64,000 nt of DNA from Shewanella livingstonensis (lineage in GTDB: Bacteria; Pseudomonadota; Gammaproteobacteria; Enterobacterales; Shewanellaceae), in contig NZ_CP034015.1 of NCBI RefSeq assembly GCF_003855395.1, forward strand, positions 2,242,001 to 2,306,000. The letters are read 5' to 3'. The notes under the pieces were generated by a model that did no database searches, had not been told where the DNA came from, and worked only from the letters and a program-made list of their open reading frames with translations. The position numbers and the translations under genes are program-made. Shown in pieces: positions 1 to 64,000 of this stretch (the stretch's first letter is position 1; every line of letters begins with the position of its first letter).

Positions 1-365
1 ATGGTGATTGGTTGTATTTAGGCAGTCCGTTGCCTGCAAAGTTTGCTTCCCTGTTCAGTAGTATTTTGCATTGTATTGATGCAGAGTATTTTTTGATAAC
101 ACCAGTCGAAAAGGTCAAAGTAACAGTTGAAGCTTACCCTTTATTGCTGGTGGATTACCAAGCAAACGTTATTGATGCAACCGCGAACAAGCTAACTCAA
201 TTGGTCTTTACAAGCAGCATAGGCACACAACTACCGGCAATTGACGCGAGTGGTATTATCGTCACAGACGAGGGAATTTATGCACCGTTAGTTCGGGGCT
301 TGGTAGGGCAATTAAACCGAGCCTGCTATTATCGTTACATTAATCAGTACTTATCTTTTGACTAA
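1..365 (+). CDS. DUF1285 family protein, C-terminal part (5' end outside window)
   Basis: The reading frame is open from the left edge (first full codon at position 3), so this is the end of a longer gene. An internal TTG is unlikely to be the real start, because in-frame codons before it continue the family pattern (G-D-W-L-Y-L-G-S-P). The stretch LFSSILHCIDAEYFLITPVE, followed by K-V-K-V-T-V-E, matches my memory of DUF1285 proteins, small cytosolic proteins of unknown function. About 120 residues are visible out of roughly 170-180 expected. Downstream is a decayed regulator and then the cassette cluster, so this gene probably marks the last conserved chromosomal gene before the accessory region. 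Confidence 0.7.
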   Translation, partial: GDWLYLGSPLPAKFASLFSSILHCIDAEYFLITPVEKVKVTVEAYPLLLVDYQANVIDATANKLTQLVFTSSIGTQLPAIDASGIIVTDEGIYAPLVRGLVGQLNRACYYRYINQYLSFD

Positions 366-490
366 AAGAGCTTTTCTTAACCTGTAGAGATAGTCATCTA
401 AAATTTGTTCAAGTGTGGCTGAATTTCAGTGTAGGCTTAGTATTTTTTAACACAGTCAATTTATCTCACTGACGATGTAGGAGGTATCAT

Positions 491-900
491 TTGAAACGCT
501 TTGAAAGTTTAAGTTAGCTGATTTCTCATCTTAATATTGCCTTACAGCAAGAGCTCGATGCACATTTAAAGCGTTATGAGTTGGACTGTAAACTTTGGCC
601 GATATTGTTTGCACTATGGCAAGAAGAAGGCTTGAGCAAAACTGAGTTATCTAAACGTTGTGATATAGCCTACTACACCATGACGCGCCTTTTGGACAAT
701 CTACAAATTCAAGGGTTTATTACCTGCCATTAAGAGGCCGACAATCGTCGGGCTTTTCAACTGACAACAGTAAAGCACTATAGCAAGACTTAGTACACGA
801 AGCCGAGTAGGTAAATGAACGCTTTTAAACTGCGCTAAATCATGCTGAACAGGATGAATTTATGCGTTTGTTGAATAAAATTAATCGATTTAGCCAATAA
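491..900 (+). pseudogene. MarR-family transcriptional regulator, degenerate
   Basis: Conceptual translation gives a recognisable winged helix: L-S-K-T-E-L-S-K-R-C-D-I-A, then T-R-L-L-D-N-L and E-A-D-N-R-R-A-F-Q-L-T, the MarR recognition-helix and wing pattern. The frame is broken by stops at 515-517 and 731-733. A frame change near 780 follows, then further stops at 808-810 and 826-828 before the natural stop at 898-900. The candidate start is a TTG after GGAGG-like bases (480-484). Several independent lesions mean it has been non-functional for some time. An intact MarR would be about 135-150 residues, which fits this span. Confidence 0.8.
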
Positions 901-1234
901 GATTTAATTGCAGCGGCTACCAAGAGAGTTTTGGAGATAGTTTGCTCTGTATATCCCGATCCCGCCATCACTTCCCCCTTTACGTTACCTGTACTGTACA
1001 TCCATACAGTTATAATGGATTTTGAATGAATTACAATAAAACGTGTACAAAAAGCAATCTAAAGTGCTAGAGATGAATAAATAGATAAAATCTAATCTAT
1101 TGATATTAGGTGATTAATTTTTTTAGTATTTAATTTTGGCACTTTTAACGCGCAATCGAAGTTTTATCTCAGAGGTTACGTTTCATTAAATGGCTTTACA
1201 TCAATGAGATAGAGAATGTAGGATGATATTAATC
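901..1234. other. Gene-free stretch carrying an orphan LexA box
   Basis: No convincing reading frame on either strand. The only clear signal is a perfect LexA-type palindrome at 994-1009 followed by TATAAT at 1011-1016. The rest is AT-rich with scattered stops. The stretch lies between a dead MarR gene and the first attC-like site, where an integron integrase gene and attI would be expected in an intact integron. Neither is visible. Confidence 0.6.
994..1009. promoter_or_regulatory. LexA (SOS) box without an obvious target gene
   Basis: CTGTACATCCATACAG matches the gammaproteobacterial LexA operator CTGT-N8-ACAG perfectly and is extended by TA on the left. A TATAAT hexamer follows at 1011-1016. 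No gene starts immediately downstream on either strand. Integron integrase promoters are commonly LexA-controlled, so this may be the relic of a lost intI promoter at the edge of the cassette cluster. That link is inference. Confidence 0.6.
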
Positions 1235-1286
1235 AATAACTTAAACGGCCGGCTTTATTGGGCGAGCCGTTGAATAAGCTGTTAGA
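1235..1286 (+). repeat. Putative short attC site (cluster start)
   Basis: Imperfect palindrome: AATAACTTAAACGGC pairs with GCCGTTGAATAAG, followed by CTGTTAG. Size and layout resemble a short attC site with a terminal GTTAG core. It sits 13-20 bases before the first small gene of the cluster. The fit is weaker than at the later sites, because the R'' core is degenerate. It could also be an unrelated hairpin. Confidence 0.4.
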
Positions 1287-1304
1287 GCTACCAAGAGGAT
1301 GGTG

Positions 1305-1655
1305 ATGGATTCTAGGGAATTGAATGAAATATATGGTTATGAAGCTAGGGTTCAACTGAGCTTTATTTCTTATATGAAAATAGCTTCGATAATTTGTTTT
1401 ACCTTTGCAATTATCGTAACTGTATTTCTTCGCACAATAGTTATTACAACAACCGAACCCGGTATTAATGAATCAACATTAAATACTTGGATGGCTGTTT
1501 ATATGCTTGTTGGCTTTTTCCTTAGTAGCTTTATAAGTTCGGCTATTTCTTATCCCTTATATTCTTTTATCTGTTCTAAACAGAAAGGACAAAGAGTAAC
1601 TGGTAAATTTGCAGTGTTGGTAAGTAGCTCTAACAAGCAAATAAACAAGGACTAA
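1305..1655 (+). CDS. Cassette-borne small membrane protein, unknown function
   Basis: A 116-residue protein. I chose ATG 1305 over ATG 1299 because AGAGG at 1293-1297 is then about 7 bases upstream. Two hydrophobic segments are visible, at roughly residues 25-45 (I-A-S-I-I-C-F-T-F-A-I-I-V-T-V-F-L) and 63-86 (W-M-A-V-Y-M-L-V-G-F-F-L-S-S-F). The N-terminus is charged and the C-terminus is a short basic tail. I recognise no family. The attC begins inside its 3' end (TAACAAGC at 1631), as is usual when a cassette gene fills its cassette. It is preceded by a putative attC at 1235-1286, so it is likely one integron cassette. Confidence 0.6.
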   Translation: MDSRELNEIYGYEARVQLSFISYMKIASIICFTFAIIVTVFLRTIVITTTEPGINESTLNTWMAVYMLVGFFLSSFISSAISYPLYSFICSKQKGQRVTGKFAVLVSSSNKQINKD

Positions 1656-1720
1656 AAACAGCGGGCTGTTCGCTTCGCTCCATTTTAGCCCACTATTTTT
1701 AGCCTGTTATTTGGGCGTTA
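1631..1720 (+). repeat. attC recombination site 1
   Basis: The outer arms TAACAAGCAAATAA (1631-1644) and TTATTTGGGCGTTA (1707-1720) are complementary apart from extra or mismatched bases, as in attC R''/L'' and L'/R'. The site ends in GCGTTA. An inner inverted repeat (GCGGGCT / AGCCCAC) closes the hairpin around GTTCGCTTCGCT. The same scaffold recurs at 2076-2171 and 6829-6925, the within-array similarity expected of a chromosomal integron. Confidence 0.8.
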
Positions 1721-2075
1721 AATGCCTCTAATCTATAGCACGTATTAGTTTTTGAATTGTGTATTTGAGTTTCAGTGAATTGTGTTTCGTTCGTAAATTG
1801 GTGCGTTGTGGTTTTTCTAAATACGCCCATTCCGTTGAAGCAGACTATTTACTAACAGTCGCCAGTGTAAATTTTAATATCGGAATGCAAAGTAGATTAA
1901 GGCTCCGTTTTTCTTGGTTTTGGTCACTAGCGGAAATTCTGTTTTTAGTTTCTGATTGTTAAATATTGAATGTGTCATATTTTCAAAATATTGAACTAGT
2001 TTCTGAACGCTAAAGAATGTAAAGTTACCGAATATCAGCAAGTTAGTGCTGGCAGTAATGTTGTCCAAAAAGGCA
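1721..2075. other. Cassette without a convincing gene
   Basis: The interval between attC sites 1 and 2. The best frames are a 67-residue one at 1759-1962 (+, TTG start, no ribosome site) and a 71-residue one at 1874-2089 (-). Neither shows a domain or a good start. Integron arrays often include cassettes lacking an obvious coding sequence, which may hold promoters, small RNAs or decayed genes. I cannot tell which applies here. Confidence 0.5.
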
Positions 2076-2171
2076 GTTAACAAGGCCATTAAACGGAACT
2101 AAAACAGTTGGCTTAGTTTCGCTTCGCTACACATTATAGCCAACAATTTTAGTCCGCTTATGGCGGCGTTA
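2076..2171 (+). repeat. attC recombination site 2, carrying the intron at its end
   Basis: The left arm GTTAACAAGGCCATTAAACG pairs with the right arm TCCGCTTATGGCGGCGTTA at the 3' end. The inner inverted repeat is GTTGGCT / AGCCAAC around TTTCGCTTCGCTAC. It shares this scaffold with the sites at 1631 and 6829. The final A of GCGTTA (2171) is directly followed by GTGCG, the 5' end of a group II intron, so the intron separates this attC from the next cassette gene at 4143. Confidence 0.82.
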
Positions 2172-2738
2172 GTGCGTCAAGCAAAGCTTGATGCATCTTG
2201 CAGGGTGTAAGTCCCTGTCAGGTAAGGTTTAACCAACCACCTGTATCGAGTGTTGCACCTTTGGCGGAGTGTGAGATTAGCAGATGCTTTTCAGCAGTGA
2301 GGACTGCATCACGCGAACAATATTGGTGAAGCGTACACAGAGAATTATGTAGGCCATAGGGGCTGTCGTGGCCCTGAAGTGCTGGTATCGCTCCGATAAA
2401 TACTAGAACTGACTGACGAGGTTTGTAACGCCATCGAAGTCCATGCAAAGCAGCCGTTATTCATGTAAATGAAGGGTGAGGTTGTGGCGAGTCAGCGGAG
2501 TTATCAAGCCGTGGCATGCATAAAGAGATGCTTCAGGAACTTGAGAGATCCAAAGGTGTTCCATCAGGACGATGGTAGAGAAGTCTAGTTAAAAGCGAGG
2601 CGAACGATGACCCTTTGGAAGTCAGATCAGCCCGTAGTAGTCTGAGCAAGGGAAAGCCTTGTACATGGCAAAGGAGCTGACAGTTATATTAGGTATTAAG
2701 CAGAGACATAGTCCGGACAAAGTAGGGCTGGGGACACT

Positions 2739-4028
2739 ATGATAACCACACTTAATGCCATCGCATTTAAAGCACAAACCCACCCCAAGCACAGGTTTCA
2801 GAATTTATATGGACTACTAAATACTGACAGCCTGTATCAAAGCTGGGGGCAACTCAATAAGCAAGCGAAGCCAGGTATCGATGGCATTACCATGCCTAAG
2901 TACCGAGATAAGCTGATAGAAAATATCGACCGTTTAGGTCAGCAACTCAAACAGAAATGTTATCGAGTTAATGACATCAAACGGATCTTCATTCCTAAAT
3001 CGAACGGTAAATTACGCCCTTTAGGCCTACCAACGGTAGATGACAAGCTAGTGCAACAAAGTGTCAGTCAGATCCTGCAAAGCATCTGGGAACAAGACTT
3101 TTTGCGTAATAGCTATGGTTATCGACCGAATAAAAGTGCGCATCAAGCGGTGCATAGTTTAACGCTCAATCTGCAATTTAAAGGTTATGGTTATATTGTT
3201 GAAGCTGATATTAAAGGCTTCTTTGACAACCTTGATCACGAATGGCTGATGGCTATGCTCGAGCAACGAATTGATGACAAGGCGATACTTAATTTAATAA
3301 ACCAATGGTTAAAAGCACGAATAAAATCCCCTGATGGTGTCTTTACTAAGCCATTAAGTGGTAGCCCACAAGGTGGCATTATCAGCCCTGTGTTAGCTAA
3401 TATTTATTTGCATTATGCGCTAGACCTTTGGTTTGAAAAGAAAGTGAAGCCAAGGATGAAAGGCCGAGCAATGATGATCCGTTATGCGGATGATTTTGTT
3501 TGTGCGTTTCAGTTTGCACATGATGCTGAACGCTTTTATAAGGTTTTGCCGAAACGATTAAAGAAATTCAACCTAGACGTCGCAGAAGATAAAACATCAT
3601 TGATGCGATTTAGCCGCTTTCATATTGGGCGAAAACGTCATTTTGTATTTCTTGGATTTGAGTTTTACTGGGGCAGAGATTCGAAAGGTAAAGCAAGACT
3701 CAGACGACGAACCGCTGTGAAGAAGCAGAAGGCGACGTTGAGCGAGTATTATCAATGGATTAAAGCCAAGCGCTCATTAAAACTGAGTATTTGGCTTCCG
3801 CAGTTAAAACGTAAATTAACAGGGTTTAGAAACTATTTTGGTCTTCCCGACAACAGCCGAAGCCTGAGCTACTTATACGATTATGTTCTGCATAACTTGT
3901 ACAAATGGTTGAATAGGCGTAGTGGACGGCGAAGTTATAACTGGAGTAATTTCAAGAAGATGTTAGAGTATTTTAGAATTGAGAGTCCAAAGGTCAACAA
4001 GCGTTTGGTGTTGATTGATTGGTACTAG
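2739..4028 (+). CDS. ltrA: Group II intron reverse transcriptase/maturase
   Basis: A 429-residue protein that helps its host intron splice and copies the RNA into DNA at a new site. The reverse transcriptase blocks are present in order: G-I-D-G (about 46-49), F-I-P-K-S-N-G-K-L-R-P-L-G-L-P (84-98), S-Y-G-Y-R-P (125-130), D-I-K-G-F-F-D (157-163), G-S-P-Q-G-G-I-I-S-P (208-217) and the catalytic Y-A-D-D (249-252). The thumb/maturase X region follows with W-L-P-Q-L-K-R-K-L-T-G-F-R-N-Y-F-G. No HNH endonuclease domain is visible, so it would depend on single-stranded or replication-linked targets. It is complete and free of frameshifts, unlike the second copy at 7326-8716. Confidence 0.92.
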   Translation: MITTLNAIAFKAQTHPKHRFQNLYGLLNTDSLYQSWGQLNKQAKPGIDGITMPKYRDKLIENIDRLGQQLKQKCYRVNDIKRIFIPKSNGKLRPLGLPTVDDKLVQQSVSQILQSIWEQDFLRNSYGYRPNKSAHQAVHSLTLNLQFKGYGYIVEADIKGFFDNLDHEWLMAMLEQRIDDKAILNLINQWLKARIKSPDGVFTKPLSGSPQGGIISPVLANIYLHYALDLWFEKKVKPRMKGRAMMIRYADDFVCAFQFAHDAERFYKVLPKRLKKFNLDVAEDKTSLMRFSRFHIGRKRHFVFLGFEFYWGRDSKGKARLRRRTAVKKQKATLSEYYQWIKAKRSLKLSIWLPQLKRKLTGFRNYFGLPDNSRSLSYLYDYVLHNLYKWLNRRSGRRSYNWSNFKKMLEYFRIESPKVNKRLVLIDWY

Positions 4029-4062
4029 GATCGTGTTTTACACGAGTGAATATATAACTGAA

Positions 4063-4096
4063 GAGCCGGATGCGGTAGTTCCGCACGTTCGGATCT
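4063..4096 (+). ncRNA. Group II intron domain V
   Basis: GAGCCGGATGCGG, a short loop, then CCGCACGTTCGGATCT forms the 34-nucleotide bulged hairpin typical of domain V, the catalytic core of group II introns. It lies 35 bases after the reverse transcriptase stop codon, the normal place. A domain VI-like stem with an unpaired A follows and ends in ACGAT. Confidence 0.8.
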
Positions 4097-4142
4097 GTGT
4101 GGGGTCGGGTCAGTAATGGCCCGCTCTACCACGATTGTGTAA

Positions 4143-4484
4143 ATGATGAAACTGATATTATCGAGTCTATTTATAGGCATCTTATTATTAATTTATTTTA
4201 TAGTACCCAAAAATACAGCGGTATTAACAATAACTAATAGTTCTGATGTGATTGTTACAAATCTTGAAATAAGTATTAGAGGTGAGCCTTGTATTAGGTC
4301 TCAATTGTTACCTAAAACAAATACAAAATGTACTTTTAAAGTTAATGGAGACGCTGGTTACAGAGTTTTATGGGATGGTAAAAAAGCAGAAGAACTTGGC
4401 TATGTAACTAACGGTATGGATTTTCAAGATCAATTAACAATATACAACAATGGTAAATTAAATTTAGAATCAGTTGCCTTGTAA
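4143..4484 (+). CDS. Cassette-borne small exported or membrane-anchored protein, unknown
   Basis: A 113-residue protein. Residues 3-21 are strongly hydrophobic (L-I-L-S-S-L-F-I-G-I-L-L-L-I-Y-F-I-V), either an uncleaved anchor or a signal peptide, so the rest should face the periplasm. Two cysteines (in G-E-P-C-I-R and T-K-C-T-F) could form a disulfide. No family is recognised. It starts seven bases after the intron, or directly after GCGTTA if the intron is spliced out, with no clear ribosome site. Short distances to attC are common in cassettes. The A+T-rich codon use looks foreign. Confidence 0.55.
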   Translation: MMKLILSSLFIGILLLIYFIVPKNTAVLTITNSSDVIVTNLEISIRGEPCIRSQLLPKTNTKCTFKVNGDAGYRVLWDGKKAEELGYVTNGMDFQDQLTIYNNGKLNLESVAL

Positions 4485-4492
4485 ATTACACA

Positions 4493-4545
4493 TAACTAAT
4501 AAGGATAGGCCGCGCGAAGCCGCGTCCTTATCCCAAGTGTTGAAC
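4493..4545 (+). repeat. Putative short attC site 3
   Basis: A strong imperfect hairpin in which TAAGGATAGGCCGCG pairs with GCCGCGTCCTTATCC. It is flanked by ATAACTA on the left and AGTGTTGAAC on the right, where GTTGAAC fits the GTTRRRY core. It lies just after a small cassette gene, as an attC should. It could instead be a transcription terminator of that gene, although no T-run follows. The next bases begin the IS91-like element. Confidence 0.5.
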
Positions 4546-4754
4546 AAGCCCGAACACCCTCAGAGTGACTCTTTATTATGTAAATAACAGCTCGAGAAAA
4601 CGCGCTGTTTGATGTGATGGTTATCGGGTAACTTTTCTGTAGTCAGCAAGTTCCCTTAGCTCATTTGCTAATTATTTAACTCTCTTAATTTCAGTGCGTT
4701 AAATTAATCCTCCACGGTATTCAGTTAAGCCATTATCCTTATTATTTTCCAGCA

Positions 4755-5841
4755 TTAGGTTATGAGCCGTAAATTTGTCGGTCGTTTCACTATGCCCATA
4801 AAGCGCATTGGTTGCTGGCAACAGGGGCAACTGCGCGTCGCTAATCTGCGCTTTATCTCAGGAATGATTGGAAACACGGCCCCTGCAACTGCCAGCATAA
4901 GCTGTATTTGTAGCCTGAGCTTTTTGGCGTTACCTCTGAGTAATCCACTGTTTGTTACTAGAGTCACGGACTCGCCTTAATCCCTTCGGTAATACGTGTT
5001 GCAGTATTAACCAGAGAAATTCTATGGCGGGTAAGGTGCGTACTTTTGTCGACTTTGTTTGGCTGTCTTCATACTCGAAACCCACTTGACCATCGACAAG
5101 ACTGACGATGCTTTTATCGGGCAGTACGCCACGATAAAGATAGCGTGATAGATACTGCAACGCAGGCAAGCCTTTGCCCACATGCAGGCAGTCTACTACC
5201 CACTTTTTGGGCAGTGAGGTTGGTAGTGTGAGATTAAGCTTTGCCAAATGTTCCAGCAAACGTGCGCGCCAGACATTGGCGAGGTTAAAAGCGTTAAACA
5301 GGTATTTACCTTTGTTCTTTTTCCATTGCTTTTGGCTCTTGTTAAAACTGCCCGCTGGAATAATAAAGTGAATGTGCGGATGCAATTCACGCCGTCTGCT
5401 GTGAGTATGAAGTACGCCGGTGAAACCAATATCACCGGCAAGCTTAGGTGAGTTAAGCGCAAAGTCTTTGAGCACACTGGCAGCGACGGCAAACATGGCT
5501 GGATAGAGCGCTTCGGGTTGATATCTAGCCATAACACGCAGTTCATATGGCAAAGTAAATGTCACCATAAAGTAATCAACAGGCAAGAGTTTAGCCTGTT
5601 GCTTGGCTAACCAATCAGCTGTGGTGTTGTACTGACATTGCGGGCAGCTGCGATGCCCACATGACAGCGGAAAGTCAGCGGTATGCGTGCAACCCTGACA
5701 AGCCCAGTGGCTGGCTCTTTGTGAATGAGAGCGGCAACTGAGCATGGCATTTATCGCTTGGCGCATTGATGCTGTGATTTGGCCTTCATAAGTCTGATTA
5801 AAGGCATCAAGATGGTCACGTAAAATATCGATAAACTTCAT
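4755..5841 (-). pseudogene. IS91-family HUH/Y2 transposase, C-terminus frameshifted
   Basis: Rolling-circle-type transposase. An N-terminal cysteine/histidine zinc finger (C-Q-G-C, then C-G-H-R-S-C-P-Q-C) is followed by the HUH motif in L-H-P-H-I-H-F-I-I-P and the paired tyrosines in Q-Y-L-S-R-Y-L-Y-R. The first frame runs 303 codons and ends at 4930. The last 60-70 residues, including a second zinc-knuckle C-P-C-C-Q-Q-P-M, continue in another frame from about 4960 to 4755, so one frameshift or small insertion near 4940-4965 breaks the gene. HUH and Y2 residues are upstream of the break, so partial activity cannot be excluded. Its ATG overlaps the recombinase stop (ATGA). Confidence 0.85.
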
Positions 5842-6728
5842 ATGTCACACTCCCACTTAAGCACCAAATTATCAGTGAGCTGGTTAATTGACAGGACAGT
5901 GTTCTTACGGGTAATTTGAGTGAGACGTGTATACTTTGCCGTGGTGTTGAGGCTGTTGTGACCGAGTAAATGCTGTACTGAGCGTAAATCGAGACCTTGT
6001 TCGAGCAGATGAGTCGCATAGCTGTGACGTAGATTATGCGGGCTGATAGATTTGTGAATGTTGCAGTCGCCAATCACTTTTTTCATGGCCTTTTGAATAC
6101 CACCACGGTCCATTAGTGAGTCAGGTTTACCGTCTTTACCAGGAAATAAAAGCTGAGGATGACGATGAGTTTGCCAGTAATATCGCAGCGCTAACAGTGT
6201 GCGCTGTGGTAAAGGGACTAGCCTGTCTTTGCCGCCTTTGGCGTCACGGATATGCACCTGCATCAACGCTGAATCGATATCGCCAACGTGCAATGAAATG
6301 GCTTCACCGAGGCGCAATCCCATACTGTACAAGGTTAAAAAGCACACTTGATATCGCAGCTTATGGGTGAGACTAATGACGATAGAGACTTCGGCAGGGG
6401 TCAAAATATCGGGTAAGCGTTTGACCTGTGGTGGCTTAACAATACTCAGCCACTCCCAGTGCTGGTTAAGCACATACCGGTAGAAAAACTGTAACCCATT
6501 ACGGTCAAGTTTAACGGTACTCCATGAGTGAGAAGCAATTAAATCAGCAAAGTACCGCTTCAAATCATTGGTTGAAAGGTTGTCAGGACAGCAGTCAAAA
6601 TAAGCACTAATGCGCCTAACGGCGCGACTGTACGCATCGATGGTGGCGGGTCGCTTGCCTTGTAGCGTTAGATTGGTAAGATGTTGTTCATAAAGAAAAT
6701 CAAAGCGTTGTTGTTCATGAGTTTCCAT
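5838..6728 (-). CDS. Tyrosine recombinase of the IS91-like element
   Basis: A 296-residue XerC/D-like recombinase. I chose the ATG with AGGAG 8 bases upstream, eight codons inside the longest frame. It has an N-terminal SAM-like core-binding domain (about 10-95) and a C-terminal catalytic domain. Catalytic residues are visible: Arg in G-L-R-L-G-E, H-N-L-R-H-S-Y, L-G-H-N-S and the nucleophile Tyr in A-K-Y-T-R. It lacks the inserted patch of integron integrases. It is coupled to the downstream transposase by a 4-base overlap. Recombinase-plus-Y2-transposase pairs are known in a subgroup of the IS91 family, where the recombinase role is unclear. Confidence 0.85.
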   Translation of the reverse strand: METHEQQRFDFLYEQHLTNLTLQGKRPATIDAYSRAVRRISAYFDCCPDNLSTNDLKRYFADLIASHSWSTVKLDRNGLQFFYRYVLNQHWEWLSIVKPPQVKRLPDILTPAEVSIVISLTHKLRYQVCFLTLYSMGLRLGEAISLHVGDIDSALMQVHIRDAKGGKDRLVPLPQRTLLALRYYWQTHRHPQLLFPGKDGKPDSLMDRGGIQKAMKKVIGDCNIHKSISPHNLRHSYATHLLEQGLDLRSVQHLLGHNSLNTTAKYTRLTQITRKNTVLSINQLTDNLVLKWECDI

Positions 6729-6828
6729 GGTGATACTCCTAGGTAATGCCAAGGTAGGCAGGGTCTAGTAAGTATTTATGATGGTGCTAAAGATGTGTTT
6801 TTATCTTTTCTGCCGCAGAGCGGCTTCG

Positions 6829-6925
6829 TTCAACAAGCCAATTCAGCAGGACAAAAAACAGTTGGTTTTGCTCCTGCGTCGCTAATTTTAACCAACTATT
6901 TTATTGCCTCTGATTGGGGCGTTAG
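6829..6925 (+). repeat. attC recombination site 4
   Basis: The outer arms TTCAACAAGCCAATTCAG and CTGATTGGGGCGTTAG are complementary with small offsets, ending in GCGTTAG. The inner inverted repeat AGTTGGTT / AACCAACT surrounds TTGCTCCTGCGTCGCT. The inner scaffold is nearly that of site 2 (GTTGGCT / AGCCAAC). It is separated from the previous cassette by the IS91-like element and directly precedes a small gene at 6939. Confidence 0.8.
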
Positions 6926-6938
6926 CAGTACAAAGCAT

Positions 6939-7235
6939 ATGTCATTAGAATTGTGTGAACTTAAAAGAAGTAGAGTTGGTAAGCTACTTTTATATATTAA
7001 CAATGAACAATATTCGGATATTTTAGCTATTTTAGATTTATATCGTTTAAAATCTGGAATAGAAATTGGTCCGTATTCAGATACAAAGCTGAGTTCAGGG
7101 TTAAATACTCTTATTACTTGCGCACTTGAGATCATTAATTCAAGCAAAGGTTGCAAACAGATACAACAAGAGTTTCTATCTGTATTACAAGCAGCAGAAT
7201 CCGAGAATAAAAATATAATATTCCTCGCAGAGTAG
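6939..7235 (+). CDS. Cassette-borne hypothetical protein
   Basis: A 98-residue soluble protein. The frame is open further upstream, but that part runs through the attC, so I chose the first ATG after GCGTTAG (14 bases later). No ribosome site is obvious. Composition is helical and mixed-charge (for example L-L-L-Y-I-N-N-E-Q-Y-S-D-I-L-A-I-L-D-L-Y), with no membrane segment and no recognised family. Eight bases after its stop codon lies the 3' end of an oppositely oriented group II intron, which separates the gene from its own attC at 9342. Confidence 0.55.
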   Translation: MSLELCELKRSRVGKLLLYINNEQYSDILAILDLYRLKSGIEIGPYSDTKLSSGLNTLITCALEIINSSKGCKQIQQEFLSVLQAAESENKNIIFLAE

Positions 7236-7243
7236 TACTGCTA

Positions 7244-9336
7244 ATCGGGTAGCCGGAGGTATCTAGCCTCCAGCCCCCACACCACCCTGCATGCGGCTCC
7301 GCACAGGGCGGTTCATTTAGAACACCTAACTAGCTTTCTGGTTAGGATATTGAACTGCGATCCATCCGTCTCTCAATGAATATAATCCTGCTTTCTTCAG
7401 ATATTCATTACTCAGCGCTTGCTGTATCCCAGGTGTTTTAGAGCTACGCCAAGGGCCTTTACTTGTGATACCACAAGCAACAGCGGCTTGGATCCTGACG
7501 CCACGTTTAAGTAAGTTTTGTACCTTAGTCCGTGGTTTTCGCCACTGACGCCATTTTTCTCAACCCAAAGTCACATACGAACACGACGTCGGATCCAATG
7601 GTCACTCTGTATAAAGAATAGGCAACACACCCTTGATAAGCGTTAGCGATGCCAAAGTAATTGATCCAGCCTTGCCTTCTTGTTTCATAAGAGGTGACGC
7701 ACTTTAAACAGCTGATAACTCATACTCACGCCCCAATTTCGGTTCGTTAGTCGTCTCATCTTTTGTTTGAAAATGTGTAATGTTTTAGCATGCCACTGGA
7801 TCTTGCCTCGGTTAAATGTAAACCCAAGAAACTTACTTTGAGCAACTTTAACCACTTGGCTTTTCTGTTCATTTACAACCAGTTTTAACTTAGCTGCAAG
7901 GTATTGAGTAATGCTCTTGAGTACTCGTTCGCCTGCGCGTTGAGACTTTACCAATATGATAAAATCGTCCGCGTAGCGGGCGAATTTGTGCTCTCGGCTT
8001 TCCAGCTCTTTATCCAGACTATCCAACATAATGTTAGAGAGTAATGGCGAGAGTGGGCCGCCTTGAGGCACACCTTCCAAGCTTGCTTCAAATTGGTCAT
8101 TGACCATCACACCTGCTCGTAGGTACTTACCGATAAGCGCTAATAGGCGCTTATCCTGTACTTTATTCCTTAGCTGAGTCATCAAGAGATCATGATTAAC
8201 TCGGTCAAAGAACTTAGACAGATCAACATCGACGGCAAATTTGCGTTTTTGTTTGATGATATCCCTTACTTGCAGTACCGCTTGTTTGGCATTTCTGTTC
8301 GGCCTAAAGCCAAAGCTGTTGGTCGAGAAGAATGGGTCAAACAGTGGCGTGAGTATTTGAGCAATGGCTTGCTGTATCACACGGTCAATGACGTTAGGGA
8401 TCCCCAATTTGCGTTTACCGCCATCGGGTTTGTCGATCTCTACGCGCCTGACCGCTGAGGGTTGGTATTCACCTCGCTCTAATTGAGATTTACACTGTTG
8501 CCAGCCGCCTTGTTGCATCCAGAGCGGGAAGGCTTCGATGGTCATGCCATCGATGCCCGCCGCACCTTTATTGGCTTTCACTTGACGCCAAGCTCGGTGT
8601 AGATTTTCAGGTTCGAGCAGTTGTTGAAATAGATCGCGGTTGAAGGCCGGTTGCATATCAATACGCTGCCGATAGTAATCGTCTGGCGACGTAGTGGGTA
8701 TCGACAAGTTTGACAAGACTCCTCCTTCTTCTAAATGTTCAGGCCTTCACCATGTCCCATCCATTACGATGGGCGTTGGGCTACTCGGCAACTGCTCCTG
8801 CATTGCTCTACCTCCTGCATCCATGCAGTCGTATGCCGTCTGCTGACTTCTGCTTAATCACATGCCGAGTTGCCCCGTCATGCGCTATCGGTTTCCATCT
8901 AGTTCGCTCTTTTCAGTCGATGATGCTGAAAAGCCAAGGCACTTATAAACCAGAGCCTTACTGGTTAATGACCGATCGCGTGTTAAGCAGATCTCCCCAG
9001 ATAAGAACATGAACTTTCTTTGCACTGCTGCATCATTTACGGTGGCCATTAGATCACGTGGTTTCGTCGTCTTGTACCCTTGCTTCGCGGGGCAGACCCT
9101 GCCAACTCACCTCTAGCCTACGCCTCATATGATGTTCTTGTTCATCAGCTCGCACTCTTTGACAACTAAGTAGGGCTAGCGGCTTCCTCCGGACCAAACC
9201 TCGCGATTAAGCCCTTGCCATTCGCTAGTAGTTAACGTTTAATAACAGTATGTTATTCTCTAATTGATAAGAGTAACGGTGACCTTCCTACAGAGGACTT
9301 TCACCTCATTAGTTCATGCCCATGCTGGGCGTACAC
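7244..9336 (-). mobile_element. Group II intron, minus strand, with broken reverse transcriptase
   Basis: On the minus strand the element starts at 9336 with GTGTACGCCCAGCATGGGC, close to the GTGCGCCCAGC start I know from many bacterial group II introns, with a small insertion in the usually invariant GTGYG. It ends at 7244 with CTACCCGAT, preceded by a domain V/VI region (about 7250-7312: CCGCCCTGTGCGG, then CCGCATGCAGGGTGG). The encoded reverse transcriptase is frameshifted. It differs from the first intron in sequence and orientation, so it is an independent arrival. The insertion lies 5 bases from the R'' core of an attC. Confidence 0.75.
7326..8716 (-). pseudogene. Group II intron reverse transcriptase, frameshifted in the maturase region
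   Basis: The first 343 codons are intact and hold the polymerase core: G-I-D-G-M (54-58), D-V-D-L-S-K-F-F-D-R (163-172), G-V-P-Q-G-G-P-L-S-P (215-224) and Y-A-D-D (248-251). The main frame then stops at 7685. The C-terminal maturase/DNA-binding part continues in other frames. G-W-I-N-Y-F-G-I-A, D-H-W-I-R-R-R-V-R-M (then a stop) and W-R-Q-W-R-K-P-R-T-K-V-Q-N-L-L-K can all be read down to 7326. At least two frame changes and one stop separate these blocks. The polymerase domain may still be translated, but splicing help is probably lost. Confidence 0.85.
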
Positions 9337-9341
9337 AAGTC

Positions 9342-9436
9342 GTTCAACACGGAAGCGTAAACGGCTGTCATCGTTTTTGCAAAAAGCAAAAGCGCAAAAA
9401 CAATACCAACCTACGCTCCGGTTAACGAGGCGTTAG
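9342..9436 (+). repeat. attC recombination site 5
   Basis: GTTCAACACGGAAGCGTA pairs with TACGCTCCGGTTAACG near the other end, and the site closes in GCGTTAG (9430-9436). The centre contains a second self-complementary stretch, TTTTTGC...GCAAAAA. The centre differs from sites 1, 2 and 4, so it belongs to another attC lineage. It is the attC expected after the 6939-7235 gene, displaced by the minus-strand intron, and it precedes the gene at 9473. Confidence 0.72.
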
Positions 9437-9472
9437 CTGTTCTTCAAAATTTACCATTAAGGAATATGTAAC

Positions 9473-9853
9473 ATGGAAGGTATTTTTTGTAGTTATTATG
9501 ATGAAGAAATTGACCAAGATGTACCATTGCAACCCGATTTAGCTGAAGCAATCTCGTTTTTCAAAGGTTTTATTTGGGAAAATCAGAATGAAGAATCAAC
9601 AATGAAAATGTTGATTCTTCAAGCTACAGGATCAGACGAAGCATCATTATTTATCTCATCTTTAAATAAAGGTAAATGGGAAATAGGTGCAACGGCATCG
9701 ACGCGAAGACGTTTTTTGGGACCTTTTTTTAAAAGAGTGACCTCTGAATCATTCATAGATAACACTGAGAGAGAAACATTAGAGTTCATAAGTTTCTTTT
9801 ACCAAAAGACATTGGCAGATTTCATTGCTCTATTGGAGAAGAATGGGCATTAA
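9473..9853 (+). CDS. Cassette-borne hypothetical acidic protein
   Basis: A 126-residue soluble protein with an acidic N-terminus (Y-Y-D-E-E-I-D-Q-D-V-P-L-Q-P-D). AAGGAA sits about 8 bases before the ATG, the best ribosome site among the cassette genes. No membrane segment, signal peptide or known domain is recognised. It follows attC site 5 and is the last gene with a cassette-like position. No attC is visible after it, so its 3' boundary was probably lost when the adjoining transposase remnant arrived. Confidence 0.6.
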   Translation: MEGIFCSYYDEEIDQDVPLQPDLAEAISFFKGFIWENQNEESTMKMLILQATGSDEASLFISSLNKGKWEIGATASTRRRFLGPFFKRVTSESFIDNTERETLEFISFFYQKTLADFIALLEKNGH

Positions 9854-9888
9854 AGGACTAGCGAACTGCGTCAAATTATTCCTATTAG

Positions 9889-10385
9889 TCAAATATGCAG
9901 TTTGTTAGATGAAGCCGCAGTCTTAACCTGTATAGCTTATGTTGACTACTCATTATTTAAACAGAGGTCCTATCCGCGTCGAAATGGCCACTACACCCGA
10001 AACCTCAGACTACACCAGTATTCAACGTCGAATTAACTCCGCCATAAAAGGTGAGCAACCCAAAGAATTATTGCCTTTTGTCGGCAATGAGCGGCTAGAT
10101 ATGCCTAATGGGCTGATGTTCAGTGTTAAAGACTATATCGTGCTTGTGGAAGATACGGGTCGTATTATTCGAGAGGATAAACGCGGTGCCATTAGTGTCA
10201 GTAGCCAACACATTTTAAACAGACTCAATATTCCAGCTGAAAACTGGCTTAAAATCACTACTGAGTTTGGCTCATTATTTAAAGGCGCAGTAGGGGCGTT
10301 ACCGGCATTAACAGAATATTGTGAACACTTAGAGCGAAAACGACGACAAGGCGCATCAAACTGCCAGCGTTGGTTATGCGCTTAA
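9889..10385 (+). pseudogene. REP-associated-type (IS200-like) transposase remnant, C-terminal part
   Basis: The reading frame (ATG at 9939, 148 codons) starts inside a larger gene. L-L-D-E-A-A-V-L-T-C-I-A-Y-V-D is readable just upstream in a different frame, and P-I-R-V-E-M-A-T-T-P-E continues after the frame change. This matches the C-terminal third of the large HUH-type transposases common in Shewanella and relatives, with the later blocks L-L-P-F-V-G-N-E-R and R-E-D-K-R-G-A-I. The N-terminal domain with the HUH motif and catalytic Tyr is missing, so it is dead. Confidence 0.75.
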
Positions 10386-11031
10386 GAGTGAACGTATAAA
10401 ACACAAACTACAATAATAACCTCATTTCCAGCTTGATTAATATCAAGCCACCAGTGCTGCTTTTAATCTGCAGTATTGCTCGATTTCCCCCTAATTAGTT
10501 CAGTATATTTAGGATTTTCAGTCAATCTTTGCATTTAAATCTTGGTTAGGGCTATCGCAATCAATGCGAAAAGGCATTTTGTTAATTCATAATTAAAATG
10601 GGTGGCTTGGTTTATTGTGGTTTATTTAATGTCCCTAACTCATGGCAATCAGCCCAACTTTGCGCACCCGAAATCACAGCACTTAGGACGAGGAAGCTGA
10701 TATCAATGACATCATGTTCTTGATTTATATGGGAACGGCAATCAGTAATCTTATCGAGATGTTTAAGCATATTAAGTATAAAGACAAAGAAAAAGAGCGC
10801 TATTTGATCACACTGGCGAGATCAATCAAGCTATTTTTTATCTCTTTTTTTTTAAAGAAGACGTGTGAAAAACGATCGAGTATGATCAGCCCCTGGACCA
10901 AGAGTAAGTCCATTTTTGTCCTCAATACTTTCGTAGACGTGACATGCTCATGCCTAAAATACGTGGCTCATTATAATAGATATCTTAAATCGGTCTAATG
11001 AATAAATACCGAGCGCACAAGCATGGGTATT
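10386..11031. other. Gene-free stretch after the transposase remnant
   Basis: No supported gene. A 94-residue frame (10714-10998, +) lacks a ribosome site, has biased low-complexity content and matches nothing I know. The first part may still belong to the decayed transposon. The stretch ends at a tandem repeat. Confidence 0.5.
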
Positions 11032-11095
11032 ATTAATAGTGGTTAACATTAATAGTGGTTAACATTAATAGTGGTTAACATTAATAGTGGCTAAA
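11032..11095. repeat. 16-bp tandem repeat, about four copies
   Basis: ATTAATAGTGGTTAAC is repeated head to tail three times exactly and a fourth time with changes (ends GGCTAAA). GTTAAC within each unit is itself palindromic. It lies about 30 bases beyond the stop codon of the sirB2-like gene. No spacers separate the units, so it is not CRISPR. Copy number is likely variable between strains. Confidence 0.9.
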
Positions 11096-11123
11096 GTTAA
11101 TTAACCACTGTAATCACAATAGC

Positions 11124-11567
11124 TTAGCAAATCGCTGTTAGCATAGGCTTGCCTAAGTTATAAAAAATATTAGCACCTTCTTCAATTCCTTTTGATTTAA
11201 GGTGGTCGGCAAAACCCAGTCGTGCAGTCATTGCTAACCAAAATATTGTGCTGATTAAGCCGACAATGCGCCACGGTGTTGACTTGGCCCACTTAAGTGC
11301 AAAAGTAATAGAGAGCACATACAGTACGAAACCACCTAATTTAGATGATGCCCAACCATTCACAAAGGGGTACAGGTTAAGTGGATTTACTACAACCAGA
11401 TAAATAAAGGTGCAGATAAAGAGAGTATATAAAACATGCGGGCCTACTTTTAGTAGTTTATGATTGACCTTGTCAGACCCTTTCATCGTTAACACAAAGT
11501 TAATCATAAAAAATAGAAATGTAATCGCAATTATTGTTAGGTGAGCGTGCTTAACTATCATGTACAT
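11124..11567 (-). CDS. SirB2-family membrane protein
   Basis: A 147-residue integral membrane protein with four hydrophobic stretches. K-H-A-H-L-T at residues 6-11 and V-G-P-H-V-L-Y-T-L-F (about 42-51) match the SirB2 pattern of conserved histidines in or near the first two helices. Function is unsettled: the family was named from SirB in Salmonella invasion-gene regulation, and the conserved histidines could hint at metal or haem binding. AGGA lies 9 bases before the ATG. The gene stands alone between two tandem repeats. Confidence 0.75.
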   Translation of the reverse strand: MYMIVKHAHLTIIAITFLFFMINFVLTMKGSDKVNHKLLKVGPHVLYTLFICTFIYLVVVNPLNLYPFVNGWASSKLGGFVLYVLSITFALKWAKSTPWRIVGLISTIFWLAMTARLGFADHLKSKGIEEGANIFYNLGKPMLTAIC

Positions 11568-11767
11568 ATTGTTTTTTCCTAAAAGTAATTTTCATTTAAG
11601 ACTTATATTGTCTCTATTTTAAAGCAAGCCTTGTAACAAATAAGCGTGAGTAAGTGAGTGACTTTTTAAGAATATTTACCTTTTTAATTAACAATAATGC
11701 CATATGATTACGCAAAATGCTGAAATTAAGATTAATCAGCTTGACTTGTCCTAATCAACATATCATG

Positions 11768-11858
11768 AGTACCGAATATTAGTACCGAATATTAGTACCG
11801 AATATTAGTACCGAATATTAGTACCGAATATTAGTACCGAATATTAGTATCGAATATG
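11768..11858. repeat. 13-bp tandem repeat, about seven copies
   Basis: AGTACCGAATATT is repeated head to tail six times exactly, with a seventh slightly changed copy (AGTATCGAATATG). It lies about 200 bases upstream of the sirB2-like gene and about 190 bases upstream of the NUDIX gene, in otherwise gene-free AT-rich DNA (11568-12046). Slippage-prone repeats in such positions can alter promoter spacing, but no promoter is pinned here. Confidence 0.92.
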
Positions 11859-12046
11859 TGTATGTTTAGAAAAGAGTTTCTTGCATAAATGTTAGTTGTG
11901 TTTTATCGATATTACTATGTTCTCAATTACTTATTGAATAGTATTTATTTGAAGTCGTATTCTGAACGATAGATCAATGTCTAATATGATTGTTTAGTGC
12001 AGTCTTCATCATAGCAATCGCAATTAATGTAAAATGGAAAACCATT

Positions 12047-12451
12047 ATGGCGTTTAATGACTTATTTAGGCTCAGTTCCCATGCGGTAATCACTAATGAA
12101 GATGGTCAAGTGTTGTTATTAAAAGCCAATTATGGCGACAAACATTGGGGTTTACCGGGTGGTGGGCTAGACCCTAATGAAACCATTCATCAAGCACTGC
12201 AGCGTGAATGTATAGAAGAGCTTGGCTGTGAGGTGGATGTGCAATATCTGTCTGGAGTGTATTTTCACAGTGCGTATCAATCGCAAGCGTTTATCTTTCG
12301 CTGTGAATTACCGGAGTCAGCTCAAATAATGTTAAGCGATGAACACAGCGATTACGCTTATTTCGCTGTTGCTGATTTGTCTGCGGTGCAGCAACAACGA
12401 ATAAACGATTGCTTAGCCTTTAGTGGTGTGGTCTACAGCGCAGCTTTTTAA
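12047..12451 (+). CDS. NUDIX hydrolase
   Basis: A 134-residue NUDIX protein that would hydrolyse a nucleoside diphosphate linked to another moiety. The substrate cannot be told from sequence. The NUDIX box is complete: G-G-G-L-D-P-N-E-T, then R-E-C-I-E-E-L-G-C (about residues 40-63), giving the G-x5-E-x7-R-E-U-x-E-E-x-G-U pattern. I chose the ATG giving M-A-F-N-D-L-F rather than a TTG 19 codons earlier, because the domain starts right after it. It converges with the oxidoreductase gene on the other strand, and their 3' ends overlap by 39 bases. Confidence 0.85.
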   Translation: MAFNDLFRLSSHAVITNEDGQVLLLKANYGDKHWGLPGGGLDPNETIHQALQRECIEELGCEVDVQYLSGVYFHSAYQSQAFIFRCELPESAQIMLSDEHSDYAYFAVADLSAVQQQRINDCLAFSGVVYSAAF

Positions 12452-13435
12452 AGCCGCTTGATGCCAAGTGGTTAGTATTTGCATAATATCGTGTGAATCT
12501 TGCAGTTGTGCTAATGGCCTTGGCACTGTGTATTGCTTATTGTCTAGGGCCACTAGCACCGCTTCTACCTGGTAGTAAAAACCATTGCCTTTGGCTTCAA
12601 CGTTCACAACTTCTGCATCTTGCTCATATAACCTCACCGAAAAATGATTACCCTGAGCTTCTGGTAACCAGGGATTTGAGGTGAACTCAATGCTTCCTAA
12701 GCTGCCTAAAATGGTAAATCCGGCGTGTAAGCCATAATCTTCAGCTGTGTGTAAATGGCATTGCACGCCATTTGAGTAAGTGACTATAGCGGTTGATTCA
12801 CAAATATTACCATCTTGCCCACGTCGGCCTGTTGCCTGTAGTTGATATTGTTGGCTGATGTTATTGCCAAATTGTTGCTGCATGACGAGTTGCATTAATG
12901 ATGCCGGGTAGCAACCGAGATTAAACAGCGCGCCAAGACTTGCTGGATTAACAAATTGGCTGATGGCAGCGCAATACTGGCCACGAATACTTTTTACTTC
13001 ACCAATAACGCCAGACGCTAAGGTTTGGCTTAACTGCTGTATAAGTGGATGTGCAAGATACATTAGCCCTTCTAAAAAGAACACTTTGTTTTGCTTAACA
13101 GCATCAAGACTGGCAATGGTAGATGGCATATCTACCGACAGCGACTTTTCACATAAAATGGCTTTACCGGTATTGGCCGCTTTTATCACATATTCGTGGT
13201 GCAAATGATTAGGCAGGGCAATGTAAATCACATCTACCAGCGGATCGTTAATTAATGCATCGAAATCAGTAAATTGATGTGCGATATCATATTGCGCTGC
13301 AAACTCGGCTAACGTTGTGGTGTTACGGCCTGCTACTGCATATATCTGACTTTGGCCTTGTGCTTTTATCGCATCGGCCATCACACCAGAAATAAAGCTG
13401 GTGCCTAAAATACCCCAGTTTATGGTTTTGCTCAT
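12413..13435 (-). CDS. Gfo/Idh/MocA-family NAD(P)-dependent oxidoreductase
   Basis: A 340-residue cytosolic oxidoreductase acting on an unknown, probably sugar-like substrate. The N-terminal Rossmann fold begins G-I-L-G-T-S-F-I (residues 8-15). The family signature E-K-S-L-S (about 94-98, the E-K-P motif variant) carries the catalytic lysine. The C-terminal domain is alpha/beta. It lies 9 bases after a small monooxygenase gene and is probably co-transcribed with it. A divergent LysR gene is the likely regulator. Confidence 0.88.
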   Translation of the reverse strand: MSKTINWGILGTSFISGVMADAIKAQGQSQIYAVAGRNTTTLAEFAAQYDIAHQFTDFDALINDPLVDVIYIALPNHLHHEYVIKAANTGKAILCEKSLSVDMPSTIASLDAVKQNKVFFLEGLMYLAHPLIQQLSQTLASGVIGEVKSIRGQYCAAISQFVNPASLGALFNLGCYPASLMQLVMQQQFGNNISQQYQLQATGRRGQDGNICESTAIVTYSNGVQCHLHTAEDYGLHAGFTILGSLGSIEFTSNPWLPEAQGNHFSVRLYEQDAEVVNVEAKGNGFYYQVEAVLVALDNKQYTVPRPLAQLQDSHDIMQILTTWHQAALKSCAVDHTTKG

Positions 13436-13444
13436 TGGTTATTC

Positions 13445-13753
13445 CTAAGAGGTTAAGCGTTGATAGTCAAAGGCTTGTTTTAGCTCGGTTAACCCAGCTT
13501 GAATAAAGGCTTGAGTGTGAGGTGCAGCAAAGTGGGCGTCAAATGCTGCTTGATTGTCATAACGTTCCCAAAATACAAAATGTTTAGGGTTAGTTTTATG
13601 TTGGGTTGCCATTGCAAGTGAGCAGCCTGGTTCGCTATTCATGTCTGCACAAAATTGACGGATTGCAGCAAGGCCTTGGTCTAACGGTACGTCATCTTTA
13701 ATGTGAATCTCAGCGGTAATAAATATGCCTGCTTGATCTAATTTGTAATCCAT
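13445..13753 (-). CDS. Antibiotic-biosynthesis-monooxygenase (ABM) domain protein
   Basis: A 102-residue dimeric alpha/beta-barrel type protein like YgiN quinol monooxygenases. Visible family features are the N-terminal strand I-F-I-T-A-E-I-H-I, the block F-V-F-W-E-R-Y-D-N-Q-A-A-F-D-A-H and the terminal H-T-Q-A-F. I chose the ATG giving M-D-Y-K-L, which has AGGAG 8 bases upstream, not the one nine codons earlier. Its substrate is unknown. It is first in a two-gene unit with the MocA-type oxidoreductase. Confidence 0.82.
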   Translation of the reverse strand: MDYKLDQAGIFITAEIHIKDDVPLDQGLAAIRQFCADMNSEPGCSLAMATQHKTNPKHFVFWERYDNQAAFDAHFAAPHTQAFIQAGLTELKQAFDYQRLTS

Positions 13754-13875
13754 AACAACTCCTAAATGGTGATAGCTCATCGTAAACCAGTTTTTATAGC
13801 TGCAACACTAGCTAATGGTGTTTACAGAAAACACTGTAGGTTTATAATCTTTGACCTATATAATTTGGAGTTAAT

Positions 13876-14751
13876 ATGGACAAGTTAACCGCAATGCAGG
13901 TGTTCAGTTGTGTAGCAGAGCAAGGTAATTATGCTGCGGCTGCGCACCAATTTAATATCAGCCGTACTATGGTAAGTAAGCACATCAATCAGTTAGAAGG
14001 GTATTTAGGTGTAAAACTAATAAATCGAACGACACGTCAACAAGCGTTAAGCGAATCTGGTCTGCTTTATTATCAAGAATGTAAAACCATTTTGGCGGCA
14101 ATCACCGCAGCTGAAAATACCTTACAAACCATGACAGGTACAGTCAGCGGTATTATTAAAATTAACGCACCAGTGAGTTTCGGTAATGCTGTGTTAGCGC
14201 CCATTGTGAATCGTTTTTTATTACAGTATCCGCAAGTGGATGTAGACCTGCGTTTAGATAACAATCTGATCGATCCATTACTCGACAATGTCGATGTTTT
14301 AGTGCGAATTGGTGAGCTTGAAGATTCTGCTCTGATTGGACGTCATATCATGAATTACGACATGCAGTTTTGTGCATCGCCGCAATACTTAGATACTCAC
14401 CCTGACATTTGTTCGAACACAGACCTTAGCGATCATCAATGTCTTGGTTTTAGTTATTCGACCAATGGTTCATTATCAGTGGCACATCAACAAATTTTTG
14501 GTAAACGTCATTTTAGACTCTCATCAAATAGTGGTGTCGTGCTAACTCAAGCTGCAATTGATGGTTTAGGGGTTGTATTACAGCCTAGCATTGTATTGAA
14601 AGAGGCAATAGAGGCAGGACTGTTAGTCAGTATTGCCAGTTTAACTCCACCCGAAACCATGCCAATTCATTTATTGTATAAAGATAAAAACTTACCATTA
14701 AAAACTCGCTCATTAATTGAGTTTATTGTGGCGCAGCTGGCCGATCATTGA
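13876..14751 (+). CDS. LysR-family transcriptional regulator
   Basis: A 291-residue DNA-binding regulator. The N-terminal winged helix-turn-helix (residues 1-60) includes N-Y-A-A-A-A-H-Q-F-N-I-S-R-T-M-V-S-K-H-I and L-I-N-R-T-T-R. The substrate-binding periplasmic-protein-like domain follows. GGAG lies 7 bases before the start codon. It is divergent from the monooxygenase/oxidoreductase pair with about 120 bases between, the classic arrangement for LysR control of the neighbour. The effector is unknown. Confidence 0.9.
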   Translation: MDKLTAMQVFSCVAEQGNYAAAAHQFNISRTMVSKHINQLEGYLGVKLINRTTRQQALSESGLLYYQECKTILAAITAAENTLQTMTGTVSGIIKINAPVSFGNAVLAPIVNRFLLQYPQVDVDLRLDNNLIDPLLDNVDVLVRIGELEDSALIGRHIMNYDMQFCASPQYLDTHPDICSNTDLSDHQCLGFSYSTNGSLSVAHQQIFGKRHFRLSSNSGVVLTQAAIDGLGVVLQPSIVLKEAIEAGLLVSIASLTPPETMPIHLLYKDKNLPLKTRSLIEFIVAQLADH

Positions 14752-14759
14752 TTTAATGT

Positions 14760-15161
14760 TTACGGTTTCATCATGCCTTTTAATACAATGTCATCATAAG
14801 CGACAAACCCTAAAATATTGCCAGCTTCAATCACCGGAGCTTTATTAATATTGAAGCGTTCAAATAGGCGGGCGGTATAACGTACATCCATATCTGCAGA
14901 AACTGAGAAAACCGGTTTAATCATAATTTCGTAAATGTTAGTTCGCTCTGGTGATTTGTCTTTGGCTAACACTTTTCGGGCAATATCGCTCATTAATACC
15001 ATGCCATATTCGTCATGTTGATTGCGTTTGTTGACCACTAAAATATTGACCTTTTTACTGATGGCGACTTGAATAGCTTCTGCTACTGTGAGCATTCCGT
15101 CGATCATAGCGTAATGGTTATTCATTACATCGCGATTACAGGTAGGAATTGTACTACTCAT
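14760..15161 (-). CDS. CBS-domain protein of the DUF1538 operon
   Basis: A 133-residue protein made almost only of a CBS pair. The first CBS covers about residues 20-65 (A-M-I-D-G-M-L-T-V-A-E-A-I) and the second about 80-130 (P-V-F-S-V-S-A-D-M-D-V, then I-N-K-A-P-V-I-E-A-G-N-I-L-G-F-V-A-Y-D-D). CBS pairs often sense adenine nucleotides. Its start overlaps the stop of the PII-like gene by 4 bases (ATGA), so the two are translationally coupled. It is last of four genes. A role as a cytosolic sensor for the membrane proteins is inference. Confidence 0.85.
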   Translation of the reverse strand: MSSTIPTCNRDVMNNHYAMIDGMLTVAEAIQVAISKKVNILVVNKRNQHDEYGMVLMSDIARKVLAKDKSPERTNIYEIMIKPVFSVSADMDVRYTARLFERFNINKAPVIEAGNILGFVAYDDIVLKGMMKP

Positions 15162-15508
15162 ATTTTGTCCTCAATATCTTTACTTAGCTTTTGAACTTGA
15201 TGAGCCACACCAACCGCATCTTCAACATCAATTTGAATGGCAATACCTTTACCAGAATCAGTGTCAAATTCACCCACGTTAGAGATAGTTTCTAAAATGT
15301 GCCGACTCATGTGTTCTTCAACGAGCCATAAAATTACGTCACGCTGAACATCTAAAGTTAATCCCATAAAGGTTTTCTTTTTTTCTAACCCTTCACCGCG
15401 GGCATGATTAATGACCGTTGCACCCGTTGCGCCTGCAATACGAGCGGCATCAAGTACTTTATCGGTACAGTCATCATCGACAAAGGCGACAATTAATTTA
15501 AAGCGCAT
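15158..15508 (-). CDS. PII-like (GlnB-family) protein of the DUF1538 operon
   Basis: A 116-residue protein resembling PII signalling proteins: first strand F-K-L-I-V-A-F-V-D, then D-A-A-R-I-A-G-A-T-G-A-T-V-I-N-H-A-R-G-E-G, the PII-like switch from helix to T-loop base. The T-loop region (E-K-K-K-T-F-M-G) lacks the uridylylated Tyr of true GlnB. PII-like proteins bind nucleotides and often gate membrane transporters. AAGGAG lies in the end of the upstream DUF1538 gene, whose TAA is part of the spacing. Confidence 0.8.
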   Translation of the reverse strand: MRFKLIVAFVDDDCTDKVLDAARIAGATGATVINHARGEGLEKKKTFMGLTLDVQRDVILWLVEEHMSRHILETISNVGEFDTDSGKGIAIQIDVEDAVGVAHQVQKLSKDIEDKI

Positions 15509-15511
15509 AGG

Positions 15512-16279
15512 TTACTCCTTAATGGCTTTTCGTTTGGATAAATAATCAACCACCTGGGCGTAGCCCATCACAGTGATCATTGGAAATAAACTGGCAAAGG
15601 CAATTAAACCAAAACCATCAATTAACGGATTACGGCCTTCAACATTAGTGGCAAGTCCAAGCCCTAATGCAGCAACTAATGGCACTGTGACCGTAGAGGT
15701 GGTGACGCCACCAGAGTCATAGGCTAATGGTACGATCATTTTAGGGGCGTAAAAGGTTTGAATGACCACCACGACGTAGCCAGCCATAATGTAATAGTGA
15801 ATGGGATCGCCAACCACAATACGAAAACAGCCTAAAGTAATGCCGATAGAGACCCCGAATGCCACTGACATGCGTAACCCCTGGATACCAATAGTGCCAC
15901 CAGAAACTTGGTTGGCTTTTATCGCCACTGCAATTAATGACGGTTCAGCAATAGTGGTGCTAAAACCGATAGCAGCAGCAAACACATAGACCCAAAAATA
16001 GTCTTGCCAAATAAACGGTGCATTACCACCATCAGGGTGTAAAAATTCGGTGGTGGTCAGTTGGTTTGCCATGCTCTCGCCGATAGGGAATAGCGCTAAT
16101 TGCAAACCAACGAGAAAAAACGTTAGCCCAATAATCACATACACAAATCCGAGTGATACTTTACGCCATTGGTTTATTGGGCGTTTAAGTACGCCCAGCT
16201 GAAAGCCAAACAGAATTATCGCAATAGGGATTACATCGCGAGCTGTTAGTAATAGAGTGGACATGAGTTCACTAAACAA
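15512..16279 (-). CDS. DUF1538 integral membrane protein (second copy)
   Basis: About 255 residues with roughly six to seven membrane segments. It shares blocks with its neighbour: L-F-P-I-G-E-S, T-T-I-A-E-P-S-L, Y-D-S-G-G-V-T-T-S-T-V-T-V-P-L and G-R-N-P-L-I-D-G-F-G-L-I-A-F-A. The start is uncertain. TTG 16279 sits 5 bases after GAGGAG, GTG 16285 overlaps that site, and ATG 16264 is 20 bases away, so I prefer the TTG. Many bacteria carry DUF1538 as one protein with two repeats, and this pair looks like that protein split in two. Transport function is likely but unproven. Confidence 0.82.
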   Translation of the reverse strand: MFSELMSTLLLTARDVIPIAIILFGFQLGVLKRPINQWRKVSLGFVYVIIGLTFFLVGLQLALFPIGESMANQLTTTEFLHPDGGNAPFIWQDYFWVYVFAAAIGFSTTIAEPSLIAVAIKANQVSGGTIGIQGLRMSVAFGVSIGITLGCFRIVVGDPIHYYIMAGYVVVVIQTFYAPKMIVPLAYDSGGVTTSTVTVPLVAALGLGLATNVEGRNPLIDGFGLIAFASLFPMITVMGYAQVVDYLSKRKAIKE

Positions 16280-16307
16280 AAGCACTCCTCGTTATTGATT
16301 ATATCGA

Positions 16308-17045
16308 TCAATTTAAAAACACCATGCCGTACAGCAATACAAAAATCATTGGACTAAGACTCGCAAAAGCAATTAATCCAAAGCCATCTACCATAGGATT
16401 ACGGCCTTTAATCACACTTGCCAGGCCAACCCCTAGTGCTGTCACTAAAGGCACTGTAATGGTGGATGTGGTGACACCGCCTGAATCATATGCAATGCCG
16501 ATAATGTTCGCTGGTGCAAAGCTGGTGAGGATCATCACCAATACATAACCACCAATAATAAGATAATGGATTGGCCATCCCTTAAGAATACGAATGACCC
16601 CAAGTAAAATGGCTAAACCTACCGAAATCGCAACCGTGATACGCAGTCCCATAGCATAGGAACTCATGGATTGTTGGTTTGACTCTATCGCACCCGCATT
16701 CGCGGCAACCTGTGCCGCTTCGTTTGCAACAGCCGTAAGAGCAGGTTCTGCTAATGTGGTGCCAAACCCCAAGGAAAAAGAGAAAATCACTAACCAAAAA
16801 ACACTGCCTTTGCGGGCTAATGCTTCTGCAAGTGATTCGCCAATGGGAAATAAACCCATTTCTAAACCAAATACAAAAAAGGTCAGCCCTAATACAATAA
16901 ACACCACACCCACAAGAATAGAACCCAGTTCTGCAGGCGCTTGATGTAGCACAAATATTTCAAAAAAACTGACGACTAAGATAATGGGTATAAGGTCTTT
17001 GAAGCTGTTGAGCATAGCGTGGAGCAATTTGTTTATGGCGGACAT
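16308..17045 (-). CDS. DUF1538 integral membrane protein (first copy)
   Basis: A 245-residue membrane protein, first gene of the four-gene unit. AGGAG lies 6 bases before the ATG. Conserved motifs in or near membrane segments are L-E-M-G-L-F-P-I-G-E-S (about 61-71), T-T-L-A-E-P-A-L (96-103), I-A-Y-D-S-G-G-V-T-T-S-T-I-T-V-P-L (about 183-199) and G-R-N-P-M-V-D-G-F. The Asp and Ser/Thr-rich Y-D-S-G-G-V-T-T-S motif is unusual in a membrane protein and suggests an ion or small-solute site. This is inference, since no substrate is known to me. Confidence 0.82.
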   Translation of the reverse strand: MSAINKLLHAMLNSFKDLIPIILVVSFFEIFVLHQAPAELGSILVGVVFIVLGLTFFVFGLEMGLFPIGESLAEALARKGSVFWLVIFSFSLGFGTTLAEPALTAVANEAAQVAANAGAIESNQQSMSSYAMGLRITVAISVGLAILLGVIRILKGWPIHYLIIGGYVLVMILTSFAPANIIGIAYDSGGVTTSTITVPLVTALGVGLASVIKGRNPMVDGFGLIAFASLSPMIFVLLYGMVFLN

Positions 17046-17290
17046 CTTAGCTCCTGTCGTTTATCGATTTTATTGTCATTATGTTCGCTAACAAAATAGC
17101 AAGCGGCCTTATTCAGTTTGCCCTGTAACGAGTATTTCGCAACATATTGATTACAATAAAAATCATTAAGTTGACGTAGGTCATAAAAATGATCCAAACT
17201 GAGACTAGAATTGTAAAAACTGTACCCGAGCAACATTCTGCATAGCATGAGAAAGGGTCAAGGATAAAAATAAAAAGGATTTAGACGACA
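17046..17290. promoter_or_regulatory. Divergent intergenic region between DUF1538 operon and TonB-like gene
   Basis: About 245 bases hold the promoters of two divergent units. I see no clear operator. Candidate AT-rich -10 elements exist on both strands, but none has a convincing -35 partner. Confidence 0.4.
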
Positions 17291-18397
17291 ATGAAAACAC
17301 TCTTACGTTTATCAATAGCTGCAGCGTTTGTGAGCCAGTTTGCTTATGCTGAACCTGCAGATACAGATGGTTTTTCACACGCTTACCAGCAATACAATGC
17401 ATCTGTTGAAAGTAACAACAACCAAGATACGTTGAAATATGCGCAGCAAGCGTATGAGTTAGGTCAAATTAAATTCGGTCAAGACAGCTTTGATAGCGCT
17501 AAGTTAGCCATCAATTATGCAAATGCGATAATGGTTGAGCCTAAGAAAAGCAATCAGGGCCGTGTGATTGAAGATGAAGCGACGCTTAAGGCGCATCAAT
17601 TATTTACTTCTGCATTAGCTGTATACCGTGAAAACGTGAGCGATAATGGTATCGAGTTAATCGATCCTTTGATTGGGTTAGCTGAATCGACAACAGATGA
17701 TAAATACGCGAAAACATTATTATTTGAAGCAATAGAGATTGCTGAGAAAGCTGACAATGAGTTAACGGTTGCCGAAGTAAAACTCATTACGTTTCATCGT
17801 TTATCGCACACCGAGTATTATACCCGCTCCGTGAGAACTTTGGCGTTTGACGCTTACGATATTTATGCTAATAAGTTACCAGAGGATGCCATTAAACGAG
17901 TTGATGCGACTTATCTCGTTGCTGCGTTATATGAGTCCATGGGTAAGCCTAGTCAAGCAATTACAAATTTAGTTGAAGTTATCAAACAATATCAGGCATT
18001 ACCTTATAGTCATCCGTACGAGCTTCGTGCGCATGCCTTGTTAGTGAAACTGTATGAGCAAAAAGGCCTAGGCGATAAAGCCACTGAGCATTGTATTGCG
18101 ATTGGTAAGATGACGCCATGGAATGACCAACAAGAACAAACCCCGTTATTTAGAAAACCACCCAAATACCCGCAATCATATGCCCAAAGAAGAAAATCTG
18201 GTTGGGTGCAAGTTGAGTTTACAGTTGATGAAAATGGTTTTGTTAAATCACCTGAGATCATTGACTCTAAAGGTGGCGCCCAGTTTGAAAAAGAATCGAT
18301 AGAAGCGCTCAGTCAATGGCGTTATGCGCCTAAATTTGTTGATGGTAAGCCAACAGAAGCAAAATCTACCGTTCAGCTTGATTTCACCATAGGTTAA
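17291..18397 (+). CDS. Periplasmic protein with TonB C-terminal domain
   Basis: A 368-residue protein with a cleavable signal peptide (M-K-T-L-L-R-L-S-I-A-A-A-F-V-S-Q-F-A-Y-A, cut before E-P-A-D). The middle (about 30-270) is helical and TPR-like, with A-x-x-x-Y/L-G repeats. The end (about 295-368) is a TonB C-terminal domain: Y-A-Q-R-R-K-S-G-W-V-Q-V-E-F-T-V-D-E-N-G, then S-I-E-A-L-S-Q-W-R-Y-A-P. It has no N-terminal membrane anchor after cleavage and no proline-rich spacer, so it is not a standard energy transducer. It may bind outer-membrane receptor or envelope partners. Confidence 0.85.
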   Translation: MKTLLRLSIAAAFVSQFAYAEPADTDGFSHAYQQYNASVESNNNQDTLKYAQQAYELGQIKFGQDSFDSAKLAINYANAIMVEPKKSNQGRVIEDEATLKAHQLFTSALAVYRENVSDNGIELIDPLIGLAESTTDDKYAKTLLFEAIEIAEKADNELTVAEVKLITFHRLSHTEYYTRSVRTLAFDAYDIYANKLPEDAIKRVDATYLVAALYESMGKPSQAITNLVEVIKQYQALPYSHPYELRAHALLVKLYEQKGLGDKATEHCIAIGKMTPWNDQQEQTPLFRKPPKYPQSYAQRRKSGWVQVEFTVDENGFVKSPEIIDSKGGAQFEKESIEALSQWRYAPKFVDGKPTEAKSTVQLDFTIG

Positions 18398-18407
18398 TAC
18401 CTAAGCC

Positions 18408-18465
18408 AGCTTGTGTTATACCAACCTCATTGGTTATGTTTAACTTAAGTTAACCAATACAAGCT
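18408..18465. terminator. Imperfect inverted repeat between convergent genes
   Basis: AGCTTGT and TTGGTTA on the left are mirrored by TTAACCA and ACAAGCT on the right, with an inner AACTTAAGTT palindrome. It lies between the TonB-like gene and a convergent hypothetical gene, overlapping the latter's last codons. No T-run follows, so a terminator role is tentative. Confidence 0.4.
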
Positions 18466-18789
18466 GAGCATGCCGACACATACAACAACGAAGCTAGTTT
18501 CGATAAGGAACTGGCTTTTTTGTAGCTGTTTTTTACCTTGATTTAAAATAGTCACCAGTTGGTTTTGTTTGTAAATACGGCAAGAGACTAATTCTGTTTG
18601 TGGATCGACAATTAATTGAAAACGACATTTTCTACCATTATTGAGCAGTACATCATGCATGCTTTGTAAACCAAAGTTGAATTTGCGTGATACCACTTTG
18701 CCATTAATAAACACCCGTTCGAGTCCGCACCAATTACTCGCTTGCAATTCAATATTGTCTTGATTGAGGTGGTATGTAAACTTAATCAT
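18445..18789 (-). CDS. Hypothetical protein with C-terminal membrane segment
   Basis: A 114-residue protein. The first 85 residues look like a small beta-rich domain (I-E-L-Q-A-S-N-W-C-G-L-E-R-V-F-I-N-G-K), and residues 92-112 form one hydrophobic helix (F-V-V-V-C-V-G-M-L-S-L-Y-W-L). A tail anchor with the domain in the cytoplasm is likely. AAGGA lies 8 bases before the ATG, so it is probably expressed. I recall similar short proteins in Shewanella but no named family. Confidence 0.7.
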   Translation of the reverse strand: MIKFTYHLNQDNIELQASNWCGLERVFINGKVVSRKFNFGLQSMHDVLLNNGRKCRFQLIVDPQTELVSCRIYKQNQLVTILNQGKKQLQKSQFLIETSFVVVCVGMLSLYWLT

Positions 18790-19135
18790 AATGCTGTCCT
18801 TATCACATGATAGCCACGAGCCCTGTGTCTAATAAAGCAGAGTAATGTGACATTTTCCAGCATATAAATATGAACAATTTACGAAATGAAGCTATCTTGT
18901 TGGCCGGCTTAGTAATATTTATTTTTTGAAAAGGCTATTGCCAAAATGTGTTTTTTCGGCACTTCAATATTAGCTGTTGATGATAAATAACGCAGAATAG
19001 GGTGTGGCAGAATATAGGCTTGATATGGGTATAAAATCATAGCTAACAGCCCGATTCAAAAAACGAAGTCGGTACCTGTTGCTTTAGATGTTTAGATTAA
19101 TGTTCATTATCACTTAAGCAGGATCGCATCAATAC
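18790..19135. other. Gene-free intergenic region
   Basis: About 345 bases upstream of the hypothetical gene and downstream of the CBS gene. No reading frame of note and no clear hairpin with a T-run. Confidence 0.5.
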
Positions 19136-19597
19136 TTACCTAACACAATAAGCATTTAATAGATCTTTCCACGTAATAATACCGACAATAATGTTGTTGT
19201 CTAATACTGGTAAACAACCAATATCATTATCTAGAATAAGCCGAGTTGCTTGATTTATATCGCAATGAGGCGCGATGGTGAGTGGATTATGGCTCATGAC
19301 TTGGTGAACCCTTTTTTGCAGGGTTTCGGTGTCTCTAATTAATTCGGCCGCGGTCCCGATATTAGGGCTAAGTGCTCGCAAAAAGTCTCGATGAGACAAT
19401 ATACCGCTTAGTTGTTTTTTATCATCCACCACAATGAGGTGATGGAATTTGACATGGTCAAAAATTTCTTTAGCAATCTTCAGTCTGTCATCCATTTCAA
19501 TAGTGACGACTCTAGTTGTCATGATGTCAGCGACACAGAGATGTTTAGTTGGGTTATCAGGTAATGTCTCTGCTAATATTTCGGTAGACGTTGTCAT
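19136..19597 (-). CDS. CBS-domain pair protein
   Basis: A 153-residue cytosolic protein with two CBS motifs: about 20-75 (C-V-A-D-I-M-T-T-R-V-V-T-I, with G-I-L-S-H-R-D-F-L-R-A) and about 95-150 (V-H-Q-V-M-S-H-N-P-L-T-I-A, with G-C-L-P-V-L-D, I-V-G-I-I-T-W-K-D-L-L). Such stand-alone pairs bind adenosine nucleotides, but the target is unknown. GGAGA lies 7 bases before the ATG. It is a separate unit from the acyltransferase gene about 100 bases upstream of its start. Confidence 0.88.
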   Translation of the reverse strand: MTTSTEILAETLPDNPTKHLCVADIMTTRVVTIEMDDRLKIAKEIFDHVKFHHLIVVDDKKQLSGILSHRDFLRALSPNIGTAAELIRDTETLQKRVHQVMSHNPLTIAPHCDINQATRLILDNDIGCLPVLDNNIIVGIITWKDLLNAYCVR

Positions 19598-19701
19598 AAG
19601 CGATTCTCCACGTATTTATTCTTTTATATCAGATAAATATTAGTGTAACAATCATTTAACGGCCTAACCGAATCGCTTATTTACCTTAGACCGCTATCTG
19701 A

Positions 19702-21441
19702 TTAGGAAGCCATTTTGCTTTCGGCTAAATGGCCCGCTAAGTATTTCTGATATTTAATAGGTTTTAATTGATGAATATCGACTAAGACTAAGCCATCGAT
19801 ACAGTCACCAAACTCTGCATCAATACCAAAGTCGAGAAACTGTACGCCATTGTTGTCGCACAATTCGCCATATTGCTTAAATAACGTCGGTACTGATACA
19901 CCCATATTCGATAGCGTCCGTTTAAGTATTTTGAAGTTGTTAGCATAGTCACCGCCATTGAATAACTGGTGCAATTGATGCTGACGTTCGTCAGTGAATT
20001 GATACGAATTAAATGAAGTCGCTAAAACGTGTTTAGTGGCAAAGTGATATTGGTAAAAAAACACTAACATCTCTTTGGCTGGTACTGGCAGGCGATCGCT
20101 TAGCGACACAGGCCCAAAGAGGTAACGATACTGCGGGTTTTTAATCAAAAAAGCACCAATACCTTGCCACAAATACTCTAAACTCCGGCGGCCCCAATAT
20201 TTAGGTTGGACAAAGCTGCGGCCAAGTTCGAGTCCCTGGTTAAAATAGGGGGTAAACGCATCGTGGTATTTAAATAGTGATTCGCTATACAGCGCATTTT
20301 CACCAATAGACTCGTGGAGCATTTTGGCACTGGCAAAACGATAAGCCCCCACAATCTCTAATTGGTCTTTATCCCATAACACTAAATGAAAATAGTGATT
20401 ATCATATTTATCGGTATCGCGACGTTTACCGGTACCTTCGCCTACGGCTCTGAAGGCGATTTCACGAAGTCGGCCAATCTCACGCATAATCGCACTGCTG
20501 TGGGTATGCTTGTATAAATAGATTTGTTTATTGTCTTGGGTTTTTCCTAATAATTCGCATTGTTGTAGTGCTTGTTGCAGTTCACTGCGTTTCTCTGGGT
20601 GAGCAATGGCATTTTGAGTGATAAATAATGGGCTACGATTTTTACCAATGCGGTATAAATGATTTTTAAGCAGATTCACTTTGGTTTTAAGCGGAAAATC
20701 TTGAGTACTGACAACTTCTTTTGCAATCAATTGGCCAATCCGTACTGGCATGACATGATCCATTTGTTTAAACATTTCCTTGACCAGCAATAACGTCGCT
20801 AATGGTTTGTAAATCATTGAAGCGCCATAAAATGTAGCAGAGTTCTTCGCATCCACATATATGGGTAAAAGCGGCGCATTACAAGCGCGAGCCATTTTTA
20901 AAAATCCGCTGTGCCAATGTAAATCAGTGACGCCAGTAGGGCGTAAACGCGACACTTCACCCGAGGGGAAAATTAATACCGCGCCTTCACGTTTAAGGTG
21001 ATGATGAATTTCATTTAAATGTTGTTTCGGTGTTCCACCTGTCATGTTACGTACTGGCAATAAAATGGAATGAAGCGGTTTAATGGCCATTAGCAATTCA
21101 TTGGCAACGACTTTTATGTCTGGTCTCACTTGGCTTATCAGTTTGATTAATGCCAGCGCATCCAGCGAACCGATAGGGTGATTAGCGTAGATCACCACTC
21201 TGCCTTCAATGGGAATATTTTCAATTTCGTTATTGGGCACGCTGTAGCTGAAATTTAAACAGGCCAGAATTTGTTCAACAAAATCGACTCCGGATAAATG
21301 CGCATGTTCATTCGCAATGTCATTACACTGTTTTTCATGAAGTAAGTAGCGCAACATGGCTTTAGTCGGCACGGCTAACCAAGGCTTGTTATGCACATTT
21401 GGCAGGATTTTTTCGACCATATTATCAACAGTAAATATCAT
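19702..21441 (-). CDS. olsF: Bifunctional acyltransferase, ornithine-lipid (OlsF) type
   Basis: A 579-residue protein with two acyltransferase halves. Residues about 60-270 are PlsC-like, with the H-x4-D motif in N-H-P-I-G-S-L-D and F-P-S-G-E-V-S-R. Residues about 310-520 are a GNAT/'hemolysin' domain like OlsB, with L-R-E-I-A-F-R, V-G-A-Y-R-F-A, L-E-L-G-R-S-F-V and L-F-G-P-V-S-L-S. In OlsF the GNAT half adds a 3-hydroxyacyl chain to ornithine and the PlsC half adds the second chain. The exact amino-acid substrate is inferred. It is 14 bases after an LpxH-like phosphoesterase gene, so probably one operon. Confidence 0.75.
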   Translation of the reverse strand: MIFTVDNMVEKILPNVHNKPWLAVPTKAMLRYLLHEKQCNDIANEHAHLSGVDFVEQILACLNFSYSVPNNEIENIPIEGRVVIYANHPIGSLDALALIKLISQVRPDIKVVANELLMAIKPLHSILLPVRNMTGGTPKQHLNEIHHHLKREGAVLIFPSGEVSRLRPTGVTDLHWHSGFLKMARACNAPLLPIYVDAKNSATFYGASMIYKPLATLLLVKEMFKQMDHVMPVRIGQLIAKEVVSTQDFPLKTKVNLLKNHLYRIGKNRSPLFITQNAIAHPEKRSELQQALQQCELLGKTQDNKQIYLYKHTHSSAIMREIGRLREIAFRAVGEGTGKRRDTDKYDNHYFHLVLWDKDQLEIVGAYRFASAKMLHESIGENALYSESLFKYHDAFTPYFNQGLELGRSFVQPKYWGRRSLEYLWQGIGAFLIKNPQYRYLFGPVSLSDRLPVPAKEMLVFFYQYHFATKHVLATSFNSYQFTDERQHQLHQLFNGGDYANNFKILKRTLSNMGVSVPTLFKQYGELCDNNGVQFLDFGIDAEFGDCIDGLVLVDIHQLKPIKYQKYLAGHLAESKMAS

Positions 21442-21454
21442 ATTTTAGCCTTAT

Positions 21455-22357
21455 TTATGCAACGTGCTGTTTTTGGGGCGTGATGATTGATGTAGCCTCT
21501 GAACTGCCGAAATCAATCGTGTTTACTGCGTTAACTTGTAACGTTTTTTCGTCCCATTTGAGTAACTGCACATTACCTGTTTCGGTTTCAGCAATTAATG
21601 TGCAATTTTCAACCCAGTCACCATCATTGGCGTAGATAATGGTGCGATTATGAATAGTATGCTGGGATAATTCTGGCTGATGGATATGGCCACATATCAC
21701 CATGTCGACTTGCTTTTTAATAGCATAGCGCAGTACGGCATCTCGGTATTGGTTAATGGCTTGCTGAGCTTTGTTGACGCGGAGTTTGATGTAGCTGGCG
21801 AGTGACCAATATGGATATCCTAGGCGGCTTCTTATCCTATGTAGCTGGCGATTCAACCACAACAATACATCATATAAATGGTCGCCTAATTTGGCATAGG
21901 TTCTGCTAACACACACTTGTGAGTCAAACTGGTCTCCATGCAGCATTAGAAAACGTTTGCCGCTTATCGACTCATGGATATATTGTTTAGCAAGGGTAAT
22001 ACCCCTAAAGTGACTGTCTGAATAAGCTTTAAAAGCCTCATCGTGATTGCCAGGAATATAGATGACTTGGGTGCCATTACTGGCCAGTTCGAGAATTTTT
22101 TTAATCACCTTGTCGTGGCTGTCTGGCCAATAAACGCGTTTTTTTAACGCCCATATATCGACAATATCACCGACCAAATATAAGTATTGGCATTGGCTGT
22201 GATTGAGGAAATGTAATAAAAAGTCGGCTTTACAATCAATGCTGCCTAGATGAACATCCGATATCCACAACGCATGAAAATGCTGAACTTTGTCACTATG
22301 AGTTAAGTGCGATAAAGGTTGGCGTTGTTGATTGCTTTTATTGCTGTGTGAGATCAT
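21455..22357 (-). CDS. LpxH-like calcineurin-type metallophosphoesterase
   Basis: A 300-residue metallophosphoesterase. The two-metal motifs are intact: S-D-V-H-L-G (about 33-38), G-D-I-V-D-I-W (63-69), G-N-H-D-E (about 102-106), L-H-G-D-Q-F-D and G-H-I-H-Q-P-E. The pattern matches UDP-2,3-diacylglucosamine diphosphatase relatives (LpxH2-like), but this one is longer than LpxH (about 240) and sits outside the lipid A genes. Its partner gene makes an acylated amino-acid lipid, so a lipid phosphoesterase role is plausible. The first 25 residues are probably disordered. Confidence 0.78.
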   Translation of the reverse strand: MISHSNKSNQQRQPLSHLTHSDKVQHFHALWISDVHLGSIDCKADFLLHFLNHSQCQYLYLVGDIVDIWALKKRVYWPDSHDKVIKKILELASNGTQVIYIPGNHDEAFKAYSDSHFRGITLAKQYIHESISGKRFLMLHGDQFDSQVCVSRTYAKLGDHLYDVLLWLNRQLHRIRSRLGYPYWSLASYIKLRVNKAQQAINQYRDAVLRYAIKKQVDMVICGHIHQPELSQHTIHNRTIIYANDGDWVENCTLIAETETGNVQLLKWDEKTLQVNAVNTIDFGSSEATSIITPQKQHVA

Positions 22358-22479
22358 CTGTCATTTACCCTAATACACTGGTTGCGTCAGTGTTAATTTA
22401 GAGTAGGGCAGTTATTTGACGCTAAGGTGAACGATTTGTTGCAACTTGATTAAGCTTGCATAGATATTAGAGCTAATAA

Positions 22480-22507
22480 AAAGGGAAATACCTTAGTATT
22501 TCCCTTT
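22480..22507 (-). terminator. Rho-independent terminator of leucine dehydrogenase gene
   Basis: AAAGGGAAATAC, a 4-base loop, then GTATTTCCCTTT is a perfect 12-base stem. On the minus strand it lies about 50 bases after the stop and ends in TTTTTATT. Confidence 0.85.
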
Positions 22508-22554
22508 AACATTAGGCGATGAATCGGCTAAATGAAGATGGGTTGTTATTTTAG

Positions 22555-23586
22555 TTATTTAGCCGCATCAATAATTGCTTTAGCCATTTCATCGGCTACT
22601 GAACCGGTAGTGCGGTTCTCGCTATCGGCACGTTCAAAAATGGTCAGTAGGGTATTGTAAATCTGCTCTACTTTAGCGGTTGCCGCTGCAGCATCGTAGT
22701 TTTTCTCAAATGAGACATTGATAATGCCGCCAGCATTAATCACATAATCTGGCGCATACAAAATACCCATCTGCTTTAGTTTTTCTCCGTGACGTACTTC
22801 TGCTAACTGGTTATTAGCACAACCGGCAACGATAGTGGCTTTTAGTAATGGCAAGGTTGTGTCGTTAAGTGTTGCACCTAATGCACAAGGTGCATACACA
22901 TCAACATTCTGAGTATAGATATCTTGCGGAGCAACAACGGTTGCACCAAATTCGGTCGCAACACGGTCAAGCGAGGCTTGATGAATGTCGGTCACAATCA
23001 GCTCAGCGCCAGCATCATGTAAATGCTTACATAAGTAATAACCCACGTGTCCCACGCCTTGCACAGAGATTTTAATCCCTTGTAGACTGTCTATGCCACG
23101 CTGATGTTTTACGGCTGCTTTAATACCCAGGTAAGTGCCTAAAGCCGTAAGTGGCGATGGATCGCCTGATTTACCTTCAAGACCCGCTACAAATTCAGTT
23201 TCACGACTGGCTATCATAATGTCTGACGTAGACACTCCGACATCTTCAGCTGAATAATATTTACCGCCTAAGCTGTTTACAAAACGTCCGAATGCAAGAA
23301 ATAATGCTTCGCGGTCGGTGGTTTTAGGATCGGCTATGATAACGGCTTTACCCCCACCCATGGTGAGTCCGGCTAACGCATTCTTATAAGTCATTCCACG
23401 AGACAGACGTAACACGTCTGTTAAGGCTTCATCATCCGATTGGTAGTTCCACATACGACAACCGCCAACGGCAGGGCCTAAATTAGTGTTATGAACTGCA
23501 ATAATGGCTTTTAACCCACTTTGCTTATCATGACAAAAGACTACCTGTTCGTGTTCATCGAACGAAACATGATTAAAAACTGCCAC
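22555..23586 (-). CDS. ldh: Leucine dehydrogenase (Glu/Leu/Phe/Val dehydrogenase family)
   Basis: A 343-residue NAD-dependent enzyme that reversibly deaminates branched-chain amino acids to 2-oxo acids. I chose GTG 23586 because GGAG lies about 8 bases before it and the family N-terminus (V-F-N-H-V-S-F-D-E-H-E) begins right there. A frame 24 codons longer has no support. Motifs are G-P-A-V-G-G-C-R-M-W, the catalytic-lysine loop G-G-G-K-A-V-I-I-A-D-P and the Rossmann G-V-G-H-V-G-Y-Y-L. It stands as a single gene with its own terminator. Confidence 0.9.
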   Translation of the reverse strand: MAVFNHVSFDEHEQVVFCHDKQSGLKAIIAVHNTNLGPAVGGCRMWNYQSDDEALTDVLRLSRGMTYKNALAGLTMGGGKAVIIADPKTTDREALFLAFGRFVNSLGGKYYSAEDVGVSTSDIMIASRETEFVAGLEGKSGDPSPLTALGTYLGIKAAVKHQRGIDSLQGIKISVQGVGHVGYYLCKHLHDAGAELIVTDIHQASLDRVATEFGATVVAPQDIYTQNVDVYAPCALGATLNDTTLPLLKATIVAGCANNQLAEVRHGEKLKQMGILYAPDYVINAGGIINVSFEKNYDAAAATAKVEQIYNTLLTIFERADSENRTTGSVADEMAKAIIDAAK

Positions 23587-23868
23587 GTGACATCTCCGCT
23601 TGCTAGCTTGTTGAAGTAAAGTTCTCACACCTTGTGTCATTGAGTACGCAAGGTGCAAACGACTGCTTGTTATATTTATTGCAGCACGATAGCATTTAGG
23701 GATACTCTCAACAAAGCATGATTTAGTTATTTTTGTGATTAGCGTGGCAATTTAGCTTGCCACTTTACGTAAACGTAAGGTAGTTTGTGTTACGTAATTG
23801 TTTTTTGAGTAAATAGCAGGTAAGTTTTTTATTCTAATCTGCATTATAACAATAAGATAGGAAGTATT

Positions 23869-24309
23869 ATGACTGAAGAAGTTGCCGAAAAGGTTGCACA
23901 GCCAACGCCAGAGCCAGAAGCATTAAGAGAAGAATGGGTCCGTACCCAATTCCAAAAGGCGAACCGTTTTTTGGCTGAGAAAGGGGTTATCCCAAGCAAA
24001 GTCCTTGCTGACGAAAGTCGTTATCTTGCTCCTTATTTAGCTATTTGGAAGATGGAATCAAAACAGCCTAAAAAACAAACCTTTTGGGTTATGTCTGGTG
24101 ATTTGCCATCCGATTACGTCGATGTGAAAGTGGCGGCAACGGCTCGCGATGCGATTAGACACTTCTCGATGATGTGGCAACTTAAAGCAGAAAATTTGCA
24201 TAAGTCGGGTGTTACAAAAGATCCTACCCAGCTGAGATTTTCGCAATTGTTGGTGTCGCGTGCTGAAAGCTTATACAGAATGCATCAAGATGAGAAACTG
24301 TGGGCTTAA
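23869..24309 (+). CDS. Hypothetical protein (DUF4826-like)
   Basis: A 146-residue cytosolic protein. E-E-W-V-R-T-Q-F-Q-K-A-N-R-F-L-A-E-K-G-V-I at about 21-41 and Y-L-A-P-Y-L-A-I-W-K-M with F-W-V-M-S-G-D-L-P-S-D-Y resemble, from memory, the DUF4826 family of gammaproteobacteria, which has no known function. AGGAAG lies 6 bases before the ATG. It is a single gene with a strong terminator and is divergent from leucine dehydrogenase. Confidence 0.7.
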   Translation: MTEEVAEKVAQPTPEPEALREEWVRTQFQKANRFLAEKGVIPSKVLADESRYLAPYLAIWKMESKQPKKQTFWVMSGDLPSDYVDVKVAATARDAIRHFSMMWQLKAENLHKSGVTKDPTQLRFSQLLVSRAESLYRMHQDEKLWA

Positions 24310-24346
24310 CAACCTCAGGCAGTTAATAAGCTGAAGCAATAGAGGC

Positions 24347-24374
24347 AAAAAAGGCACTTACAGTGCCTTTTTTT
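24347..24374 (+). terminator. Rho-independent terminator
   Basis: AAAAAAGGCACT, a 3-base loop, then AGTGCCTTTTTTT. Textbook stem and T-run 38 bases after the hypothetical gene. The A-run lets it work in both directions, so it may also end roxA transcription from the other side. Confidence 0.92.
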
Positions 24375-24454
24375 ATGCCTTTAAGCGATGAACAATGACC
24401 CATATTAATAACGGATACTGATGTTCATCTGCTCAGTTGATCATTAGTTAACGC

Positions 24455-25597
24455 TTATTCGCAATCGTCTTCTGCTAAGTAGAATAACCCTTGATTGAGT
24501 AATGCCGTCATTACATCTAGCGCAGCCGTATTGTCAGTGAATAAATTTGCCTCTTCTGGCGTAATTCTCACTTGATTGGCCAACAGTTGTAACAGCTCAT
24601 TAGGCGCATCTGGGAGGGTATACACTTCACCATTGATAAACAAACGCGGTTGGTTATCATTTTCTAAGCGTAATACTTTTAGACCACCGATACGTTGAAT
24701 GATGGCACCTTGTTCAATCGCTTCGAGTAACTCATCAGCTGTTAAGGGTTCTTCGCCTTCACAAATATCCAGTTCAAAACGATTTTGACTGAGCAATTTA
24801 CCTAACATGGTTTGGTAGCTGGCCGGATCTTGTGCTAGTTGAGTCAGTAAATCCATAATACCTTGCTGATGGGTTTGGCTGATAAGACCCGGCTCTGCTG
24901 GCTCATCTGATGATGTGAAACGCTTCTGACCTTGGTTACTGTCGATTAAGGCATCGGCTAATTCGGTTAATAGCTCTTGCTGACTTGGCGCTCTAAAACC
25001 AATTGAATACGACAAGGCGAGCGATAACGTTTCGCCGCAGTGTGGGTATCCTGGTGGAATATAAAGCACATCGCCTTTTTGTAATACCACATCGATGATC
25101 GGTTCAAAGTCATCAACTAGCGGTGAGTTAGGGTTATCACCACGACGCTTATGTTGACCTTTGTCGCCCACTTTCCAACGACGTTCGCCATCACCTTGAA
25201 TGATAAACACATCGTAGTTATCAATATGTGGCCCAACACCACCACCTGGCGTGGCAAATGATGCCATTAAGTCATCAAAGCGCCAGTCTGGTAAAAATCG
25301 AAATGCTTCGACTAAAGCCTGTGAGTCAGGATACCAATGGTTGACGGCTTGAACTAACAACTGCCAGTTGTCTTCACCAAATTGGTCGTAGTCTTCAAAT
25401 GGACCTTGGACGACGTCCCAGTCATCACCTTTTGTGACCACGACGCGTGATGATATTTCTTCTTCACAGGCTAGGCCAGCAAGTTCATCTGCTGCGATAG
25501 GATCTTCAAAGTCGATAAAAGCCTGTTTGATAACAAGCGGTTTTTGCTGCCAATGTTGTTTAATAAAGGCTTGGGTATCAATATTTAATGTGTACAT
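24455..25597 (-). CDS. roxA: Ribosomal protein uL16 arginine 3-hydroxylase (cupin/JmjC)
   Basis: A 380-residue Fe(II)/2-oxoglutarate oxygenase of the YcfD/RoxA type, which hydroxylates an arginine of ribosomal protein uL16. The metal triad is visible as H-I-D (in G-P-H-I-D-N-Y-D, about 126-132) and the distal His in G-Y-P-H-C-G-E-T. The C-terminal part is the dimerisation and winged-helix region. I chose the second of two adjacent ATGs, because GAGG is 6 bases before it and a much longer frame upstream runs through the purB terminator. Confidence 0.9.
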   Translation of the reverse strand: MYTLNIDTQAFIKQHWQQKPLVIKQAFIDFEDPIAADELAGLACEEEISSRVVVTKGDDWDVVQGPFEDYDQFGEDNWQLLVQAVNHWYPDSQALVEAFRFLPDWRFDDLMASFATPGGGVGPHIDNYDVFIIQGDGERRWKVGDKGQHKRRGDNPNSPLVDDFEPIIDVVLQKGDVLYIPPGYPHCGETLSLALSYSIGFRAPSQQELLTELADALIDSNQGQKRFTSSDEPAEPGLISQTHQQGIMDLLTQLAQDPASYQTMLGKLLSQNRFELDICEGEEPLTADELLEAIEQGAIIQRIGGLKVLRLENDNQPRLFINGEVYTLPDAPNELLQLLANQVRITPEEANLFTDNTAALDVMTALLNQGLFYLAEDDCE

Positions 25598-25638
25598 CAT
25601 TGACCTCAGGTCGAGATAATTAACGAGTGGTAATACAA

Positions 25639-25668
25639 TAAAAAAGCGGCCACATATGCGACCGCTAA
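25639..25668 (-). terminator. Terminator downstream of purB
   Basis: On the minus strand AGCGGTCGCATATGTGGCCGCT is followed by TTTTTTATTG: an imperfect hairpin plus T-run, 23 bases after the purB stop and before the roxA start. Confidence 0.75.
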
Positions 25669-25690
25669 TGGTATGCATAAGCTTATAAGA

Positions 25691-27100
<1,410 letters not shown>

Positions 27101-27733
27101 TTAATTTTTATTTTGGCTTTGTTGTGCTGTATCAAATATTGCCTTGCGGGCAAACACTAAATGGCGACGTTTGCCACCTAATTGGCGCCATAATACCGCA
27201 CTGCGCATAGCCGCAAGCAATAACGCGCGAATTTTGTGTTGGACCTGAGGTTGCTTTAAGCAATCGGGATTGCCCGATATTTGTAATTTAGGCCCCAACT
27301 CACTGATAACATCACTGTAAATACTGGCAAAATTGGCCAGGACTTGTTCATCTGTAATGGCAAAGTGGGCTAATTGGCGATGCACTTGATTGATGCGCTC
27401 AGCGAGCATGCCTAAACCATTAGGCGAGCGGGCCAGCTTTCGTTCTAGGGTTAACACACCAACAAGATAACGAGTCGTTTCGACATCTTTATTGCTGCCA
27501 TCACCGAGCTGATTTTGGATCAGTTGGTAGCCGTTATCTAAAATGGCTTTATCTTGATACACATCTGTAGTCGATTCTGGTTCGGTAACCAAAATGGTAT
27601 TAAGTGTCGCCGCCAAAGCGTCTTTATCGCTTTCACCGTGGCGTGCTAAATACTGCACTTGACCGATAGCCTGTAAGATCCCGGCAAAGGCCATTGTGCG
27701 TTCAAACATTATGTTATCTGGAGTTTGGCTCAC
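27101..27733 (-). CDS. hflD: HflD, high-frequency-lysogenization protein homolog
   Basis: A 210-residue mostly helical protein of the HflD family, known in E. coli to interact with phage lambda CII at the inner membrane. The N-terminal [20 protein letters not shown] and the C-terminal [19 protein letters not shown] are family hallmarks. The start codon is GTG, with GAGGG about 8 bases upstream inside the end of mnmA. It is between mnmA and purB, the conserved context. Confidence 0.95.
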
Positions 27734-27736
27734 GGA

Positions 27737-28855
27737 TTACCCTCGAATTAAAGTATCGATTATGCCGCCACCTAAACAGATGTCACCATCATAAAACACC
27801 GCTGATTGCCCTGGCGTAACAGCAGCAACAGGTTCATCAAACATTACGGTAATATTGTCTGTGTCATCATAGGTGAGGGTACATCCAACATCACGTTGAC
27901 GATAACGAGTCTTTACAGTAATTGTGCTGTTATTGGCTGGACCTTTACGATCAACCCAATGGAGTTGATTGACCGTCATACCTGTTGACATTAAACGAGG
28001 GTGATTGCCGCCTTGCGCCACAATAAGTACGTTGCGGATTAAATCTTTTTCAACCACATACCATGGGTCTTCATTGCTGTTTTTCAGCCCACCAATGCCT
28101 AGGCCTTTACGTTGCCCAAGCGTGTGGTACATCAAGCCTTGATGTGTGCCAATCACTTCACCTTCTGATGTTTCAATATCACCTGGTTGTGCCGGTAAAT
28201 AGGTAGCTAAAAAGTCGGTAAATTTACGTTCACCGATAAAGCAAATACCTGTGCTGTCTTTTTTGTCGTGAGTAATTAATCCCAGTTTTTGGGCTATTTC
28301 ACGTACTTGATGTTTTTCAAGTTCACCGACAGGGAACAAGCTGCGGGCAACTTGTTCGTGGCTTAATGTGTATAAGAAGTAGCTCTGATCTTTATTACCA
28401 TCAACACCACGGAGCATTTCAACGCTGCCATCGCTATTGTCACGACGGCGGACATAATGGCCCATGGCAATATAATCGGCGTCTAAAATGTCGTCAGCAA
28501 ATTCAAGAAAGGCTTTAAATTTGATTTCTTTATTGCACATAATATCGGGATTTGGCGTGCGACCCGCTTTATATTCTGCTAAAAAGTACTCAAATACGTT
28601 ATCCCAGTATTCGGCAGCAAAATTAACGGTATGCATTTTTATACCTAGCTTGTCACATACCGACTGAGCATCTTTTAAGTCATCTGCTGCAGCGCAATAT
28701 TCATCGGTATCGTCTTCTTCCCAGTTTTTCATAAACAGACCTTCAACCTGATAGCCTTGCTGCATTAACAAGTAAGCTGATACTGAAGAGTCCACACCGC
28801 CGGACATACCGACAATGACTTTTTTACCGTTTGATGCTGGGTTGATTGATGTCAT
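27737..28855 (-). CDS. mnmA: tRNA 2-thiouridylase MnmA
   Basis: A 372-residue enzyme that thiolates uridine 34 of tRNAs for Lys, Glu and Gln. The ATP-binding PP-loop is [11 protein letters not shown] (about 16-26). The two catalytic cysteines lie in P-D-I-M-C-N-K-E (about 107) and T-G-I-C-F-I-G-E (about 204). The C-terminal domain is complete. It is first of mnmA-hflD-purB, and the hflD start follows 3 bases after its stop. Confidence 0.97.
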
Positions 28856-29089
28856 AAATCCTAAAAACCTTGAAGATAGATAGTGTGTATATTGTGCCGC
28901 AATGCCAATGTTTCAAGGCAATTGTGCTAGTTTTTTGCTAGTAGTGAATCTGAATACTATTAGTTACGAATATCGAAGAGATTAATTGGTAAACGGCCAA
29001 TAAATACGACATTTGTGCGGCGCATATTCTATCACGCATTCACTTAATGGGCTATCTTGAGGCGCATACTAATAGCCTAAGACAAGCCA

Positions 29090-29563
29090 TTAAAAATAAT
29101 CGACATTGAGTAACGATAACGGTGTGTGCTGTGCGGGATGGTTTTTATCTGATTGTTGTAAAAAGTCTTCAATACTTTTTAGCACTAACGGGCTACGGAG
29201 CTGGCTACCAAGGGCAATAATGTCAGCAAGATTAAGCCAATGGGTAGCGGTAATGGCGCTGTCTCGAGGTGTGGCGTGTTGTTGCTTGGCCAGCTCAATA
29301 CAAAATGTATAACGCACAAACGCTAACTCGCCAGAGGCGCTAAATTGGTAGATCCCGACAATAGCCTCGGGTATTAACTCAAGCCCCGTCTCTTCAACAA
29401 TTTCTCGTGCACACGCAGAGACAATCGATTCATTGGCCTCTAAATGCCCCGCTGGTTGGTTAAATTTAACTGTGCCATCGATTAACTCTTCTACTAATAA
29501 AAACTTACCTTGGCTATAAATAACGCAGGCGACAGTGGTATTAGGTTTGTAACGTTCGGTCAT
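29090..29563 (-). CDS. nudJ: NUDIX phosphatase NudJ
   Basis: A 157-residue NUDIX hydrolase. The box reads G-H-L-E-A-N-E-S, then R-E-I-V-E-E-T-G-L-E-L (about residues 39-61), all key positions present. NudJ dephosphorylates nucleotide and thiamine-type pyrophosphates in E. coli. The gene order rluE-nudJ-mnmA supports the assignment. GAGGG lies about 4 bases before the ATG, and rluE ends 32 bases upstream. Confidence 0.9.
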   Translation of the reverse strand: MTERYKPNTTVACVIYSQGKFLLVEELIDGTVKFNQPAGHLEANESIVSACAREIVEETGLELIPEAIVGIYQFSASGELAFVRYTFCIELAKQQHATPRDSAITATHWLNLADIIALGSQLRSPLVLKSIEDFLQQSDKNHPAQHTPLSLLNVDYF

Positions 29564-29595
29564 ATTTCCCTCTTGTATAAAGCGTCTGCCAGCGA

Positions 29596-30303
29596 TTACT
29601 TTGCCGTGCTGATCACTTTGTATTCACCATTAGGTAAATCATCTAGACACCATTGACCTATTTTATAACGGATTAATCTTAAGGTTGGATGACCTACATG
29701 TGCGGTCATCCTTCTGACTTGGCGATTTCGACCTTCACAAATTTGCACTTCAAGCCAGGTCGTTGGAATGGCTTTACGTTCTCGTACTGGCGGGGTTCTT
29801 GGCCAAATATCAGGAGATGTCATTACGCAAACTTTAGCCGGTAATGTCATACCATCTTTTAATTCAACCCCATTACATAAGGCATTGATTGCATCATCCG
29901 ACGGCTCTCCTTCAACTTGAACCCAATAGGTTTTAAAGGTTTTTTGCGCCGGCTGAGTTAACTTTGCTTGTAGCTGTCCGTCATTGGTTAGTAACAATAA
30001 TCCTTCACTGTCACGGTCTAGGCGCCCTGCAGCATAGACATCAGGTATTGGAATAAAATCTTTTAATGTTTGGCGACCTGCTTCATCGGTAAATTGGCAT
30101 AACACATCAAAAGGTTTGTTGAATAACACAATGACGGGATTTTCAGGTCGTGGTTTTTGTGGGGGACGCGATTTTGCCCTGCCACGAATAGCAGCACTGC
30201 TTATTGGCGTTCGTGTTGCTTCAGAATTGACTGATGTTGTTGACGCGCCAGTTCTGTGAGTCGATGTTTTTTTAAAGGAACTGAATTTACCTATTTTTGA
30301 CAT
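29596..30303 (-). CDS. rluE: 23S rRNA pseudouridine synthase RluE
   Basis: A 235-residue pseudouridine synthase of the RsuA group, converting U2457 of 23S rRNA in E. coli. The catalytic motif is [17 protein letters not shown] (about 111-127), with the catalytic Asp. The N-terminal 50 residues are basic and low-complexity (S/T/R-rich), without the S4 domain seen in other RsuA proteins, as in RluE. It is divergent from icd. Confidence 0.9.
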
Positions 30304-32908
<2,605 letters not shown>

Positions 32909-33012
32909 CTCTGCGAGGGGGATATTTCCCCCTAATTGATGTGGCTGGCGAAGTTAATCAATAGACCTTTTTATGATGGGATATAATTAATTTTTTAGCC
33001 TATGTTAGGCAA

Positions 33013-33047
33013 TAAAAAAGACAGGGATTAAAATCCCTGTCTTTTTG
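33013..33047. terminator. Bidirectional terminator between icd and cspD
   Basis: AAAAAAGACAGGGAT, a 4-base loop, then ATCCCTGTCTTTTTG: a perfect stem with A- and T-runs on both sides, serving convergent icd (+) and cspD (-). Confidence 0.93.
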
Positions 33048-33064
33048 TTTTATAGTCTCACCAA

Positions 33065-33271
33065 TTAAATTGTTGGCGAGATGGCTGAAGCATGCATTCC
33101 TTTAGGGCCTTCCTCAATTTCGAAGCACACAGGTTGACCTGCTTTTAAGGTACGATAACCTTCCATTTCGATAGTTGAATAGTGCGCAAATACATCTTCG
33201 CCACCCTGATCAGGGCAAATAAACCCGAATCCTTTGGCGTTGTTGAACCATTTAACAGTTCCGTTTGCCAT
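33065..33271 (-). CDS. cspD: Cold-shock-like protein CspD
   Basis: A 68-residue single-domain cold-shock protein. RNP1 is K-G-F-G-F-I-C and RNP2 is D-V-F-A-H-Y, with start M-A-N-G-T-V-K-W-F-N-N. CspD binds single-stranded DNA/RNA and slows replication in stationary phase in E. coli. Divergence from clpS-clpA is the conserved context that separates it from other Csp paralogs. GAAGG lies 9 bases before the ATG. Confidence 0.92.
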   Translation of the reverse strand: MANGTVKWFNNAKGFGFICPDQGGEDVFAHYSTIEMEGYRTLKAGQPVCFEIEEGPKGMHASAISPTI

Positions 33272-33467
33272 ACTTCCACTTCCTTCTGTTGTCTACTTAC
33301 CAGTAAGATAGTAAAACTTATTATCCAGCGGTCTAGTATTCGCCGCCTAGCAAACAGAATGAAATTAGTACGAAAAGAAGTCAAGCGGTAATTAACAAAA
33401 GAGCAACATTTAATTAATTTAATGATATCAAGTGGTCGGGAACCAAACGAGAGGCTAGTATTAAACG

Positions 33468-33776
33468 ATGGCTAAATTAGGCAGTGTAGAACATATTGCG
33501 GAAAAGGTTGAATCTGAACTACAACCGCCCAATATGTATAAAGTGGTGCTAAACAATGATGATTACACCCCAATGGATTTTGTGGTAGAAGTATTACAAC
33601 GATTCTTTGAGAAAAATGAACAGCAAGCTGTTGATATAATGTTAGCTATCCATAATCAAGGTAAAGGATTGTGTGGTGTATTTCCATTTGGGATAGCAGA
33701 AACAAAAGTTTTTCAAGTAAATCAGTTTGCAAGAGAAAACCAACATCCGTTACTGTGTACGTTAGAGAAAGCATAA
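33468..33776 (+). CDS. clpS: ClpAP adaptor protein ClpS
   Basis: A 102-residue adaptor that delivers N-degron substrates to ClpAP. The core [16 protein letters not shown] (about 24-39) forms the N-end-residue pocket with the Asn-Asp pair and Met. The N-terminal tail of about 20 residues is present. It lies 42 bases before clpA in a single unit. Aat and Bpt, which generate its substrates, are encoded 3-4 kb away in this window. Confidence 0.96.
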
Positions 33777-33818
33777 TATCGAATTCTCACAGTCTGTGGT
33801 TAAAATTAAGGGGTGCTT

Positions 33819-36077
33819 ATGCTGAACAAAGACCTGGAAGTCACCTTGAACCTAGCGTTTCAGCAAGCTAGAGATTCACGTCATGAATACATGACGGTAG
33901 AACATTTATTATTAGCGCTGATCGACAATCCCTCTGCCTATGAAGCATTAGTTGCTTGTGGGGCGGATGTGAATCGTTTACGAGAAGAAGTGGCTAATTT
34001 CATTCAACAAACTACGCCGATTATTGCAGAGTCAACAGAAGAACGTGAAACCCAGCCTACTTTGGGATTTCAACGTGTTCTGCAACGTGCGGTATTCCAT
34101 GTGCAATCATCTGGTCGCAACGAAGTGACGGGTGCCAATGTGCTGGTGGCTATTTTTAGTGAGCAAGAATCACAAGCAGTTTATTTACTGCGTCGTTGTG
34201 ATATTACTCGTCTAGATGTGGTTAATTTTATTTCTCATGGTATGGCTAAAGAGGATGATTCTGGTGAGCAACAAGATCAGGAACATGCTGAAGACCCATC
34301 TGACAATGCCGAAGATCGCAGTATGTTGGCGCAATTTGCGGCCAATTTAAACCAATTAGCTCAAGACGGTACCATTGACCCATTAATTGGCCGTGATGCT
34401 GAAATTGAGCGGGCTATTCAAACCCTTTGTCGTCGCCGCAAGAATAATCCTTTGCTCGTGGGTGAAGCTGGCGTCGGTAAAACGGCTATTGCAGAAGGAT
34501 TGGCTTATCGAATAGTCAACAAGCAAGTGCCTGATGTTATGGCGAATGCGACCGTGTATTCGTTAGATTTAGGCTCATTATTAGCCGGCACCAAATACCG
34601 TGGTGACTTTGAAAAGCGCTTTAAAAGCTTATTGAAAGAATTGGCTGCTGATGAGCATGCTATTTTGTTTATTGATGAAATCCACACCATTATTGGTGCT
34701 GGTGCGGCATCTGGTGGTGTGATGGATGCATCGAATTTACTCAAGCCATTATTATCAAGCGGTAAGTTACGCTGCATGGGCTCAACCACGTTCCAAGAAT
34801 ATCAAAGTATTTTTGAGAAAGATCGTGCTTTAGCGCGTCGTTTCCAAAAAATTGATATTAACGAGCCTTCGGTTGCCGAAACCACCAAAATTTTGATGGG
34901 GCTTAAATCTAAGTACGAAGAATACCATGGTGTGCGTTATACCCAGGCTGCCATCAGCAGTGCGGCTATTTTATCTGCCAAACACATTAATGACCGTCAT
35001 TTGCCTGACAAGGCTATTGACGTGATTGATGAAGCCGGTGCTCGGATGGTGATGATGCCGCAAAGCAAACGCAAAAAAACCATTGGCCAAGCCGAAATTG
35101 AAGCTATCATCGCTAAGTTAGCGCGTATCCCTGAGAAGTCGGTATCGTCCACTGACAAGGATATGTTACGTAACCTTGAACGTAACCTTAAGATGGTGGT
35201 ATTTGGTCAAGACAAAGCGATAGAGAGCCTTAGCGCTGCGATACGCTTATCGCGCAGCGGTTTAGGTTCTGAGAAAAAACCGGTAGGTAGCTTTATGTTT
35301 GCTGGCCCAACTGGGGTAGGTAAAACAGAAGTTACTAATCAGTTAGCTAATTGTCTTAACCTTAAACTGATTCGCTTTGATATGTCCGAGTATATGGAGC
35401 GCCATACGGTGTCACGTTTAATCGGGGCGCCTCCAGGTTATGTTGGTTATGACCAAGGTGGTATGTTAACCGATGCTGTGATTAAAAATCCGCATTGTGT
35501 GGTATTACTTGATGAAATTGAAAAGGCGCACCCTGATGTATTTAACTTGCTACTGCAAGTGATGGATCACGGTACTTTGACTGACAATAATGGTCGCAAA
35601 GCCGATTTCAGAAATGTCACCTTAGTGATGACTACCAACGCTGGTGTACAAGAAACTATTCGTAAATCGATTGGTTTTAGACAGCAAGATCATACTCAAG
35701 ATGCCTTAGCTGAAATCAATAAAGTCTTTTCACCTGAGTTCCGTAATCGCTTAGATTCAATTGTATGGTTTAATCATTTGGACATGACGGTGATCGCCAA
35801 AGTGGTTGATAAGTTCTTAGTTGAGCTTCAGGCACAGCTTGATGATAAGCGTGTCACCTTGGATGTTAGTGATGAAGCACGAACCTTGCTTGCAGAGAAA
35901 GGTTATGACAAGTCGATGGGCGCACGCCCAATGTCACGTGTTGTCACGGAGTTGATTAAACGTCCGTTAGCGGATGAGATTCTGTTTGGCGTGCTTGAAC
36001 GAGGTGGTATTGCGCATATTGACGTTAAAGATGGTGAGATTAATATCGATTGCGAGTCGTTAGAAAAAGTCTCGTAA
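33819..36077 (+). CDS. clpA: ATP-dependent Clp protease ATP-binding subunit ClpA
   Basis: A 752-residue AAA+ unfoldase working with ClpP (E. coli ClpA is 758). The N-domain (1-140) binds ClpS. The first AAA module has Walker A G-E-A-G-V-G-K-T and Walker B F-I-D-E-I-H. The second has G-P-T-G-V-G-K-T-E and L-L-D-E-I-E-K-A-H. The E-x-K/D sensor and ClpP-docking I-G-F-R loop follow. I chose ATG 33819 over the GTG two codons earlier, because AAGGGG is then 5 bases away and does not overlap the start. Confidence 0.97.
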   Translation: MLNKDLEVTLNLAFQQARDSRHEYMTVEHLLLALIDNPSAYEALVACGADVNRLREEVANFIQQTTPIIAESTEERETQPTLGFQRVLQRAVFHVQSSGRNEVTGANVLVAIFSEQESQAVYLLRRCDITRLDVVNFISHGMAKEDDSGEQQDQEHAEDPSDNAEDRSMLAQFAANLNQLAQDGTIDPLIGRDAEIERAIQTLCRRRKNNPLLVGEAGVGKTAIAEGLAYRIVNKQVPDVMANATVYSLDLGSLLAGTKYRGDFEKRFKSLLKELAADEHAILFIDEIHTIIGAGAASGGVMDASNLLKPLLSSGKLRCMGSTTFQEYQSIFEKDRALARRFQKIDINEPSVAETTKILMGLKSKYEEYHGVRYTQAAISSAAILSAKHINDRHLPDKAIDVIDEAGARMVMMPQSKRKKTIGQAEIEAIIAKLARIPEKSVSSTDKDMLRNLERNLKMVVFGQDKAIESLSAAIRLSRSGLGSEKKPVGSFMFAGPTGVGKTEVTNQLANCLNLKLIRFDMSEYMERHTVSRLIGAPPGYVGYDQGGMLTDAVIKNPHCVVLLDEIEKAHPDVFNLLLQVMDHGTLTDNNGRKADFRNVTLVMTTNAGVQETIRKSIGFRQQDHTQDALAEINKVFSPEFRNRLDSIVWFNHLDMTVIAKVVDKFLVELQAQLDDKRVTLDVSDEARTLLAEKGYDKSMGARPMSRVVTELIKRPLADEILFGVLERGGIAHIDVKDGEINIDCESLEKVS

Positions 36078-36106
36078 CGATTCATACCTATTAAAAATAG
36101 GCTATT

Positions 36107-36139
36107 AAAAAAGATGACCCATGGGTCATCTTTTTTTAT
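36107..36139 (+). terminator. Terminator of clpS-clpA
   Basis: AAAAAAGATGACCC, then ATGGGTCATCTTTTTTT: stem GATGACCC/GGGTCATC with a 2-base loop and a long T-run, about 30 bases after the clpA stop. Confidence 0.92.
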
Positions 36140-36202
36140 GTTTGTTAATTGCGCCCAATACCATTACTTATAAATAAACCTTCAACTCAAAGCATTTCTT
36201 AC

Positions 36203-36359
36203 TGTTCAATTCAATGGGTATTGATAGCAAAATGGGTATTCCCTTTTTAAATCAATAAACATAGTAGTGGATCGTATGAGGTGCTTCTGCAAAACGGATT
36301 ACAACCATCGCGATGCTTGGTTGAATGCTCTGATAAAGGGATACCCATTACGTTGAACA
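36203..36359. repeat. Imperfect inverted-repeat element between clpA and infA
   Basis: TGTTCAA and AATGGGTATTCCCTTT on the left are mirrored on the right by AAAGGGATACCCATT (36335-36349) and TTGAACA (36353-36359). AATGGGTATT occurs twice on the left arm. No coding frame lies inside. Length about 157 bases. It resembles a small non-autonomous inverted-repeat element, but I cannot name a family. It occupies most of the 36078-36472 gap together with two terminators. Confidence 0.55.
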
Positions 36360-36426
36360 TTCGTCTTGTTTGATGCGTGTTGCTTTACGTTGAATACACT
36401 TTATTTATGCAGTTTGGTATAACAAC

Positions 36427-36455
36427 AAAAAAACCGACAGACAGTCGGTTTTTAC
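36427..36455 (-). terminator. Terminator of infA
   Basis: On the minus strand, AAAAACCGACTGTCTGTCGG is followed by TTTTTTTGTTG: stem ACCGAC/GTCGGT and a T-run, about 20 bases after the infA stop. Confidence 0.9.
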
Positions 36456-36472
36456 ATTGTTGAGGCTAGCGA

Positions 36473-36706
<234 letters not shown>

Positions 36707-36769
36707 TTAGCCTTCAAATTTGAAAAATCGGGCGTATCATGCCCCAAAAACACTGAACTGTAAAGGGCG

Positions 36770-37489
36770 TTAACAAGAAAGAGCGGTAAGATTTTCACCA
36801 ACTTGCCAACCGAGAGCTGTTAAAATTTGATATGGACGATATTGGCGTTTGTAACTCATTTTTCTATTTTGATCAATTTGATAGCCCAAATACAAAAATC
36901 GCTTACCCAATGATTTTGCTAATTGGCACTGAATTAAAATCATCAGTGAGCCCAGCGAACGTTCGCCATAATCAGGGTCAAAGTAGCTGTAAATTGCTGA
37001 GAAACTCTGTGCCATTTCATCGGTTACAGCTACCCCAATTAATCGGTCTTGATCAAACACTTCAATAAACATCGGCGGTAACCAATCTGATAATAAAAAA
37101 TCATCATATTGGGTTGGCGATGCAGGAAACATAGGTCCATCGTTGTGACGTTCATTAATGTAGCGTTGATATAAATCATAGTGCTCTGGTCGTGATGTAT
37201 GAGAGACTTTCCAATGTAAATCTTGGTTGTTTTTCAAGGTTCTTTTTTGACGTTTTGATAACGCAAAATCATTCACATTCAAGCGAATAGACTGACAAGA
37301 TTGGCAACTTGGACAACGGGGTTTATAAACAGCATTGCCGTTACGACGAAATCCCATCGCCAGAAGTTGTTCAAACAGCGCAGGGTCTATTTGTGGCTCT
37401 TGAATCACCAACAATTGCTCTTTATTACCTTCAATATAGTTGCAATCAAAAGGTTGGCTTATACCGACGCTGACCGATTTAGAATTCAA
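36770..37489 (-). CDS. bpt: Aspartate/glutamate leucyl- (or arginyl-) tRNA-protein transferase
   Basis: A 239-residue transferase adding a destabilising residue to the N-terminus of proteins that begin with Asp or Glu, marking them for ClpS. Cysteines in C-P-S-C-Q-S-C-Q-S and the C-terminal [15 protein letters not shown] fit the Ate/Bpt fold. Bacterial members usually transfer leucine, hence bpt, but the specificity is not proven by sequence. Its start overlaps the end of aat by 11 bases. Confidence 0.92.
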
Positions 37490-38186
37490 TAAATACCTCT
37501 TGTTTGTTCCATATTGACGCTGAAGTTGTACGATCTCTGTACTGATGAAGCAGCGTTAAAAATTCGCTTCTTGGTAACGCTTTAGCCCCAAGGCTCACTA
37601 AATGAGGGTTCATCACTTGAGCATCAATTAACTGAAAATTGTGTTTCACCAAGTGCTGATTCAGTATAGCAAATGCAGCTTTTGATGCGTTGGTTTGGCG
37701 ATGAAACATCGATTCACCACAAAAAACGCCTCCCACAGGAATACCATACAGTCCGCCCACTAATTGTTCACCATCCCACACTTCAATAGAATGAGCTTTA
37801 CCTTGTAAATGCAGTTCGTAATAAGCCATTTGGATTTCGGCTGAAATCCATGTGCCATCTTGAGTGTTACGGGGCCCAGCACAACCGGCAACAACATCTA
37901 AAAATGCCTGATTAATGGTAAAGCGCCATGCAGACTTCTTAAGACATTTAATTAAGCTTTTACTGCCAAAAGGATGACTCGGCGTGAACACCGCTCGAGG
38001 ATCCGGTGACCACCATAAAATGGGGTCTTTAGCGTTAAACCAAGGGAATATACCTTGGTAATAGGCTTGTGCTAGGCGATCTGGCCGTAAGTCTCCTCCG
38101 ATGGCTAATAAACCATTTGGATCGGTAAGAGCTTGCTCTGGCGGCGGAAAGCCGATGGATTGATTTAAATAAGACAGTGAGTTCAC
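37479..38186 (-). CDS. aat: Leucyl/phenylalanyl-tRNA-protein transferase
   Basis: A 235-residue enzyme that adds Leu or Phe to N-terminal Lys/Arg of proteins, creating ClpS N-degrons. Family motifs are [25 protein letters not shown] and G-E-S-M-F-H-R. It is first of the aat-bpt pair and overlaps bpt. Only about 45 bases separate it from the divergent glycine-zipper gene, so promoters are back to back. Confidence 0.96.
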
Positions 38187-38232
38187 AATTGAGTATATTA
38201 TTTGTAATACCTTATCGTTAACTTAGCGGAAA

Positions 38233-38727
38233 ATGGCCATGTTTAAAATCATAACTGTAAGTGTGAAGAGTATTTTTGCAGTATTACTGACTATTTGTTT
38301 GTTTTGTGGTCAAAGTCAAGCTGCTTACGAGCGAAATCAAGCTGTCCCTGTAGAGAAAGTTATCTACGGTCACATCGAATCCATTAAGCACGTGAGCGAA
38401 AAACAGTTGGTTGAAGACAGCCATAGCGGCTGGAAAACCTTTGGCGGTGCCTTGGTGGGTGGTGTGATAGGGCATCAGTTTGGTGGTGGCTCGGGTCAGG
38501 ATGTTGCTACTGTTTTAGGCGCTCTCATCGGTGGTGGCATGGGCAGCCAACAGGGTCGTTCAGAATACTATCTTGAAAATAAGCTCGTTGAGCTAATGAT
38601 TACATTAGACGATGGTTCTCAAGTGATGGTGATTCAGGATGTGGATCCCGGGATGAGTTTTAATGCAGGTGATGAGGTTAGGTTAGTGTACTTAACAGGT
38701 TATGTTAGGGTCGACCTTGCCATGTAA
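38233..38727 (+). CDS. Glycine-zipper (SlyB-like) envelope protein
   Basis: A 164-residue exported protein. The signal peptide ends around C-G-Q-S-Q-A (residue about 33). The Cys is not in a clear lipobox, so a lipoprotein is possible but not shown. A glycine zipper G-G-A-L-V-G-G-V-I-G then G-A-L-I-G-G-G-M-G (about 75-115) forms a membrane-inserting hairpin like SlyB/RickA_17kDa proteins. A small beta domain follows. A second ATG two codons in is an equal start. It ends at a perfect 44-base palindrome. Confidence 0.82.
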   Translation: MAMFKIITVSVKSIFAVLLTICLFCGQSQAAYERNQAVPVEKVIYGHIESIKHVSEKQLVEDSHSGWKTFGGALVGGVIGHQFGGGSGQDVATVLGALIGGGMGSQQGRSEYYLENKLVELMITLDDGSQVMVIQDVDPGMSFNAGDEVRLVYLTGYVRVDLAM

Positions 38728-38731
38728 TCAT

Positions 38732-38775
38732 GCACATAACACAAAAGGAGCCTAGGCTCCTTTTGTGTTATGTGC
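38732..38775. terminator. Perfect 22+22 palindrome, bidirectional terminator
   Basis: GCACATAACACAAAAGGAG followed by CCT, and its exact reverse complement, meet without a loop. The inner AAAAGGAGCC/GGCTCCTTTT makes a terminator in both directions for the convergent slyB-like gene and the hypothetical gene at 38803. Confidence 0.88.
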
Positions 38776-38802
38776 AGTGGGAAATGTCATTATTTAAAAT
38801 GA

Positions 38803-39171
38803 TTAGAACCCACGAGGCAATGTTTGTGGACCTGATGCCTTTTCGAGTTTTAGGCGCCAAAACTGCTTAGGGGTTAATCCACCTGAGGTTGATGTAGCCT
38901 TTTTATCCAATGTTTTTTTCGCGACAGATTTTATTGCTAACTTCTCAATTGGTTTTGCTACAGCTTTAGTTGAGCTGGTTGCCACAGATTTTGAAGATGA
39001 AGCCGTTGTTAATTCAGCATGCATAGATTCAAGTTCGCTAAAGCGTACTGATTTTGCACCATCAATTTTGTACCAACTGCCAGATTGCTCAATAGAAACC
39101 GCTTTGCCAGACTGCTTTTCAAGAGCCGTTTGTAATTGGCTGATGACCTCTTCTTTAGTCAATGTTGTCAT
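38803..39171 (-). CDS. Hypothetical protein with basic, Ala/Lys/Ser-rich linker
   Basis: A 122-residue cytosolic protein. I chose the ATG with AGG about 9 bases upstream. Residues 1-55 form a small folded domain (M-T-T-L-T-K-E-E-V-I-S-Q-L and S-W-Y-K-I-D-G-A-K-S-V-R-F). Residues 60-100 are low-complexity and basic. The end L-T-P-K-Q-F-W-R-L-K-L-E-K is a helix. It may bind nucleic acid, judging by charge alone. No family recognised. Confidence 0.7.
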   Translation of the reverse strand: MTTLTKEEVISQLQTALEKQSGKAVSIEQSGSWYKIDGAKSVRFSELESMHAELTTASSSKSVATSSTKAVAKPIEKLAIKSVAKKTLDKKATSTSGGLTPKQFWRLKLEKASGPQTLPRGF

Positions 39172-39341
39172 AGTTAATAACCTATTTGTTATCATGTTAA
39201 ATGAAGGTTGTTACTAATTTTAAAGTGTTAAGACTACAAAAGTCCAATTCGGATTGAAAATGCTGAATTATCCATCTAAAAGTTGGTTTTATCGACGGTT
39301 TTAGGGGCGTTATTCAAATAACTAAGCTTTGACTATACTAA

Positions 39342-39600
39342 GGCCTGTTGATCTTTTCTGGTTAAATTTTGTTCGAGTAAAAACGTTTTATTCGAGATGA
39401 ATGGATTGATGCCTAGTCATCTAAGCAAAATGCATTCAATAAAGAGTAAAACGTTTTTAGCCGAACCCTTCGGGCAGCGTTTGTTGACCATTTTTAATGC
39501 GTTATCGACTTTTTATGTAGAATAACGACACCTCAAAGTCTCTGCCTTATAAAAGTGGTCAACAACTTGCTGCAACAATAACCTTGAAAGATCAACGGCC
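39342..39600. mobile_element. MITE-like inverted-repeat element
   Basis: Terminal repeats GGCCTGTTGATCTTTTC and, at the right end, GAAAGATCAACGGCC are inverted copies with one extra base. A second, nested pair, GTTCGAGTAAAAACGTTTTA and TAAAACGTTTTTAGCCGAAC, is also inverted. Only 259 bases and no gene, so it is non-autonomous. I recall very similar sequences scattered in Shewanella genomes, but no parent transposase is in this window. It fills most of the gap 39172-39834. Confidence 0.72.
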
Positions 39601-39834
39601 CCTAGGATTACATTTGCCTAAAGCCAGTTTTATGAACTCATTAAGAGGTAACTTCTTTTCGTATTTAAAACTATTTTTTCGATTGGATAATCTTCGCGAG
39701 ACCGACAGTATTGGGGTAAACTAATAGCATTATCATTCAGCATCCTAGCAATATCGTGTGAGTCATTATGGTTAATATTATCAATAACCCTATATCCTCT
39801 GCCGGCTGAGGTTAGTTAAATTTAGAGGAGTTTT

Positions 39835-40614
39835 ATGTCCACAAGTTATCAAAAACCGGTTGTTTCTCGCCAAGCATTAGCATCTTATCTTGAGACGTTT
39901 TTAAACGTGAATGCTTTTAAAGATTATGCGCCAAATGGCTTACAAGTTGAAGGTAAGCCAAACATTCGCACTATTGTTACCGGCGTTACAGCATGTCAGG
40001 CATTAATCGATGCAGCCGTTAAGGTCAACGCCGATGCGATTTTAGTTCACCATGGTTTTTTTTGGAAAAATGAACCCGAAGTGATCACTGGTATGAAATA
40101 TCGTCGCATCAAAGCATTAATCGATAATGACATGAGTTTATTTGGCTATCACTTACCGTTAGATGCCCACCATGGCGTGGGCAATAATGCCCAACTAGCC
40201 CAACAGTTGGGCATTATTAGCCCAAGGGTTTATGAGCATGTGGCCCAAGATTTATTATGGCATGGACATTTAGAGCACCCATTAACGGTTGCTGAGTTTA
40301 GTGAGTTGCTCTGCAGAGTATTAAACCGTAAACCCTTGCACATAGGTGATGAGACCAAAATGATCTCAACCTTGGCTTGGTGTACTGGTGGCGCACAAGA
40401 CTACATCGATTACGCGGCGCAAATGGGTGTTGATGCGTTTATTAGTGGTGAAGTATCAGAGCGTACATTCCACACAGCAACGGAACAGGGAATTCATTAT
40501 TTTGCTGCTGGGCATCATGCTACTGAACGCTTTGGTATTCAAGCTTTAGGCGAGCATTTAGCGGAGAAATATAATATTGAGCATCATTTTATCGATATTG
40601 TAAATCCGGTGTAA
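39835..40614 (+). CDS. Nif3-like dinuclear metal centre protein (YbgI type)
   Basis: A 259-residue cytosolic protein of the Nif3/YbgI family, toroidal hexamers with a two-metal site. Metal ligands are visible in V-H-H-G-F-F-W, G-Y-H-L-P-L-D-A-H and G-H-H-A-T-E-R. The real activity is unsettled. Proposals include GTP cyclohydrolase-like and hydrolase roles. GGAG lies 6 bases before the ATG. No operon partner. Confidence 0.9.
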   Translation: MSTSYQKPVVSRQALASYLETFLNVNAFKDYAPNGLQVEGKPNIRTIVTGVTACQALIDAAVKVNADAILVHHGFFWKNEPEVITGMKYRRIKALIDNDMSLFGYHLPLDAHHGVGNNAQLAQQLGIISPRVYEHVAQDLLWHGHLEHPLTVAEFSELLCRVLNRKPLHIGDETKMISTLAWCTGGAQDYIDYAAQMGVDAFISGEVSERTFHTATEQGIHYFAAGHHATERFGIQALGEHLAEKYNIEHHFIDIVNPV

Positions 40615-40803
40615 TGTAATTAAGATCTTTACGGTTAGACGTGTCGGTTCCGATCTTAATTTGTTTGTAAAGGCTTTGATAGATAAAAAATGTTGCTTGT
40701 GACGTCAGTTCTCTACCTGACTCGCCGACATTGAATAAAGCCGGTATCGTTGATGATAGATGACCATGAGTGGATTAAATTGTTTCTTTTTGAGATTGAG
40801 TAA

Positions 40804-42729
40804 ATGACCGAGTATTTTTTACAAGCCTTTATTTATTTAACCGCTGCAGTCATTGCTGTTCCTTTAGCGAATAAGTTGGGATTAGGTTCAGTACTCGGCT
40901 ACCTTATAGCCGGCGTGGTTATTGGACCTATTATTGGTTTAGTCGGTAGTGAAACCAATACTATTCAACACTTTGCTGAATTTGGCGTAGTAATGATGCT
41001 ATTTTTAGTTGGTTTAGAGCTTGAACCTAAAATGCTCTGGTCGATGCGTAATCGTCTATTAGGCCTTGGTGGCTTGCAAGTTGTGGGGTCTGTTGCTGCG
41101 GTGATGGTTTGTGCCATATATGCTGGGTATCAACTGAGTATTGCATTAACAATTGGATTAATTTTTTCTCTTTCATCTACTGCAATCGTGTTGCAAACCT
41201 TATCTGAAAAACGTCTCAATAAAACCCATGCTGGAAAGAATGCCTTTTCGGTATTGTTGTTTCAAGATATTGCCGTTATTCCTATGCTGGCTTTTATTCC
41301 ATTATTAGCCTTACCCGAATTAGTTGAGCAAGCTCAAGCCGCAGTAAGCAGCATGAGTGAACAGCACGAGCAATTGAGCCTTGTCGCCTCTTTACCTGGT
41401 TGGGCTTATGCCATTGTGTTGTTGTTAGCGATTAGTGTCGTGGTATTAGGCGGCCATTATTTAAGTCGACCATTATTTAAAATAGTTGCCGAATCTGGTG
41501 CGCGTGAAATATCCACCGCGGCAGCACTCATGCTTGTCATCGGTATTGCGGCATTAATGAGTTTGGTCGGTATTTCACCGGCATTAGGCACTTTTCTCGC
41601 GGGGGTAGTGCTAGCAAACAGTGAATTTAAGCACGAGCTCGAAGCCAATATAGGTCCGTTTAAAGGCTTATTACTCGGGTTGTTTTTTATTACCGTTGGT
41701 GCCGGAATTGACTTTGGGGTGTTGTTTGCCGATTTTGGTGAAATAATTGCCATCACCTTAGGTGTTATGTTGATTAAAGCGCTTGTGCTGTATGTATTAG
41801 CATTGATTTTTAGGATTAAAGGCAGCGATCGTTGGCTATTTACCTTATGTCTTGCTCAAGCAGGAGAGTTTGGCTTTGTACTGCTGAGTTTTAGTGTGCA
41901 ACAACATGTTATTCCTACTGATTTAGCCCAAATATTATCTATTGTGGTTGCGTTATCAATGTTTTTAACCCCGGGATTATTTATCTTATTTGATAAAGTT
42001 ATCTATCCACGCTTTCAAGTAAAAACCAATCAACGTGAGCAAGATGATATTGATGACGAAGGCACGGTAATTATTGCGGGTATTGGCCGTTTCGGCCAAG
42101 TAGTCAATCGCTTTTTAATATCAAATAATATAAAAACAGTGGTACTCGATTACCAAGTGTCACAAGTTGATACCATTAGGCGTATTAATACCAAAGCTTA
42201 TTACGGTGATGCAACTCGACCCGATTTATTAAAAACTGCGGGTATTGAACAAGCTTCGCTTTTTGTCGTGGCTATCGATAATCGCGAAAGTAGCGTTGAG
42301 TTAGTTAAGTATTTGCATCAAACCTATCCCAAGCTGAAGATTGTCGCCAGAGCCTTCGATCGAGGTCACGGACACTTGTTAAAAGAAGCGGGGGCAGATG
42401 TCGTCGAGTCGGAAACTCATCATTCAGCTCTTGAGCTTGGCGTATCATCGTTACAATTACTTGGTAACAGTGAAGAATATGTTATGAGACGAAAGGCAAC
42501 CTATAAGCGCGTTGAAAAAGAAGCTTCAAAGCGTTTGTACTATTTTTGGTTGAAAGAGTCTGCAGGTGAGCGCTTTAGTAACGATTTTATTAAGCTGTTT
42601 ATGTTGTATGAGGAACGTTTAAAGCAAGCTATGGCAGATGATAATGCCGCTCATCAAGCTGATGTGGGTAATCAACTTGATGTTACATCAACTTCAAAAC
42701 CAGATGTTGATGTGAGTTCTAAACATTAG
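40804..42729 (+). CDS. Monovalent cation:proton antiporter, CPA2 family (KefB/KefC-like)
   Basis: A 641-residue inner-membrane protein. Residues 1-400 hold 12-13 membrane segments with G-L-E-L-E-P-K-M-L-W and L-A-Q-A-G-E-F-G-F-V-L typical of KefB/C. Residues about 415-530 are an RCK/TrkA-N NAD-binding domain (I-A-G-I-G-R-F-G-Q-V-V-N-R, D-Y-Q). The tail (600-641) is low-complexity. KefB/C export K+ during electrophile stress under glutathione control. No kefG/kefF quinone-reductase subunit is adjacent, so the exact regulation is uncertain. Confidence 0.9.
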   Translation: MTEYFLQAFIYLTAAVIAVPLANKLGLGSVLGYLIAGVVIGPIIGLVGSETNTIQHFAEFGVVMMLFLVGLELEPKMLWSMRNRLLGLGGLQVVGSVAAVMVCAIYAGYQLSIALTIGLIFSLSSTAIVLQTLSEKRLNKTHAGKNAFSVLLFQDIAVIPMLAFIPLLALPELVEQAQAAVSSMSEQHEQLSLVASLPGWAYAIVLLLAISVVVLGGHYLSRPLFKIVAESGAREISTAAALMLVIGIAALMSLVGISPALGTFLAGVVLANSEFKHELEANIGPFKGLLLGLFFITVGAGIDFGVLFADFGEIIAITLGVMLIKALVLYVLALIFRIKGSDRWLFTLCLAQAGEFGFVLLSFSVQQHVIPTDLAQILSIVVALSMFLTPGLFILFDKVIYPRFQVKTNQREQDDIDDEGTVIIAGIGRFGQVVNRFLISNNIKTVVLDYQVSQVDTIRRINTKAYYGDATRPDLLKTAGIEQASLFVVAIDNRESSVELVKYLHQTYPKLKIVARAFDRGHGHLLKEAGADVVESETHHSALELGVSSLQLLGNSEEYVMRRKATYKRVEKEASKRLYYFWLKESAGERFSNDFIKLFMLYEERLKQAMADDNAAHQADVGNQLDVTSTSKPDVDVSSKH

Positions 42730-42819
42730 CACCACTTTATAGTTGTAGATTAATCATTTAATTTGATTGATGCTCTTGAATATTGCCAATATATTTTTTA
42801 ACCTTTAAATGATAAAACA

Positions 42820-42845
42820 AAAAAGACCGCCGCGGCGGTCTTTTG
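42820..42845. terminator. Bidirectional terminator between the antiporter gene and metG
   Basis: AAAAGACCGCC, GC, then GGCGGTCTTTT: perfect G+C-rich stem with A/T runs on both sides, between convergent genes. Confidence 0.93.
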
Positions 42846-42862
42846 GTTTACAGCGTTAAGTG

Positions 42863-44914
42863 TTACTTAACTCGCATGCCAGGCTGTGCGCCTTCATGAG
42901 GTTCTAGTATAAACAAGTCTTTACCACCAGGGCCTGCGGCTAATACCATACCTTCTGAATCACCAAACTTCATCGTGCGTGGGGCAAGGTTAGCCACCAT
43001 TACGGTGAGTTTACCGACTAAGTCTTCAGGTGCATAAGCCGATTTAATACCCGCAAATACTTGTTTGGTCTCGCCGCCTAAGTCTAATTCAAGACGCAGT
43101 AGTTTATTGGCTTTCTCAATATGTTCCGCTTTGCTGATTCGAGCAATACGTAAGTCAATTTTAGCAAAATCTTCAAAGCTTATTTCTGGGCTAATAGGAT
43201 CTTGTGCTAATTGATTAACAGTTTGTGTCGGCGCGTCGGTTTTAGGTGCGTCGGTATTAGTTGCTTGCAAGTTTTCTTTAGAGGCATCGATAATCGCTTC
43301 AATGCTCTTAGGTTCAATGCGTTGCATTAAGGCTTTAAATGGCGCGATTTCATGACCGGCTAAATCGAGGCTTAAATTGTCCCATGTTAAGGCTACTTGT
43401 AAAAAACTTTCCACATTTTCGGCAAGCTTAGGCAATACAGGTTTAAGGTAAGTCACCAAAATTCTAAATAGATTTAATGCATTACTACAAACTTGATGTG
43501 CTTCATCTTGTTTATCGTCTTGCTTAACTAATTGCCAAGGTGCGGCATCAGCAACATAAGCATTAGCAATATCTGCTAGCGCCATAATTTCACGCATCGC
43601 TTTACCAAATTCGCGAGTTTCATATAATTCAGCAATCACTTCGCTTTTGGCTAAAAAGATATCTGTTAAGCTGCTGTCGGCAACCTTGGCTAATTTGCCA
43701 TCGAAACGTTTACCGATAAAACCGGCAGTGCGTGATGCAAGGTTAACTAATTTACCGACCAAATCTGAGTTAACGCGCTGGGCGAAATCTTCTAAATTTA
43801 AATCCAAATCATCAATACGACTGTTTAATTTAGCTGCGTAGTAATAACGCAGATATTCAGGATCTAAATTATCTAAATAGGTACGCGCTTTAATAAATGT
43901 GCCTTTTGATTTAGACATTTTTGAGCCGTTAACCGTGACATAACCGTGAGCATAAACACTGGTCGGTTTACGAATACCAGCCCCTTCAAGCATTGCAGGC
44001 CAGAATAAACTGTGGAAATAAACAATGTCTTTACCGATGAAGTGATACACCTCTGCGGTTGAGTCTAGGCTCCAAAAATCGTCAAAGTTCAAGTCATCAC
44101 GCTTGTCACAAAGGTTTTTAAATGAACCCATATAACCAATAGGTGCGTCTAGCCAAACATAAAAGAACTTACCCGGTGCATCGGGGATTTCAAAACCAAA
44201 ATAAGGTGCATCACGGGAGATGTCCCATTGTTTGAGGCCTTGTTCAAACCATTCGTTAAGTTTGTTAGCCATTTCTTGTTGTAATGAACCCGATTGAATC
44301 CACTCTTTTAGCATGCCTTCAAATGCTGGCAGGTCAAAAAAGAAATGCTCGGTGTCTTTCATTATTGGTGTAGCACCCGATACGGCCGATTTGGGATTGA
44401 TCAAATCCGTAGTGCTGTAGGTTGCGCCACAATTGTCACAGTTATCGCCGTATTGATCTTCAGACTTACATTTAGGGCAGGTACCTTTAACAAAACGATC
44501 GGGTAAGAACATTAACTTTTCAGGATCATATAATTGCGAAATGATTCTGGTTTTAATGTAACCGCTATCTCGTAATTTTATATATATGTCACTGGCTAAA
44601 ATGCGATTTTCTTCACTGTGGGTACTATGAAAATTATCAAATTGGATGTTGAAATCGGCGAAATCTTGCTGATGTTCTTTTTGAACCTGCGCAATCATTT
44701 CTTCTGGTGTAATACCCATTTGCTGTGCTTTAAGCATAATGGGTGTGCCATGAGCGTCGTCAGCACAAATGTAGTGGCATTCGTGGCCGCGCAATTTTTG
44801 AAAACGTGACCAGATATCCGTTTGGATATATTCAAGCATGTGGCCTAGATGGATTGGGCCATTGGCATAAGGAAGGGCACTTGTGACCAGTATTTTACGC
44901 TGTGATTTTGTCAT
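42863..44914 (-). CDS. metG: Methionyl-tRNA synthetase
   Basis: A 683-residue class I synthetase charging tRNA-Met. The HIGH motif is in [12 protein letters not shown] (about 15-26) and the KMSKS loop is in G-S-K-M-S-K-S-K-G (about 335). The zinc knuckle is C-P-K-C...C-D-N-C-G (about 146-162). The last 110 residues are the EMAPII-like tRNA-binding dimerisation domain ([11 protein letters not shown]). Full-length. Divergent from apbC, a conserved pairing. Confidence 0.97.
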
Positions 44915-45070
44915 TTTGTCTCGATATCAAATTACACCAAAAATATTGCCTGATACTAACTGATTAGCAGACCTTTTTCAGCAAAACATGACGTAAAAAG
45001 CCTTATTAATCGCTATTTTTTTACTAAGTTCTGATACACTTGTGCAAATTTCTGCTTCGGAGTCGCCGTT

Positions 45071-46186
45071 TTGGTCAATACGCATACCAATTATCAATTA
45101 AGTGATGAATTATTGTCACCTGTGTTAGATATTTTAGAAGCATTTGAAGATCCTTATTTGCATAAAGGTTTAGTCAGTGCAGGATGTGTTACAGCATTGT
45201 CGATAGAAGGAAAACGTCTACAACTCAGTTTAGTTTATCCTTATCCGTGCATGACACAGTACCGCGACACCGTGATGGCAGTGACCAACAAATTGGCTGT
45301 GCTTGACGCGATTGATGAAGTGGAATGTGAAATCGATTTCCAACCACGGGTATATTCAGCGCTGCCAGCAATAGCACCTATCCCTAACGTAAAACAAGTT
45401 ATCGCTGTGGCATCTGGTAAAGGCGGTGTGGGGAAATCAACCACCGCGGTAAACCTTGCTTTAGCCTTAAAAGCTGAAGGTGCTGAAGTAGGCATTTTAG
45501 ATGCTGACATTTATGGCCCGTCTATTCCATTGATGTTAGGTATCCCTAATTTTCGTCCTCAATCGCCAGATGGCAAGCACATGACACCCGCCTTGGTTCA
45601 TGGTATTTCAGCTCAATCAATCGGTTTTATGCTCAGCGGTGATGAAGCGGCTGTGTGGCGTGGGCCAATGGCAGCAGGGGCGCTAGCGCAGCTGTTAAAT
45701 GAAACCCAATGGCCTGAACTGGATTATTTAATCATCGATATGCCGCCAGGAACCGGTGACATTCAATTAACCTTATCGCAAAAAGTGCCCGTTAGCGGTG
45801 CAGTGATTGTGACTACGCCACAAGACATTGCCTTAGCGGATGCTAAAAAAGGCATTACCATGTTCAATAAGGTCAATATTCCAGTATTGGGCATTATTGA
45901 GAACATGAGTTTTCATCTGTGTCCAGAATGTGGTCATAAAGAACACCCATTTGGTACTCATGGTGGTAGTCAAATAGCAGAACGTTATAACGTGCCGCTA
46001 TTAGGCTCACTACCATTGCACATCAATATTCGTGAATCTATGGATAATGGTACGCCGAGTGTGATGAGCGAACCAGAAAGTGAAGTATCAGGGATATATC
46101 GCGAAATTGCCCGCAAGCTTGGGGCTGAGCTAGCACTTCAACAAGTACAATCAACCGTAAAAATTAGCATATCAGAAGACGAGTAA
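45071..46186 (+). CDS. apbC: Iron-sulfur cluster carrier ATPase ApbC/Mrp
   Basis: A 371-residue P-loop ATPase that carries Fe-S clusters. An N-terminal MIP18-like domain (1-95) precedes the NTPase, with deviant Walker A A-S-G-K-G-G-V-G-K-S-T (about 114-124), D-A-D-I-Y-G-P and the cluster-binding C-P-E-C pair (about 284-287). The start is TTG, with GGAG about 10 bases upstream. There is no better start, since the domain begins shortly after. It is followed 10 bases later by udk. Confidence 0.94.
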   Translation: MVNTHTNYQLSDELLSPVLDILEAFEDPYLHKGLVSAGCVTALSIEGKRLQLSLVYPYPCMTQYRDTVMAVTNKLAVLDAIDEVECEIDFQPRVYSALPAIAPIPNVKQVIAVASGKGGVGKSTTAVNLALALKAEGAEVGILDADIYGPSIPLMLGIPNFRPQSPDGKHMTPALVHGISAQSIGFMLSGDEAAVWRGPMAAGALAQLLNETQWPELDYLIIDMPPGTGDIQLTLSQKVPVSGAVIVTTPQDIALADAKKGITMFNKVNIPVLGIIENMSFHLCPECGHKEHPFGTHGGSQIAERYNVPLLGSLPLHINIRESMDNGTPSVMSEPESEVSGIYREIARKLGAELALQQVQSTVKISISEDE

Positions 46187-46195
46187 GGTTAAGAG

Positions 46196-46834
46196 ATGAA
46201 TTCTCAGCAGTGTGTCATTATTGGGATTGCCGGTGCGTCGGCTTCAGGTAAAAGTTTAATTGCTAAAACAATTTTTGAAGAATTGTGCCGTGATTTAGGA
46301 ACCAATCAAATTGGTGTGATTAACGAAGATGCCTATTATCATGATCAAAGCCATTTAAGCATGGAAGATCGAGTAAAAACCAATTACGATCATCCAAAAG
46401 CGTTAGATCATCAATTGTTAGCAACTCATTTAACTCAGCTTAAACGAGGTGAAGCGGCTAGCATTCCTTGTTATAGCTATACTGAGCATACTCGCACCAG
46501 CGAAACGCTTAATATGCAGCCTAAAAAAGTGATTATTCTAGAAGGCATTCTGTTATTAACCAACCCTAAGTTACGTGAGTTAATGGATGCCAGTGTGTTT
46601 ATGGATACGCCATTAGACATTTGCTTTTTACGTCGGTTAACTCGTGATGTTGCTGAGCGTGGCAGAACAATGGAAACGGTTATTTCACAATATAAACGAA
46701 CCGTACGCCCGATGTTTTTACAGTTCATTGAACCGTCAAAGCAATATGCTGACATTATCGTTCCACGTGGCGGTAAAAATCGTATTGCCACTGATATTTT
46801 AAAAACGAGAATTCAGCATTTGTTGGCTAAATAG
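46196..46834 (+). CDS. udk: Uridine kinase
   Basis: A 212-residue pyrimidine-salvage kinase phosphorylating uridine and cytidine. P-loop [11 protein letters not shown] (about 9-19), base-binding region Y-Y-H-D-Q-S-H and D-H-P-K-A-L-D, lid [12 protein letters not shown]. It follows apbC at 9 bases and precedes dcd at 23 bases, making a conserved apbC-udk-dcd run. Confidence 0.96.
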
Positions 46835-46857
46835 CCTTATTTGGGAGAGAGTGCAGC

Positions 46858-47442
46858 ATGCGTTTAACCGATATAGAAATTGAACAATGTTTAGACAATG
46901 GCACCATTATTATCGTTCCACGTCCTGGCATAGAAGCCATTTCTGGAGTGAGTGTGGATGTACGTTTAGGCAGCCAATTTCGAGTATTTAAAGACCATAC
47001 TGCACCTTATATAGATTTGAGTGGTCCTAGTGCAGAAATGCAAATAGCACTTGATCGAGTCATGAGTGATAAAATAGAAATTGCTGAGGATCAAGCTTTT
47101 TTCCTTCATCCTGGTCAGTTAGCCTTAGCGGTAACCTTTGAAAGTGTCACATTACCTGCAGACGTAGTAGGGTGGTTAGATGGTCGCTCATCGCTTGCGC
47201 GCTTAGGCTTAATGGTGCATGCAACTGCGCATCGTATTGATCCCGGTTGGCAAGGTAAAATAGTACTTGAGTTTTTTAACAGTGGCAAATTACCGTTGGC
47301 ACTTCGTCCGGGAATGACCATAGGCGCGCTCAATTTTGAACGTTTAAGTTCCGCGGTTGCCCGTCCTTATAACACTCGTAAAAGCTCAAAATATAAAGAT
47401 CAACAAGAGGCTGTCGCAAGCCGGATCAGTCAGGATAAATAA
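46858..47442 (+). CDS. dcd: dCTP deaminase
   Basis: A 194-residue trimeric enzyme converting dCTP to dUTP, the main dUMP source for thymidylate. Conserved [10 protein letters not shown] and the catalytic Glu region [11 protein letters not shown] are present. GGAG precedes the ATG. Its TAA shares its last A with the pabC start codon, so the two are coupled. tmk, the later dTTP-pathway kinase, is two genes further on. Confidence 0.97.
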
Positions 47443-48275
47443 TGACGCCGGTTTGGGTTAACCACATTGAAAACGGACTCATAAATCCATTTGATCGTGG
47501 CGTTGCTTATGGTGATGGTGTTTTTGCAACCATGCGCACAGCATCCACTGATATGACCGCAGGGGTGTTATTCCTAGACGGGCATCTTTGTCGTTTGCAG
47601 CAAAGCTGTGAGCGTTTAGGTATTGAGTGGTGTCCAAGCGACTTATTAATACAGCAGCTGAACCAACTTGCGAAGCAATATCCACAACATTGTATAAAGC
47701 TTTTGCTGACTCGTGGTGTGGGCGGACGTGGTTATCAAGCTCCTATCAATACCAACGTGACCGAAGTGGTGTCAGTTCATGCTATTCCTGATCATTATCA
47801 TGATTGGCAGCAAAGCGGTATCGCGCTAGCATCATCGCCTATTTCTCTCGGTAGACAGCCGCTTTTAGCGGGAATGAAACACCTTAATCGATTAGAGCAG
47901 GTGTTAATTAAATCCCAACCTTTACCTCTTACTCACCAAGACTGGTTGGTGTTTGACTGTGACGGTAATGTGATAGAGTCATCTATTGCTAATATTTTTG
48001 TCATTAACAATAATCAAGTGTTTACCCCAGCAATAACCCATGCAGGCGTAAGCGGGGTGATGCGTGAAATAATGATTGATACTTTGCTCTGTCATGGTAT
48101 TGCTGTTATGGCAACGCAACTCACGCTTAGTGATATTAAAGCCGCTGAGCATATATTTATAACGAACAGTTTATTTGGCATTATTGATGTAACCGCCATA
48201 GACGATTTTCAATTTAGCCGTTGGACGCAGACATCGCGATTCAGGCACGTTCTGAGTGTGAATTTATCATTATGA
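47442..48275 (+). CDS. pabC: Aminodeoxychorismate lyase
   Basis: A 277-residue PLP enzyme making 4-aminobenzoate for folate. The fold-type IV pattern is visible: R-G-V-A-Y-G-D-G-V-F-A-T, catalytic Lys in G-M-K-H-L-N-R-L-E and the cofactor region V-I-E-S-S-I-A-N-I-F. Start ATG overlaps the dcd stop by one base, and the stop overlaps the mltG start (ATGA). The pabC-mltG-tmk-holB order is conserved. Confidence 0.93.
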   Translation: MTPVWVNHIENGLINPFDRGVAYGDGVFATMRTASTDMTAGVLFLDGHLCRLQQSCERLGIEWCPSDLLIQQLNQLAKQYPQHCIKLLLTRGVGGRGYQAPINTNVTEVVSVHAIPDHYHDWQQSGIALASSPISLGRQPLLAGMKHLNRLEQVLIKSQPLPLTHQDWLVFDCDGNVIESSIANIFVINNNQVFTPAITHAGVSGVMREIMIDTLLCHGIAVMATQLTLSDIKAAEHIFITNSLFGIIDVTAIDDFQFSRWTQTSRFRHVLSVNLSL

Positions 48276-49285
48276 TTAGAACCATAAAAACATTATTATT
48301 AGCCAGTTTTATTCCTTTATTTGCGGTGCTTTGCCTCGGTGGATATTGGCTCATGTCCGGATTAATTACTTATCAAAAACAACCATTACAGTTAAATGAA
48401 ATCCAAACGTTAATGGTAGAACCTGGCACAACAGTGATTAAACTTGCGCAGCAGCTTGAGCAACAATCATTGATTACTGATAGCTGGAAAGTTAAATATT
48501 TGGTTAAACTTGAACCTAAATTTGCCAATATTAAGACGGGTTTATATCAATTGATCCCCGGCGATACGTTAGAAGCATTATTTAAACGTTTATATCTAGG
48601 TCAACAAGTGGTCTTTAGTGTGACACTAATTGAAGGTAAAACCATTGCCGAGTGGCAACAGACACTCTCAACGACTGAACATCTAGCAAACAATAACGAC
48701 GACTTTAACCAAGTGTTATTACAAAATGGTGATACTTCTGGTTTGCCTGAGGGTAAATTTTATCCGGAAACATTCCATTATCATGCTGATGATAATTTAC
48801 AGACTATTTTAAATCGCAGTTACAACATGATGCAAGTGAGCTTAGCGCAAGCGTGGGAAGGTCGTGATCCTGATTTGGCTTTATCGTCTCCTTATGAATT
48901 ATTGATTATTGCTTCGATTATTGAAAAGGAAACCGGTAAACCTGAAGAGCGCGATTGGGTATCGGCGGTATTTAATAATCGACTTAAAAAAGGCATGCGC
49001 CTGCAAACCGATCCTACGGTAATTTATGGTATGGGTGAACGTTATAAAGGCAACATTACCCGTAAAGATTTACGTCAAGCTACGGCATTTAATACTTATA
49101 CCATTGATGGTTTACCGCCAACGCCTATTGCCGCTCCTAGCCGTGCATCATTATTTGCAGCGGCTAATCCCGCTAAAGTAAATTACCTCTACTTTGTATC
49201 GCGCAATGATGGCAGCCATGTGTTTTCAACTACATTGAAAGCCCATAACAATGCCGTAAACGAATTCCAGAGAAAAAGAAAATGA
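48272..49285 (+). CDS. mltG: Endolytic murein transglycosylase MltG
   Basis: A 337-residue inner-membrane enzyme cutting nascent peptidoglycan. One N-terminal membrane segment (about 7-31), a LysM-like region, then the YceG domain with catalytic Glu in I-I-E-K-E-T-G (about 214-220) and [10 protein letters not shown] chose ATG 48272, which overlaps the pabC stop. A frame 17 codons longer lies inside pabC. Its TGA overlaps the tmk ATG. Confidence 0.94.
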
Positions 49286-49929
49286 GTCAACAGCAAGGCA
49301 AGTTTATTGTCATTGAAGGATTAGAAGGTGCTGGTAAATCAAGTGCGATAGCTCTTGTTAACAATATGATTAAGCAGCATATTGGTCGGGCTCCTGTGTG
49401 CACTCGCGAACCCGGCGGTACGCCATTGGCAGAAAAAATTCGCGATTTAGTCAAAATTGCCGATGAAACGGATCCATTATGTGACGAAGCAGAATGTTTA
49501 CTGATTTATGCTGCCCGAGCACAACTTATCGCCAACGTTATCAAACCAGCATTAACCGCGGGTCAATGGGTGTTGGGAGACAGGCACAATTTATCTTCAT
49601 TGGCTTATCAAGGCGGTGGCAGAGGGTTAATGCCATTAGTGAAAGCGGTTAGTGATGCGTGTTTACGAGGCTTTAAACCTGATCTCACCTTGTATTTGGA
49701 TATTGACCCTACACTCGGTTTAAGCCGTGCAGCCAGTCGTGGCAAGCTCGATAGAATAGAGCAACAAGCGATTGACTTTTTTGAGCGAGCCAGACGAACC
49801 TACTTACAATTAGCCCATGACGATGACAGCATCGTAGTGATTGATGCCAGCCAATCAATGGAACAAGTTCATGATGATATTCGGCTACAGTTGCAACATA
49901 GATTGCCCACTCTTATGGGTGAGTTTTGA
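49282..49929 (+). CDS. tmk: Thymidylate kinase
   Basis: A 215-residue kinase phosphorylating dTMP to dTDP. P-loop [10 protein letters not shown] (about 12-21), the D-R-x motif in [16 protein letters not shown], and the lid D-R-I-E. It starts in a 4-base overlap with mltG. It is followed by holB, as in most gammaproteobacteria. Confidence 0.96.
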
Positions 49930-49948
49930 TAGATTTCGACAAGGATAA

Positions 49949-50941
49949 ATGTGGCACATGAGTGATTATCAGATTGACCAATTACCTTGGCTAGCCGATC
50001 CACATCAACGTTTTGTTGATCAACATTATCGTGGAAAAAGCAGCCATGCTCATTTGTTCAATATTGATCAAGCGTTAGGGGGTGATAAGCTCGCTAAGGC
50101 TTGTGCTCATACTGTGCTTTGCCAACAACTTACCCCAGTAGGTGCTTGCGGCCAATGTAAAAGTTGTTTGTTATTAGCTGCCGGTAACCATCCTGATTTA
50201 TATATTATTGAACCAGATGGCAACCAAATTAAAGTCGATCAAATTCGTCAGCTCTGCCAAGCATTAACCCAAACAGCTCAACAAGGTGGTGCGCGCGTAG
50301 CGGTACTCGTTAACGCCGAGCGACTAAATTTAGCCGCGGCCAATGCATTACTGAAAACCCTTGAAGAACCTGGTGAAGATGTTGTGCTTATTTTGCAAAC
50401 AAACACATCTGCCCAGTTATTAGCCACTATTACGAGTCGCTGCCAAGTACTGAATTTTGTTGAACCCACCAAGTTAGCTATCCATCACTGGTTAGCTGAG
50501 CAGCAGTTGTTACCCGCAGCCAATGCAGAGGGTAAAACTCACGATGTGACTTGGTGTCTTAGTGTTGTTGGTGGGCCACTCGCGTTAGCGAGTAGTTTAC
50601 GCGGTCAGCATTATCAACAACTACTGATATTTCGCCAAGATTGGGCTCAAAGTTTAAAAACCGGTCATTTAAGCAATAGTTTATTGAAGGTGTCTGAGCA
50701 ACAAATTGTTGATGCACTTAATGTTTTGTATTTGTACTTACGCCAATATGTGTTAAAAAGTAGTAAGATAAAAGCTCATCCTGCTGGCCGTCAGTCGTTA
50801 AATCCACTGGTTCAAGCTAAAGTGATTGAGCTTGCTGGGAGAGTAATGAGGATGTGCCATAAGCTTGAAACGATGCCAAGCGTCAATCCCCAAGCATTAT
50901 GCCAGCAATATGTACTCGCATTTAGGCAGTTAACTAATTAA
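49949..50941 (+). CDS. holB: DNA polymerase III subunit delta'
   Basis: A 330-residue clamp-loader subunit. The AAA-like domain lacks a working P-loop, as delta' does. The zinc-binding C-G-Q-C-K-S-C (about 62-68) and the S-R-C motif (I-T-S-R-C-Q, arginine finger) are present. Two ATGs compete: the first (49949) has AAGG 4 bases away, the second is nine bases later. It precedes the pilZ gene in the conserved order. Confidence 0.93.
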   Translation: MWHMSDYQIDQLPWLADPHQRFVDQHYRGKSSHAHLFNIDQALGGDKLAKACAHTVLCQQLTPVGACGQCKSCLLLAAGNHPDLYIIEPDGNQIKVDQIRQLCQALTQTAQQGGARVAVLVNAERLNLAAANALLKTLEEPGEDVVLILQTNTSAQLLATITSRCQVLNFVEPTKLAIHHWLAEQQLLPAANAEGKTHDVTWCLSVVGGPLALASSLRGQHYQQLLIFRQDWAQSLKTGHLSNSLLKVSEQQIVDALNVLYLYLRQYVLKSSKIKAHPAGRQSLNPLVQAKVIELAGRVMRMCHKLETMPSVNPQALCQQYVLAFRQLTN

Positions 50942-50994
50942 ATATCTTTGGTTATACTGACTTTTAACTTTTTATGGAAATAAAATAATTACTT

Positions 50995-51321
50995 ATGGTC
51001 GATCTTGTTGTTAACTACGATACATTACATAAACTCTATCGTGCTTATATGCCGTTTATTAAGCCTGCAGGTTTATTTATTGCGACTACAGAAAGTCATT
51101 TTTTAGGCCAAGAGCTTACTATTGCTTATCGATTACCTAATGCAACCCAGACCAATGAATTTAAAGGCGCTGTAGTATGGATTAATCCATTAGGCGCATC
51201 GGGTGGGCGACCTGCGGGTATAGGGGTTAAAATTAAAACCGATGTTGAAAGCCATAAACATCATATTGAAAAGTTATTATCGAGTGAACTTGCCTCTGGC
51301 GATTTGACCTGCACTATGTAG
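50995..51321 (+). CDS. PilZ-domain protein
   Basis: A 108-residue PilZ protein of the type IV-pilus PilZ type. The gene sits between holB and tatD as pilZ does in Pseudomonas. The c-di-GMP-binding R-x3-R/N-x-S-x2-G motifs are not seen at the N-terminus. A short G-G-R-P-A-G-I-G-V-K near residues 71-80 is the typical end of the barrel. It likely acts in pilus assembly without binding c-di-GMP. Confidence 0.87.
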   Translation: MVDLVVNYDTLHKLYRAYMPFIKPAGLFIATTESHFLGQELTIAYRLPNATQTNEFKGAVVWINPLGASGGRPAGIGVKIKTDVESHKHHIEKLLSSELASGDLTCTM

Positions 51322-51374
51322 CTAGGTATTCTTGCACATTGAGTTTTATTTAATGTAGTTGTGAAAGAATTCCC

Positions 51375-52163
51375 ATGCTAATTGATTCCCATTGTCACCT
51401 TGACCGCTTAAAAGCGGCTCCAGATCAAGCCAGTTTACAATCCATTATGGACAATGCCAAATCCCAAGGTGTTGATTATCTATTGTGCGTCAATGTTCGC
51501 CAACAAGGCTTTGAAGCCATGCGAGACAAAATGTCAGCCTTTAATAATGTCTTTTTATCTTCTGGTGTGCATCCTTTAGATGTGCAAGAGGGTTTGAATA
51601 TTGAAGAGATTAAACGTTTTGCTGAAGATCCTCGAGTGGTAGCTATTGGCGAAACGGGTTTGGATTACTTCTATTCAAATGACACTAAAACCTTGCAACA
51701 ACAATGTTTTGAACAGCAGATTGCTTTAGCCGTTGAGGTCAATAAACCGTTAATTGTCCATACGCGTGATGCCCGTGAAGATACCATTAATATGCTTAAA
51801 GCCGGTGGCGCAGACAAAGTGGGTGGTGTGTTACATTGCTTTACTGAAAACTGGGAAATGGCCAAAGCGGCGATTGATTTAGGTTTTTATATTTCTGTTT
51901 CAGGCATCGTAACCTTTAAGAATGCTGGCGAACTTCGCAGTGTTATTCGCCAAGTGCCGAAAGACAGATTATTGGTTGAAACTGATTCACCTTATTTGGC
52001 GCCAGTGCCGCATCGTGGCCAAGAAAATCAACCTGCTTTTGTTCGTGATGTGGCAGAGTTTGTTGCAGAATTACGTGGTGAAAAATTTGAAGAGTTAGCT
52101 CAGTACACCACAGATAACTTTTTTAATTTATTTAAGGATGCGGCTAAGTTGATTGGACGCTGA
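51375..52163 (+). CDS. tatD: TatD-family metal-dependent hydrolase
   Basis: A 262-residue TIM-barrel deoxyribonuclease-like hydrolase (YcfH subgroup, given its position after holB/pilZ). Metal ligands: D-S-H-C-H-L-D (3-9), G-E-T-G-L-D-Y (about 93-99), I-V-H-T-R-D-A, H-C-F-T-E and E-T-D-S-P-Y-L-A-P. Last of the pabC-to-tatD run. Confidence 0.94.
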   Translation: MLIDSHCHLDRLKAAPDQASLQSIMDNAKSQGVDYLLCVNVRQQGFEAMRDKMSAFNNVFLSSGVHPLDVQEGLNIEEIKRFAEDPRVVAIGETGLDYFYSNDTKTLQQQCFEQQIALAVEVNKPLIVHTRDAREDTINMLKAGGADKVGGVLHCFTENWEMAKAAIDLGFYISVSGIVTFKNAGELRSVIRQVPKDRLLVETDSPYLAPVPHRGQENQPAFVRDVAEFVAELRGEKFEELAQYTTDNFFNLFKDAAKLIGR

Positions 52164-52223
52164 CTTTAGTCTGGTAAAAATAAGCAATTCATCGCTCCCT
52201 GTCTGTTGATTAGATCATAAGAC

Positions 52224-52260
52224 AAAAAAAGGCCCAAAACTATCCAATTGTTTTGGGCCT
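52224..52260. terminator. Hairpin between tatD and rsmF
   Basis: AAAAAAAGGCCCAAAAC, loop, then GTTTTGGGCC: a 10-base perfect stem. The T-run is on the minus strand, so it terminates rsmF-side transcription best, while tatD transcripts would also meet the hairpin. It lies in the 334-base gap 52164-52497, which holds no gene. Confidence 0.8.
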
Positions 52261-52297
52261 AGGGAAAGGGCTCGATTAAGAGCCTTGCGCTACTGTT

Positions 52298-52334
52298 ATG
52301 GCATTTTAAGCGCTAAGCGCGCTTAAAATGCCAT
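52298..52334. repeat. 16-base perfect stem hairpin between tatD and rsmF
   Basis: ATGGCATTTTAAGCGC, 5-base loop TAAGC, then GCGCTTAAAATGCCAT. It follows a smaller GGCTC/GAGCC hairpin at 52268-52283. No T-run. It could be part of a repeat family or a third transcription barrier. No coding content. Confidence 0.7.
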
Positions 52335-52497
52335 ATATTGAATCAAACATGAATAAACTATAGTCCGACAAAATGGTTTTTGCATATAATTTAATCAAAA
52401 AATATTAGTCTCGGTATGTGCTTTCCCAAAACCATTGATTGTGAGTACTTTATTATCCTCAGTCGCTTTAATGTTTCTAATCGCTTTAACGGTTGTG

Positions 52498-53952
52498 TTA
52501 TAGGCTGATGTTGACATTGTCGCGGACTAATTCACGCGGTAAATTGTTTTTCAGTCTATGGCCTAAGTGTTTTACTACACCAAGAACAACGTGATGATAG
52601 CTGACTAACATTTCCCCTTGCGTGGTGACAGCCAAACGCTGTTGTGCTGTGTCATCAAAGCTGTTAATAGCAATATCTCGGCCCATTAAAAAGTCTTTAG
52701 CTTGTGGAGCCGTCAACTCAATGGTTCTTGGGGCATCAACTGTTGATACTGATAAGGCAATGATAGCTTCGTGTTTCGCTTTGTAGCCCTTTTTCATCGC
52801 ATCAGCAAGTTTGAGGCCAATACGCTGAAAGCGCATTTTACCGATAAAAGGCATAAATTGAGTCGGGAATAACCAATATTCATCGTCTCGTAACATAATG
52901 ATGTCATCGTTGGGCAAGTCGATACAAAAACTATCTTTAAAATACTGTTTCAACTCTGTTTTTTGTTTATCATTTGCGACCGAAAATGGGAAGTTTTTTT
53001 GTGGTTTAGGTTGTTTTTTAGTTCGTTCAATCGAGGCGGTTTTACGAATTTTAGCGACAAAGAATCCTTCACTATCGTAAATTTGTGGCCACACATGTAA
53101 AAAACCTTCTTCGGTACACGCTTTTTCTGCACCTTCAAATAACGATGCCAACGAGATGAATTCAACCGCATCAGGATAAGTTTGTTGTAAATGTTGGCAA
53201 ATATGTTGATTTTCTAACTGGCTCAGCGTGCAGGTGGAGTACACTAATGTCCCGCCGGGTTTTAACGCTAAAAATGCCGATTCAATGAGATCTTTTTGGG
53301 TTTCACCAATAGCAGTAACATCTTCTATATCCCAATGTTTTAATGCTAATGGGTCTTTACGAACCGTACCTTCACCGCCACAAGGTGCATCAAGTAAAAT
53401 GGCATCAAATGATTCAAATAAATACTCACCAAATACTCTGCCATCAAAATGGGTCAGGGCAGTATGACTTGCGCCCATACGAAGCACGTTGGCATGCAAT
53501 ACCTTTACGCGACTAGCAGAGTATTCATTAGCAACTAATAAGCCGCTATTATTCATTAAGGCCGCTATTTGAGTCGTTTTAGAACCTGGCGCTGAAGCCA
53601 CATCTAACACAATTTCAGCGGGTTCTTGATTTGAAAACAATGCTGTAGGCGGCAACATTGAGCTAGCTTCTTGGATGTAAAATAATCCTTGAATATGCTC
53701 GATAGCATTACCTAATTGAATGTCATCTTTACCTTCAATCCAAAATCCATCTTCACACCAAGGTATCGGCGATAGTTGCCAGCCTGCTTGAGTCATTATA
53801 CTGATAAATTGTAGGGTGCAAATTTTTAGCGTATTCACCCGAATAGATTTACGAAGTGGTTTATCGCAATAGGCGATAAACTCTTCTAAAGATAAGTGAG
53901 CGGGTAGCTCTTTCTCAATGTGATTGATAAAGTTTGTATTTAATTGGGCCAT
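52498..53952 (-). CDS. rsmF: 16S rRNA m5C1407 methyltransferase RsmF
   Basis: A 484-residue SAM-dependent RNA methyltransferase. SAM motif D-V-A-S-A-P-G-S-K-T-T-Q (about 117-128), motif IV D-A-P-C-G-G-E-G-T and the catalytic Cys in Y-S-T-C-T-L-S-Q-L-E-N. The C-terminal 180 residues are the PUA-like RsmF extension, which separates it from RsmB. In E. coli the gene (yebU) follows letB. Here it is 1.5 kb away with one gene between. Confidence 0.94.
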   Translation of the reverse strand: MAQLNTNFINHIEKELPAHLSLEEFIAYCDKPLRKSIRVNTLKICTLQFISIMTQAGWQLSPIPWCEDGFWIEGKDDIQLGNAIEHIQGLFYIQEASSMLPPTALFSNQEPAEIVLDVASAPGSKTTQIAALMNNSGLLVANEYSASRVKVLHANVLRMGASHTALTHFDGRVFGEYLFESFDAILLDAPCGGEGTVRKDPLALKHWDIEDVTAIGETQKDLIESAFLALKPGGTLVYSTCTLSQLENQHICQHLQQTYPDAVEFISLASLFEGAEKACTEEGFLHVWPQIYDSEGFFVAKIRKTASIERTKKQPKPQKNFPFSVANDKQKTELKQYFKDSFCIDLPNDDIIMLRDDEYWLFPTQFMPFIGKMRFQRIGLKLADAMKKGYKAKHEAIIALSVSTVDAPRTIELTAPQAKDFLMGRDIAINSFDDTAQQRLAVTTQGEMLVSYHHVVLGVVKHLGHRLKNNLPRELVRDNVNISL

Positions 53953-54076
53953 AATAATAAACGATAACGTATTTTTGCAGTAATTGGGGCGATCATATCA
54001 CGGAATTGTACACCCTGATCGTCAATGATTGCTGTATATTGACGTTAATAAAACTGCCTAGGTGATGGAGATATGT

Positions 54077-55303
54077 GTGTTAAATAGAGTGTGGTTATTA
54101 TTTTTTATTATTGCAGCCTTGTCTATTGTGATCCAGTTAGTTGATGGTAACGTCAATGTATTAAGTGAGTCGGTTACAGCCTTATTTGCCAGTGCTAAAT
54201 TAGCAGCAGACATTTCAATTGGATTAATTGGCGTATTAGCCCTGTGGATGGGCTTGATGCAAGTGGGTGAGAAGGCTGGTGTCGTTGGTTTGTTTGCGCG
54301 CATATTTGAGCCTTTGCTGTCTAAGTTGATGCCTGAGGTACCTCGCGGACATCTAGCCTATGGCAGCATTAGTATGAATCTCACGGCAAACATGCTCGGA
54401 TTAGACAATGCCGCAACGCCTCTAGGCTTAAAAGCGATGCACGATTTGCAAACACTTAACCCGGTAAAATCGGTAGCAACCAATGCGCAAATTTTATTTT
54501 TAGTATTAAACACATCTTCTGTCACCTTAGTACCGGTAACTGTGTTCCTTTATCGCGCCCAACAAGGTGCCGCTAATCCTGCAGATATCTTTCTGCCAAT
54601 ATTGTTAGCCACCAGTGTCTCCACTGTGGTGGGATTATTAGTTGTCGCGTTAGTGCAACGTATCTCGTTATTAAATAGTGTTATTTTGGCTTATGCCGCC
54701 ACTATTATGAGTGTATTCATGGCTGCCATTGCTTACTTAGTGACATTGTCGGCTGATGCAATTGGCCAAGTGTCCATGGTGTTGGGTAACGGCATATTAT
54801 TATTACTTATTTTGAGTTTTATTTTAGTTGCGGGTTACCGCAAAATTGCCGTGTATGATGAGTTTGTCGATGGCGCTAAGCAAGGTTTTAGCCAAGCAAT
54901 TCAGCTTATTCCCTATTTATTGGCAATGTTATTAGCCATTGGTTTTCTTCGCGCGTCTGGTGCATTAGATTATGCATTACAGTTGTTAGCTAGCGGCGTA
55001 AGCGCACTTGGTGCCGATACGCGCTTTATTGATGCGATGCCTACAGCTTTAATGAAGCCTTTTAGTGGTTCTGGCGCGCGGGCGATGATGCTAGAAACCA
55101 TGAGTCATCATGGTGTCGATTCATTTGCAGGACGTTTAGCGGCTATTTTACAAGGCAGTACCGAAACCACATTCTATGTGCTTGCGGTGTACTTTGGCTC
55201 TGTTGGTATTCGTAATGGTAGACATGCATTAGGCTGTGGTTTAGCCGCAGACTTTGCTGGTATTAGTGCAGCTATTGCTGTGTGTTATTGGTTTTATGGT
55301 TAG
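54077..55303 (+). CDS. Nucleoside-recognition (Gate) membrane protein, SpmA-SpmB fusion
   Basis: A 408-residue membrane protein joining two Gate domains. The N-half carries the SpmA-like M-N-L-T-A-N-M-L-G-L-D-N-A-A-T-P-L-G. The C-half carries the SpmB-like F-S-G-S-G-A-R-A-M and I-L-Q-G-S-T-E-T-T-F-Y-V-L. In spore formers these are separate core-dehydration proteins. In non-sporing gammaproteobacteria the fused form has unknown transport-like function. I chose GTG 54077, with GGAG 6 bases upstream, over earlier in-frame starts that lack a site. Confidence 0.85.
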   Translation: MLNRVWLLFFIIAALSIVIQLVDGNVNVLSESVTALFASAKLAADISIGLIGVLALWMGLMQVGEKAGVVGLFARIFEPLLSKLMPEVPRGHLAYGSISMNLTANMLGLDNAATPLGLKAMHDLQTLNPVKSVATNAQILFLVLNTSSVTLVPVTVFLYRAQQGAANPADIFLPILLATSVSTVVGLLVVALVQRISLLNSVILAYAATIMSVFMAAIAYLVTLSADAIGQVSMVLGNGILLLLILSFILVAGYRKIAVYDEFVDGAKQGFSQAIQLIPYLLAMLLAIGFLRASGALDYALQLLASGVSALGADTRFIDAMPTALMKPFSGSGARAMMLETMSHHGVDSFAGRLAAILQGSTETTFYVLAVYFGSVGIRNGRHALGCGLAADFAGISAAIAVCYWFYG

Positions 55304-55347
55304 GCTAAAAACAAGCTAAGCTTATGATATTGTCGGGTAATAAAAGC

Positions 55348-55373
55348 AAAGGCCGATAAGTATATCGGCCTTT
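55348..55373. terminator. Bidirectional terminator between convergent genes
   Basis: AAAGGCCGATA, 4-base loop, TATCGGCCTTT: a perfect 11-base stem between the SpmAB-like gene (+) and letB (-). Confidence 0.88.
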
Positions 55374-55409
55374 AGCATTTGTACTAATCGGTATTATCCC
55401 AAGATGAGC

Positions 55410-58055
55410 TTATTTAGCTTGTGTCGGCCGCCATTGTGTCCATTCGTCTTGCATATTTTTATGTAAGGCAAAACGGCTTGAAGCGTCAATACGGTTACTG
55501 TTAGAGGTTGCATCGCGTGTTGCAAATGCAATTCCGCCAGCCAGTATGGTTTCTAGGGAGCCGGTTTCTAACTGTGCTCCAGAAAATAACCCGACATCTA
55601 ACTTAATCCCTGATGCATCCCAAAACTGACTACTTTGATTAATTAAGTGACCATATTCAGCATTAACATGGGCAAACACCGTAATTTCTGTACCTGAGTC
55701 ATCTAATTGATAACCATCAACTTGACCCACCTTAATACCACGGAAAAATAGTGGCGTACCCACTTTAATTGAGCCTAACTGATCGTCAACGAGTTGGAAT
55801 GCTAAAGCATCCTTAGGCACAGTTGCCTCAAAGTTAGAGTGAGGTTGAGCAATAAAGTTATCAACTAACTCTAAACTGTCGCCTGGGATAACCCCAATGT
55901 AAGGGCCTGTTAACAGTGTTTCTGGCGCATTTATACCCGCTAATGAAATCTGTGCATCGACAATAAAGTATTCACTGTCAATGGCACTAAAATGGCTTGC
56001 ATATTGACCGTAGATATAAGCTTGTGCGTTGAGGGTGTTTAAATCTTGGTTTAGCTTCACATAAGATACTTCACCAATCTTATGACCTTGATAACGGATA
56101 GCCGCTTTTTCGGCTACCTTTGTACTTACTGGTAAGGTGAGATGAATCACCTTAGCCTGCAAAAGTGCGAGTGACTTTGTGTCATATAAACGTAGATTTG
56201 GTTGATTGCTGTGTGTATCAACTGTGTCATCTATATGCCCAAGGGTAATGCTGCCATTTATTGCACCTTTTAGTGGTGCAACATTGATATCAACACCCGC
56301 TAAGCTAGCATTGATGGCGACAGCATCATTGCGCCAAAAAACAGTATTGGTTTTTATTAAGGCTGTAAATCTATTGTCGATATTAATATCAATATTAAAT
56401 TTATCCGTTTTAGCGAACCAATTAATATTATTCACCGAGCCAATTTGCATTTTTTTATAATAAATAGGTGAGCCTTCAGACAAGTCGGCGCCATCAATAC
56501 TGGTTAAAGTAAAGTGCGTCATCTGTTGTTGAGCGTATAGCGTCTGTGCTGACTCAATTGATTCATGTAAAGTTAATGTGCTATTAGCTGTTATAAGGGT
56601 TTTATTGCTACCTGGAATTAAGCTAATCGCGCCCTCGAGCATTGTGGTGACATCACGTGTCTTAACCTTAATGCCATCTAATGAAGCGTTAATGGCTAAA
56701 GCACTTTCTGGTACAAAAAAACTTCCTTTGGTGACTAAGTTTTTAAATTCTGGCAGAATTTCAATTTGATATTCAACCGTTGAAAAGTCTTTGCTTAAAC
56801 TAATGCCGATAATTTGGCCAATAGGTAATTGCTTATAACGAACTTGTGCGCCATTACTGACACCAGTATGCGTGTTGGCCACTATCGTCAGTTTAAGCTT
56901 GTCTTGTGTGAGTAAATCAGGAGCATGTGATGCTAGTTCAAATTGCATCGCATCGACAGAATCTTGGGTGCCGGGTAAAACATTAATAACATTGCCAGTG
57001 ACTAGTCTACTGACGTGCTTAACCCCTTTTAATGATAATTCGGCGCCACTTAGCCAAAACTGGCTATCTGCGGTAATTAATGCTTTGTACGGATGTTCAA
57101 CTCGAGCAATAAACAGTACTCCAGTGTCGGTTAGGGTTACGTTTTCAATTTCACCGATAGCAATACCGCGATAGATAATGCTGGTGCCTTGTTTAACATC
57201 ATCGCTGCCAGCTGCAGTTAAACTAAAATGTACCCCTCCAATGGCGGTAACCTCATCTTCATAAAGGGTATAAGCATCGCCATTTTGGGCTTTTTCAGTG
57301 TAGCTACCGGTATCAAAACTAATCCCGCCGGCTAAAATGGATGCAATACTTTCGGTACTGACTTTAATACCGGCTAAAGAGGCATCTATTTTTAAGCCAG
57401 ACACATTCCAAAAACGAGAGTCTTTATTGACTAAATGGGCATATTGCTCTTGAACAAACGCGCTGATAATAATCTGTTTATTTCCGTCTAAACGATAGCT
57501 AACAACACTGCCGACCGGTGCTTGACGAAAAAAGACGGGTGAGCCAACATCAATAGATCCCAGTTTAAGCGCTTTAAGCTCAACCATAATCCCTTCACTA
57601 CCAGGCAAAATAGCGGGTGCTTCTCGTTGTGCTTCAAATTCTGTTGCAGAGCGTCCATCACCAGGTTGAATGGCAATGTAATTACCCGAAAACAACGTAT
57701 CTAATCCTTCAACTCCGGTAATACTCGCTTTAGGTTTAACCAACCAAAAAAGGCTGTTTTTGTTTAAGAATGGATCAGCACGATAATCCATGACTACTTT
57801 TACGTTAACGCCTTTGAGATCATCATCAATACCAATGTCGGTCACTTTACCCACCGACAAACCTTGGTACTTTACTAAGGTTTTGCCAATATCTATTCCG
57901 GCAGCACTCGGGAAGTGGATCAAAATTTCAATGCCAGATTCTTTAATGCTTTTTACCCCGAGCCAAGCACCTAAAATCAGTGCAACTACGGGTAATAACC
58001 ATATTGGTGAGAATAATTTTTTCTTAACAATTTTCGGCGATTCAATTTGTGTCAT
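55410..58055 (-). CDS. letB: Intermembrane lipid-transport tunnel protein LetB (seven-MCE-domain type)
   Basis: An 881-residue periplasmic protein with one N-terminal membrane anchor (about 14-30). It contains repeated MCE domains recognisable by G-x-x-V-x-x/Y-x-G-x-x-I/V-G (for example V-K-Y-Q-G-L-S-V-G, F-F-R-Q-A-P-V-G, I-Y-R-G-I-A-I-G, R-Y-K-Q-L-P-I-G, Y-Y-K-K-M-Q-I-G, R-Y-Q-G-H-K-I-G and F-F-R-G-I-K-V-G), seven in all, equal to E. coli LetB (877 residues). It forms a stack of rings that carries lipids between membranes. It overlaps the LetA C-half gene by 14 bases. Confidence 0.95.
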   Translation of the reverse strand: MTQIESPKIVKKKLFSPIWLLPVVALILGAWLGVKSIKESGIEILIHFPSAAGIDIGKTLVKYQGLSVGKVTDIGIDDDLKGVNVKVVMDYRADPFLNKNSLFWLVKPKASITGVEGLDTLFSGNYIAIQPGDGRSATEFEAQREAPAILPGSEGIMVELKALKLGSIDVGSPVFFRQAPVGSVVSYRLDGNKQIIISAFVQEQYAHLVNKDSRFWNVSGLKIDASLAGIKVSTESIASILAGGISFDTGSYTEKAQNGDAYTLYEDEVTAIGGVHFSLTAAGSDDVKQGTSIIYRGIAIGEIENVTLTDTGVLFIARVEHPYKALITADSQFWLSGAELSLKGVKHVSRLVTGNVINVLPGTQDSVDAMQFELASHAPDLLTQDKLKLTIVANTHTGVSNGAQVRYKQLPIGQIIGISLSKDFSTVEYQIEILPEFKNLVTKGSFFVPESALAINASLDGIKVKTRDVTTMLEGAISLIPGSNKTLITANSTLTLHESIESAQTLYAQQQMTHFTLTSIDGADLSEGSPIYYKKMQIGSVNNINWFAKTDKFNIDINIDNRFTALIKTNTVFWRNDAVAINASLAGVDINVAPLKGAINGSITLGHIDDTVDTHSNQPNLRLYDTKSLALLQAKVIHLTLPVSTKVAEKAAIRYQGHKIGEVSYVKLNQDLNTLNAQAYIYGQYASHFSAIDSEYFIVDAQISLAGINAPETLLTGPYIGVIPGDSLELVDNFIAQPHSNFEATVPKDALAFQLVDDQLGSIKVGTPLFFRGIKVGQVDGYQLDDSGTEITVFAHVNAEYGHLINQSSQFWDASGIKLDVGLFSGAQLETGSLETILAGGIAFATRDATSNSNRIDASSRFALHKNMQDEWTQWRPTQAK

Positions 58056-58761
58056 CAGATTGTTCCAAACGGTCCCAAAGTAAACGCGTATCTAACACTT
58101 TTGCCGCCAGTTGTGTCAGTAATATTACTAACGCAAATGCAGTGGCAGCAGGTGCAGGTTTTGCATCTAATAGTTGCCCCATATTAACTAAGGCTACTGT
58201 TAATGAAATAACGAATAAATCGAGCATTGACCAACGTCCGATCCATTCAATGATATGAAAACCAACCATTAATTTTCTTTTTGATACTGGTAGGTTAAAG
58301 CTAATAGCCGTTAAATAAGTGGCTAAACCAATAATTTTAAGCCAAGGCACTAAAATACTGGCAGTAAAAACAATAATCGCAATCGGAAACATGCCAGTTT
58401 GCACTAAATGACTAATACCACTAAAAATAGTGTCGTTAGTGACCACTCCACGATTCGTTAATAAGGTGATCGGATAAATATTGGCTACCACAAGTAAAAT
58501 GGTTGCAGTGATCAACAACGCCCAACTCTGCTGGATGCTGGCATAGTTGCGATTGCTCAATTGGCTAAAGCAGCGTCGACAATGATTGTTGCTGGTCAAA
58601 TTCAGTTTTCGGCAGACTGGACATAGGCATAAGCCTATTTTTTGCCCTTGTAGATGCGGTTGAGTTTTCGTTGTTGTAACATCATTGCAGTCTACAACAG
58701 TCGCTTCACTTGTCGTTGAGAGGTTATTAGTCGCTGAAATGGGTGTATTAGGCATCCACAT
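58042..58761 (-). CDS. LetA/PqiA-type membrane protein, C-terminal half
   Basis: A 239-residue membrane protein. A cysteine pair module C-P-V-C...C-R-R-C (about 47-68) precedes four membrane segments, one PqiA repeat unit. E. coli LetA (about 427) has two such units in one chain. Here the units are two genes overlapping by 14 bases, so both probably assemble with LetB. Its end overlaps letB. Confidence 0.9.
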   Translation of the reverse strand: MWMPNTPISATNNLSTTSEATVVDCNDVTTTKTQPHLQGQKIGLCLCPVCRKLNLTSNNHCRRCFSQLSNRNYASIQQSWALLITATILLVVANIYPITLLTNRGVVTNDTIFSGISHLVQTGMFPIAIIVFTASILVPWLKIIGLATYLTAISFNLPVSKRKLMVGFHIIEWIGRWSMLDLFVISLTVALVNMGQLLDAKPAPAATAFALVILLTQLAAKVLDTRLLWDRLEQSDDTN

Positions 58762-59374
58762 AACTCCACATGTGCTCTAGATTATATTCACGTTGCAAAA
58801 ATAAAATGATTACAAACAACATCGTAAAACTGAAGGTGCCCATACCGAAGTAAACATCTGAAAAGTCAGATAATTGGAATGCTGATACTAGAAAACTAAT
58901 AACATAAATTTCTAACATGGTCATTTGTGATATCGAACCATGGTTCTTTAATAAGGTGCTATAAGCCCTTTGCCAAAATGAGCTATGCAGTTTTAATTTA
59001 ACAATCATGACTTGGGTCAAAATCGACAATATTAATAATCCTGGAGCGATAACAGCTGCAACCATTACCGCTAATCCTACAACCCAATATCCTTCCGCCC
59101 AAACGGTCACAGCGGCTTGGATCACAGTGGTGGTTCGCACGCTGCCAAGAAAATGGATTTCGAGAACTGGCAATAAATTAGCCGGGATAAAAATAATTAA
59201 CGCCGCAATACATAACGCCAACATGCCATTAATAGAGCAATAAGGAGAATCGTACAGAACAGTGTGACAACGCGGACAAATAGCCCGTGAGCTAGACGGC
59301 AAAGCTCGTTTTCTCACAGCCAGGTCACATGAGTGGCATAAGATTATTGAATCATGATCATCAAATTCATGCAT
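58748..59374 (-). CDS. LetA/PqiA-type membrane protein, N-terminal half
   Basis: A 208-residue membrane protein with C-H-S-C...C-P-R-C (about 13-38) followed by four membrane segments, the first PqiA repeat unit. Its stop overlaps the start of the next gene. First of the letA(N)-letA(C)-letB unit. No clear promoter element identified. It is divergent from yebG by 210 bases. Confidence 0.9.
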   Translation of the reverse strand: MHEFDDHDSIILCHSCDLAVRKRALPSSSRAICPRCHTVLYDSPYCSINGMLALCIAALIIFIPANLLPVLEIHFLGSVRTTTVIQAAVTVWAEGYWVVGLAVMVAAVIAPGLLILSILTQVMIVKLKLHSSFWQRAYSTLLKNHGSISQMTMLEIYVISFLVSAFQLSDFSDVYFGMGTFSFTMLFVIILFLQREYNLEHMWSYVDA

Positions 59375-59555
59375 GAAGAATTAGTCTAATCCATAGTGAA
59401 ACACATTATTGGGACACAAAGAACTTAGTCTCTACTTTGCTTTATATTGGCAGATAAATGAATCTGTTGGTAAACAATCTCAATTTTCTGAGTTTGATAA
59501 TATCAGAATAATCAGAACACTTGCATCATAAGTTAACTATGTGAGATTCTATACA

Positions 59556-59571
59556 CTGTATATAAAAACAG
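59556..59571 (+). promoter_or_regulatory. LexA (SOS) box of yebG
   Basis: CTGTATATAAAAACAG fits CTGT-N8-ACAG perfectly, 13 bases before the yebG ATG. yebG is a known LexA-regulated gene in E. coli, which supports function here. Confidence 0.85.
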
Positions 59572-59584
59572 TGAGGATTACATC

Positions 59585-59878
59585 ATGGCAGTGATAACCC
59601 AATTTGTCGTGGTCAGAGAAGGGGTGGAAAAGATGACATTTATATCGAAGAAAGAGGCTGATGCCTACGATAAGATGCTTGATATTTCCGATAACCTAGT
59701 GCCATTTTTTATTAAGGCAGATCTCGGGCTTGATGAAAATAAATGCGAACAGTTAGCATTTTATCTAGCAAACAATAAAGATGAGCTTTCTAACTTGCTA
59801 AAAGGCGCAGTACAGGTTAAAAACGCTCCTACAGCTAAAACCAAAAAAACGACTGCTAAAAATACATCAGCAGAATAG
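59585..59878 (+). CDS. yebG: YebG-family SOS-induced protein
   Basis: A 97-residue cytosolic protein of unknown activity, induced by DNA damage in E. coli. M-A-V-I-T-Q-F-V-V-V-R-E-G-V-E-K-M-T-F, then K-K-E-A-D-A-Y-D-K-M-L-D matches YebG. The last 20 residues are a Lys/Thr/Ala-rich tail. GAGG lies about 8 bases before the ATG and a LexA box just upstream. Confidence 0.93.
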   Translation: MAVITQFVVVREGVEKMTFISKKEADAYDKMLDISDNLVPFFIKADLGLDENKCEQLAFYLANNKDELSNLLKGAVQVKNAPTAKTKKTTAKNTSAE

Positions 59879-59927
59879 CCGCATTAATCACTTACTATTT
59901 GAGTGAATGTTAGCTTAAGGAATAGAA

Positions 59928-60386
59928 ATGAAAACCGAATTTTACCAAACATTAAATCGTCAGGCACAAGCTTTACTTGAAGGTGAAGATGATTTGATTG
60001 CGGCAATGGCAAACTTTTCAGCATTGCTAAATGACAACTTAACCGACCTTAATTGGGCTGGTTTTTACATCAAGCGTGGTGAACAATTAGTATTAGGCCC
60101 TTTCCAAGGTAAAGTTGCTTGTACACGTATCAATATTGGTAAAGGGGTTTGTGGCACTGCCGCTGCAGAAAATAAAACTCAACGGGTGGCCGACGTTCAT
60201 CAATTTGATGGCCATATCGCATGTGATTCTGCCAGTAATTCTGAAATAGTCATCCCTGTTCTACAGAAGGGCGAAGTAGTGGCAGTGTTAGATATTGACA
60301 GCCCATTATTGAATCGCTTCGATGAAGATGATCAAATTGGTTTAGAAAACATGGTAAAAAGTTTCGAAACTTGCTTATTTGGTTAA
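59928..60386 (+). CDS. msrC: Free methionine-(R)-sulfoxide reductase (GAF domain)
   Basis: A 152-residue GAF-domain enzyme reducing free Met-R-sulfoxide. Active-site cysteines are visible in F-Q-G-K-V-A-C-T-R-I, G-V-C-G-T-A and H-I-A-C-D-S (three, as in fRMsr). S-E-I-V-I-P-V closes the GAF fold. AAGGA precedes the ATG. In E. coli the homolog (yebR) is next to letA and proQ, the same neighbourhood as here. Confidence 0.95.
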   Translation: MKTEFYQTLNRQAQALLEGEDDLIAAMANFSALLNDNLTDLNWAGFYIKRGEQLVLGPFQGKVACTRINIGKGVCGTAAAENKTQRVADVHQFDGHIACDSASNSEIVIPVLQKGEVVAVLDIDSPLLNRFDEDDQIGLENMVKSFETCLFG

Positions 60387-60662
60387 ATAGCGAACAAATT
60401 AGATTAAATCATGGTCGCATTCGCTGTCGCGGGCTTTATAATGTGCCCTATACGCATTTGTGCTGGATTTACTGATGAGTGATGATTAAGCTGACAGTAT
60501 GTTTAGTTAAATTGTTAAGGTTTGTTTCAATGACTTTAGCAAACTAGCGGATAGTGATATTTTGTATGTTGAGCCTTAACAGTAAGGTTTAATGAAAGAT
60601 GAACGACTGCATGGCAAATCTTATGCCGCACAATCAGTCCCTTTATTAACGTGGAAGTAAAA
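60387..60662. promoter_or_regulatory. Long leader of proQ
   Basis: About 275 bases without a gene between msrC and proQ. GGTTTG/CAAAC and CCTTAAC/GTAAGG form weak inverted repeats. No clear terminator after msrC. A long proQ 5' untranslated region is plausible but not shown. Confidence 0.4.
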
Positions 60663-61274
60663 ATGGAATCAACAGACAAGTTGACCGACACCAACGCAAT
60701 TTTAGCGTATTTATATGAAACCTTTCCTTCATGCTTTATTGCAGAAGGTGAAACTAAACCATTAAAAATTGGTTTATTTCAAGATTTGGCTGAACGGTTA
60801 GCTGATGATTCTAAAGTCAGTAAAACACAATTACGTGTAGCGCTTCGTCGTTACACCAGCAGCTGGCGCTATTTGAAAGGCGTTAAAGCAGGTGCAAAAC
60901 GTATTGATCTTGACGGTAATGAATGTGCTGAATTAGAACAGGAGCATATTGACCATGCTATTTTGACGCTTAAAGAAAGCCAAGATAAAGCCAAAGCAAA
61001 ACGTCAAGCCTTAGCACCTAAAAAGCCGGCCAAGAAAGTGGCACCTAAACGTGCTCCAGCCGTTAAAAAAGAACGTCCTGCACCTGTTGTGGCTCCAGTG
61101 ATTAAACTTGTGCCTGCTAAGCTTGAAGATTTAAAACAAAAACAACGTGTTAATGTTAAGTTGGGTGCTACCCCAGTACCAGGTGTTGTGACTGATATTA
61201 ATAAAGAAGATGTGCATGTTCAGTTAGATTCTGGCCTGTCCATTAAAGTACGTGCAGAGCACATACTATTATAG
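60663..61274 (+). CDS. proQ: RNA chaperone ProQ
   Basis: A 203-residue global RNA-binding protein. The N-terminal ProQ/FinO domain (about 1-115) has Y-L-Y-E-T-F-P-S-C-F and A-L-R-R-Y-T-S-S-W-R-Y-L. A basic Lys/Ala/Pro linker follows (about 115-150). The C-terminal Tudor-like domain has Q-K-Q-R-V-N-V-K-L-G. I chose ATG 60663, with GGAAG 5 bases before it, over a GTG four codons upstream. It is 21 bases before prc, and the proQ-prc pair is conserved. Confidence 0.96.
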   Translation: MESTDKLTDTNAILAYLYETFPSCFIAEGETKPLKIGLFQDLAERLADDSKVSKTQLRVALRRYTSSWRYLKGVKAGAKRIDLDGNECAELEQEHIDHAILTLKESQDKAKAKRQALAPKKPAKKVAPKRAPAVKKERPAPVVAPVIKLVPAKLEDLKQKQRVNVKLGATPVPGVVTDINKEDVHVQLDSGLSIKVRAEHILL

Positions 61275-61295
61275 AAATTTAAGGAGTACTTGTTG

Positions 61296-63347
61296 ATGCG
61301 AAAACTTACCTTGGCCGCGTCAATTGCCAGTTTATTTGTCGGCTTTTCGGCATGGGCAATTTCACCAACGATTCAAATCAGCGAGTTACCTAAACTAGCA
61401 CAAGAGCCACAGCATAAAGTGGCTAGCAAGCGAGTAACAACCTTGTTTACTCGCTCGCATTATCATCGTTTTAACCTTGATGATGCTTTCTCTGAGCAAA
61501 TATATACCCGTTTTCTTGAGCAACTTGATTATCGTCGTAATGTGCTGACTGCGGCAGACGTTGCGAGCTTTAGTCAATATCAAAACCAGTTTGATGATAT
61601 GGTCGAATCAGGTGATATTAGCCCTGCATTTACCATGTACGACCTAGTACAAAAACGTCGTTATGAGCGTTTTGCTTATGCTTTGTCTTTACTTGATAAA
61701 GAGTTTGATTTTACTAAAGCCAGTGATGCTTATGAGTTTGATCGCAAAGATGCGCAATGGCCAAAAGATGAAGCAGAAGTTAATGAACTTTGGCGTCAAC
61801 GTGTTAAATACGATGCATTAAACCTAAAATTAACGGGTAAAAAATGGCCTGAAATTGTTGAAGTGCTTGAGAAACGTTATAACAATGCTATTAAACGTTT
61901 AAGCCAAACCCAAAGCGAAGATGTGTTTCAAACGGTAATGAATGCGTTTGCTCGTAGTGTTGAGCCGCATACCAGTTATTTATCACCTCGTAATGCAGAA
62001 CGTTTCCAAATGGAAATGAATCTAAGTCTTGAGGGCATTGGAGCCGTGTTGCAAATGGATGATGACTACACTGTTATCAAAAGTTTAGTAGCAGGTGGGC
62101 CAGCAGCCAACAGCGAAAAATTATCTCCTGAAGATAAAATTGTCGGTGTTGGTCAAAAAGAAGGTGATGTTGTTGACGTTATCGGTTGGCGTTTAGATGA
62201 TGTTGTTGACTTGATTAAAGGGCCAAAAGGCAGCGAAGTCGTATTACAAATTTTACCTAAAAAAGGTGGCGCGAATGCCAAACCTTTTGAAGTGGTTATT
62301 ACCCGAGATAAAATTCGTTTAGAAGACCGTGCAGCTACCTCAAAAGTAGTTGAGCCGAAAGAAGGTCAATATGCCAATCGTAAAGTCGGGGTGATCCAAA
62401 TCCCTGGGTTTTATATGAATCTGTCGCAAGATGTGGTTAAAGAAATTGCTAAACTTGAAAAAGACAACGTTGAAGGCATTATTATTGATCTTCGTGGTAA
62501 TGGCGGCGGAGCGTTAACAGAAGCCACATTACTGACAGGCTTATTCATTGATATGGGACCGGTTGTACAAATTCGCGATGCTAATGGCGGCGTTAATCAA
62601 AACCGTGATAACGATGGAAAAAGTGCATATAACGGCCCATTAACAGTGATGGTTGATCGTTACAGTGCATCAGCATCAGAGATTTTTGCCGCAGCTTTAC
62701 AAGATTATGACCGTGCACTTATTGTGGGTGAGTCTACCTTCGGTAAAGGAACCGTTCAGCAGCATAAGAGCCTAGGTCGAATTTATGATATGTATGAAAA
62801 GCCTATTGGTCACGTACAATATACGATTGCTAAATTTTACCGTATTAATGGTGGCAGCACTCAATTAAAAGGCGTTACACCTGATGTTCGTTTTCCAAGT
62901 GCTTTAGAGGCTGGCGAATATGGCGAGTCAGAAGAAGAGAATGCTCTACCATGGGACAAGGTGCCTGTTGCTCAATACACTACCTTAGGCAATATTACGC
63001 CAATGTTGATCAGTAATCTTGATGTTAAACATCAAGAGCGTATTAGCAAGGATGTAGAGTTCAGTTACATTTACCAAGACATTACTGAATTTAAAAAACA
63101 TCATAAAGACAAAACAATATCGTTAGTTGAGAGTGAACGTTTAGCTTCTCGTGAAGATGATGATAAGCGCGCTTTAGATCGAGTAAATGCTCGTCGAGTG
63201 CACGATGGTTTAGCTATTGTTAAGTCTCTTGATGATATTGAAACAACCGATGACAGTAAGTTGCCGGATGCCTTTTTAGATGAAACTGCTTATATCACTC
63301 TTGATATGGCAGATGCAGAAAAGATAGCTAAAACAACTTCAAAGTAA
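61296..63347 (+). CDS. prc: Tail-specific periplasmic protease Prc
   Basis: A 683-residue periplasmic carboxyl-terminal processing protease. Signal peptide (about 1-21), PDZ domain (about 235-320, G-I-G-A-V-L-Q-M) and the catalytic Ser/Lys dyad in Y-S-A-S-A-S-E-I-F and S-T-F-G-K-G-T-V-Q. I chose ATG 61296, with AAGGAG 9 bases upstream, over two in-frame TTGs. It degrades mislocalised proteins and trims PBP3 in E. coli, and cleaves murein hydrolases. Confidence 0.96.
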   Translation: MRKLTLAASIASLFVGFSAWAISPTIQISELPKLAQEPQHKVASKRVTTLFTRSHYHRFNLDDAFSEQIYTRFLEQLDYRRNVLTAADVASFSQYQNQFDDMVESGDISPAFTMYDLVQKRRYERFAYALSLLDKEFDFTKASDAYEFDRKDAQWPKDEAEVNELWRQRVKYDALNLKLTGKKWPEIVEVLEKRYNNAIKRLSQTQSEDVFQTVMNAFARSVEPHTSYLSPRNAERFQMEMNLSLEGIGAVLQMDDDYTVIKSLVAGGPAANSEKLSPEDKIVGVGQKEGDVVDVIGWRLDDVVDLIKGPKGSEVVLQILPKKGGANAKPFEVVITRDKIRLEDRAATSKVVEPKEGQYANRKVGVIQIPGFYMNLSQDVVKEIAKLEKDNVEGIIIDLRGNGGGALTEATLLTGLFIDMGPVVQIRDANGGVNQNRDNDGKSAYNGPLTVMVDRYSASASEIFAAALQDYDRALIVGESTFGKGTVQQHKSLGRIYDMYEKPIGHVQYTIAKFYRINGGSTQLKGVTPDVRFPSALEAGEYGESEEENALPWDKVPVAQYTTLGNITPMLISNLDVKHQERISKDVEFSYIYQDITEFKKHHKDKTISLVESERLASREDDDKRALDRVNARRVHDGLAIVKSLDDIETTDDSKLPDAFLDETAYITLDMADAEKIAKTTSK

Positions 63348-63361
63348 TTTTTTGTTATTGT

Positions 63362-63391
63362 AAAAAAACGCGCTTAGGCGCGTTTTTTCTT
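63362..63391 (+). terminator. Terminator of proQ-prc
   Basis: AAAAAAACGCGC, 4-base loop, GCGCGTTTTTT: a perfect G+C core and T-run, 15 bases after the prc stop. Confidence 0.93.
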
Positions 63392-63548
63392 AATCATAAT
63401 AACTAACCTCAGTAGGTCTGACATTGTTTTTTAGCCCTACTTATTCATCTCTTAATCCGAGTGAGGTTAACTAAAAATAATACCAGTTCGATACAATGCA
63501 CACGAAAACTTATCCGCACTGGTATTAGTATCATTCAAAGGATCCTGT

Positions 63549-64000
63549 ATGAACCAAGCGCAAGAAAAACACCTAAAAGATTATACCAAGCCTGCATTCA
63601 CTATTTCCCATGTAGATTTGAACGTTATTCTTGATGGAAAAAATACCAAAGTGACAGCCATTAGTAAGGTTATTCGTAATGGTGAACATCAGCATGATTT
63701 AGTGCTTGATGGTGAACAACTTTCGCTTAGTTCAGTCAAGCTTAATGGCTCGGCGGCTAACTATCGTCAGCATGATAGCCAACTAATGATTAGCACTGAC
63801 CAAAATGAGTTTGAATTAGAGGTGGTTACGTCACTTGACCCTGAGGCTAACTCTAGCCTTGAAGGCCTTTTTATGTCAGACGGCGCTTATTGTACTCAGT
63901 GTGAAGCTGAAGGATTTCGCCGCATTACGTACTTCTTAGATAGACCCGATGTTCTGGCTATTTATAGTGTCCGCATTGAAGCGGATAAACATGCCTTTCC
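63549..64000 (+). CDS. pepN: Aminopeptidase N, N-terminal part (3' end outside window)
   Basis: First 150 residues of PepN, an M1 zinc aminopeptidase. K-H-L-K-D-Y-T-K-P-A-F-T-I, then the beta-sandwich domain and S-D-G-A-Y-C-T-Q-C-E-A-E-G-F-R-R-I-T-Y match the family. The zinc site lies further downstream, outside the window. GGATCC lies 6 bases before the ATG. The prc-pepN order and an inverted repeat upstream (AATACCAGT / ACTGGTATT, about 63480-63530) are noted. Confidence 0.93.
   Translation, partial: MNQAQEKHLKDYTKPAFTISHVDLNVILDGKNTKVTAISKVIRNGEHQHDLVLDGEQLSLSSVKLNGSAANYRQHDSQLMISTDQNEFELEVVTSLDPEANSSLEGLFMSDGAYCTQCEAEGFRRITYFLDRPDVLAIYSVRIEADKHAF

Follow-up and report, generated by a model that had tools for sequence, protein, structure and literature searches.

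An array of integron cassettes that holds three mobile elements and no complete integrase gene raises the questions of what kind of locus it once was and how the elements came to lie in it. Such an array lies near the start of the window, by which we mean the whole stretch of the Shewanella livingstonensis chromosome analysed here (64,000 nt of NZ_CP034015.1). An earlier note, made from the sequence alone, had read it as a cluster of attC sites lacking an integron integrase (CALIN) and interrupted by mobile elements. Our main reading, to which we give a probability of about 85%, is that positions 942–9435 represent a second, broken chromosomal integron with a complete paralogue in the same genome, that three elements occupy three sub-sites of its attC sites, and that the group of IS91-type elements found here prefers attC (Table 1). 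The components of this reading that the sequences themselves demonstrate are an integrase stub, an attI, split attC sites, exact junctions that recur, and one occupied and unoccupied pair of the same attC.

Table 1 Features of the integron locus, its flanks and the inserted elements (window coordinates; R1, attC covariance model; z, fold of the bottom strand against shuffles)
Position	Strand	Feature	Basis or remark
470–900	+	marR-like pseudogene, native left flank	window copy has internal stops
942–1001	−	5′ stub of integron integrase gene, ~20 codons	DNA identity to the intact gene, shared N-terminus
1002–1284	+	intI-to-first-cassette region, attI ending GTTA at 1281–1284	within the 335-bp, 96.7% stretch
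1299–1655	+	cassette 1 ORF, 118 aa	orphan
1631–1720	+	attC1	R1 E 1.7e-17 (training member); z −3.4
1721–2077	+	cassette 2	one 67-aa GTG ORF, not convincing as a gene
2078–2171	+	attC2	R1 E 1e-21 (training member); z −4.1
2172–4135	+	group II intron 1, after R′ core GCGTTA of attC2	Rfam RF02005; boundaries from relatives
2739–4028	+	intron 1 reverse transcriptase/maturase, 429 aa	TIGR04416 above cut-off
4143–4484	+	cassette 3 ORF, 113 aa	orphan
up to 4496 and 6832–6924	+	attC3, split by the IS91-type element	R1 match 6831–6924, E 3.1e-13, not in training; z −2.6
4497–6831	−	IS91-type element, inside R″ box of attC3	AAC on both sides (4494–4496, 6832–6834)
4930–5841	−	IS91-family Y2 transposase, 303 aa	NF033538, PF04986, PF14319
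5838–6752	−	element-encoded tyrosine recombinase, 304 aa	PF00589
6939–7235	+	cassette 4 ORF	orphan; no family match for 6933–7235
7236–7243 and 9335–9435	+	attC4, split by intron 2	R1 match 9332–9435, E 5.2e-5, not in training; z −4.0
7244–9334	−	group IIC-attC intron 2, within attC4 R″	Rfam RF00029, RF01998, RF02001
7685–8716	−	intron 2 reverse transcriptase, 343 aa	GsI-IIC RT scores best among solved relatives
9473–9853	+	last cassette ORF, 126 aa	orphan
9908–10606	+	gene remnant, right flank	common to the sister integron and genome G035

The locus is probably a broken second integron

Comparison of the window with the rest of the genome revealed that 942–1284 matches part of an intact integron located 1.15 Mb away, with 96.7% identity over 335 bp; the integrase of that integron passes the TIGR02249 integron integrase model (353 bits, cut-off 265). 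An intI adjacent to the array had been named in the earlier note as the finding that would make the locus a complete integron; a complete intI does exist, but at this distance and not next to the array. What remains at the locus itself is about 20 of 330 codons of intI, with no intact gene beside attI, so that the statement that the window contains no integrase holds for a complete gene and fails for the 5′ stub. The stub is identified by DNA identity, because the intI family search of the genome did not report it.

The cassette array was in part as the earlier note had described it. Of the five attC-like sites proposed, four are attC: the covariance model matched at 1631, 2078 and 6831, in place of the predicted 1631, 2076 and 6829, and also at 9332. 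The model does not match the fifth, 1235–1284, which is attI, as its match in the intact integron shows. The bottom strands of attC1–4 fold better than shuffled sequences, with 0, 0, 2 and 1 of 200 shuffles, respectively, folding as well. Searching the 64-kb window with R1 up to E 10 gave no further plus-strand attC, and none was found after the last cassette ORF; the four other matches in the window are all on the minus strand, three being the same sites read backwards. In the whole genome the model finds 14 attC. We assign attC4 to the cassette 4 gene because positions 7236–7243 are the first bases of the split site. The four ORFs taken to be orphans indeed matched nothing in Pfam or NCBIfam at E<=0.001.

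Both flanks were compared with relatives. The left-flank pseudogene matches the gene that follows DUF1285 in 13/13 relatives compared, and its fragment 581–733 matches PF01047 (MarR) above cut-off; at the same marR locus, a relative genome (G099) carries a 73-bp attI relic. The array in the window and its sister integron are 96.7% identical, against 92.5% between the sister and its orthologue in genome G044. The platform at the marR locus may therefore be a duplicate of the sister or, given the relic in G099, ancestral. A "transposase-like" name for the right-flank remnant was dropped, the ORFs of the sister having no family match at E<=0.01.

A plain CALIN, its cassettes placed by off-target integrase action where a platform was never present, would agree with the lack of a complete intI nearby and with an intI family search that returns no stub, and Shewanella commonly has CALINs according to one survey (PMC9229058). 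We regard this as very improbable: it is contradicted by the presence of the intI start and attI, which match their counterparts in the intact integron at 96.7% identity, and the right flank too is common to both loci. Because the intI start and attI persist and a CALIN has no platform, the locus is better described as a broken integron; a cluster of attC sites without functional intI is the part of the CALIN reading that stands, and the view of the locus as an integron fragment, stranded and decaying in a Shewanella chromosome, is upheld. A standard integron finder would probably still label the locus a CALIN, because the intI family search misses the stub. Like the Shewanella CALINs of that survey, the locus is a small orphan-cassette array in a genome with an intact intI; unlike them it keeps an intI stub and attI, and the survey excluded partial IntI sequences (PMC9229058). 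Taken by itself, the locus is a modest example of how an integron decays.

IS91-type elements recur at the R″ box of attC

Rfam and protein-family searches bore out the presence of three different mobile elements in the array. Their description as mere interruptions did not survive, as the flanks of relatives show that each element has its own target choice for attC or its core sequence.

The element that splits attC3 belongs to the IS91 family by its Y2 (HUH) transposase with zinc-binding domain, which scores 338 bits against NF033538 (cut-off 125) and is 303 aa long in the window copy versus 357 aa in the sister copy. It also encodes a tyrosine recombinase, and elements that pair one with a Y2 transposase form the widespread group to which this copy belongs; to our knowledge, no role has been assigned to the recombinase found in some IS91-family members. 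The boxes of attC are written RYYYAAC/GTTRRRY. No unoccupied copy of cassette 3 was found among 129 genomes, the window itself being the only match (1/129).

We examined 47 Shewanella copies from 30 genomes, copies from the same genome not being independent, and found that an attC starts exactly at the right end of the element in 36 of them at E<=0.05 and in 31 at E<1e-3. The boundary sites share one orientation, and elsewhere in the same loci there are five matches at E<1e-3. One boundary attC (L165) and three in Shewanella escaped the default filters and were seen only with the filters off; at seven of the 47 copies no attC was found even then. Beyond Shewanella, an attC lies at the boundary in 7/9 copies from other gammaproteobacteria. 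The right end is directly followed by CAACAA in 30/30 loci, and TAAC lies to the left in 29/31 left ends. The occupied and unoccupied pair concerns aadA1, whose attC is known with and without the element: on an E. coli IncC plasmid, one copy splits this attC in a class 1 integron and, as in the window, has AAC on both sides. Five further plasmid records inspected by eye showed a whole attC-like site in three, the first half only in one and none in one. Sequence comparison also gave IS-free relatives of IS-adjacent attC sites, from alignments starting in the first six bases and spanning at least 90 nt at 88% identity; because of these filters, that comparison alone cannot prove where homology starts. 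A duplex-energy score for the attC arms was dropped for weak separation (at −14 kcal/mol, 20/48 copies versus 40/291 control sites).

These junctions suggest how the element may settle in attC without destroying it. Its right end brings GTTC which, joined to the target AAC, rebuilds the R″ box as GTTCAAC, so that attC looks whole after insertion. The HUH transposase may make the joint on the folded, single-stranded attC. The rebuilt attC would be functional, and gene, IS and attC should still move as one larger cassette given an integrase, here presumably that of the sister integron. In its widest form, which we put forward tentatively and hold to be less likely than not, the reading is that IS91-type elements with a tyrosine recombinase are widespread attC-specialised transposons that rebuild R″ and ride as cassette passengers movable by integron integrases, including those of resistance integrons, with the recombinase serving recognition by AAC/GTT triplet exchange.

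The strongest alternative for placement is that the tyrosine recombinase rather than the HUH transposase puts the element in place, by an exchange at an AAC/GTT triplet that joins a circular form of the element to the R″ box, much as cassettes integrate. Consistent with this, AAC flanks the element on either side both in the window and at aadA1, and a related recombinase lies beside 33/38 of the right ends for which 1.1 kb or more of left sequence was available. Opposed to it are the IS91-family Y2 transposase of the element and the character of the recombinase, which at 157 bits stays below the cut-off of 265 and by TIGR02249 is not an integron integrase, and which scores about equally against IntI (66–103 bits) and against a second Xer-like protein of the genome (72–90 bits). 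We consider placement by the recombinase possible, though with less than even odds.

A short target, AACAA or CAAG, might alternatively suffice, attC being struck because the motif lies within it. In a bacteria-wide scan, CAACAA followed 60/84 right ends, yet the models, whose training on Shewanella sites limits this count, found attC at E<=0.05 in only 30/80 copies; at some of the others AACAA follows and no attC is visible, and a palindrome count on the misses was uninformative. In Shewanella, a short motif alone is insufficient because CAACAA is common, with 291 control sites in ~210 kb or one per about 0.7 kb, and attC is rare (14 matches in the whole genome analysed here), and still 36/47 copies lie at attC. 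The insertion is moreover always at R″, with attC always on the same side, and we judge this explanation improbable. That attC is carried as a part of the element would explain why most copies have it on the same side but can be practically dismissed, as the adjoining sites vary next to a conserved element end, the left flank ends in TAAC, attC sites have IS-free relatives and the aadA1 attC occurs with and without the element.

A preference of the IS91-type group for attC would give the recombinase-bearing subgroup a target, and suggests a way for a cassette to gain a transposon while keeping its recombination site. The open-licence literature searched contained no description of IS91 targeting of attC; a survey of Shewanella reports one related case. 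That case, ISShvi3, is an IS91-like element in a Shewanella integron for which no rule is stated; our element is comparable to it by description, and the same survey, which mentions IS1111-attC elements, reports having detected no IS that interrupts an attC (PMC9229058).

Besides IIC-attC introns and IS1111-attC elements, the IS91-type group would thus be another kind of attC-seeking mobile element. IS1111-attC elements are insertion sequences that target attC with a transposase of the DEDD family; the IS91-type group resembles them in its target but differs in transposase family.

Two group II introns at other attC sub-sites

Intron 1 carries TAACGC at 2426, complementary to GCGTTA, and would enter after GCGTTA on the top strand through EBS1/IBS1 pairing. 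Searching with it gave 13 matches, one of which (L049) was set aside by eye as chance. Its protein scores nearly equally against the best IIC protein (149 bits) and LtrA (141 bits), and its domain V starts with GAGCC, giving by eye the triad AGC in place of the CGC of group IIC. UHB.I2, a group IIB/CL1 intron, likewise lies directly after attC in cassette orientation; intron 1 differs in that GCGTTA recurs as its 5′ exon, with TAACGC to match, whereas the exons of UHB.I2 are reported to be poorly conserved (PMC7923331).

Intron 2 is an ordinary IIC-attC intron. Its reverse transcriptase is of class C (326 bits to the GsI-IIC RT versus 139 to LtrA), and like the group IIC-attC introns described in two papers (PMC7923331, PMC4424553), from which it shows no notable difference, it lies in R″ at TTGT/T, oriented opposite to the cassettes. 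The junctions in attC4 are at 7244 and 9334, and the TTGT 5′ exon recurs in 29/30 loci of its relatives.

Insertion of the IS91-type element within attC

Coordinates of features in and around the integron locus (window positions)
Feature	Position	Strand	Description
intI–attI stretch	950-1284		matches start of intact intI and the stretch to the attI core
attC1	1631-1720	+	recovered by R1; member of its training set
attC2	2078-2171	+	recovered by R1; member of its training set
Intron 1	2172-4135	+	inserted after GCGTTA (R′ core of attC2), the end of its 5′ exon
IS91-type element	4497-6831	-	encodes Y2 transposase and tyrosine recombinase
Transposase region	4755-5841		within the IS91-type element
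attC3, right part	6831-6924	+	recovered by R1; outside its training set
ORF	6939-7235		its attC is split by intron 2
attC4, first bases	7236-7243
Intron 2	7244-9334	-	IIC-attC intron; RT best match GsI-IIC, 326 bits
attC4, remainder	9335-9435		R1 match at 9332-9435 (+), outside its training set
Nudix gene	12033 onward		PF00293
SdsR/RyeB and SraC/RyeA	52220-52388	both	sRNA pair on opposite strands

At occupied attC sites the order was native TAAC, the element, and native AAC followed by the remainder of the attC. Because an AAC-starting attC stands at the right end and TAAC at the left end, sequence comparison places the IS91-type element within the R″ core box of attC. Across the genus, the right end matched at 92 places in 43 of 129 genomes, and CAACAA directly followed it at all 30 loci listed (30 of the 92 places), most of which continued into mutually different attC-like sequences; TAAC preceded 29 of 31 left ends. 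A boundary test with the covariance model R2 (24 sites), covering 47 of the 92 places in 30 genomes (140 kb), revealed an attC exactly at the element boundary and in the same orientation in 31 of 47 copies at E<1e-3 and 36 of 47 at E<=0.05, with five off-boundary matches at E<1e-3 in the same 140 kb. Rerunning 11 misses with filters off yielded three at E<=0.05 and one at 0.63; in seven of the 47 copies R2 found no boundary attC even under these settings. The model R1, trained on 12 attC sites of which none was IS-adjacent, recovered an attC in 20 of the first 30 loci (E<=2.3e-8). The copy in the sister integron also had an attC (locus L009, 14788-14879). At other loci, IS-free attC relatives matched IS-adjacent attC sites at up to 98.9% identity from about the AAC onward, in a comparison that kept alignments starting in the first six bases (>=90 nt, >=88% identity) and by which alone the start of homology is not provable.

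A natural before/after pair was found among plasmids, where the recombinase occurred at >=60% identity in 6 of 301 matching records. In the E. coli IncC plasmid RCS41_p the element separates aadA1 from qacEdelta1, and its flanks, compared singly, are each 100% identical to an uninterrupted natural aadA1 cassette (left, 122 nt, of which the final two match the element by chance; right, 58 nt), with the R″ AAC present in both. The other five records came from Photobacterium (four) and Salinivibrio (one). Inspection by eye revealed a whole attC-like site past the right end in three of these five; the stretch inspected at L209 held the first half of such a site, and none was seen past the right end at L211.

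In a sample of the class, the recombinase was detected at E<=1e-50 in 9 of 369 genomes, own genome included. Seven of the nine loci outside it (eight genomes) had an R2 boundary attC at E<=0.0021, one of them with filters off only; L160 had a weak one (E 0.4) and L157 had none by R2. A wider scan for the exact right-end pattern without target bases, using one genome per species, returned at least 116 stretches, of which 80 loci were read; these included Vibrio, Photobacterium, Psychromonas, Colwellia, Marinobacter and desulfobacteria. For 38 of the listed right ends the sequence to the left extended over 1.1 kb or more, and 33 of these had a related recombinase. Applied to the 80 listed copies whose flank was long enough, the Shewanella-trained R2 placed an attC at the boundary in 30 at E<=0.05 and in 34 at E<=1. 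We read 30 of 80 as a lower bound, because several misses resemble other attC types by eye (for example, the aadA-like L251); other misses look by eye like genuine non-attC targets. The right end was followed by CAA in 80 of the 84 listed matches, by CAACAA in 60 and by CAACGC in none, the last of which argues that the element prefers R″ over R′.

The element end GTTC, together with the target AAC, restores RYYYAAC as GTTCAAC. The attC behind the element thus appears complete and the upstream gene is left without its own attC, such that gene, IS and attC should form a single larger cassette. Most likely, the HUH transposase would join the element to a folded single-stranded attC, and the recombinase may aid site choice or product resolution. 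A triplet exchange made by the recombinase would fit the placement as well, and the AAC on both sides of the element is compatible with it. PMC9229058 describes a single attC-adjacent case, the IS91-like ISShvi3 in one Shewanella integron, and reports no attC-interrupting IS. No statement of an IS91/attC targeting rule or its spread was found in the open-licence literature searched.

Several variants of the element were observed. The transposase ORF in the window encodes 303 aa, against 357 aa in the sister copy, and sequence resembling the missing end lies in another ORF. In the sister integron a partial left end immediately precedes a full copy (L009 12423-12500), and an isolated 226-bp left end stands beside CATAAC (L009 17479-17703). 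Two-ended, attC-adjacent short copies without gene space, L208 (reverse complement 5545-5952, ~400 bp) and L085 (~580 bp), are non-autonomous derivatives.

A broken integron platform

The earlier note had described a CALIN with five attC-like sites, the first at 1235. R1 recovered the three sites that it had placed at 1631, 2076 and 6829, and four plus-strand sites in all, with no further plus-strand attC up to E 10 in the 64 kb; the note's first site, at 1235, proved to be attI. The 335-bp stretch containing it is 96.7% identical to the start of the intact intI and the stretch to the attI core in the sister integron, and the match to the orthologue in genome G044 extends to window position 942. 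The intI stub reads MYSTGNVKGEVMAGSGYTEQ and the counterpart compared MNSIGSVKGEVMAGSGYIEA. As intI stub and attI remain, the CALIN label gives way to a broken integron. The suggested genome-wide check for intI or a sister cluster was borne out by a family search, which located a complete intI with its own cassettes at genome position 1,089,864-1,090,856; its product passes the TIGR02249 integron-integrase model (353 bits, cut-off 265). The identity of stub and attI to this intact integron, together with flank comparisons, marks the locus as a second integron platform, one that has lost nearly all of its integrase gene.

To the left of the stub lies a marR-like pseudogene (PF01047), whose relatives directly follow the DUF1285 gene in all 13 cases compared. 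In genome G049 the Nudix gene stands ~200 bp past marR with no integron between them. The right flank is a gene remnant common to the sister integron (85.7%) and genome G035 (78.9%). In genome G099 a 73-bp attI-like relic (89%; L196 14112-14184) lies past marR, and the gap between the two is too small for an intact intI. The intI locus of G044 (L013 / L197) carries a second tyrosine recombinase ORF of 279 aa; its score against the IS-borne recombinase, 126 bits, exceeds that of every IntI in the set.

The window covers bases 2,242,001-2,306,000 of one 4.84-Mb contig. In the whole genome R2, scoring 150 of 2,078 first-look candidates, identified at least 13 attC sites at E<1e-5 as well as a weak one. 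The window and the sister integron at 1.09 Mb hold four each; the other five and the weak one lie elsewhere. Sites beyond both integrons lie at 2868124-2869862, 4135581 and 4519168-4519677 of the contig (G000:C1); the attC at 2869768 adjoins IIC-attC intron matches.

Introns at attC

Intron 2 is an ordinary IIC-attC intron; in the genus search for its 5′ part, the 5′ exon ended in TTGT at 29 of the 30 loci listed, window counted.

The intron 1 RT scored nearly equally against the best IIC protein (149 bits) and LtrA (141 bits), and its domain V starts with GAGCC. A search of 129 genomes of the genus gave 13 matches, spread over eight of them; one, L049, was set aside as a chance match. The 5′ exon was GCGTTA in 11 of the remaining 12 and GTGTTA in one (L051). 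Upstream, by eye, stood a full attC in six copies, a partial or degenerate attC in three and unrelated DNA in three. TAACGC at 2426, complementary to GCGTTA and potentially pairing with it, was also present in all four other copies inspected, and the 3′ end CGAT was the same in five copies. A IIB/CL1 intron immediately downstream of attC is already reported in PMC7923331, so the kind is known; what the present comparison adds is the recurring GCGTTA 5′ exon.

Elsewhere in the window we noted the SdsR/RyeB and SraC/RyeA sRNA pair.
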